Below, piece by piece: positions 1-36,942 of a stretch of DNA of 36,942 bases. Under the pieces are notes generated by a model. The model had not been told where the DNA came from. It was given only the letters and a program-made list of their open reading frames with translations, and did not search any database. The translations under genes and the position numbers were made by a program. The stretch is from IMG/VR virus record IMGVR_UViG_3300032073_000088, positions 1 through 36,942 of that record; one strand, given 5' to 3'. Source of the DNA: a virus. Positions within the stretch are counted from its first letter, which is position 1. Each line of letters opens with the position of its first letter.

Positions 1-2
1 GG

Positions 3-449
3 TGGACTTGTTTCGATGGTGGTGATAGTTATTCATGGCATAATCACAGTCAGTTTTTTCTTATAGCGACTTATTATGTAGCTAACGAATCTGAACATAG
101 CCCTATAGCATTTAGAAATCCTATGGGTAATTTAATTGAAGCCTGGCTACCTGGCAAAATGACAGGTGTAGACACGGAAGTTATTATTAAACCTCAAACA
201 GGAGATTTAATGATATGGCCTGCCTGGTTAGAACACTTTGTATATAATAAAACATTATGGGACTTAGAAAGACATAATGATCCAGATGCAAAGTTTCATA
301 GAGGTGGTAATTTTAACAAAGCAGTAGCAGGTGTAGATACAATAAATACACCGTACGATACTATAAGAAAGAGTATCACAATAAACTACATGAAACCAGC
401 AGAATTGTTTGGTTACATGGTAAAATATTTAGAAGGTAAAAATGAATAG
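3..449 (+). CDS. 2OG-Fe(II) oxygenase, phage type (partial, 5' end outside window)
   Basis: The frame is open from base 3 with no stop, so the gene starts before the window; the internal ATG at 123 is not the true start. The visible C-terminal part carries hallmarks of the phage 2OG-Fe(II) oxygenase family (PF13759 type). These are an early WHNHSQ segment followed by an aromatic strand, a 'FRNP' turn, the G-D-L-x-x-W-P-x-W-L-x-H strand that supplies the distal iron-binding histidine, and R-K-S near the end as the R-x-S motif for 2-oxoglutarate. Family members couple 2-oxoglutarate decarboxylation to hydroxylation of a substrate, which is unknown here. The 3' end overlaps the lysozyme gene by 8 bases, suggesting co-transcription. 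The fold assignment is fairly secure; the role is not. Confidence 0.72.
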   Translation, partial: WTCFDGGDSYSWHNHSQFFLIATYYVANESEHSPIAFRNPMGNLIEAWLPGKMTGVDTEVIIKPQTGDLMIWPAWLEHFVYNKTLWDLERHNDPDAKFHRGGNFNKAVAGVDTINTPYDTIRKSITINYMKPAELFGYMVKYLEGKNE

Positions 450-888
450 AGAAGCAGTATTTGAACAACTAAAAATAGACGAAGGAGTAGTAAATGAAAT
501 CTACCTTGACCACCTCGGTTATCCCACATTTGGAGTCGGTCACCTTGTCCTCGAAAGTGACCCGGAATTCGGAGGGGCAGTTGGAACACCAGTTACTGAA
601 GAAAGAGTCAGGACGTGTTTTGAAAGAGACCTTGATATTGCCGTTGGAGAGTGTGAACTATTATACGAAGATGGGATATTTGGAAACTTACCAGACGAGG
701 TCCAGCAAATCTTGGTTAATATGATGTTCAACATGGGAAGAACTAGATTATCTAAATTTAAGAAAATGCACGCAGCAATACTAGAAAGTGATTGGAAAAC
801 TGCTGCAGTAGAAGGAAGAGATAGTCGTTGGTATAACCAAGTTACTAAACGTGCTGAAAGATTAATGGTAAGACTAGAACAAGTCTAA
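442..888 (+). CDS. T4-type lysozyme (GH24 muramidase), stand-alone
   Basis: This 148-residue protein matches T4 lysozyme in length and layout. The triad is E14, D23 and T29, with the same 9- and 6-residue spacings as E11, D20 and T26 of T4. It also has the G-x-G-H-L loop and the C-terminal S-R-W-Y-N-Q segment followed by R-A. It cuts the MurNAc-GlcNAc bond of peptidoglycan. No signal peptide or membrane anchor is visible. The start at 442 has AAGG just upstream and overlaps the preceding gene. In T4, a lysozyme domain of this family is also inserted in the tail needle gp5. The gp5 in this window (9285) lacks it, so this protein could be either the endolysin or a separated tail lysozyme. The stop codon interlocks with that of the convergent gene. 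Confidence 0.93.
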   Translation: MNREAVFEQLKIDEGVVNEIYLDHLGYPTFGVGHLVLESDPEFGGAVGTPVTEERVRTCFERDLDIAVGECELLYEDGIFGNLPDEVQQILVNMMFNMGRTRLSKFKKMHAAILESDWKTAAVEGRDSRWYNQVTKRAERLMVRLEQV

Positions 889-3218
889 ACGATTTTATAA
901 TTATTTAATACTCTAGTCATACTAGAGTCTAGTGGGAACCTAGAATTAGCTTTCATTATAGCAGCAATAGCTTGAGAACTATCTCCACCGCCCGTTACAG
1001 TTGGTCCGCCAATATTAATAACTGGTTGATTTGCAGCCAATTCTAATCCATCAGATAAGTCTGTCATATTGCCTATTGCATCCGCTGTGGGGACTGTATC
1101 TACTTTAGCTTGTCCTGTAACAGCGTCTGTAGTCATACCAACATTTCCTGATGTATTCATTGCAACTTTTTCCATTGTTGCTTCTGTATTTCTCTTTTGA
1201 TCTTGTAAGTCCTCTAGGAAACTAATATCATCTGCTGATAAATCATCACCTTCTTCTGAGAGTAGTGATTGAATATTTTTATCAGTTCCTACTTCTTTCA
1301 TCTTTGCTCTATTAATTTTAGATTCGCCAAAAATAACTTTTTCAAATGCACCATCGATCTCTAATTTTTTTACTTCTTTTTCTGCATCGTTTGTTGTAAA
1401 CGCATCAGCAATGGCTGTGCCTGCGGAAGATGCTGCTACATAACCAACTCCTGCACCTACAACACCACCTACAACAGTTCCAACAGGTCCCGCAAATGTA
1501 CCTAATGCTGCTCCTACTTTAGCACCCGCAATTGCTCCTGCTGTTCCTGTAGCAAATCCAGATACATTCTCCGCTCTATCAGCATCAGCGCTGTCCTCAG
1601 AATACAGTTCTCCTGTTCTAGTATCAATAGCGGTTTCATCTCCTGCTTGGGCTCTTTCTAATAAGTCCCTTTGTTCCATATCATCTTTAACTCTGAAACC
1701 CGCATCTAGTGCAATGGCTCCTACACCAAGAGCTCTTCCTGCAAATCTAGCAGCTTTAGATAATCCACTTGGCGGTTTAACATCGTCTGCTACATCTGTT
1801 ACAGTCTTTGTCATGTTTTGTATTGTTTGTCCTTGTGGACTATTAGTAGGGAACCATTTACCTGACTTAGCTTGAACTGATGGGACACCTTTAGGAGGTG
1901 TTGTAAATCCTCCTCTAGGAACTTTAACATTTGTCGGAGGTTTGCCTGGTCTTGTTGTTACCTGTGGTGTACGAGTCCTGACATTTCTTGGAGTCCTAGT
2001 TTGTGGAGTCCTAGTTTGTCCTGGCCTCATTGGTGGGCCCATTGGCATATCCATACCTCCACCACCTTGCATATCTGCAAGTAGATCTCTTATTTCTTCT
2101 AGAACCTCTAATTGTTTTTCTTGTATTGATTCTGTGTCTTGTCCTGTTCTTGATCCTACTAATGCCTTTCTAGGATCAATCTTTTCAGGATCACGTTTTT
2201 GAAAATCTTCTCCTTTTAAAAACGCCTCTAAACTATCGCTTACACTCTTTTGATCTTGCCTGGATACTTCGCCTTGTATTAGTTCTTGTTTTTCTTTCTC
2301 ATTTATGTCATCTTGAGATGTAATCATTTGACCGAATTTACTATTATTTAACTTGTCAATAAATCCACTCATCAATCCGCCTGCAGCACCTTTTGCTGTA
2401 AAGTCATCACCTTGGCTAATATTAAACATCTCTTTAAAGTTTTGACCAGAAAAGAATCCTTGATTTTGTGTTCCTTTCATTAGTGCGTCTGTATCTAAAC
2501 CACTATTAATACCTGTTCTTTGTTCGTACGCAGCTAGTTTTGCTATTTCATCTTTTGCTTCTTTACTATCACCTGATGTCTCTTGTTTTCTTGTAGCTTC
2601 TAATACTCGATTTATTCTTTTAACTAGGTCGCCTTCACCTTCTTTGTCTCTTAGTATTGCTTGTTCTAATGCAGTTGAATCTGCTTGTGCCATTAATTTT
2701 AAGTTAGCGGACGCTCCGCCTTTTATAGCATCAGATGATATTTTTGTGGGCATTATATTACCCATTACTTGCGCTAAGCCCTGTGCTCTAGCTCCTGTTT
2801 CTTGTGGACGACTATCATTTCCGGGTATGTTATCAGGATCATTATCAAAAGGTTCGCCACCACCGGTGTCTCTTACACCACCTTCTACTTTTCTGTGTAG
2901 GCTATCTAGACTAGCTTCTATTCTTTTACGACTTTCCTTAGCACCTTTGTTGTGCCTTTGTTCTTGCTCAATACCTTTTGTATTGGCCTTCGCAACTTCA
3001 TCAAGCTTTCTATCAGATTCACGTCTTTGTAACATATCCCCAACCTGTGTAATGTTAAGGATTTTATTACTCTTTGCGTGTCCCTCAATGTCCTCTATTT
3101 TTGACGCAATATCTCCAGCAAAATTACCTAAATCTTCTTTAGTTTCCGAATGAAGTTTCCTAAGATCTTCATTATCGGTTGCATCTGATATTGCCTTTTT
3201 TATGTCCTTTTCGTCCAT
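885..3218 (-). CDS. Large virion protein, tape-measure candidate
   Basis: A 777-residue protein that I do not recognise by sequence. It begins with a charged, helix-rich, coiled-coil-like region (about 1-120). A Pro/Arg/Thr-rich linker full of RTP repeats lies around 388-445, and a glycine-zipper hydrophobic stretch around 553-603. It sits directly downstream of gp26 and gp51, the part of the T4 map (26-51-27-28-29) that leads into the tape measure gp29. Length, helical start and a hydrophobic glycine-rich segment suit a tape measure. By the usual rule of about 1.5 A per residue it would span roughly 115 nm, plausible for a myovirus tail. A different hub or internal virion protein remains possible. 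The ATG at 3218 lies a few bases beyond the gp51 stop. Confidence 0.45.
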   Translation of the reverse strand: MDEKDIKKAISDATDNEDLRKLHSETKEDLGNFAGDIASKIEDIEGHAKSNKILNITQVGDMLQRRESDRKLDEVAKANTKGIEQEQRHNKGAKESRKRIEASLDSLHRKVEGGVRDTGGGEPFDNDPDNIPGNDSRPQETGARAQGLAQVMGNIMPTKISSDAIKGGASANLKLMAQADSTALEQAILRDKEGEGDLVKRINRVLEATRKQETSGDSKEAKDEIAKLAAYEQRTGINSGLDTDALMKGTQNQGFFSGQNFKEMFNISQGDDFTAKGAAGGLMSGFIDKLNNSKFGQMITSQDDINEKEKQELIQGEVSRQDQKSVSDSLEAFLKGEDFQKRDPEKIDPRKALVGSRTGQDTESIQEKQLEVLEEIRDLLADMQGGGGMDMPMGPPMRPGQTRTPQTRTPRNVRTRTPQVTTRPGKPPTNVKVPRGGFTTPPKGVPSVQAKSGKWFPTNSPQGQTIQNMTKTVTDVADDVKPPSGLSKAARFAGRALGVGAIALDAGFRVKDDMEQRDLLERAQAGDETAIDTRTGELYSEDSADADRAENVSGFATGTAGAIAGAKVGAALGTFAGPVGTVVGGVVGAGVGYVAASSAGTAIADAFTTNDAEKEVKKLEIDGAFEKVIFGESKINRAKMKEVGTDKNIQSLLSEEGDDLSADDISFLEDLQDQKRNTEATMEKVAMNTSGNVGMTTDAVTGQAKVDTVPTADAIGNMTDLSDGLELAANQPVINIGGPTVTGGGDSSQAIAAIMKANSRFPLDSSMTRVLNNYKIV

Positions 3219-3223
3219 TTACT

Positions 3224-3415
3224 TTATCCGCTTTGTTTCGCTCTCGCTTGTGACCTCTCGGCCTTTTTATTTAAATGTTCTACTAAATATGTTATATAAA
3301 CTTCTCTTTCCCAAGGCATCATATTCTCCAACTCTGTTAAACTATAATTATGTTCTTGCATTAACAAAAAATTTGTCTTATAGTAGTTTTCAAGATTCTC
3401 CTGAGAAAGAGTCAT
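3224..3415 (-). CDS. gp51: Baseplate hub assembly protein gp51-like
   Basis: A 63-residue protein containing the segment L-M-Q-E-H ... L-x-x-L-E-N-M-M-P-W-E-R-E-V-Y, which recalls T4-type gp51, a catalyst of hub assembly not found in the finished virion. Position supports this: as in T4, the gene follows gp26 immediately, here overlapping its stop by 4 bases (3412-3415). The C-terminus is basic (K-K-A-E-R-S-Q-A-R-A-K). Similar short E/L-rich motifs occur in other tail assembly chaperones, so the exact role rests on gene order. Confidence 0.68.
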   Translation of the reverse strand: MTLSQENLENYYKTNFLLMQEHNYSLTELENMMPWEREVYITYLVEHLNKKAERSQARAKQSG

Positions 3416-4095
3416 GCGAAAAAATGTTCTGCACCATTAATGTTAATTGTATTATCAGTATCACATTCAGGACACTTATAATTAACCTCATGTGACATCA
3501 TTGGCATACTGTCAAAATATTCTAACATCTCATTGTATGCCGCTACCGGTAAACTATCTATAAATTGTTCAATTTCTTCTGGTGTTTCATCTTCTACAGT
3601 AATAGTTTCTTCTCCTACTGTTACAGATGCTAGACATGCTTTAATATAATCAAACATATCGCCTGAACCATTTACAGTATCATTGACAGTAGGGTATTTT
3701 AATTGTAATACAATACCTCCATCTAAATCTAATCTACCTGTTTTCATTTCTCCCACAATATCCAAATCTTCTAACTTTAATTCATAAGGAATTTTGTGTT
3801 CACAGTTTCCACAAATTAAAGTGAATTGCTGTGTTCCTGTTACAGACTTTTCTTTACAACGTATGAACAAATGTTGTAAATCAAACATTGTAATTTTGCC
3901 TGCGTCCACTTTTCCAAATGAACAATTTTGTACTACTGTTTTACAAGCTTGTACCATATCTTCGAATTGTCCGCCCTCATTTGCTAACATAAGAACTTTC
4001 TCTTCCTTTACCAACCATGGTCTAAAAGTAAAGCGCTTTCCTGTCGACGGTACCTTTAATTCAAATGTTGGCGTATCAATTTTTGGTAATGCCAT
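3412..4095 (-). CDS. gp26: Baseplate hub subunit gp26
   Basis: This 227-residue protein fits the T4 gp26 family (T4 baseplate protein, PF12322 type). It has an N-terminal P-S-T-G-K-x-F-x-F-R-P-W-L-V-K-E-E-K segment and a central D-L-Q-H-L-F-I-R-C motif. Two C-x-x-C pairs (C95/C98 and C208/C211) could form a zinc-ribbon-like site. Gp26 is part of the central hub around the needle. The start is supported by AGGAG (4106-4102) at good spacing. The gene lies between gp54 and gp51 in a minus-strand operon; 26-51 adjacency is conserved with T4. Confidence 0.85.
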   Translation of the reverse strand: MALPKIDTPTFELKVPSTGKRFTFRPWLVKEEKVLMLANEGGQFEDMVQACKTVVQNCSFGKVDAGKITMFDLQHLFIRCKEKSVTGTQQFTLICGNCEHKIPYELKLEDLDIVGEMKTGRLDLDGGIVLQLKYPTVNDTVNGSGDMFDYIKACLASVTVGEETITVEDETPEEIEQFIDSLPVAAYNEMLEYFDSMPMMSHEVNYKCPECDTDNTININGAEHFFA

Positions 4096-4117
4096 AATTT
4101 TCTCCTATAATATATCT

Positions 4118-4918
4118 CTATGTGCCACCTGATCCATTTTGTAATTTTGGATCTTGATTCTTTTCTTTATTTTGTTTTTCCTCTTCCGAACCTCTAAACA
4201 GATTTAATACCCAATCTCTTACAGCTGTTCTTGTGGAGTTTTCTTCTGCTCCGCCTGTAGGATTAAAGTTATCGGGTTTACCAATGCCTACTGTAATAGC
4301 AGTAGACTCCCAATATGCTGCTGAGACAATAAGTGTTGCTCTAGCTATGCCAGAGTTACCCATTGACAACGGTATAAGGTTAAGGACTTTGGGTGTAACT
4401 TCATGTAATACCCATGCTTTTCTGTAACGATCTTTCATGTCTAAAGATGCAATTGTAACTCTACCCCAAGTATCTGCTGGGTATGCAACTTGTTTGGATG
4501 TAGGATCTACACAATGTGCCATCCATCTTTCAAACTGTTCTCTTAATCTCCAATCAACATCACAATAAAAAGTTAAATTGATTTCGTTACCTAAGAACCC
4601 TATATTATTGTTTCTGTAATGTGTCCAGGGTCCTAAATTAAATTCTTTGTTTGTTAATACCATACCAGGTATTTGGACTTCTTCACAATATATGGAAAAG
4701 TCACTTACTAATTCTCTATCGCTTTTTCCTTCGCCTGACATTGAGGGAGGAAACGATACCTGTACCTCAAATCTTTCTGAACGTGCTAATTGCCTACGTC
4801 TGATTTCAGACATAAACGAAGTAGCGTCCCAACGCTGATTACCTAACTGGGTAACTGGTCCTTCTATTTCTTCATCGCCTACTTTTACTGAAGGTCTTTT
4901 TAAATCAAACCATCCCAT
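4118..4918 (-). CDS. gp54: Baseplate tail-tube initiator gp54 (gp19-fold)
   Basis: This 266-residue protein has the tail-tube fold signature shared by T4 gp19 and gp54. The signature includes R-F-E-V-Q-V-S-F-P near residue 48, C-E-E-V-Q-I-P-G-M-V-L-T, then N-L-T-F-Y-C-D-V-D and F-E-R-W. The baseplate setting, the extra acidic/Gln-rich tail (about 225-266) and the lack of adjacent sheath or tube genes favour the initiator gp54 over the repeating tube protein gp19. Gp54 caps the hub and starts tube polymerisation together with gp48. A G-rich ribosome site (GGGGAG) precedes the ATG, which overlaps the upstream stop as TAATG. Confidence 0.72.
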   Translation of the reverse strand: MGWFDLKRPSVKVGDEEIEGPVTQLGNQRWDATSFMSEIRRRQLARSERFEVQVSFPPSMSGEGKSDRELVSDFSIYCEEVQIPGMVLTNKEFNLGPWTHYRNNNIGFLGNEINLTFYCDVDWRLREQFERWMAHCVDPTSKQVAYPADTWGRVTIASLDMKDRYRKAWVLHEVTPKVLNLIPLSMGNSGIARATLIVSAAYWESTAITVGIGKPDNFNPTGGAEENSTRTAVRDWVLNLFRGSEEEKQNKEKNQDPKLQNGSGGT

Positions 4919-5535
4919 TATAAACTCCCCATACCTACACTAGGTTTTTTCTTTCTTTGTTCTTCTAACATTGTTTTTCTATAAACAGTTCTATCTGTTG
5001 CTCCGGTAAATTGTTGAGTTGGTAAAAATACTGCTGAACGCCAATGTATTGGATTTACCTTATAAAATCTACTTGTAACCTGACCAAAAATATATTTTTT
5101 AACAGCATTTTTAATCTGCGGAAATTGTGAGTATCGTTTTACAATTTGCCAGCTAGCGTTTAATTGTGCTTTTTCATCAGTAAGTTTTTCCGTTGTTTCT
5201 CTTAATGCCCCTAAAACTTCTGCTCTAAATAAGGGCGGTAAATAATGTAAGTTTATACCACTAAATCCTCCTATATTAGGAAGTGGCTCTATAATTATTG
5301 ATAAAGGAAATTTATCATAATAAGGTAAAGTTTCTGCGTGTTTAGCATCGTATGTAAACATCATCATATTACCTGAATCAATACTTGTTTCAAATGAACC
5401 TAAGTCAGAACTAAAAACTGATTGAGGACTATTTACTCCATCAGCAAATTGCCTAACTGCGTTGATATACCAGCGATCTGAACGTTCTACATCGCCGGCT
5501 TCAAGTCTAATCTGTCTGAACTCGTTGGTTGCCAT
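4918..5535 (-). CDS. Conserved T4-like virion structural protein
   Basis: A 205-residue protein with a motif common in marine T4-like phages: F-T-Y-D-A-K ... L-P-Y-Y-D-K-F-P-L, then G-x-N-L-H-Y-L-P-P, then a W-R-S-A-V-F-L-P strand near residue 165 and a basic C-terminus. I know it as an uncharacterised virion protein. Its place next to gp4 suggests a head-tail joining or DNA-end role like T4 gp2 or gp3, but no residue proves this. The ATG sits exactly where a transcript from the TATAAATA at 5548-5541 would begin, and no Shine-Dalgarno sequence is present, so a leaderless late mRNA is predicted. Confidence 0.6.
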   Translation of the reverse strand: MATNEFRQIRLEAGDVERSDRWYINAVRQFADGVNSPQSVFSSDLGSFETSIDSGNMMMFTYDAKHAETLPYYDKFPLSIIIEPLPNIGGFSGINLHYLPPLFRAEVLGALRETTEKLTDEKAQLNASWQIVKRYSQFPQIKNAVKKYIFGQVTSRFYKVNPIHWRSAVFLPTQQFTGATDRTVYRKTMLEEQRKKKPSVGMGSL

Positions 5536-5540
5536 GTAAG

Positions 5541-5548
5541 TATTTATA
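5541..5548 (-). promoter_or_regulatory. T4-type late promoter, leaderless arrangement
   Basis: TATAAATA on the minus strand, followed by 5 bases (CTTAC) and then the ATG at 5535. In T4 the element covers about -13 to -6, which puts +1 on the A of the start codon. Confidence 0.65.
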
Positions 5549-5550
5549 AG

Positions 5551-5997
5551 TTAAATGCCAAGTTCTTTTTCAGTTACAAGCATAAAAGTTAAATTCTTTT
5601 CTTTACAAAATATCTCTGCTGACTTCCATTTTGCCTCATTTACAGCATAATTAGCAACTTCCTGTAAATACCTTTTTGTTTTTCTTCTTTTTTCTGGGGG
5701 CTTTGTAAAGCGTTTGGGTTTAACTTCTATTAGATATGCTTTCTTATGACCGGTTTTATCAGTTACTTCTACATAAAAGTCTACGAAATATTTGTGTATT
5801 CTGTTATCCATAGGGTTACGATAAGGTATCGCTATTTCCTCTGATACCCATCCTGTTACGGATTCATTCTTATCACACCAATTCATAAACTTTAGTTCGT
5901 AACTTGAACGATAAGTTATATTCGTGACATTACCTAAATATTTAGAATAATTTTTAGGTATGAACTTTCCTTTATATATTTCTTTAGCGTAGACCAT
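5551..5997 (-). CDS. gp4: Head completion nuclease gp4
   Basis: This 148-residue protein is a clear match to T4 gp4 (150 residues). It has K-F-I-P-K-N-x-S-K-Y near the start, I-T-Y-R-S-S-Y-E-x-K-F around residues 27-37, and a TnsA-like nuclease core with E34, D73 and E91-V-K93 (the I-E-V-K-P-K strand). A basic segment follows, and the protein ends in L-T-F-M-L-V-T-E. Gp4 acts late in head maturation, before tail attachment, and has a PD-(D/E)XK nuclease fold. It is the first gene of the minus-strand late operon and lies just downstream of the late promoter at 6028-6021. No Shine-Dalgarno sequence is seen in the short leader. Confidence 0.88.
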   Translation of the reverse strand: MVYAKEIYKGKFIPKNYSKYLGNVTNITYRSSYELKFMNWCDKNESVTGWVSEEIAIPYRNPMDNRIHKYFVDFYVEVTDKTGHKKAYLIEVKPKRFTKPPEKRRKTKRYLQEVANYAVNEAKWKSAEIFCKEKNLTFMLVTEKELGI

Positions 5998-6004
5998 ATA
6001 AATA
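5997..6004 (+). promoter_or_regulatory. T4-type late promoter driving gp48 operon
   Basis: A perfect TATAAATA, with predicted +1 near 6010. The leader to the ATG at 6034 is about 24 bases and includes AGAGG at 6016-6020. The element overlaps the start codon of gp4 on the other strand. Confidence 0.7.
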
Positions 6005-6020
6005 AAGTATTAACTAGAGG

Positions 6021-6028
6021 TATTTATA
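6021..6028 (-). promoter_or_regulatory. T4-type late promoter driving gp4 operon
   Basis: TATAAATA on the minus strand (TATTTATA on plus), with predicted +1 near 6015, about 18 bases upstream of the gp4 ATG. It lies face-to-face with the plus-strand element at 5997-6004. Confidence 0.7.
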
Positions 6029-6033
6029 GTACA

Positions 6034-7353
6034 ATGACTAAGAACATTAGAGACGGCGGTCAAGGTTCAGGAGGCCCAACTGATGGTTGGAAACGAACTA
6101 ATGACGCACAATCGGGCAGAGAATTAGGAGGACCCGGCGGTGAAAATGTCGCATACCCATCAGGAACAGGACGAGGAGCAGATTTAGGAGCGCTTGCAAG
6201 TGTTTATCCTCAAGACTTATTCCAAGGTAATCAAATTAATGCAGTAGGTTTCTATATAATATCTAAAAAGAAGTTAGGTTCAGGCGAATCAAATAGAGGT
6301 GTAGCACTATCAGGTGCAGGATCAACCAAAGCAGGTGTAAATGCCAAAGCAGCAGCAGATAATTATTTGGCAGATTATTTTAAAGGCGATAAAGAAAGCG
6401 CAAGTGAAGGTAACAGAGCAGATGCAGACACATTCGGATCTGTTGCAACGGGTGCTTTTGGAGCGGCAGCATTATCAGTAGTTGCTTCAGGTTCTCAAAT
6501 AGGAGACGCATTTTCTACTACACAAAAAGCAATAGGTACAGGTATTGGTGTAGCTGCGGGTGTTGCAATGATTAATCCTTCAACAAGTAAACTATTCAGA
6601 AGTAATGTTGGAGAATTTACATCTCAAGGAATATACTTATATGTTCCGCAATCAATTATAACTGCTTACCAGGCCAACTATGATGAAACAGAATTGGGTA
6701 TGGCAGGTATGCTAACAGGCGGTTTAGATTTTAACATGGCAGAATTAGGAGAAGCATTAGGATCAGCAGGTAGAGGACTAATAGGTTCAGCTGCCAACTT
6801 ACCTAGAGCTTTAGGAGTAAATGCAGACTTTGCATCAGCATTACAAGCAACAAGTAAATTAGCGGACAACCCATATAAAGAACAATTATTTAGAAGTATG
6901 GGATTTAGGAAGTTTAGTTTTCAATATATTTTCTCTCCTAAAAATGCTGATGAAATGACACAAGTAGAACAAATTATTAAAATATTTAAATTTCATATGC
7001 ACCCGGACGCGTCTCCCGAAAGTGTATTTTTACAATATCCATCAGAATTTGTAATTGAGTTTTTAAGAACAGAACCTGGAAAACCACCCCCGCCCGCTGA
7101 AGACGCTAATGATAATACTGAAGAAGATGGAGATAAAGAACCACCTACACCGCCAGCAAATGAGGTAGTTAGAAATCCTAACTTGCCTAGAATAGCAAAC
7201 TGTGCTTTAACTAATGTAAAAGTTACATACGGACCAGATGGTTTCTTTACAACATTTAAAGGCTCAGGTGGTAAAGCAACAGAAATAACAATGGAACTTC
7301 AATTTACAGAACTCGAAGTTCTTACAGGCGAACATATTAAGGCAGGATTCTAA
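6034..7353 (+). CDS. gp48: Baseplate tail-tube cap gp48
   Basis: A 439-residue protein; T4 gp48 has 364. It ends with the strand pattern typical of the gp48/tube-cap family: A-L-T-N-V-K-V-T-Y-G-P-D-G ... E-I-T-M-E-L-Q-F-T-E-L-E-V-L-T ... G-F, matching the T4 gp48 ending. The middle holds F-R-S-M-G-F-R-K-F-S-F-Q-Y, another tube-fold strand. The N-terminal 60 residues are Gly-rich, an Ala/Gly-rich stretch covers about 110-190, and a Pro/Glu/Asp-rich linker lies near 350-375. Gp48 binds the hub and nucleates the tail tube with gp54. The stop overlaps the gp53 start (TAATG). Confidence 0.75.
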   Translation: MTKNIRDGGQGSGGPTDGWKRTNDAQSGRELGGPGGENVAYPSGTGRGADLGALASVYPQDLFQGNQINAVGFYIISKKKLGSGESNRGVALSGAGSTKAGVNAKAAADNYLADYFKGDKESASEGNRADADTFGSVATGAFGAAALSVVASGSQIGDAFSTTQKAIGTGIGVAAGVAMINPSTSKLFRSNVGEFTSQGIYLYVPQSIITAYQANYDETELGMAGMLTGGLDFNMAELGEALGSAGRGLIGSAANLPRALGVNADFASALQATSKLADNPYKEQLFRSMGFRKFSFQYIFSPKNADEMTQVEQIIKIFKFHMHPDASPESVFLQYPSEFVIEFLRTEPGKPPPPAEDANDNTEEDGDKEPPTPPANEVVRNPNLPRIANCALTNVKVTYGPDGFFTTFKGSGGKATEITMELQFTELEVLTGEHIKAGF

Positions 7354-7868
7354 TGTATTTTAAATATTTCCCAAAAACAATGTACTCATATACAAAAGCT
7401 GGAAAGAAAGAATTCACAGCGGTAACAGATATATTTAGAAGAGTTATTGTAAACCAATTTATACCTGACGCATCTAGATTAAGAAAACATTATGTGGGAG
7501 ATGGAGATACACCAGAAATTTTATCACATAAATTATATGGAACAACAGATTATCATTGGGTAATATTATTAATTAATAACATTGTAGACGTGAACAAAGA
7601 ATGGCCTTTAGCACAAGAAGACTTAGTAACATATTGCGAAGACAAATATGGAGTTAATAATATTAAAGACGTACATCATTACGTCCTAGCATCAGACGAT
7701 ACAATTATTGTAGATTGGGATGCTGGTTTAGTGTCAAATGGAACTTACAAAGAAGTTACCAATTTTGAATATGAGGAAAATTTGAACGAGGAGAAAAGAC
7801 AAATATTAGTCTTAGGAAGTGAATATATATTCAGTATAAAATCTCAGTTCAAAAAATTAATTAAGTAA
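7353..7868 (+). CDS. gp53: Baseplate wedge subunit gp53
   Basis: A 171-residue protein with the gp53 family signature (T4 gp53: 196 residues). An aromatic-rich start (Y-F-K-Y-F-P) is followed by a LysM-like L-S-H-K-L-Y-G-T-T-D-Y-H-W-V-I-L-L-I-N-N segment at about residues 56-76, and then E-W-P-L. Gp53 clamps neighbouring wedges around the hub in the assembled baseplate. It is translationally coupled to gp48. The C-terminal part after residue 100 is less conserved. Confidence 0.87.
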   Translation: MYFKYFPKTMYSYTKAGKKEFTAVTDIFRRVIVNQFIPDASRLRKHYVGDGDTPEILSHKLYGTTDYHWVILLINNIVDVNKEWPLAQEDLVTYCEDKYGVNNIKDVHHYVLASDDTIIVDWDAGLVSNGTYKEVTNFEYEENLNEEKRQILVLGSEYIFSIKSQFKKLIK

Positions 7869-7877
7869 GGTTAAATA

Positions 7878-9281
7878 ATGGAAAAGGAAGTAATCCAGAA
7901 AGTTGGTCAATACGAAGTAGAGGAATTCTCAATTAAAAATAACTATGGTGCTGATGCAGTAATCTTAAGTAACTTCATGGCAGAAATGGTTATATACGAA
8001 GATATTTTTGCTCCTTATATGCACGGAGTAATTACAATAGCAGATTCAAAAGACCTTATTAATGATTTAGGTATACACGGCGGAGAAACAATTAACATTA
8101 AATTTAGGTCAACAAGTTTAGATGATGATCCCGTAAATATAATTAATAGAAGTTTTATTGTTTATGGTATCGCTAATAGAGGTATGGTAAATGATAGACA
8201 ACAAGTATATGATTTAAAATTTGTATCGCCTGAGGGTTACGATGACCAATCAAAACCTTTAAGTGGAACGGTATTGTTAGAATTAAAAACAGGTGCAAAA
8301 GATATATTTGATATGAGGTTATCAGGAAGACCTAGAACAGAGGACGGAGCAAGCAACGAATTAACAGTTAATGAAGAACCAGAAGCCTCAGAAATAGCAT
8401 ACATTTCTAATACATGGACACCATTACAAAACATAATGTATCTTACAAAACTTTGCAGAAATGGCGCCGGAGTTCCTGATTATCTTTTCTTTGAAACTAA
8501 CAAAGGATTTTATTTTAATTCATTATCTACAATGATAAATGACCAAGCAGAAAGTCCTTTTGATCTTTATTCATATGTACAAGAAGGTCAACCACCTGTA
8601 AGTAAAGAGGGAGAATCTTTAACAAACAATCTTTTCCCTGACAATCCTGGTTACTCACAGTTTAATGAAATAGAAATACCTAGAACAATAGATGTTTTAG
8701 AAGGACAAACGTCAGGACAATATGCAAGTAATACAATAATGGTAGATTTCTTTAGTAAAGAAAAACAAATCATTACATCTGATATAAGATCAGACATGGC
8801 TGTATTAACAAAAACAGATGCGGGTTTAGGAACTCCTGCTTATGTTCCTCGTAATTCATTACAAAAAACAACAATGATGTATGGTAATTCTATACTAAAT
8901 ACACAAAACAAAGCAGGATTTGGTGTGTTAGATGGAGAATATGTACAAGGCTGTGGAGGTTACGCATATAGTGCAGCATTTAGAAAACAATATCTTTATT
9001 CATTTAAAGATTATTCTTTTGAAGTAACAGTTCCTGGAAGAACAGATATAGAAGCCGGAAGACTTATTAAAGTAGTATATCCAAGAGGTATAGAAAAAGC
9101 GGCAGCGGAAGATGAAGAAGATACTTTAGATCCTGTATTAAGTGGCAATTATTTAATTACAGCAATTGCTCACAGATTTAAACCAACAGATTATACAATG
9201 AATATGAATATAGTTAAAAATGGATTGTTACAACAGGCGGGACCAGTAGAGGACGATGCGAATATATCGTATGGAGGATAA
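7878..9281 (+). CDS. gp27: Baseplate hub protein, gp27-like
   Basis: A 467-residue protein; T4 gp27 has 391. The N-terminal part (I-Y-E-D-I-F-A-P-Y-M-H-G-V-I-T-I-A-D, then G-G-E-T-I-N-I-K-F) is the first tube-like beta domain seen in hub proteins of this kind. A later stretch, E-V-T-V-P-G-R-T-D-I-E-A-G-R-L-I-K-V, near residues 376-393 matches the hub 'G.tdl.pG..i.v' strand. It sits directly before gp5, as expected for the partner that holds the needle. Gp27 forms a trimeric torus that joins needle to tube. The function rests on strand pattern and gene order more than on identity to T4. Confidence 0.65.
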   Translation: MEKEVIQKVGQYEVEEFSIKNNYGADAVILSNFMAEMVIYEDIFAPYMHGVITIADSKDLINDLGIHGGETINIKFRSTSLDDDPVNIINRSFIVYGIANRGMVNDRQQVYDLKFVSPEGYDDQSKPLSGTVLLELKTGAKDIFDMRLSGRPRTEDGASNELTVNEEPEASEIAYISNTWTPLQNIMYLTKLCRNGAGVPDYLFFETNKGFYFNSLSTMINDQAESPFDLYSYVQEGQPPVSKEGESLTNNLFPDNPGYSQFNEIEIPRTIDVLEGQTSGQYASNTIMVDFFSKEKQIITSDIRSDMAVLTKTDAGLGTPAYVPRNSLQKTTMMYGNSILNTQNKAGFGVLDGEYVQGCGGYAYSAAFRKQYLYSFKDYSFEVTVPGRTDIEAGRLIKVVYPRGIEKAAAEDEEDTLDPVLSGNYLITAIAHRFKPTDYTMNMNIVKNGLLQQAGPVEDDANISYGG

Positions 9282-9284
9282 ATT

Positions 9285-10919
9285 ATGACAACAAATATTG
9301 ATAACCCTACTTTTATCTGGTGGACAGGAGTCGTAGAAGATATTGCTGACCCTTTAGAAACTGGTAGAGTAAAAGTAAGAATTTTTGGATATCACAATCC
9401 AAATAGAACAGAATTAGAAGTAAAGGAGTTACCGTTCGCTACTCCTATTATGCCAGTAAGTAATGCCGGTGTAAATGGTATAATGGAAAATCATAGTTTG
9501 GTTTGTGGATCAATGGTAGTTGGTTATTTTGCTGACGGCGAAGACGGGCAAATACCAATGATATTAGGTTCAATAGCAGGACAATATCCGTCAGGACATA
9601 AATTTTTAGATACAGGATTTGAAGACCCAAATAAAAATTGGCCCAGAGACAAAGATAAACCAGATGGATATGCTGGTAAAGGCGAACCTGATGTTTCAAG
9701 ATTAGCAAGAAGAGATGCTGAAAGTCATTACAACTTAAAAAACAGAAGATCAAATAGAGAGACAGGAATATTAATAGCAAAGGCTCCTGATTTATCTGAA
9801 GACGGTTTCGGTGCAGCAGGCAATAATAGACCAGGAACTGAATACGAAAATAAAACATGGGACGAACCACATCCAAGAGGCAATCCTACAGACAATGATC
9901 CGGCAGGGGATTTTGAACCTAAGTATCCAGAAAAAGATGCAGCACCCACAGGTGATGAAACTTCCATATATCCATTTAATGTTGTCAACGAAACAAGGGC
10001 GGGTATAGTACACGAAAGAGATAACTCACCTAAAAATATTAGGATACATGAATTCCATCCTGCAGGAACATGGTATGAAATTCATAGCGACGGAAGTAAA
10101 GTAGAAAATATTACAAAAAATAATTATCAAATAGTCGCAGGTAATGATAGTGTTTTAATCAGAGGTAAATGTAACGTAACGATTGAAGGTGATTGTAATA
10201 TGCTTGTAAAAGGAAACTATGTACAAGAAGTAGATGGAGATTATCATTTATCTGTAGCAGGAACTAAATACGAAAAAATTAATGGCAACCACATGAAAGT
10301 GGTAGGCACGGATCAAAACTATACAATCGCAGGAAATAGACAAGCGCGTGTTTCTAAAGATGATATGGAAACTATTACAATTAATCAAACTAAATCTGTA
10401 GGCGGAACAAAAAGAACAACTGTAAATGGTTCTGTAAAAGAAAACTATGGAAGTTTCCTAAGTACAAATATTAAAGCACATCGTATAACAGTTATTGGTG
10501 AAAATGATAAAACAACTATTGGTCAAGATTTAGTTCTAGCAGCAGGCGGTGTTTCAAAATTAATGTCAGCAAAAGACCAAGTTCTTATGACAGCTAAAAA
10601 CCAATTCATACTTGTAGGTGCTAAATTTGTAGGTGACGCTGACGCTCCAATAAAAGCTAAAGGATTTGAAGACAGAGATGGAACAAATACAGATTACAAA
10701 CAAGTTATTGAAGCAGAAGGTAAAATTGATACAGACGCACCAGAAATTGATATTGATGCAACAACATCAATGGAGATAGATGCTCCAGATTTAAGTATAG
10801 ATGGACCGGCTGGAAATATTACATCTAATAGCGTAACATTACATACACATACACACCCGCAGAATGATGGTAATGATGCAGGTGGTGGAACAAATACAAG
10901 TGCACCAAACGCAGGATGA
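9285..10919 (+). CDS. gp5: Baseplate needle gp5 without lysozyme domain
   Basis: The protein has 544 residues. An N-terminal OB-fold covers about 1-105 (W-T-G-V-V-E-D-I ... G-R-V-K-V-R-I-F-G-Y-H, then V-V-G-Y-F-A-D-G-E-D-G-Q-I-P-M-I-L-G). A disordered Pro/Asp-rich linker runs to about 240. Next comes a triple-stranded beta-helix with 8-residue repeats of V-x-G type (about 284-385). The C-terminal tip carries H-T-H-T-H (520-524), like metal-binding tips of other phage spikes. The T4 gp5 lysozyme domain (T4 residues 174-342) is missing: no E/D/T triad is present in the linker. The needle pierces the outer membrane. Ribosome site GGAGG precedes the ATG. Confidence 0.88.
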   Translation: MTTNIDNPTFIWWTGVVEDIADPLETGRVKVRIFGYHNPNRTELEVKELPFATPIMPVSNAGVNGIMENHSLVCGSMVVGYFADGEDGQIPMILGSIAGQYPSGHKFLDTGFEDPNKNWPRDKDKPDGYAGKGEPDVSRLARRDAESHYNLKNRRSNRETGILIAKAPDLSEDGFGAAGNNRPGTEYENKTWDEPHPRGNPTDNDPAGDFEPKYPEKDAAPTGDETSIYPFNVVNETRAGIVHERDNSPKNIRIHEFHPAGTWYEIHSDGSKVENITKNNYQIVAGNDSVLIRGKCNVTIEGDCNMLVKGNYVQEVDGDYHLSVAGTKYEKINGNHMKVVGTDQNYTIAGNRQARVSKDDMETITINQTKSVGGTKRTTVNGSVKENYGSFLSTNIKAHRITVIGENDKTTIGQDLVLAAGGVSKLMSAKDQVLMTAKNQFILVGAKFVGDADAPIKAKGFEDRDGTNTDYKQVIEAEGKIDTDAPEIDIDATTSMEIDAPDLSIDGPAGNITSNSVTLHTHTHPQNDGNDAGGGTNTSAPNAG

Positions 10920-10930
10920 TAGGAGATTAA

Positions 10931-12751
10931 ATGGCAACTATTAGTAGAGGTGGAATATTACAAATTAAGGTTACCGATCCCGGCCGTGCGTTACTTAGCG
11001 GCGGCTCCAATGTAACAGGGGCAAGGTACCTCGGAAAACCTAATATCATATCAACACCTACCTACACCGAAACACGCTATGATAAAACAGGTTCTGGTGC
11101 AATATTTAAAATAGATACATCTGGTGAGGGAGCAAAAGGCGGAACACTACAAGATGACAAAATAACTATTGTAGACCCCGGAAAAAATTATAAAGTGGGT
11201 GATGTATTTGAATGTTCATCAGTAAGTTTTGGTGGACAACTATACGGTTATTTCGAAGTTACTGCAGTCAAAGAAACTCAGACAGGTTATGTTATTCCAG
11301 ACAATTCAACTACGAATACCGACACGAATACGAATACCGACACGAATACGAACACGAATACTTCAACAAGTAATCCCGGTGGCATCACCGAGGAATCTCG
11401 GCCGGGCGCGACCCAGATACCTTCATTCCACTGCCCCTCTGGATATCAATACTCTGATGGGGTGTGCGTACCGTTTGCTGATCTAGGTGGTGCTGGGCCT
11501 GTTACAACAACTGGTGGTAATTCTCTAAGTAATTTATTTGCTGCCACAACAGATACGACTTATGTAGATTATATTATTACTAAGGGAAGTGGTGCGGCAA
11601 TTCCAATTGATGTGCCAGAAGGGTATACAGGTTTTACACAATTAAATATAAAATTTCCTATAGGATTAAGTTTATCAGGACTACAACTTACAGCGACACT
11701 AAGTAACGGAGAATTTGGACCTCCATTAGGTAACAGTCAAGTCAGTATTAATTTTGATGAACAACCTTGGTCAGAACAAAGTAGAAAAAGATTATTACTT
11801 TATCAATCAGATGGAGCAGCACCAAGAACATCTATTTTTATTCCTACAAAAGGATTTAAAGGTTTTCTTAATTTTTATTTACACACGGCAGACGATACAA
11901 ACGAAAGGTTTGAGGACTTTGATGTAACACTTAGATTACAAAAAGAAAATAGAGTTCCTACAGTCACAACTGATCCGGGACAAATGGTACCGCCGGATAC
12001 TAATACACCCTCTACAGGAGGTTCAGCAAGTGGTTCTAAGGGGAATGATTTAAAGAATCTTGCTGTAGGCATAGCTGCTGGAGCAGCAGCCTTATCAGCG
12101 GCCACAGCGGCATTAGGAGGCGCAGGTGCTTGTGGTCCAGCAGCAGGATTGGCAGGACTAGCAGATGCAATTGATATAATCGATGATAAAATAGATGAAT
12201 TAATTGAGGAGTCTCCGTTAGGTAAAATAAATGAATTAAAAGCAGAAGCTGAGGCAGCAATCAACGGAACTTTAGATGCTGTACAAATATTAATACCTGA
12301 AATAGGATTAGGTATTGTAGACGGGCTTATACCCGAAGAATTAAAAGGTTTACAAGATGGTATAAAAGATGTAGCAGGAATGGTATTAGCTGGTGTTGCA
12401 GCCGGTGACGCACTAGAGGCACAATTAGACCATATGAAAGATAGATTTGCTGATGTTTCACTAGGAGACTTTGATTCCTTAGATGATGTTGTATCAGCAC
12501 TTAGAAACGGATCATTAGAACTAGGTAAAATATGTGAAATGATTCCTAACTTTATGCCAGATGCAGGCGGTGTAGGGTTTACACTTAAAGGAATACCAAC
12601 AAAATTCCCGGAAATAGATCCCGTAGCATTCCTTAAATCAGGAAAATTACCAGACTTTCCTAAGTTTGAACTAGATTTAGATATAGAAGCTATTACAAAA
12701 GAAGCTACAGACGACTTTTTACAGTTTGATATTCCTAAAATCAGAATATAA
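10931..12751 (+). CDS. Mosaic virion structural protein (unknown)
   Basis: A 606-residue protein that I do not recognise. Visible regions are: a GxxY-type beta module (about 60-115) related to modules in other tail proteins here; a Thr/Asn/Asp linker (about 123-150) encoded by an 18-base tandem repeat; a short C-P-S-G-Y-x-Y-x-D-G-V-C-V-P disulfide-like loop (about 165-180); a beta domain (about 220-340); an Ala/Gly-rich stretch (about 375-415); and helical, acidic C-terminal sequence. It follows gp5 with AGGAG before the ATG, in the place where T4 has the small needle-tip genes 5.1-5.4. DNA near 11380-11480 is visibly more GC-rich than its surroundings. A needle- or hub-associated role is inference. 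Confidence 0.5.
   Translation: MATISRGGILQIKVTDPGRALLSGGSNVTGARYLGKPNIISTPTYTETRYDKTGSGAIFKIDTSGEGAKGGTLQDDKITIVDPGKNYKVGDVFECSSVSFGGQLYGYFEVTAVKETQTGYVIPDNSTTNTDTNTNTDTNTNTNTSTSNPGGITEESRPGATQIPSFHCPSGYQYSDGVCVPFADLGGAGPVTTTGGNSLSNLFAATTDTTYVDYIITKGSGAAIPIDVPEGYTGFTQLNIKFPIGLSLSGLQLTATLSNGEFGPPLGNSQVSINFDEQPWSEQSRKRLLLYQSDGAAPRTSIFIPTKGFKGFLNFYLHTADDTNERFEDFDVTLRLQKENRVPTVTTDPGQMVPPDTNTPSTGGSASGSKGNDLKNLAVGIAAGAAALSAATAALGGAGACGPAAGLAGLADAIDIIDDKIDELIEESPLGKINELKAEAEAAINGTLDAVQILIPEIGLGIVDGLIPEELKGLQDGIKDVAGMVLAGVAAGDALEAQLDHMKDRFADVSLGDFDSLDDVVSALRNGSLELGKICEMIPNFMPDAGGVGFTLKGIPTKFPEIDPVAFLKSGKLPDFPKFELDLDIEAITKEATDDFLQFDIPKIRI
11312..11359 (+). repeat. 18-base tandem repeat encoding Thr-Asn/Asp linker
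   Basis: Two identical 18-base copies (11312-11329 and 11330-11347) of ACGAATACCGACACGAAT are followed by a 12-base shortened copy. The period is a multiple of three, so the frame is kept. Confidence 0.9.
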
Positions 12752-12773
12752 ACACGGAGACGGACTGAACCGT

Positions 12774-12781
12774 TATAAATA
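12774..12781 (+). promoter_or_regulatory. T4-type late promoter, leaderless arrangement (gp25)
   Basis: TATAAATA is followed by CTAAT and then the gp25 ATG at 12787, so +1 is predicted on the start codon. It lies in one of the few intergenic gaps of the plus-strand structural region, and no Shine-Dalgarno sequence is present. Confidence 0.68.
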
Positions 12782-12786
12782 CTAAT

Positions 12787-13182
12787 ATGGCAAAAGGCGA
12801 AATTTCAAGAGTATATAAGGATATAGACATGGCCTTCACGGCTAACGCTGTATCCTCTGATATAAACAAAAAATTAGACGTCAATGCAGTTAAACAATCG
12901 TTAAAAAATTTACTTTTAACAAAAAAGTATGATAGGAAATTTAACCCAACAATAGAATCACCTGTTTATAGAATGTTATTTGAAAACAGCATGGTTGTAA
13001 GACCAATGGTAGAAAGACAAATTGAGGAACTTATAGAGGCATACGAACCAAGAGCTTTTGTTGAAAGGGTAAAACTTACTGAGGATGTAGATCAGTTATA
13101 TTGGAAAATAGATATCTCATATAGAGTAATCGGAGTTAATGAACCTACACAATTAGCAGTAATATTAGACAGGATAAGGTAA
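12787..13182 (+). CDS. gp25: Baseplate wedge subunit gp25
   Basis: A 131-residue protein of the gp25/GPW family (T4 gp25: 132 residues; relatives in P2 and in type VI secretion as TssE). It shows the Y-D-R-x-F-x-P segment near residues 57-62, E-S-P-V-Y-R-M-L-F-E, and the diagnostic E-P-R at about 92-94, followed by V-x-R-V. Gp25 nucleates sheath polymerisation at the baseplate. Gene order 25-6 matches T4-like phages. Its start codon sits at the predicted +1 of its own late promoter. Confidence 0.93.
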   Translation: MAKGEISRVYKDIDMAFTANAVSSDINKKLDVNAVKQSLKNLLLTKKYDRKFNPTIESPVYRMLFENSMVVRPMVERQIEELIEAYEPRAFVERVKLTEDVDQLYWKIDISYRVIGVNEPTQLAVILDRIR

Positions 13183-13183
13183 G

Positions 13184-15385
13184 ATGGCGCAATTAAATGT
13201 AACAGAATTAGATTTTGATGAGATAAAAACTAACCTCAGAAATTATCTAAAAGCACAATCAGAGTTCAGTGATTATGATTTTGAAGGTTCAGGGCTTTCT
13301 CATATAATTGAACTACTAGCATATAATACACATTATAATGGTATGTTAGCACACATGATTGCAAACGAAAATTTTTTAGATACAGCGGTAAAAAGAGAAT
13401 CCGTTGTTTCAATAGCACGTTCAATTGGTTATACACCAACATCTAGAATAGGAGCAACAGCAAAATTAAATATTTCTATTGTTCCAGATAGTTCATATAC
13501 ATCTACTTCATTAGAAATAGGTAGAGATAAAGCATTTCAAACAACAATAGACAAAGTAGTATATACATTTTATCCATTAGAATCCACAGTAGTTACAGCA
13601 ACAACAGCAGGTGGCGTAGGTCCTTATTACTTATTTGGTACAGACAACGGAACAATGGGAGCAGGAAAAGGTTATTATTATCCACTTTATTTAACAGAGG
13701 CTGCAGCAGTTGCAGCAGATACAGCATCTAATCCGTCATCTCATACGCACACATTCACAGAATATCCTGGTGTTACATTTTATATGCCTAGTGCAATACA
13801 AAATCATGCTAAAACAACTTTAGGAACTTATAACTTAACAGACACAGGAGTTTCTACAAGTTCAGGACTTTCATATGGTAGATATGTAGGACAAACAGCA
13901 TCATCTGCCACACAAACACAATTTAATTTCAATAGTTTAGAAGTAAAAGAAGGTGTAAGAGTATCCAATCAATATGTTGTAGATCAAAGTAACTTACAAG
14001 GACCTTTTACTATTGCTAATAAAAATGTAGACACATCAACAATAAGAGTTAGAGTACAGGAATCTTTAACTTCGTTGACAGTCGCAACATATAGTAAACA
14101 AGACAAATTCTTAAATATTAAAAATGATACAAAATGCTTTTTCATAGAAGAAGGACCAGATGGTTTATACCAAATTAGATTTGGTGATGGTGTAATAGGA
14201 AAAGCATTAACTACAGATAATATAGTTATTGTAGATTATATTGTTAGTGCAGGAGAATTAGGAAACTTTGCTAAAGCGTTTACAATGCCAACTTCTGTTT
14301 CAGGAAGTGGTGAAGTAGCGACAGTTAATTTAGCATATCAATCATCAGGTGGTAAGAGAAAAGAAAACATAGATTCAATTAGATATAACGCACCACGTTA
14401 TAATGCTACAAGAGATAGAGCAGTTACATCACAAGATTACGAGGCATTAATATTAGCAAGTAATCCTAACATTGCATCTGTTTCTGTATGGGGCGGAGAA
14501 AAGAACGATCCTCCAATGTATGGTAAAGTTTTTATATCATTAAATCCACAGACAGGTTCTATTATAACAGACTCAGATAAAGACAATATAAAGACACAAG
14601 TAATTGAACCTAAAACACCTGTAGCGATACAACCAGAATTTATTGATCCTGAATTAACACATATAGGATTGGATGTAGGAATTGTTTATAATCCTAAAGT
14701 TACAACTCTTTCTAAAGGTGGTGTAGAACAAACAGTACGTTCAGCTATTGATGATTATTTCGACACAGACTTAAATAAATTAAACAAGAGTTTTTACTTT
14801 ACAAAACTTCATAACAGAATATTACAAAATAGTGATTCTATAAAATCATTGAATATTGTGTTAAAATTACAAAAAAGAATAGAAGTAGAATTAAATGCTA
14901 ATAAAAATTATACGGTTAAGTTTAATCAAAAATTACAACCAAGAGAAGTTTCAAGTACATACTTTAATATAACATTAGGAGATAGCACTCATAAAGTAAC
15001 AATACAAGATGTTCCTGAGGCAAATGTTACAGCGCCAAATTACTCAGGATCGGGTGTTATAAATGCTGTTAAAGTAGACGGAACAGTTATTTCAGCAGTA
15101 GGAACAATTGACTACGATTCAGGAACTATAGAAATTCCTGCAGTAAAAGTAGCAGCATTATATGGAACAGAAAAAGCATTGAGAATAAATGCAAGACCAC
15201 ACGACACAGTATCTGATATTACTACACAAGCATTAATTAGAACTTCTGATACTAGCTCAGCAGCAGTAGTGGCAAAACCAAGTAGAAATACTGTATTAAC
15301 AATGGATGATTCCATTACTAATTCAGTTATTAATAGTAAAATTGGTGTTACACTAAGCGCGACACCAGAAGTAGATGAAGTTTAA
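13184..15385 (+). CDS. gp6: Baseplate wedge subunit gp6
   Basis: A 733-residue protein with the gp6 family start: [15 protein letters not shown][10 protein letters not shown], [10 protein letters not shown], then the A-R-S-I-G-Y-T-P segment. A later R-Y-N-A-P-R-Y-x-A-x-x-R-A-V-T-S-x-D-Y-E stretch (about 400-425) is the baseplate-J-like core. T4 gp6 has 660 residues. Gp6 forms the ring that holds wedges together and changes shape at sheath contraction. The gene starts one base after the gp25 stop and shares a TAATG with the next gene. Residues 610-733 are poorly conserved. Confidence 0.9.
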
Positions 15386-17754
15386 TGGCAGATATAGTCC
15401 CATCATTTTATAGATATGTAAAGAGCGTTACAGTATCAAGCGCTGGTACAGGGTATAATAACCCACCTACAATATCTTTTTCGGGTGGTGGTGGCACAGG
15501 AGCTGAGGCAACTGCTACAGTATTTAGCGGTGTAATAACAGCTATTACGATTACAAATAAAGGAACTGGATACACATCTGCTCCAACGGTTACAATAACA
15601 CCTAATGCTTTAGACACAACAGCATCTGGAGCAACAGCAACAGCAGTATTAGATGTAGGAAATCAAAGTCCTACATACGAACATAGAAATTTCTCTCCCT
15701 TACTAAAGTCTCAAGTACCTGATTTTATTAAGGAAGAGTTTCCTACTTTTGTTACATTCCTAGAAAAATATTATGCTTACATGGATCAAGAGGGTAAGCA
15801 AGGAGATGCTTTAAGAAATTATTCACAAGATATAGATGTAGCATCAGAATTATTTTTAGATAAATGGCGTGGCGCATTAGCATATGATTTTCCTAAGTCA
15901 TTAAAAGTAGACAGAGCTTTCTTTTACAAAAGAGCTAAAGACTTTTACGAATCAAAAGGTTCAAAAGAATCCATAGAATTATTTTTTAGATTACTATTTA
16001 ACGAAAACGTAGTAGTATCTTATCCTGGCAATTATGTTTTAAAAGCTTCAGACGGTATATACAATAAAGAAAGAGCAATTAAAATACAAGAAGCTGTTCA
16101 CGGTGGAGGAAGTTTAGAACCACTAGCACTTGAAGGTAAAAAGATAGATATTAGATATTACGAGACCACAGGTTCTGTAACTATTTTAAATCAACAAAAT
16201 GCAACAGTAAGAAGAGTAGAAAAGAACACATATCAAACAAATGGTTTGACATTACAAAGATTCGAATTGATCGTAACATTCGATGATACAAATACGACAC
16301 AAGTATTTGGCCCTGGTGCTGAGGCAGCAGGAACAGTCACACTTTCATCAGATGCCGTCTCCTCGGTAACTATGACAAACGAAGGTGATGACTACACAGC
16401 AGCGCCCATTGTTCAAATTACAGGTGATGGAACAGGAGCCACAGGAACGGCAACTGTTACAAACGGTAAGGTAACATCCGTAGCGATAACTGCAGGAGGT
16501 TCGGGTTATACTTCGGCGGGCATAATTTTTCACACAGAAAAATATAAAGATTCGACAGGAACATTAGTAGGATCGGATTTAAGATCTTATGTAGTTGATG
16601 ACGGTCAATCTAACGAAGCCTCACAGGTATATGGTTACTTAGTTAGAGTTCTAACAGGAGTAACATTTAAATCCTACTCAGGTTCAGCATCCAATGCTGG
16701 ATTTAAAGTAGGACAAGTTTATTTAATTAACGAAACAGGAGATGATGGCAGAGGTTATGCTATCACAGGTGACGGAACAAATGGTGCCGGTGGTGGTTAT
16801 TTCTTTACTCATACATCAGCAAGTGATAACTACACATTTAAAGGTGGAGCTAACGACGCTTATGTAAGAGTTACAGCTATAGACACAGCAGGCAAACCAA
16901 CAGCATTCCAAGTTATCAATCCTGGTTCAACATTCTTAGACGCGGAAACAGATATTCCTCTAACTTCGCCTAATGGAGAACAAGTAGTAGTTACAATGAA
17001 AACAGGTTACTTGTTTGAATATGAAGGCAAATGGAAAGATGATAGAGGTAAAATATCTGATGTAAACGTCTTACAAGACAACAATAGATACCAACCTTAT
17101 TCTTACGCTATTAAATCTGGCGTCCCACAAACAGAGTGGGATAGAAGAATAAGAGATACAGTACACCCAGCAGGTATGCAAGTATTTGGAGATCTATTAA
17201 TTAAGAGTGATGTATTTTTTGATACAGGGTTTAGCATAAGCTCACCTGGTTACTTATTCTATAAAGTTATTACTGTTATGGAAGTAACTACAAATGATAC
17301 TTCACGTGCTATGGATATTAGCAAAATATTAACCGATACACATAATGCAACTGAGGCACACGCTATATCATTCAATATGGGTAATATAACGGATCCTCTA
17401 TTGGCAACGGACCAAACATCGGATCCTTATTGTGTAAGCGGTTATTGGAATGATTCCACTGATGGCAACGACGGAGATAACTATAACGTAGGTAATCCGG
17501 CGTATGAAGTACAGTATGCTAAAGGATTATCTACCAATACTTCTATAAGTGAGACAATATCAAGTATAAATACGAATGTAGTCTTTAGTAATACTGCTAC
17601 AGTTGGCGATGTATTTGATAGTACGTTTGGTATAATTAGAAACCCAGCAGATACTGCAACAACATCGCAAAGTGGAACTATTATTAATCAAAGTTATGTG
17701 AACCACACATATCTTTCAGAGGACTATGTAGGTGACAGCAGAACACTTACATAA
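15385..17754 (+). CDS. Baseplate-associated structural protein with GYTSAPT beta modules
   Basis: A 789-residue structural protein typical of marine T4-like phages. Residues 13-80 and about 310-382 are beta modules with G-x-G-Y-x-x-x-P-T-V/I repeats. Between them is a conserved core: [20 protein letters not shown] (about 108-127), Y-Y-A-Y-M-D-Q-E-G and [10 protein letters not shown]. The C-terminal third contains F-Q-V-I-N-P-G-S and a [13 protein letters not shown] segment. Position between gp6 and gp8 corresponds to T4 gp7, the central wedge protein. Equivalence to gp7 is inferred from order only, so no symbol is given. Confidence 0.6.
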
Positions 17755-17778
17755 GAAAAAGAATATCAGGAGACAAAC

Positions 17779-18222
17779 ATGAATCGAGAAGATGGATTTA
17801 AAGCAACAGGTAAGCTTACCATTGAGATTAAAGACAAAGACGGAAAAGTAAAAGATTCTAGGGATCTTACAAACTTGGTTGTTGACGATGGATTGGATTT
17901 TATAGCATCTAGAATGAAAGATGCTACAGCAGGAGCTATGTCACACATGGCTATTGGCACAAACAATACAGCGGCAGCGGCAGGTGATTCGGCTTTGGGA
18001 ACAGAAGCAGCTAGACAAGCATTAACATCTACAACTGTTACATCTAACGCAGTAGCATACGTTGCAACATTTGCAGCGGGTACTGGTACAGGTGCTATTA
18101 CAGAAGCAGGTATTTTAAATGCAGGTTCAGCAGGAACTTTACTTTGTAGAACTGTTTTTTCAGTTATTAACAAAGGAGCTTCAGACTCAATGACAGTTAC
18201 TTGGACAATAACAATTTCGTAG
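17779..18222 (+). CDS. Small virion structural protein
   Basis: A 147-residue protein with the layout of a widespread phage tail protein. It contains M-A-I-G-T-N-N-T-A-A-A-A-G-D-S-A-L-G-T-E near residues 57-76, A-T-F-A-A-G-T-G-T-G-A-I-T-E-A-G-I-L-N, and an N-K-G-A-S-D-S-M-T-V-T-W ending that forms paired beta strands. Such proteins are usually small fibre- or baseplate-associated parts of unknown role. CAGGAG lies at good spacing before the ATG. The gene lies between the 789-residue protein and gp8 in the wedge operon. Confidence 0.6.
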   Translation: MNREDGFKATGKLTIEIKDKDGKVKDSRDLTNLVVDDGLDFIASRMKDATAGAMSHMAIGTNNTAAAAGDSALGTEAARQALTSTTVTSNAVAYVATFAAGTGTGAITEAGILNAGSAGTLLCRTVFSVINKGASDSMTVTWTITIS

Positions 18223-18230
18223 GTAGGTAA

Positions 18231-19835
18231 ATGGCACTCGTACTTCGTAAATTAGGCAGAGTAGAATTAGCTCGTAGTTATTTAAGAGATATAAAAAATA
18301 ACTTTGACTATTTCCATTTTGCCGTAGGAAAGACAACAGCGTGGGGAGACGATACGAATCCCGACACGCCTATTGATTCGGATAACTACATATCGCAATT
18401 TAGAAGATCAATGATGTTTATACAACGCGTTGACTCAGCAGATATTTGTATGTTAGCTAAAAGAATTAATTGGACAACCAATACAGTTTACGATAGCTAC
18501 GATGATGCCTACTCAACTACAAACACAGCTTATTCAGGAGCCGCAACGTTAGCAGACGCTAACTTCTTTGTAATTACTTCTGAATTTAAAGTGTATAAAT
18601 GTATTTCTAATAATAATAACGCACTAAGTACGGTAGAGCCCTCAAGTACAGGGACTGGCGTATTTGAACTTTCAGATGGTTACAATTGGAAGTTCTTATT
18701 TCAAATATCGGCGTCCGATCAAAACAAATTTCTGGACGCCGATTTTATTCCTGTTAGAAAACTTACAACTGCTTATTATGGAGACGTTAACGGAGAAGTT
18801 GACGGTGTTACTATTACAGCAGGTGGTTCGGGTTACACATCAGCACCACAAGTAAATATTGCAGGTGATGGAGATATAACAAATAAAGCTACAGCAACCG
18901 CTACTGTAAGTGGCGGTGCGGTAACAGCAGTAACAATTACAAATGCAGGAGCAGGATATAGTTTTGCTCATGTAGACTTTGTAGGTGGTGGAGGTTCCGG
19001 TGCAACAGGAACAGTTAATTTAGGAGATACAGATCCTAATCCAACATTACAAAGTGCTGTAGAAGGTGCGTCTATATCAGGAACATTAGACAGAGTAGTA
19101 GTTACAAACGCTGGACAAGACTACGCACAAGGAGATGTAATCATTTCCGTAGAAGGAGATGGTACAGGAGCAGAAGCAAGTGCGTATGTAAACTCAGCAA
19201 CAGGAGCTATTACAGAAATAAGAGTTACAAATCCTGGATCAGGTTACTCTTACGCTAATTTAAATATTACAAATACATCGGCTCCAGGTATAAATGCAGC
19301 AGCGAGAGCAATTATAAGTCCACAGGGTGGACATGGGTCAAACCCAACTAGAGAATTATTTGCTAGTAATTTAGGTATTACAGTAAGTTTCTCTGACAAC
19401 GACAATAAAGATTTAATATTAGGAAATGACTTTAGGCAATTATCATTAATTAAGAATGTAAAAGTTACTCCTTCTACAACAGACAATTATTCGGGTGTTA
19501 CAGCAACAACTTGTCATATTATAAATGTGGCATCGGGGCAAACATCCAATTACGCAGCAGACGATATTATTACAACAAACGACGGCGGTAAGTTTCAAGT
19601 AATACAAATAGATGCAACGAACAATAACATTTATTTAACAGCAGAAATACCGCTAATAAGTAATTCATCTACATTGGAAAATACTAGTCAAAGTATATCC
19701 AATTTGAGTATAAATAGTGTAACAAATCCGGAAATAGATAACTCTACCGGAGAAATAGTTTATTTAGACAACAGGGCTCCAATAATTAGATCGGAGGATC
19801 AGGTGGAACAAGTAAAAGCAATAATTAGGTTTTAA
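18231..19835 (+). CDS. gp8: Baseplate wedge subunit gp8 with inserted beta modules
   Basis: This 534-residue protein has the gp8 signature at both ends. Near residue 23 is F-D-Y-F-H-F-A-V-G-K-T-T-A-W, matching T4 'T-I-F-I-T-F-G-R-S-E-P-W'. A G-Y-N-W-K-F-L-F-Q-I strand lies at about 149-158. The end, I-V-Y-L-D-N-R-A-P-I-I-R ... D-Q-V-E-Q-V-K, matches T4 'M-I-Y-M-E-N-R-P-P-I-I-M ... D-Q-T-E-E-I'. T4 gp8 has 334 residues; the extra 200 correspond to about residues 185-345, a block of G-x-G-Y beta modules that T4 lacks. Gp8 sits as a dimer in the baseplate wedge. Confidence 0.88.
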   Translation: MALVLRKLGRVELARSYLRDIKNNFDYFHFAVGKTTAWGDDTNPDTPIDSDNYISQFRRSMMFIQRVDSADICMLAKRINWTTNTVYDSYDDAYSTTNTAYSGAATLADANFFVITSEFKVYKCISNNNNALSTVEPSSTGTGVFELSDGYNWKFLFQISASDQNKFLDADFIPVRKLTTAYYGDVNGEVDGVTITAGGSGYTSAPQVNIAGDGDITNKATATATVSGGAVTAVTITNAGAGYSFAHVDFVGGGGSGATGTVNLGDTDPNPTLQSAVEGASISGTLDRVVVTNAGQDYAQGDVIISVEGDGTGAEASAYVNSATGAITEIRVTNPGSGYSYANLNITNTSAPGINAAARAIISPQGGHGSNPTRELFASNLGITVSFSDNDNKDLILGNDFRQLSLIKNVKVTPSTTDNYSGVTATTCHIINVASGQTSNYAADDIITTNDGGKFQVIQIDATNNNIYLTAEIPLISNSSTLENTSQSISNLSINSVTNPEIDNSTGEIVYLDNRAPIIRSEDQVEQVKAIIRF

Positions 19836-19837
19836 AC

Positions 19838-22800
19838 ATGGCATTAGATTTAAACACATCACCATATTACGACGATTTTAATAGCGCTAAAGATTTTCAT
19901 CGTATCTTATTTAAACCTGGCGTAGCAGTACAGGCCAGGGAACTTACGCAAGTTCAATCACTTTTACAAAATCAAATTGATAAAGGATTTGGGTTTACAT
20001 TGCAGGAAGGTGCAATTGTAACAGGATGCGCAGAAACTTGGAGCGATATAGAATGGGTTAAAATTTTAGATACAGACTCAGCAAGTGCAGCAGTTGATAA
20101 TTCAACATTATCAAGTTATGTAGGAGATACCGTTACAGGCGGAACTTCAGGACTTGTAGGACAAATTGTAGAAACTAAAATAGGAACAGAAGCAGGTTCA
20201 CCGGCCCTTAAGAAATTATATGTACAATATATAAGTACAGGAAGTCAAACAACATACAAAGTATTTGCTGCTTCAGAAACATTAACAGTTACTTCAAGCG
20301 ATGGTTCAAGAAACGGAAAGACATTTGTAGTAGGAAGCGGTACTTCTACAACATCATCACAAGCAAATTATTACGGTAAAACAAAAAGACTTTCCTTAGA
20401 ACCAGGCATTATATTTGCTAAAGGCGCATTTATTAGAACAGGCTCCCTATCAGTTATACAGAACAGATACTCAGCAGATATTGAAGCAACAATAGGATTT
20501 TTAATTACAGAATCTACAGTTAATTCTGCAACAGATACAACATTACTAGATCCTGCACAAGGTTCATTTAACTATAATGCACCGGGTGCTGATAGACTCA
20601 AATATGTTGTTTCACTTAATACTTATGGTTCAGCAGATACACTACCAGATAACTTCTTTGTTTACTATAAAGCAGAGTTTGGTTCTAGATTCTTTGCGAG
20701 AGTAGTTGATAATCCTCTTGCACAACTAGGAAACATCTTAGCAACAAGAACAAATGATGAGTCAGGAGATTATGTTGTACAAGGTTTAATTACAGATGTC
20801 AGAGAACATTTAAGAACTGCTAATAACAATGGTGTATTTACAGTAGATAATGGTGGTAATGCAGATGGTATTGTAATACAAGTATCACCAGGTAAAGCTT
20901 ATGTAGATGGTAGAAAGAGAACACTATTAGAAAGTAAAAAGATGGTTGGTAGAAAAACCAGTGATACAGTTACAAAGGAATCACTACCAATCTCAACTTC
21001 CGTTGGTAATTATTTACAAGTCAATTATGTTTCAGGTATATTTGATATAGACGGCGGAGCAAGTATAGATTTATATAACGCTGTACAAAATGGTAATTCA
21101 TCAGCCCAAGGTACGAAAGTGGGTACAGCAAAAGCAAGACATTTAGTTTATCAAAGTGGTACAGCAGGAGCAACTGCAGCAGTTTATAGACTTTATATTT
21201 ACGATATAAAAATGCTGACAGGAGATTTTACTGCTGTTAAAGGATTGAGATCTGAAAATTCAACAGTAACAGGTATAGCAGATGCTGTACTTAATTCATC
21301 AAATGTTCCAGAAATTAAAGAGGCAGAAAGAAATAAATTATTATTTCAAATGCCGTATAATAATATTAAAACATTATCTATTTCAGGTTACGATTATACA
21401 TATCAATTTACAAAAGAATTTGATGCCACACTAGATGCAAGTGCAGGTAATGCTACATTAACAGTAGCAGCAGGAGACGGAGAGTCATTCCCATACACAA
21501 CAGACGGCAACGATTTATCAGACACAATTAAAAATGCAAACATTGTAGTAATTGCCAAAGACGGTTTTGTACAAAACTCCGCAACAGTAGCAGCAGGACA
21601 ATATATAGATTTAACAGATTCTAACGTTGATGTAACATTAACAGGTCCACAGGCAATGACAATTGACTTAGGTGGAGCAATTACAACAACAGGAACACAA
21701 TCAAGACTAGTTAAAGTTCTAGTCAACGTACAAAAAGCAGATGATACTCCTATAGATAAAAACTTAGAAGAAGGAGTATATGTAAAAATTGATACACAAA
21801 CACATCCATTTGGTGCAGCAGGCGAGTATCCATTAGGATTAACAGATGGTTATGCTATTGAAAGTATTACAGCAGGCACTAACGGAGATTATTCAACAGG
21901 ACAAACAGATGTAACTGATGATTTTAGATTCTTTAATGGACAAACAGACAACTATTATGGACATTCTAAAATATTTAAAAAGTCAACAAGTACATTAGAT
22001 TTATCTACAAATAGATATCTTGTTGTTAAATTAAAATATTTCTCACATAACGTTACAGGCGCAGGATTCCATTGTGTAGATAGTTATCCTGTAGATGATG
22101 CAACAAGTCCTGCACCCAACACAATTAGAACAGAAAATATTCCAGTTTATAAATCATCTAAAGTAGGTGACTTTGATTTAAGAAACACAATTGACTTTAG
22201 ACCGTCAATGACTAATACAGCAGTTTCTTCAAGTACATTGGCTGGAGCAACAATTAATCCTAGTACAGCAGAACAAATAAACAGACCATCAGGCGGATTA
22301 CAAAATCCTGTACCGGTAAAAACATTTACAACAGATTTTCAATTTTATAGAGGTAAAAAGATTGCAGCATATATTTCCAAAGATGGAGATATTAAATATG
22401 TTGAAGGCGCATACGCAGACAAACCGTTGTTCCCACAAATACCAGCAGGTGGTATGGAACTTTCTAAAATTGATTTACCGGCGTATCCTTGTTTACCACC
22501 TGAGGCAGCTAAAAGAGCTGGAAGACCAGATTACGCAATTAGAGTACAACAAACATTCCATAGAAGATATACTATGCGAGACATTGGTGTACTTGAACAA
22601 AGAATTAAAAACTTAGAATACTACGCATCATTAAATTTATTAGAAACATTTGCAAAAGGTCAAACTATTGTAGACAGTACAGGTGTTGATAGATTTAAAA
22701 ATGGTATATTAGTAGATCAATTTACAGGACACAAAACAGGAGCTGTTTCAGATCCAGATTATAAAATATCAATTGATCCAAAACGTAAATTAGCACGTCC

Positions 22801-25800
22801 ATTCTTTGCATTAGAAAATGTTCCTTTACAAACATCTTCTGATATAGGTGGAAGAGCTACACCATTAGCAGACAACAAATTAGTAAGAGGTAAAAAACAG
22901 GTATCATTACCATATGAAAGTATACCTTTTATTTCACAAACACAAGCATCACAAACTGAAAACTTAGTTAAAGAACTTCAATTTGTTTACACAGGAGATT
23001 TAACATTAACTCCTGATATAGATAACTTTGTTGCTACAGATGTGCAACCAGCAGTTACAACAAACTTTGACGGTAACTATGATGCATGGGAAAACATGGC
23101 GAATGCTTGGGGAACACAATGGGGTTCATGGGAAGATGTTGGAGCAGCACAGGTTGTTGCAGAATCCACACAAGTTCTAAATACATTCGGAACAGGAAAT
23201 TCGGGAACAAATGTTTCACAGTCATCTACATTTACAACACAAACAGTTGAACAAGCACAAACAAGGCAAGGCACATCATTAAATATTTCAGCAACTACTG
23301 AGACACAAAGTTTAGGTTCAAGTGTTGTAGACGTAAGTTTCCAACCGTTTATGAGAGCGAGAGCGATTGTATTTAATGTAAGAAGAATGAAACCTAGTAC
23401 AACAGTTCAGGCATATTTCGATGGAGAAGATGTAAATCAATTTTGTAGACCTCAAGGAGGTGTATTAGGAGCAGCACTTACAACAGATGCTAACGGTACA
23501 CTTGTAGGAATATTTGAATTACCAGAAGGAAGATTTAGAACAGGCCTTAGAGTATTTAAATTACAAGACCAATTAGAAGGTTCTTCTTCTCCTATAAGAA
23601 CATTAGCAACAGCAAACTACGAAAGTACAGGTTTAAGACAACAGACACAAGAAAGTATTATAGCACTTAAAACTGCTAACGTATCGGCAACAGAACATTC
23701 ACAGGACAGGGTAACAACAGACACAAGAACAAATATATCCATTGGCCAAGGCACACCGTTGCCACCGCCACCTGCTCCTGTAATTATACAACAGACACCA
23801 ACATTTATTGGACCTCCTGGACCAATTGGAGCACCTGGGCCTACAGGGCCAACAGGACCAACAGGGCCTGCAGGAGAAGACGGACAAGACGCAGATGTTG
23901 ATGCAATTGTAGATACAGTTATAGAAGAAATTACACCAATGTTTGAACCAGTCCAGGAACCGCCCGCAGAGACCGTTACTGATCCAGTAAATGACTGGCC
24001 ACCGTTTGACTTGGATGCAATACTCGCAGACTTAACTTTTGGTATGGATCCATTAGCACAAACATTTAAAATTGAAGGATTGGACGGTGGTGTTTTTATA
24101 ACAGGTGTAGATGTTTACTTTAAAACAAAATCTGCAACAAGAGGTGTTACAATGGAACTTAGGGAAGTAGTTAACGGAGTCCCAGGACCTCGTATATTAC
24201 CTAATGGTTCTTGTTATAAAAAGTCAGCAAATATTAATATATCAACGACAACAGACGGTGTTACAACATACAATCCAACTTACTTCATGTTCGATGATTT
24301 AGTTTATCTTAAGAATGACACAGAATATTGTATTGTACCTAAACCAGAATTGGATGATCCTGGATTTGAAATATGGATTGCAGAACTCGGTGCAAACCAA
24401 TTTGGTACAACAAATAGAATAGATAAACAACCTCATGCGGGTATGTTCTTTAGTTCTGCTAATAACAGAACCTGGACACCATATCAAAATCAAGATATGA
24501 TGTTTAGAATTAGAAGGGCTAGATTTAAGAAAGGATCAACACTTACAGGAACACTTAATAACGCAAAAGTAGATTACGCAAGTTTCACAGGGTTCTCTAC
24601 ATCAGTTAAGAGTTTTAGTCCTGGTGCAAATCTTGTAGGGTTTACAACAACAGTTACAACAGTAGGAACAGGTTATTCAGGAACAACACCAACTGTTTCT
24701 GTAACACCAGCAGCAGGAGATACAGGAACAGGTTTAACATTGTCAGCAGTAATTACAGGAGATACTGTAACAGGATTAACAGTTACAAATCCTGGTAGTG
24801 GTTATAAAACAGCACCTACAATTACTATCTCACAAGAAGGTGGTGGAACACAAGCAACAGGTACAGTAACTTTATCAAGAGGACTTGTAGAATTTTGGAA
24901 TAGTTTATATAACTATGCGGCAATTTCTGTTAAATCAGGTACATTCACAACAAGTATGCTTGTAGGAGATAGTACAGGTTATGCTACACTATCCTCATTT
25001 ACAAATAAAGTCGTAGATGAAGTAGCACTAAACTTTGGATTACTAACACCCGGAGATGCTGTTAGAGTAGATGCAGATATAGCACTAACAACTACAAGTG
25101 CAGCTTCAGCAAATACTACATCATTTGAGGCAATAGACTTAAACTTAACACACGAATTAGGTGTACAAAAAACAATTTACGGACATTCTTCAGAAGCAAC
25201 AACATACTCAGGTACAAAAACTGCAGCTGTTAGAATTAAATTCCATACAGTAAATGATAACGTTTCACCAATATTAGATATGGATCAAGCAGATCTATTA
25301 TGTATTAAAAACGAAATAAACAATGATGCTACAGGTGAAGACGGAAGAGGAGCAGGAAACGCATCATCAAGATATATTAGTAGGCGTGCAATACTAGAAG
25401 AAGGAATGGACGCTGAGGATTTAAGAGTTTACTTAGATGCAGAATTACCCAACGCGGGCGATATTAAAGTATATGCTAAACTACAACACGCAGCAGATCC
25501 TGGAGATTTCCAAGAGGATTTAACTTGGTTTGAATTAACTAAATCAGGATACCCAGCAGAAGCAACTGAAGAACTTGCAGAATATTATTGGACAGTTCCT
25601 ACAAAACCAAGTTCGGGTAAAAACATACAAGGACTAAATGGTACTGGAGTGTTTGAATATGACTTAGATGTTGTCGACGCAGTTTCAATAACAGGAGCGG
25701 GAGCGGGATATACAAGTACACCAACAGTAGCCGTAACAGGCGGTGGTGGATTTGGAGCACAAATTAGAGCAGAGGTTACAGGTTCAACTGTAAGTGCTTT

Positions 25801-26014
25801 AATTATAGAAAATCCAGGAAGAGGTTATACAAGTGCACCAACAATTACAATAACTGGCGGTGGTGCAACAACAGATGCTACAGCAACAGCTACAATAGGA
25901 ACAATTACATACACAGGATATAAAACATTTGCTGTTAAGGTTGTTCCGTTAAGTTCTAATACAGTAGAAGTTCCCAAGATGAAAGACTTGAGAGCTATAG
26001 CGTTGCAGGCATAA
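19838..26014 (+). CDS. Giant virion structural protein with collagen-like segment (DUF4815-like)
   Basis: A 2058-residue protein that starts like the large baseplate or tail proteins of cyanomyophages annotated DUF4815: S-P-Y-Y-D-D-F ... F-H-R-I-L-F-K-P-G-V-A-V-Q-A-R-E-L-T-Q-x-Q. This N-terminal domain covers about the first 900 residues. A Gly-Pro-Thr/Pro collagen-like run lies at about 1325-1351. The C-terminal part holds an F-I-T-G-V-D-V-Y-F-K strand domain and two blocks of G-x-G-Y-x-S/T-x-P-T modules (about 1602-1678 and 1948-2022). It probably combines wedge attachment with an extended fibre or receptor-facing region, taking the place of T4 gp10-gp12 genes. That role is inferred from size and place. 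It is the longest gene in the window. Confidence 0.65.
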   Translation: MALDLNTSPYYDDFNSAKDFHRILFKPGVAVQARELTQVQSLLQNQIDKGFGFTLQEGAIVTGCAETWSDIEWVKILDTDSASAAVDNSTLSSYVGDTVTGGTSGLVGQIVETKIGTEAGSPALKKLYVQYISTGSQTTYKVFAASETLTVTSSDGSRNGKTFVVGSGTSTTSSQANYYGKTKRLSLEPGIIFAKGAFIRTGSLSVIQNRYSADIEATIGFLITESTVNSATDTTLLDPAQGSFNYNAPGADRLKYVVSLNTYGSADTLPDNFFVYYKAEFGSRFFARVVDNPLAQLGNILATRTNDESGDYVVQGLITDVREHLRTANNNGVFTVDNGGNADGIVIQVSPGKAYVDGRKRTLLESKKMVGRKTSDTVTKESLPISTSVGNYLQVNYVSGIFDIDGGASIDLYNAVQNGNSSAQGTKVGTAKARHLVYQSGTAGATAAVYRLYIYDIKMLTGDFTAVKGLRSENSTVTGIADAVLNSSNVPEIKEAERNKLLFQMPYNNIKTLSISGYDYTYQFTKEFDATLDASAGNATLTVAAGDGESFPYTTDGNDLSDTIKNANIVVIAKDGFVQNSATVAAGQYIDLTDSNVDVTLTGPQAMTIDLGGAITTTGTQSRLVKVLVNVQKADDTPIDKNLEEGVYVKIDTQTHPFGAAGEYPLGLTDGYAIESITAGTNGDYSTGQTDVTDDFRFFNGQTDNYYGHSKIFKKSTSTLDLSTNRYLVVKLKYFSHNVTGAGFHCVDSYPVDDATSPAPNTIRTENIPVYKSSKVGDFDLRNTIDFRPSMTNTAVSSSTLAGATINPSTAEQINRPSGGLQNPVPVKTFTTDFQFYRGKKIAAYISKDGDIKYVEGAYADKPLFPQIPAGGMELSKIDLPAYPCLPPEAAKRAGRPDYAIRVQQTFHRRYTMRDIGVLEQRIKNLEYYASLNLLETFAKGQTIVDSTGVDRFKNGILVDQFTGHKTGAVSDPDYKISIDPKRKLARPFFALENVPLQTSSDIGGRATPLADNKLVRGKKQVSLPYESIPFISQTQASQTENLVKELQFVYTGDLTLTPDIDNFVATDVQPAVTTNFDGNYDAWENMANAWGTQWGSWEDVGAAQVVAESTQVLNTFGTGNSGTNVSQSSTFTTQTVEQAQTRQGTSLNISATTETQSLGSSVVDVSFQPFMRARAIVFNVRRMKPSTTVQAYFDGEDVNQFCRPQGGVLGAALTTDANGTLVGIFELPEGRFRTGLRVFKLQDQLEGSSSPIRTLATANYESTGLRQQTQESIIALKTANVSATEHSQDRVTTDTRTNISIGQGTPLPPPPAPVIIQQTPTFIGPPGPIGAPGPTGPTGPTGPAGEDGQDADVDAIVDTVIEEITPMFEPVQEPPAETVTDPVNDWPPFDLDAILADLTFGMDPLAQTFKIEGLDGGVFITGVDVYFKTKSATRGVTMELREVVNGVPGPRILPNGSCYKKSANINISTTTDGVTTYNPTYFMFDDLVYLKNDTEYCIVPKPELDDPGFEIWIAELGANQFGTTNRIDKQPHAGMFFSSANNRTWTPYQNQDMMFRIRRARFKKGSTLTGTLNNAKVDYASFTGFSTSVKSFSPGANLVGFTTTVTTVGTGYSGTTPTVSVTPAAGDTGTGLTLSAVITGDTVTGLTVTNPGSGYKTAPTITISQEGGGTQATGTVTLSRGLVEFWNSLYNYAAISVKSGTFTTSMLVGDSTGYATLSSFTNKVVDEVALNFGLLTPGDAVRVDADIALTTTSAASANTTSFEAIDLNLTHELGVQKTIYGHSSEATTYSGTKTAAVRIKFHTVNDNVSPILDMDQADLLCIKNEINNDATGEDGRGAGNASSRYISRRAILEEGMDAEDLRVYLDAELPNAGDIKVYAKLQHAADPGDFQEDLTWFELTKSGYPAEATEELAEYYWTVPTKPSSGKNIQGLNGTGVFEYDLDVVDAVSITGAGAGYTSTPTVAVTGGGGFGAQIRAEVTGSTVSALIIENPGRGYTSAPTITITGGGATTDATATATIGTITYTGYKTFAVKVVPLSSNTVEVPKMKDLRAIALQA
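23808..23891 (+). repeat. Collagen-like Gly-x-y coding segment
   Basis: About nine consecutive G-x-y triplets rich in Pro and Thr, ending in acidic G-E-D-G-Q-D. Such segments form trimeric stalks in phage fibres. Confidence 0.8.
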
Positions 26015-26015
26015 C

Positions 26016-26252
26016 ATGGAACAGTTTAAAAAAGACATTATAAATATTGATAACGAAAGAAATCTAGTTAGAGATAAAAATTCAAAAGCTGTTCTTAGTA
26101 GAGATTTAGAGGGTTTACAGGCCTATAAAATACAAAAGATTCACAGGCAAAGAATTTTAGAGTATGAAAAAGATATAAATACACTAAAGGAAGAGATATC
26201 TGAAATTCGTACTTTAATCACAATGATTTCAGAGAAAATTATTAACAGGTAG
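26016..26252 (+). CDS. Small coiled-coil protein (unknown)
   Basis: A 78-residue charged protein that I do not recognise. It is almost entirely predicted helix, with heptad-like spacing of I/L in residues 45-75 (I-L-E-Y-E-K-D-I-N-T-L-K-E-E-I) and many K/E/R residues. It starts two bases after the giant structural gene stops and ends just before a fibre gene, so it is probably co-translated. A trimerisation or fibre-assembly helper is conceivable but unproven. No transmembrane segment is seen. It contains two internal TATAAATA sequences (26039-26046 and 26174-26181). Confidence 0.55.
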   Translation: MEQFKKDIINIDNERNLVRDKNSKAVLSRDLEGLQAYKIQKIHRQRILEYEKDINTLKEEISEIRTLITMISEKIINR

Positions 26253-26257
26253 GAAAT

Positions 26258-26779
26258 ATGGCAACCATTACATTAAGATCAGCTAAAGGTAGTCCGTTGA
26301 CGAACAACGAGGTTGACGCTAACTTCACTAATCTGAACAATGACAAGTACGAATCAGGCAGTAATGTAACTCTTGGTACTTTATCAGCATCAACAGTAAC
26401 AGCATCAGGCAATATTACAGCACAAGCGTACGTTATTAGTTCAATTAATTCAGGAGTAGCAGCAGCAGGTTCAGATCAATCAGGCGGTACAGCTCTAGCA
26501 AAAACATTCAACATCGTAACAAGCGCAACGGCAAGTTCAGCAGAAGGAGTCGTACTCCCAGATGCTGCACAAGGATTAGTATTAGAAATTTTAAACGATA
26601 CATCTACTACAATTAAGGTGTATCCTTATAGTGGAGAAACTATTGACGGTGGCTCAGCAAACGTAGCAGTAAATTTAGCAGGTAAACATTCGTTAAAACT
26701 GGTTTGTACTAGCGCATCTAACTGGGTTAGATTAACACCAAATATTATTTATGATTCTTCGAGTACAAGGTTAAACTAA
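26258..26779 (+). CDS. Tail fibre-type structural protein
   Basis: A 173-residue protein whose start, M-A-T-I-T-L-R-S-A-K-G-S-P-L-T-N-N-E-V-D plus A-N-F, is the standard attachment start of many marine T4-like fibre proteins. The next segment (T-L-S-A-S-T-V-T-A-S-G-N-I-T) is the usual beta-rich fibre shaft repeat. The C-terminal 100 residues form a compact beta domain (V-V-L-P-D-A-A-Q-G ... V-Y-P-Y-S-G-E-T-I) seen at the ends of short phage fibres. It may be a short fibre or an adaptor to the next gene. Ribosome site AGGAA precedes the ATG. Confidence 0.65.
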   Translation: MATITLRSAKGSPLTNNEVDANFTNLNNDKYESGSNVTLGTLSASTVTASGNITAQAYVISSINSGVAAAGSDQSGGTALAKTFNIVTSATASSAEGVVLPDAAQGLVLEILNDTSTTIKVYPYSGETIDGGSANVAVNLAGKHSLKLVCTSASNWVRLTPNIIYDSSSTRLN

Positions 26780-26790
26780 AGGAAAAGTAA

Positions 26791-28008
26791 ATGAGACCAT
26801 TAAGAGTAAAAGCATCAGCATATCCGGTAAGTTCTAGTAACTTCCAGGGGTTGCAGGAAATGACAGACGCGGAAATCAGAAACTATTATGCAGCAGTTCT
26901 GACTGAAGACTTTGCTACTAATACTGATGGCACAGGTACTGCAGAACTAAATGTTACAACAGACGGTTCAGGCGCAGGCACAACAATAGGAACGGCAACA
27001 GATACTAAAAGAGATGACGCCGTAGGAAGTCACCCAACGGACGGAGCGACTTCAACTGTTACTACATACACAGCTAAACAAGTAACAGCAGCAGCAACGG
27101 AAAGTATTACAAATAGACCTCTTGGTTATGAAACTTCAGGTACTACAGGTGCTAATGAATTTAATGACTCAGAGCTTGATACAGATATTCTAGATAAAGT
27201 TATTACTGAAATGGTAACAGAAAATGCTTATACAGTAGGACAATATAAACTAGCAGCAAGTGCACCAAGTGGCGGAACTTGGACTTCACGTTATACAATA
27301 ACAAACACAGAAGTAGATGGCACAACAAATAACTATTATATTTGGCAAAAGACAGCTCCTACAACAGCAAAAGTTACAAACAATAAACCAGTCAAATACG
27401 CTTCAGGTGTTAAAGAAATGACAGAAGCTGAGATGGAACAAATAACACCTAACTTAAGAAACAGAATTATTGACAACACAATAGGAACATACAAATTACA
27501 ATCTACATCACCAAGTGGCGGAACTTGGGTAAGAATGGGAGATTATTACTACGATACTAGAAAAGAAGTAGCATCAGCAGGTTATGAGGGTTCATACTCA
27601 GGTAACTACACAGGTGGGTATACAGGAGCTAAAAACTACGCTGGAGCTTATTCAGGATCGTATACAGGAAGTTATACAGGCGCTTACACAGGAACCTCAG
27701 CATACGCTGGAGCTTATTCAGGATCGTATACGGGTTCATATACACCGTTCTTTGCAGGATACCAGGGTGGTACTTCATACTCAGGAAGTTATACAGGTTA
27801 TTATACAGGATATTACACAGGCGCTAAAAACTATTCAGGTACATACTCAGGAGCTTATTCAGGATCATATACTGGATACTATGCAGGTACATCAGCATAT
27901 TCAGGAACTTATGCGGGTACTTACACAGGTTATTATTCAGGTGACACAATACAAAGTTCAAGTGAGAACGTATCTAACGTAGCATTGTGGGTAAAGACTG
28001 CAAACTAA
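26791..28008 (+). CDS. Y-x-G repeat fibre protein
   Basis: A 405-residue protein. The first 250 residues carry two related segments, each with S-G-G-T-W followed by Y (about residues 167 and 241), and E-M-T-x-A-E-x-x at about 22 and 209. After residue 262 it becomes a long run of Y-S/T-G-x-Y-T/S-G repeats (to about 387), broken by short K-N-Y and T-S-A-Y inserts, and then a short non-repetitive cap. Such Tyr/Gly repeats are common in cyanophage fibre-like proteins and may form a beta-structured adhesive shaft. AAGGA precedes the ATG. The repeats are also strong at DNA level, pointing to recent expansion. Confidence 0.65.
   Translation: MRPLRVKASAYPVSSSNFQGLQEMTDAEIRNYYAAVLTEDFATNTDGTGTAELNVTTDGSGAGTTIGTATDTKRDDAVGSHPTDGATSTVTTYTAKQVTAAATESITNRPLGYETSGTTGANEFNDSELDTDILDKVITEMVTENAYTVGQYKLAASAPSGGTWTSRYTITNTEVDGTTNNYYIWQKTAPTTAKVTNNKPVKYASGVKEMTEAEMEQITPNLRNRIIDNTIGTYKLQSTSPSGGTWVRMGDYYYDTRKEVASAGYEGSYSGNYTGGYTGAKNYAGAYSGSYTGSYTGAYTGTSAYAGAYSGSYTGSYTPFFAGYQGGTSYSGSYTGYYTGYYTGAKNYSGTYSGAYSGSYTGYYAGTSAYSGTYAGTYTGYYSGDTIQSSSENVSNVALWVKTAN
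27580..27945 (+). repeat. Tyr-Gly codon repeat tract with exact 29-base copies
   Basis: Units resembling TATACAGG or TATTCAGG recur about every 12 bases. Bases 27637-27665 and 27703-27731 are identical over 29 bases, offset by 66 bases (22 codons). Confidence 0.88.
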
Positions 28009-28016
28009 TATAAATA
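28009..28016 (+). promoter_or_regulatory. T4-type late promoter for the 28048 gene
   Basis: TATAAATA begins right after the TAA of the fibre gene. Predicted +1 is near 28022, leaving a leader of about 26 bases with GGAG before the ATG at 28048. Confidence 0.65.
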
Positions 28017-28047
28017 GATTTACATTATTGTTTATCATGGAGAAATT

Positions 28048-28566
28048 ATGGCAAAGGCGAAAAAGAAGATTGATCTATCCGATATAGAAATCACTCCCGC
28101 ACCCAAAGAAGAAGAAGAAAAAAGATATGAATTTGTAGACCCTTATTGGTCTAACAAAAAAGCTGAACATATCATAGCAGTAGTAGAATACCCTAACGGT
28201 AAAAGAGCAACTGCATCTATACAAAACTCTGACGGAAACAATCCAGATTATAAAAGAATCATTGAGGAGTTTGGCATCGAACAAATAGATGCTAACACCG
28301 AAGCAGGTTTAAAAAGACGTGAAGATAATATTAAGAAACGTCTAGCGAGAAAAGAAACTGAGGAGATTAGGCGCAAACAAGAAATGCTATTTAATACAAA
28401 GTTAGAGGCATTTGAAATATCCGCTGTTAAGGAATCTAAAAATACAGACTTAAAAAGACTTATCCGTAAGGCCAAAACTCCTTTAGAAGTTGGTGCATTA
28501 ACATCAATACTAATACAAGAAGATTTAATTCAACGAGGAGTAATAAGTGGAAAAGAAGATACCTGA
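28048..28566 (+). CDS. Conserved hypothetical protein (charged, helical)
   Basis: A 172-residue protein that I do not recognise. It starts with a Lys-rich segment and an acidic P-A-P-K-E-E-E-E stretch. A short beta part follows (H-I-I-A-V-V-E-Y-P-N-G-K-R, about 47-59), then a long K/R/E helix (about 95-125) and an ending with L-E-V-G-A-L-T-S-I-L-I-Q-E-D. It has its own late promoter, so it is probably a late protein, perhaps a fibre assembly factor or minor virion component. The 3' end overlaps the GTG start of the next gene by 20 bases, and that gene's ribosome site is embedded here. Confidence 0.5.
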   Translation: MAKAKKKIDLSDIEITPAPKEEEEKRYEFVDPYWSNKKAEHIIAVVEYPNGKRATASIQNSDGNNPDYKRIIEEFGIEQIDANTEAGLKRREDNIKKRLARKETEEIRRKQEMLFNTKLEAFEISAVKESKNTDLKRLIRKAKTPLEVGALTSILIQEDLIQRGVISGKEDT

Positions 28567-29284
28567 TAACGGTTTTGTAATCGTTGCATCCAAATACGAA
28601 CGCTTTTACCAAGCCGCTGTAGACTTATGTGATTCCATAAAACTATTCTGGCCTGAAGCACACATCACACTATATACATCACATGAAGAATGGGTAAAAC
28701 CTACTGACTGGAATGTTGCAGATAATATTATTTGGTGGGAAGTACCTAATGAAATAAGAGCTAAACTATGGGCATTAGGACAAACACCATACAAAGGTAT
28801 TACTTGTTACTTAGATGCTGATATGGATTGTCAGCATGAAGATGTAAAAGATATATTTGAACAGTTACCTGAAGACATAGATTTATTATTTACACCAATA
28901 AAAGAATACAATGCAAAGTTAGTACAACTTTCTAACACAGAAAGAATGACAATGCACTGCGGTATGTTTTTATATAGAAATAAACCAAACGTTATAAAGT
29001 TAATGAATAGTTGGTATGGGGAATTTAAAAAACAACAATTAAAAGATGATGAAGGATATAGTTATGTACATGACATAGGAGATTATCCTGAGGAAGCTAG
29101 AAAGTGGGATACATTTACAATGTGGAAACTTCTAACTTACAGCGATCATAAAGTTAAGTGGGATGAAAATTTAGCAATAAGATGGAATATGATTAATGGT
29201 CACGATCCAGATGAGCTTAATGGAGAAGAAATAGTTTTTTGGCATTATACAATTCCCGGACACGAAGTATACAAAGATAAATAA
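28547..29284 (+). CDS. GT-A-like glycosyltransferase
   Basis: A 245-residue protein starting at GTG 28547, which is backed by an AGGAG (28536-28540) at 6 bases. It has a Rossmann-like start (F-V-I-V-A-S-K-Y), a second strand (A-H-I-T-L-Y-T-S), and the metal-binding Y-L-D-A-D-M-D at residues 88-94 in the position expected for the GT-A D-x-D. A late H-Y-T-I-P-G-H follows. This resembles nucleotide-sugar glycosyltransferases of the GT8-like group. Donor and acceptor are unknown; virion, DNA or host surface glycan are all possible. The stop overlaps the start of the next gene (TAATG). Confidence 0.62.
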   Translation: MEKKIPDNGFVIVASKYERFYQAAVDLCDSIKLFWPEAHITLYTSHEEWVKPTDWNVADNIIWWEVPNEIRAKLWALGQTPYKGITCYLDADMDCQHEDVKDIFEQLPEDIDLLFTPIKEYNAKLVQLSNTERMTMHCGMFLYRNKPNVIKLMNSWYGEFKKQQLKDDEGYSYVHDIGDYPEEARKWDTFTMWKLLTYSDHKVKWDENLAIRWNMINGHDPDELNGEEIVFWHYTIPGHEVYKDK

Positions 29285-29919
29285 TGAGATTTACAAAAAT
29301 AGGATCAGAACTTTCGGCAATTATTACACCATTTTCTGATTGGTTTTTTAAACAAGACTTAACAGAACTAAATGAACTAGCCAAAGCAAATGAGAAAAAT
29401 ACAGGAGAAGGTATTGACTATTGTTGTGGTGAAGACTATTTGGATTTAATTGTTAAAAAGGATGGCGAACATATTGGATATCCTGAGATATCATATTCTT
29501 ATGATATGAATATGGATAGAACTCCAGAACATTTTAGTAAACCTTTATGGAAAATGAATACAGAATTGTGTTCATATTTAGGCGCTAGAAACACAGCAGT
29601 TTCTGTGTACTATCCGGAAGGCGGATTCATGGGTTGGCACAACAACTGGAATGCTCATGGTTATAATATATTATTATCTTACACAAAGAACGGTGGAGGT
29701 TATTTTAAGTTCAAAGACCCTGAATCTGGGATAGTTAATACATTGTATGATCCTGAAGGTTGGTCTTCTAAAGTAGGATATTATGGTAGAGGCAGAGAGC
29801 CAGATAAAGTATACTATCATTGCGCTGGTACAACGGAACCTCGTATTACACTAGGATTCGTAGTTCCCGATGAAAATATGTGGTTAATGATGATAGAAGA
29901 TATGGAATATGATGCCTAA
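29284..29919 (+). CDS. 2OG-Fe(II) oxygenase-like protein (atypical metal site)
   Basis: A 211-residue protein with a double-stranded beta-helix pattern: Y-Y-P-E-G-G-F-M-G-W-H-N-N-W, then G-Y-N-I-L-L-S-Y-T, G-G-Y-F-K-F-K-D-P, and Y-Y-H-C-A-G followed by E-P-R-I-T-L-G-F. The last two segments match the distal histidine and the arginine that binds 2-oxoglutarate. The usual proximal H-x-D appears as H-N-N, so iron binding is uncertain. It follows a glycosyltransferase with an overlapping stop/start. It is related in fold but not closely similar to the oxygenase at the left edge. Substrate unknown. Confidence 0.5.
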   Translation: MRFTKIGSELSAIITPFSDWFFKQDLTELNELAKANEKNTGEGIDYCCGEDYLDLIVKKDGEHIGYPEISYSYDMNMDRTPEHFSKPLWKMNTELCSYLGARNTAVSVYYPEGGFMGWHNNWNAHGYNILLSYTKNGGGYFKFKDPESGIVNTLYDPEGWSSKVGYYGRGREPDKVYYHCAGTTEPRITLGFVVPDENMWLMMIEDMEYDA

Positions 29920-29968
29920 GTTATTGTTCTTTAAGTAAAAAAGATTTCAATAAAACACCAAAAAGTGC

Positions 29969-29997
29969 TTGACTTTAGGTTCCCTAGAGTGCATAAT
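29969..29997 (+). promoter_or_regulatory. Sigma70-like promoter
   Basis: TTGACT (29969-29974), a 17-base spacer and CATAAT (29992-29997). Predicted start is near 30004, about 26 bases before the ATG at 30030, with GAGG in the leader. This is the only clear host-type promoter noticed in a gene gap; it lies in the largest intergenic space (29920-30029). Confidence 0.6.
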
Positions 29998-30029
29998 ATA
30001 CAGTATAAAGTAAAAAAGTGAGGTAATAA

Positions 30030-30458
30030 ATGTACTTAAATAACGAAGTAAAAATAGCAGGCGAAGAAGTAACTAAACAAAGATACGGAATGGCCAGCGT
30101 TCATGATGAGAACAAAACTTTTACAGGTGATGTTCTATTTACAGACCAACTTAGAGCAGATCCTAATGGTAACATTTGGGATAAGAGTATTGAGATGAAG
30201 TTTCAAGACACAGCTCAAGTAGATGGTCTTACAGTTTGGAAATCAAACGGTGAAGTTCCATTCGCAGACATGCTATTAGACTTTGTACAAATTGGTGCAA
30301 TTACATTTGAACAAGCAGAGTTTTCACTAATACAAAAGAACAAAGATTCAGAAGCAAGTCTTAGCACTTTGTTCAGACACACAGACGGCAACATTTACTT
30401 AGGTGAAAACGCCCTGGATTACAGAAAAGATAGATTAGCAAAAATCGAGGCAGCATAA
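30030..30458 (+). CDS. Hypothetical protein
   Basis: A 142-residue soluble protein that I do not recognise. It is mixed alpha/beta with N-D-E type turns (A-S-V-H-D-E-N-K-T-F-T-G-D), an M-K-F-Q-D-T-A-Q-V-D-G-L-T-V-W-K strand pair (about 56-71) and a basic end (D-Y-R-K-D-R-L-A-K). No signal peptide, membrane segment or catalytic motif is visible. It is the first gene behind the sigma70-like promoter, which suggests expression before or independently of late genes. Its last base overlaps the start of the phosphatase gene (ATAATG), so the two are probably made together. Confidence 0.5.
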   Translation: MYLNNEVKIAGEEVTKQRYGMASVHDENKTFTGDVLFTDQLRADPNGNIWDKSIEMKFQDTAQVDGLTVWKSNGEVPFADMLLDFVQIGAITFEQAEFSLIQKNKDSEASLSTLFRHTDGNIYLGENALDYRKDRLAKIEAA

Positions 30459-30895
30459 TGATGGATGTAATATTTGACGTAGACGGAACATTAATGGATA
30501 TTGAACACAGAAGACATTTTGTTGTTCAACGTCCAAAAGACTTTGACGCTTTTAGAGAGGCAACTAGCCAGGACACTGCTAAGGAAGATATCTTCGCCGT
30601 TGCCAAAGCTCTAAAAGCTGCAGGTCATAGGATTATTATTTCCTCAGGTAGGAATAAATCCCAGAGAGCAGTAACTTTGAAACAGTTAATGGTTCAAGGT
30701 TTAGTATTTGATGCTTTATACATGAGGTCAGATTCTGATTACAGGCCTGACCATGAGGTTAAATCTCAGATGTTAGATAAAATGAGAAAAGAAGGATTCA
30801 ATCCTACTATGGCATTTGATGACAGACAACAAGTCGTCGATATGTGGAGAGAAAAAGGATTGACTGTTGCACAGGTGGACAAAGGTGACTTCTAA
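30458..30895 (+). CDS. Polynucleotide 3'-phosphatase (PseT C-terminal domain, HAD family)
   Basis: A 145-residue protein that matches the C-terminal phosphatase domain of T4 PseT/Pnkp. It has D7-x-D9-G-T as nucleophile and acid/base, S-S-G-R at 62-65, K102 as the conserved lysine, and F-D-D-R-Q-Q-V-V-D-M-W at 120-130 followed by Q-V-x-x-G-D-F, nearly the T4 ending. It should remove 3' or 2',3'-cyclic phosphates from nucleic acid ends. The N-terminal kinase domain of T4 PseT (P-loop) is absent, so it cannot add 5' phosphates. In T4 this enzyme repairs nicked tRNA with RNA ligase; no ligase is in this window. Confidence 0.85.
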   Translation: MMDVIFDVDGTLMDIEHRRHFVVQRPKDFDAFREATSQDTAKEDIFAVAKALKAAGHRIIISSGRNKSQRAVTLKQLMVQGLVFDALYMRSDSDYRPDHEVKSQMLDKMRKEGFNPTMAFDDRQQVVDMWREKGLTVAQVDKGDF

Positions 30896-31793
30896 CGTAA
30901 AAGCACATATCATATCTTACTTTGGTAGTAGAGACTATCCAGAGGCAAGAAAGGTTAGAGTAGACAATCACCGTAAACAGGTGGAGTTTTGGAAGGAATA
31001 TTATCCTGATATGCAAATAAAAATACTTGCACAGGATTATGATGATGAAGATTATATTGATGGTTGTTCCTACATAACACATCACGGTGGTCTACTCACA
31101 CCAGGTAAAGCAAGAAATGAACTATTAAAAGACTTTTATAATGATGAGAGTTATGAATGGGCATTGATGATGGACAACGATGCTATTCTTAAAATACACC
31201 CAGAGTTTCCTAATATTACAGGTATGAATATTTGTGAAGCACTTACAAAATATCCTGAAAACTTTGATGGTATAGATTTGTTTATGCCACATTGGGACGG
31301 ACGTCCAGGTGATGGAGCATTTAAAGACAAATATAATAACATAGATCCTAAATATCAAAACGTAGATTGGAATAACGAAATGTGTTTTGATAGAAAGTTT
31401 GCTAGCTGTAAAGGAACAATTTTCTTTTTAAGGCGATTAGATAAAAAGATATATTTTAACGAAGAGTTTATGTATATCGACGGACAATTATTAGTAGGTG
31501 AAGATGACTTCTTTTCATTAGAAGTAGCAATGAATGGTTACAAAACATACATGCTAAGGAATCTTATTCTAAAAGAATTTACTTCACCTAGTACACACGC
31601 AGGAGCACAAAATACACGGAAAGTAGAAATGCTAAAAGGTGATGATGTATTTCGTAAAGCGTACAATTTCCCAGAAGGTCGAGCTAAGTGGTATGCAAGT
31701 GCTGGTAAACAGCATGGCATCTATATGGATTCTCGGATAGTTAGGCCACATAATAAAAAACATGAGCCAGCAAGCTTGGAGGATTTATTCTAA
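30885..31793 (+). CDS. GT-A-like glycosyltransferase
   Basis: I place the start at GTG 30885, 6 bases after AGGTGG; an upstream TTG at 30867 would add six residues. From GTG it has 302 residues. It begins with a Rossmann-type strand (A-H-I-I-S-Y-F-G) and a conserved T-P-G-K-A-R-N-E-L-L segment. The D-x-D equivalent is M-M-D-N-D-A at about 95-100. A later V-G-E-D-D-F-F at about 204-210 would place the catalytic acid as in GT2-like enzymes. It overlaps the phosphatase gene by 11 bases and the HNH gene by one. Acceptor unknown. Confidence 0.58.
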   Translation: MTSNVKAHIISYFGSRDYPEARKVRVDNHRKQVEFWKEYYPDMQIKILAQDYDDEDYIDGCSYITHHGGLLTPGKARNELLKDFYNDESYEWALMMDNDAILKIHPEFPNITGMNICEALTKYPENFDGIDLFMPHWDGRPGDGAFKDKYNNIDPKYQNVDWNNEMCFDRKFASCKGTIFFLRRLDKKIYFNEEFMYIDGQLLVGEDDFFSLEVAMNGYKTYMLRNLILKEFTSPSTHAGAQNTRKVEMLKGDDVFRKAYNFPEGRAKWYASAGKQHGIYMDSRIVRPHNKKHEPASLEDLF

Positions 31794-32464
31794 TGCCTAA
31801 AACAGCAGACCAACGGATACCTAAAAAATATTTAAAAAGAGCAGGAGCTTACAAAAGAACTAAAAGCGTAAGACGTATAAATGTACACGGACTTCCTGTA
31901 TTTACTACAACAAATGCCTGTTCAACACATCCTGACAGACCTAAATCTTGTCTAACTCCCGGTTGTAATAATAAAACAGATATAAGTGGAGGCAACAAAC
32001 AAGGTTACGTTTGGAGATTTTGGTGTGCAACTTGTACAAAAGCAGAAAGAGCTGAAGAACAAGGATTTAATTCTGTTTTAGAATATGAGGATATGATAGC
32101 AGAAAGAAACGGATATATAGATAACGCTGATGCTAATAGAACAGGTTATTTAAAACACAGGAAAGATTATTGTGAGAACAAAGATGGTAGATTAGGATTT
32201 GAATGTCCTTTAGGAGGCACAGTAATTAATCCTCAAAACAATCCAGAAATTTTTAAAGACAAAAACAATGACCGTGGTTATTATCATGGGTTTCTAACTC
32301 ATAAATCTTGGAATGGTTTACTAGAAGTTGACCACAAAAACGGAGACCCTAGTGATAATAATCCAGAAAATTTACAGACATTATGTGTATGTTGTCATAA
32401 AATAAAGACAGCGTTGAATGGTGATACGCATACTGCCGGTAGAAAAGAATTAGGCATCGCCTAA
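31793..32464 (+). CDS. HNH endonuclease (zinc type)
   Basis: A 223-residue protein. The HNH core is at the C-terminus: L-E-V-D180-H181-K-N-G-D, then N-N-P-E-N193-L-Q-T-L-C198-V-C-C201-H202-K, with H-K-I-K-T as the last helix. A second cysteine set (C53, C58, C78, C81) may bind zinc. The basic N-terminus (K-K-Y-L-K-R ... K-R-T-K-S-V-R-R) suits DNA binding. Proteins of this build are often free-standing homing endonucleases that mobilise themselves between phages; a packaging or recombination role is less likely. GAGG precedes the ATG, and the gene ends just before the terminator hairpin. Confidence 0.85.
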   Translation: MPKTADQRIPKKYLKRAGAYKRTKSVRRINVHGLPVFTTTNACSTHPDRPKSCLTPGCNNKTDISGGNKQGYVWRFWCATCTKAERAEEQGFNSVLEYEDMIAERNGYIDNADANRTGYLKHRKDYCENKDGRLGFECPLGGTVINPQNNPEIFKDKNNDRGYYHGFLTHKSWNGLLEVDHKNGDPSDNNPENLQTLCVCCHKIKTALNGDTHTAGRKELGIA

Positions 32465-32468
32465 TATT

Positions 32469-32516
32469 AAGGCCCTGGGCACCTCACTTACTTTATACTT
32501 TAAGTCCCAGGGCCTT
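32469..32516. terminator. Bidirectional terminator hairpin
   Basis: A perfect 11-bp stem: AAGGCCCTGGG (32469-32479) with CCCAGGGCCTT (32506-32516). The 26-base loop can itself pair ACTTA (32486-32490) with TAAGT (32501-32505). The GC-rich stem, flanked by A and T residues, stands between two convergent genes (HNH and the YRG protein). Confidence 0.85.
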
Positions 32517-32522
32517 TCTTAC

Positions 32523-32675
32523 CTATGAAGCCCAGTGAACTCCTCGATAAGTACCTTTTTTCATTTTAGTTGGGGTAACAGGAATAGCGTCGTGTTTAAC
32601 GCCTCTGTAAATGCCTGGCAAAGATTGTGCTTTCTCTTTAGCCAGGGCTTTGTAAAATGTACCTCTATAATACAT
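32523..32675 (-). CDS. YRG-repeat mini-protein (DUF4278-like motif)
   Basis: I choose ATG 32675 because AAGGAGG (32688-32682) sits 6 bases upstream, the best ribosome site in the window. An in-frame ATG at 32753 would give 76 residues. The 50-residue product has three Y-R-G motifs: Y-Y-R-G-T-F-Y near residue 2, G-I-Y-R-G-V-K-H in the middle and G-T-Y-R-G-V-H-W at the end. This resembles the short Y-R-G-x-x-Y motif of DUF4278, common in cyanobacteria and cyanophages. Function is unknown. It stands alone between its late promoter and the terminator. Confidence 0.62.
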   Translation of the reverse strand: MYYRGTFYKALAKEKAQSLPGIYRGVKHDAIPVTPTKMKKGTYRGVHWAS

Positions 32676-32728
32676 AATACGCCTCCTTGGTTGAAAGCGC
32701 GTTCCTTCGACATGATTGTCTACTTCCG

Positions 32729-32752
32729 TGTGTATGTTAATAAACTTACACA
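32729..32752 (-). promoter_or_regulatory. 5'-leader hairpin of the YRG gene
   Basis: An inverted repeat in the predicted leader: six base pairs, one mismatch, three base pairs, and a 4-base loop. It covers two bases of the upstream in-frame ATG (32753-32751) and lies before the AAGGAGG site. Confidence 0.45.
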
Positions 32753-32765
32753 TGAACGATAAAAA

Positions 32766-32773
32766 TATTTATA
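32766..32773 (-). promoter_or_regulatory. T4-type late promoter for the YRG gene
   Basis: TATAAATA on the minus strand in the gap behind the small membrane protein gene. Predicted +1 near 32760 gives a leader of about 85 bases to ATG 32675. Confidence 0.6.
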
Positions 32774-32774
32774 C

Positions 32775-33041
32775 TTAATCGTACTTAGAAAATTGTAAAC
32801 GAACTAATGCCTTTCTAATTATTGCTAGGATAGTTAATAGTATAAAGTTAGCAAAAGCAGCAATTTCAGATGAGGTTTTGAAGTAATCTATGCACGTTTT
32901 GATGATAATTACACTCAAAGGGAACATAATAATAGCACCTATGAAAGTGTCTACACTAGCTTCTTTGAGTGCTTTTCTTTGTCCGTTACTTAGTGCCAAT
33001 TGCCATAAACCTATCGTAGTAAACTTTACCATTCCAATCAT
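32775..33041 (-). CDS. Small membrane protein (DUF7220-like)
   Basis: Up to 88 residues. The core is a basic helix (N-G-Q-R-K-A-L-K-E-A) followed by two hydrophobic helices, T-F-I-G-A-I-I-M-F-P-L-S-V-I-I-I (about 32-47) and I-A-A-F-A-N-F-I-L-L-T-I-L-A-I-I (about 59-74), and an R-K-A-L-V-R-L-Q-F end. This layout resembles small two-helix phage membrane proteins of the DUF7220 kind. ATG 33041 overlaps the methyltransferase-like gene by 56 bases and has no clear ribosome site; a TTG at 32999 would cut the overlap to 14 bases and suit the family start. Role unknown. Confidence 0.55.
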   Translation of the reverse strand: MIGMVKFTTIGLWQLALSNGQRKALKEASVDTFIGAIIMFPLSVIIIKTCIDYFKTSSEIAAFANFILLTILAIIRKALVRLQFSKYD

Positions 33042-33654
33042 AATAGAATTGTTTTACTTTACCGCTATACTCTATCTTTTTAAGACCAGCATTTTCAATT
33101 AATGCTTTCTCACTATCTACACAATTAATACCATACATCTCTTGTATTACATTAGAGTTTTGCACAGCAAATATAGCGTGTTTATTAGCAGTTCTTAAAT
33201 CATGTAACGGATACATTTGCTCAGAGCCCATTGTAATAACCACATCTACTTTCAATTGATTTAACTCATCAAAGGCAAATGGTATATCTAAATTCCAATG
33301 ATTAACTTTTATATACTCCTCAGCAATATAATGTTTATTGAAAACTTTAGAAAGTTCTAACGCTTCGCTGTCTATATCTACCAAATGTAACTCACCTATA
33401 TCTAAGTTTTCACATAGTAAAGGAACAAGTGGTACACCTAACCAACTGTTTAACACCAGAACTTTAAATTGTTCTTCTTTCATATAGCCGTCTAAACTAT
33501 TTTTAAGTTCTTCGACTAGCCATATAGCCGCCTCCATAGTATTAGGGTTTAGAGCCTGTCTAAAGTCGTCGTGCTTGTGTTTCATCTCATGCTCAACTTT
33601 AGCGAGTCCGTCGCCCCAATATTGTAGGTTATTTAAAAAATTAAAATTTAACAT
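32986..33654 (-). CDS. SAM-dependent methyltransferase-like protein
   Basis: I use the ATG at 33654, which has a purine-rich AAGAAAAGAAG upstream and overlaps the preceding gene by 14 bases; the open frame reaches 33744. The 222-residue product has a class I methyltransferase pattern. Strand 1 and motif I are V-L-V-L-N-S-W-L-G-V-P-L (65-76). Acidic residues ending strand 2 (H-L-V-D93-I-D95) would contact the SAM ribose. A V-D-V-V-I-T-M-G-S-E strand fits motif IV. Motif I has N-S-W-L-G in place of G-x-G-x-G, so SAM binding is likely but not assured. It may modify a sugar or lipid acceptor, given the adjacent glycosyltransferases. Confidence 0.52.
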   Translation of the reverse strand: MLNFNFLNNLQYWGDGLAKVEHEMKHKHDDFRQALNPNTMEAAIWLVEELKNSLDGYMKEEQFKVLVLNSWLGVPLVPLLCENLDIGELHLVDIDSEALELSKVFNKHYIAEEYIKVNHWNLDIPFAFDELNQLKVDVVITMGSEQMYPLHDLRTANKHAIFAVQNSNVIQEMYGINCVDSEKALIENAGLKKIEYSGKVKQFYYDWNGKVYYDRFMAIGTK

Positions 33655-34315
33655 CTTCTTTTCTTCCCATTGAATCAAATAAACAAACATAAGGTATTTG
33701 TCTATATACTTGTAATTCCACATCATGAGGATAAATATACCCATGATTATAACTATAAAACCAACCTAAAGGAAAGTATTTTATTCTCGCTACACCCTTG
33801 TGCATAAAGAAATTATCTATCCCACGGTAGTACCATAGTATTTTTTCTAAATGTGTTTTAAAATATAGAGTGATATTTTCCTTATCTAAATTATCATTCC
33901 ATCTTAAAATACTACTATTTAAATCTGTATATTTGTGTGGTACATGATTAGTGTCTTTTTTCATAGTTTCTAAATCATGCCAATGTGTCTGTCCAAAACA
34001 TAAACAATCTTCGGGGTCAAAGTTTGCTATATCATCTATGTTCTTTTGTATAATAATATCTAAGTCAAAGAATAAATTTTCTCCTTTTTGTCTTACAACA
34101 TTATCATCGAACAAATACATTTTGTTCCACCATTTTTCTAACTTGTTTCCTTTGGGTAACGGTATAATGGTAACATCTTTGTTAATACCTTTTGGGTTTT
34201 CTGTTAGACAATAAAAATTAAAGTCCATAGACAAATGTTCCTTGCATGCCTCGTAGAGCTTATCTACGTGCTGTGCAGAATATTTACTGCCCCATTTTAC
34301 CGTATAAATGTTCAC
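33641..34315 (-). CDS. Glycosyltransferase-like protein, paralogue of the 34668-35486 gene
   Basis: I start at GTG 34315, which overlaps the upstream TGA as GTGA; an ATG at 34351 would add 12 residues. The 224-residue product has the family start N-I-Y-T-V-K-W-G-S-K-Y, then F-N-F-Y-C-L-T-E-N and F-F-D84-L-D86-I-I-I-Q as the GT-A D-x-D. F-P-L-G-W-F-Y-S-Y-N-H-G follows before the end. All of these align with the second copy at 34668-35486, which is about 48 residues longer in loop regions. This is a nucleotide-sugar transferase fold seen often in marine phages and bacteria; donor and acceptor are unknown. Confidence 0.62.
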   Translation of the reverse strand: MNIYTVKWGSKYSAQHVDKLYEACKEHLSMDFNFYCLTENPKGINKDVTIIPLPKGNKLEKWWNKMYLFDDNVVRQKGENLFFDLDIIIQKNIDDIANFDPEDCLCFGQTHWHDLETMKKDTNHVPHKYTDLNSSILRWNDNLDKENITLYFKTHLEKILWYYRGIDNFFMHKGVARIKYFPLGWFYSYNHGYIYPHDVELQVYRQIPYVCLFDSMGRKEDVKF

Positions 34316-34497
34316 CAGTGTCTTATAACTCCTGATACAATAAAGAAACAAGTTAAGAAGTTTACTAATACAACTATACTTCTAATAATTGCTACATAGT
34401 CTGCTTCTTTAGAATCTTCAGATGCTTTTTCACCTAAAGACATTGCCCATAGTTTCCAGAAATATCTTAAGTACCATATCATTTTACTTTGCTCCAT
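34312..34497 (-). CDS. Small membrane protein (unknown)
   Basis: A 61-residue protein with an aromatic start (W-Y-L-R-Y-F-W-K-L-W), a charged middle (E-K-A-S-E-D-S-K-E-A-D) and one hydrophobic helix near the C-terminus (about 35-58, V-A-I-I-R-S-I-V-V-L-V-N-F-L). I do not recognise a family. It overlaps the DUF2061 gene by 19 bases upstream and the glycosyltransferase downstream by 4, so it lies inside a translationally coupled set. The aromatic start could itself lie along the membrane. Confidence 0.5.
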   Translation of the reverse strand: MEQSKMIWYLRYFWKLWAMSLGEKASEDSKEADYVAIIRSIVVLVNFLTCFFIVSGVIRHW

Positions 34498-34667
34498 GCT
34501 CTCTCGTGTAAATAATAAATTACCATTTTAAAGAAAAACTCTACACCTCCTATCGCTAATGCTGCACTTACATCGCCAACAATTATCCATGCCACTAATA
34601 CCGTGGTTATTGTTGCTATAAGTCTCCATGATAGCGTTTTTAAAAAACTCTTGTGTACGCTTTCCAA
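34479..34667 (-). CDS. DUF2061 small membrane protein
   Basis: A 62-residue protein that starts at TTG 34667, directly after the TAA of the glycosyltransferase, with GGGGA upstream. It matches DUF2061: K-S-F-L-K-T-L-S-W-R, then W-I-I-V-G-D-V-S-A-A-L-A-I-G-G-V-E, then K-M-V-I-Y-Y-L-H-E-R-A-W. It has two membrane helices (about 16-31 and 34-50). DUF2061 proteins occur in bacteria and phages, with no established biochemical role. Here it is sandwiched between two glycosyltransferases, which hints at membrane-linked sugar or lipid work. Confidence 0.82.
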   Translation of the reverse strand: MESVHKSFLKTLSWRLIATITTVLVAWIIVGDVSAALAIGGVEFFFKMVIYYLHERAWSKVK

Positions 34668-35486
34668 TTATTCCCCTGTCCAATGTTTGAGTAACTTAGG
34701 ATCAACTAATTTGTCTTGTTTAGTTTTACCTCTTGTCGCGTCCTCAAACGGTAATAAGTCTATATTGAATACACAGAGTATACAATTAGGCCTATAAATT
34801 TCTGTTGTTAAATCATCATCGTCCCAACTACGCCCTCGGTTATACGAGTAAGCATAATCTGCTGGGAAATGATCCCATAATTTTTTACCAAAGTCACCCC
34901 ATCTCCAGGAGTGATAGTTATCTGTTCCGTCTGTATATGTAAACCATATTTTCTCTTTATGTTCTAGTACATCTTCCCATATACATTCTGCTTGATCATC
35001 GGACCATACTTGGCAACTGCCATTAGTATATGCTCCGTGTGCTAATTTAAATCTTCTTGATTTCATAGGACGTGGGTCCTGCCACCAACTTCTTAACTTA
35101 GTTGGCCTTTCCATATTGTATGTAAGTAAAGGTTCAATATCGTTCTGTATGATTACGTCCAAATCAAAGAAGATGAAGCGTCCTGTCGGCTTATCTGCTG
35201 CAAAATTGTGAGTATTAAAGACCATTGTTTTAGGCCTGTCCCAGCATCTAGCCATGCCATATTTAAAGTCATCAGAGCCGAACCAATACTTAGGATGTAT
35301 GGTATCGATATCTGGAAATGGTATAACATTAATGTTTTTATCCAGTCCCTCGGCATCATCTGTATAACAGTAAAAATGGAAGTCGTGTTTAGGATTAGTA
35401 TGCCTTCTAGACATAGCGTAAAGACGATTGACAAAGTGCGGACCATACCTATTCCCCCATTTACTACAAACTACGTTTACTCTCAT
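34668..35486 (-). CDS. Glycosyltransferase-like protein, paralogue of the 33641-34315 gene
   Basis: This 272-residue protein begins V-N-V-V-C-S-K-W-G-N-R-Y-G-P-H-F-V-N-R-L-Y, the typical start of this marine glycosyltransferase-like family. Next come F-H-F-Y-C-Y-T-D-D, I-F-F-D108-L-D110-V-I-I-Q (the metal-binding D-x-D), and F-P-A-D-Y-A-Y-S-Y-N-R-G. The ATG is preceded by GAGGAAGG and overlaps the previous stop as ATGA. Compared with the 33641 copy it has extra loops near 60-100. Two diverged copies in one operon could act on successive sugars; this is inference. Confidence 0.66.
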   Translation of the reverse strand: MRVNVVCSKWGNRYGPHFVNRLYAMSRRHTNPKHDFHFYCYTDDAEGLDKNINVIPFPDIDTIHPKYWFGSDDFKYGMARCWDRPKTMVFNTHNFAADKPTGRFIFFDLDVIIQNDIEPLLTYNMERPTKLRSWWQDPRPMKSRRFKLAHGAYTNGSCQVWSDDQAECIWEDVLEHKEKIWFTYTDGTDNYHSWRWGDFGKKLWDHFPADYAYSYNRGRSWDDDDLTTEIYRPNCILCVFNIDLLPFEDATRGKTKQDKLVDPKLLKHWTGE

Positions 35487-35704
35487 CCAGCCTTCCTCGC
35501 AATGACATAGTCTGTTCCGTATTGTTTACCTGCGTCTGCAAGTTGCTCGGTGAGGCGTATACATTTATAATCAAAATCTGTTAGATCAGATCTAACTATA
35601 AGTGTTGCAAATTTATTACTATTTTTCATCCAAGTAACATATTCATCTTCGTCATTAAATTCACCTTCAATTATCATTACATTTTCCATTTTTAAAGTTA
35701 GCAT
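35483..35704 (-). CDS. Hypothetical protein
   Basis: A 73-residue soluble protein of unknown family. It contains G-E-F-N-D-E-D-E-Y-V-T-W-M-K, an A-T-L-I-V-R-S-D-L strand, and ends with Y-G-T-D-Y-V-I-A-R-K. The ATG at 35704 has AGGA at 6 bases and overlaps the stop of the radical-SAM-like gene; the stop overlaps the next start as ATGA. Tight coupling at both ends suggests a small partner of the flanking genes. Confidence 0.5.
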   Translation of the reverse strand: MLTLKMENVMIIEGEFNDEDEYVTWMKNSNKFATLIVRSDLTDFDYKCIRLTEQLADAGKQYGTDYVIARKAG

Positions 35705-36942
35705 TTTCCATCCTGTTCATTATGTAGTATTATTGGATTTAATTTTAATAAGTTATTAAAATATCCTTTATAAAAATCATTTGTAAAAATAGTTTCTAAA
35801 TCATTATTTACGATACTATTTTTATCCCAATCATACAATAGTTCTGTTTTATGTTCCGGACTTTTATATGATGTCGTTATATTTAGTGCAACCGTTTTGC
35901 ACGGGAAAACCTGTCCCTCTGCACTAAGATAAAACTGATTATTAATTTTGCCTTCGCACTTAATATGTGGAGCAAATTTAACTTTCCTTTCTCTATATAT
36001 ATCGTCCTTTTTCCTTGTTTTTAAAGTTTCCAATTCTATAAGTTTATAGTCTGGCATTTCCTGTTTAATTACTTTCTTAACAGGTTTCTTTTCCTCAGGT
36101 ACTTCGTTGTTATATACAAACCCTGTGAACATATATTGTTTACAAAGTTTCTTTGCTTTTTGTATATCATTATCCAATTGATTTGTATGCGTATATGCCC
36201 AGAATACTCTTACACCTGAGTCTAATAGCGCCTTAGCATTTTGTAGTACCTTTTTATCTGGATTACCTGTGTTTATATTAAAAGTAATATTACCTAATTC
36301 TTTAAATAAAGTTCCTGTATTTTTCCACCAGACTTCATCGTGTGTCAAACCATTTGTATCTAAGTCAACACTTATTACCCACTCTTTTACAAAGTAATGG
36401 ACTATGTCTACAAAGTCAGTATTGTCAACAGCATCTCCATTCAATCCTTTTAATTTTATTCTTTTAAGTTTTGCTTTCAATAAAAAGTCTGGATTGAAAG
36501 ACTCTTTTATTTGTTCATATGATAAATTACTTTCACCATCAGATAATTCTATTTCAACCTTTTGTGGTAGATAAGGATAAAGGTCCGTTTCTTTGTTGTA
36601 CATAATGGCAATTTGAGCCGGTGTGAAATCCTCGTACCAGTGAGGTAATGCGACGACCTTCCCATCTAATGTTTCTGGATATGTCGCTGTACTGTCTTGC
36701 AAGAAAGGTAAAGTTCCTTCCTCAATTAAAAACTTTTCATGAAAGGCATCAAAATTATATAACAGGTCATCTTCATTGTTATCCCATTCTTCTAATATTT
36801 TTTCTATTTTGTCATTACGGTAAATAAAGTAACAAAGATTACCGTCCTGAAGTCTAATCTTCTTGTTGGCCTTATAAGTCTCTATGTCCTGTATAGAGTT
36901 AATTAATATATTAGGAGTAACAAACAAACAAGCACTATTAGG
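35698..36942 (-). CDS. Radical-SAM-fold-like protein lacking the FeS cysteines (partial, 5' end outside window)
   Basis: The frame is open to the right edge, so the start lies beyond; the TTG at 36927 is only a possible start. Numbering from that TTG, 120-220 look like the first half of a radical SAM barrel: K-V-E-I-E-L, then I-K-L-K-G-L-N-G-D-A, then S-V-D-L-D-T-N-G followed by W-W, and I-T-F-N-I-N. C324 and C343 in F-Y-L-S-A-E-G-Q-V-F-P-C resemble a SPASM-type end. The C-x-x-x-C-x-x-C motif expected near residue 130 is replaced by S-D-G-E-S-N-L-S with no cysteine. If the fold is right, SAM cleavage chemistry is probably lost. Moderate confidence in fold, none in function. Confidence 0.45.
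   Translation of the reverse strand, partial: PNSACLFVTPNILINSIQDIETYKANKKIRLQDGNLCYFIYRNDKIEKILEEWDNNEDDLLYNFDAFHEKFLIEEGTLPFLQDSTATYPETLDGKVVALPHWYEDFTPAQIAIMYNKETDLYPYLPQKVEIELSDGESNLSYEQIKESFNPDFLLKAKLKRIKLKGLNGDAVDNTDFVDIVHYFVKEWVISVDLDTNGLTHDEVWWKNTGTLFKELGNITFNINTGNPDKKVLQNAKALLDSGVRVFWAYTHTNQLDNDIQKAKKLCKQYMFTGFVYNNEVPEEKKPVKKVIKQEMPDYKLIELETLKTRKKDDIYRERKVKFAPHIKCEGKINNQFYLSAEGQVFPCKTVALNITTSYKSPEHKTELLYDWDKNSIVNNDLETIFTNDFYKGYFNNLLKLNPIILHNEQDGKC

Follow-up and report, generated by a model that had tools for sequence, protein, structure and literature searches.

The stretch of DNA analysed here (the window) is a virus record of 36,942 bases, a fragment from the tail module of a marine T4-like phage that carries genes for gp2, gp4, gp48, gp53, gp5, gp25, gp6 and a gp8-like protein, together with related genes. 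At two places, 5548-5533 on the minus strand and 12774-12789 on the plus strand, the T4 late promoter sequence TATAAATA is followed by exactly five bases and then by ATG, as a sequence-only reading of the window had claimed. On the minus strand, an exact match to the 8 bp T4-type box (5541-5548), which is also present in the 12 closest gp2 loci, is separated by the spacer CTTAC (5536-5540) from the start codon (5535-5533) of a gene for a gp2-like DNA end protector of 205 amino acids (4918-5535; PHROG 429, E = 2.8e-46). On the plus strand, an equally exact box (12774-12781) and the spacer CTAAT (12782-12786) precede the start codon (12787-12789) of a gene for a gp25-like baseplate wedge subunit of 131 amino acids (12787-13182; PHROG 261, E = 8.1e-29). 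Both spacers end in a pyrimidine at position -1, the putative transcription starts are 5535 and 12787, and both mRNAs are predicted to be leaderless. According to their PHROGs assignment, both are late (virion) genes; they sit within late gene runs, and read-through from upstream is also possible. No Shine-Dalgarno sequence was found upstream of either gene, in line with the earlier reading; in the window as a whole, such a sequence precedes 20 of the 30 open reading frames of at least 100 amino acids and 12% of internal ATGs.

Two of the six late boxes near the start of an open reading frame in the window are fused in this manner, and the others leave a leader. As the earlier reading had indicated, this applies to the plus-strand boxes at 5997-6004, 29 bases from the ATG at 6034 of the tail tube cap gene gp48, and at 28009-28016, 31 bases from the ATG at 28048, and also to the minus-strand box at 32766-32773, which is an intermediate case since only 12 bases separate it from the ATG at 32753 and its leader would measure only about 7 nt. 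This short leader may itself be conserved, because the homologue of the gene in contig G001 (89794, minus strand) likewise lies 12 bases from its box. A fourth leader-bearing box had been overlooked, on the minus strand at 6021-6028, 23 bases from the ATG at 5997 of the head closure gene gp4. Together with the box at 5997-6004 it forms a divergent pair (5997-6028) with 16 bases between the two boxes in the gp4/gp48 gap, a layout also found in relatives; the plus-strand box at 5997 overlaps the gp4 start codon.

In an AT-rich sequence such boxes could come to lie near an ATG by chance and, indeed, TATAAATA by itself shows no enrichment there (10 observed versus 6.3 expected). The fused arrangement TATAAATA-N5-ATG, on the other hand, occurs twice against 0.09 expected, and none of 100 dinucleotide shuffles reached two occurrences. 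Searching phage records with the DNA itself yielded no match, and relatives were therefore gathered by protein searches. Among gp25 relatives in IMG/VR with upstream sequence, the box is present in all 43, at a spacing of five bases in 41 and of six in two; for gp2, the spacing is five bases in all 12 of the closest loci and also in HTVC008M, Mosig and Melnitz. The earlier reading had named loss of the spacing in close relatives as a refutation, and this comparison did not refute it: box and spacing are kept down to 25-26% protein identity and are invariant in the fused genes, while the sequence preceding the box differs among them. The five-base spacing was not seen in distant gp2 homologues and clades, nor in gp25 of T4, Syn9, P-SSM4 and Melnitz, and for this reason the fused-promoter class, as judged by comparison, is a lineage trait and not a universal one. 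Box and ATG lie eight bases apart in Mosig gp25 and in some portal genes, and a few sites show six to eight.

The distance from box to ATG was also counted in marine T4-like loci after de-duplication at 60% over the first 50 residues. Its distribution is bimodal, with 60 genes at exactly five bases, two at 0-4, 16 at 6-12 and 243 at 13-45, so that the fused share among late boxes near a gene start is 60/321. The proteins at five bases belong to 24 families that share no BLAST similarity with one another and converge on the same spacing, including gp2, gp25, a tail-tube-like gene after gp23, portal, a 2OG-Fe(II) oxygenase, GIY-YIG and HNH homing endonucleases, a radical-SAM protein and csgF. 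Since these loci had been collected via gp25 and gp2, a second count used 80 loci retrieved through the HTVC008M major capsid protein (gp23); the same spike appears in this sample, which was not chosen on either gene, with 27 boxes at five bases and none at 0-4 or six. Eight pelagiphage-type genomes or contigs gave 26 at five bases and none at four, six or seven. The similar motif TTAAATAT is never found at five bases, and TATAAT, the sigma-70 -10 element, shows no comparable spike (12 at six bases versus a scattered background), which is why early genes are left out of the claim. A single-base spike over 24 families, together with retention of the fused pattern in relatives that share 25% protein identity, rules out chance placement of the boxes, a reading to which we assign a negligible probability. 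The comparative spacing supports the leaderless class that the earlier reading had predicted, although the term 'designed' used there is better replaced by 'selected'.

Homing endonuclease genes with a fused late promoter were found in locus L227 at 2406-2912 and 3421-4014, identified as GIY-YIG and HNH/NUMOD3 by profile search, and in L207, L257 and G006:13748, assigned by the look of the sequence. Newly arrived genes therefore seem to acquire a fused late promoter.

The T4 late promoter box spans positions -13 to -6 (PMC1524935), in agreement with the extent assumed in the earlier reading, and with a spacer of five bases the transcription start would consequently fall on the A of ATG. The base preceding the start codon is a pyrimidine in 59 of the 60 genes of this class, whereas for gene starts in general the share in these phages is about 27-54%; a pyrimidine followed by a purine is what one would expect where transcription begins. 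Promoters with leaders have no start codon to skew the composition at this point, yet the sixth position downstream of the box holds an A in 149 of the 243, a stronger preference for A than at any other of the 12 positions compared, which places +1 there independently of T4. The start codons at five bases are ATG in 53 cases, GTG in two and TTG in two. Because many spacers have a further purine at -2 or -3, a real promoter whose RNA begins one to three bases upstream of ATG, with a minimal leader, is conceivable, and the distance of eight bases at Mosig gp25 and some portal genes fits such an arrangement; given that the nearly invariant pyrimidine at -1 and the A bias of the leader class both point to the A of ATG, we regard it as unlikely.

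The fused genes also differ from the leader class in what surrounds the start codon. A Shine-Dalgarno sequence precedes only three of 60 genes at five bases, versus 155 of 241 in the leader class, and terminator-like hairpins lie within 70 bases upstream of 19/60 (32%) fused genes, a share that drops to 18/243 (7%) for leader-bearing genes and to 2.6% for random positions. Such hairpins are notable after gp23 (18 of 24), and in Mosig a hairpin of -20 kcal/mol stands immediately before the box of gp2. In HTVC008M, gp2 and gp4 are arranged head to head with 26 bp between their ATGs, which leaves gp2 without a co-directional upstream gene to feed it. These observations bear on the proposal that the AT-rich block acts on longer mRNAs as a signal for translation to start and not as a promoter of leaderless RNA. 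Kozak-like contexts replacing the Shine-Dalgarno sequence are known in Bacteroidetes, for example in Flavobacterium (PMC6847099), and the scarcity of Shine-Dalgarno sequences at the five-base spacing would agree with such a signal. Nevertheless, the block is the exact late promoter that elsewhere in the same genomes has leaders, it often follows a terminator, it serves an HTVC008M gene with no co-directional neighbour upstream, and these phages otherwise use Shine-Dalgarno sequences, which precede 55-69% of starts in HTVC008M, Mosig, Melnitz and the window, much as in T4. A translation-start signal is therefore a very unlikely explanation.

An ordinary leader would result if the true start codon lay downstream and had its own Shine-Dalgarno sequence. 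In the window, AAGGATATAGACATG ends at the Met15 codon of gp25, and AAGGA stands seven bases before Met15; this Shine-Dalgarno-like stretch (12815-12829) is accounted for by the conserved YKDID codons. The residues before Met15 are conserved as protein (RxYKDID in relatives), Met15 is replaced by Leu in many relatives, the N-terminal length measured from the ATG at five bases varies by whole codons only, and gp2 has no such internal site, all of which make a downstream start exceedingly improbable.

Fused promoters are present in the pelagiphages HTVC008M and Mosig and in the OM43 phage Melnitz, with gp2 among the genes concerned in the latter two, and all five exact fused patterns of HTVC008M lie at annotated starts, with predicted RNA 5' ends at 18916 (minus strand) and at 6280, 7562, 31132 and 49760 (plus strand). 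Melnitz gp25, by contrast with its fused gp2, has a leader that includes a Shine-Dalgarno sequence. Contig G001 (170 kb) contains seven predicted leaderless genes. None was found at a gene start in T4, KVP40, Syn9, S-PM2, P-SSM2, P-HM1, P-HM2, S-SM2, ACG-2014f or P-RSM4, nor in phages of Stenotrophomonas, Sinorhizobium and Ochrobactrum. The pattern is rare in cyanophages; P-SSM4 has two, one of which is PTOX. Matches in T4 (131165) and P-RSM4 (167822) were rejected as they are not annotated gene starts. A match in Melnitz (MZ577097, 129242) was also set aside, as its ATG at +1 is out of frame and a start led by a Shine-Dalgarno sequence follows 17 bases further; the region 129242-129275 looks like a converted fused promoter.

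Taken together, the evidence makes it very probable that these phages possess a conserved class of leaderless late mRNAs, in which a late promoter is fused to the start codon and translation begins at a 5'-terminal AUG. T4 late promoters depend on gp55, gp33 and gp45 (PMC2988020, PMC1524935). By analogy, a gp55-type late sigma factor, with gp33 and the gp45 clamp, would recognize TATAAATA at -13 to -6, and RNA polymerase would begin transcription at the A of ATG, with the pyrimidine(-1)/A(+1) step as initiator. A late sigma factor is annotated in HTVC008M at 80410-80967, and the window, only a 37-kb fragment, would come from a phage that presumably uses such a factor. The resulting mRNA would start with 5'-AUG, without leader or Shine-Dalgarno sequence, and its terminal AUG would be recognized for translation. 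RNA read in from upstream would offer the start codon no Shine-Dalgarno sequence, and many members of the class lie behind a terminator, so expression of the fused genes would depend chiefly on the firing of their own late promoter.

A stronger version of this idea is a stage lock: since RNA arriving from upstream carries no ribosome-binding site for the start, the protein could come solely from leaderless RNA initiated late, and the phage would redirect host ribosomes to mRNAs of that type; we consider it a rather unlikely extension. The T4 homing endonuclease I-TevI is controlled at the late stage by a late promoter combined with a sequestered ribosome-binding site, and is similar in that the endonuclease is translatable only from late RNA; I-TevI hides its site, while the fused marine genes simply have none on upstream RNA. 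The ribosomal protein bS21 is encoded by HTVC008M (91228-91431; L275), Mosig (10132-9983; L276) and Melnitz (35461-35619; L277); a search of ten other named T4-like phages did not find it in any of them. As a requirement for fused promoters it was rejected, since G001, with its seven fused genes, has none.

The fused promoters share with T4 late promoters an identical 8 bp box, an association with late virion genes and no need for a -35 element, but in T4 itself no late gene has its box fewer than 13 bases from the start of the open reading frame, and leaders are the rule. Leaderless mRNAs reportedly occur in alphaproteobacteria, as in the transcription start site map of Sinorhizobium meliloti, and resemble the predicted phage mRNAs in that the 5' end is the start codon and no Shine-Dalgarno sequence is present; those, however, come from host genes under host sigma factors. 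Among phages, the closest likeness in stage-specific mRNAs lacking leaders is offered by the Thermus phage phiYS40, in which most middle and late transcripts are leaderless and the expression of host IF2 and IF3 shifts (review PMC3594737). In the marine T4-like phages a majority of this kind was not found; the putative leaderless mRNAs would represent a minority of late genes (two of the six boxes in the window and the 60/321 of the relatives) and would be set by a gp55-type promoter. A literature search that covered non-subscription papers returned no report of leaderless mRNAs at T4-type late promoters.

The fused late promoter thus looks like a real but undescribed route to late proteins in T4-type phages. 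If this is correct, widespread marine T4-like phages, including those of SAR11 and OM43, would make some of their virion proteins from leaderless mRNA, which falls outside the T4 paradigm. The natural coexistence of leaderless genes and leader-bearing neighbours under the same promoter type would make the cost and use of leaderless translation directly testable, and the fixed spacing would provide annotators with a precise start-codon rule.
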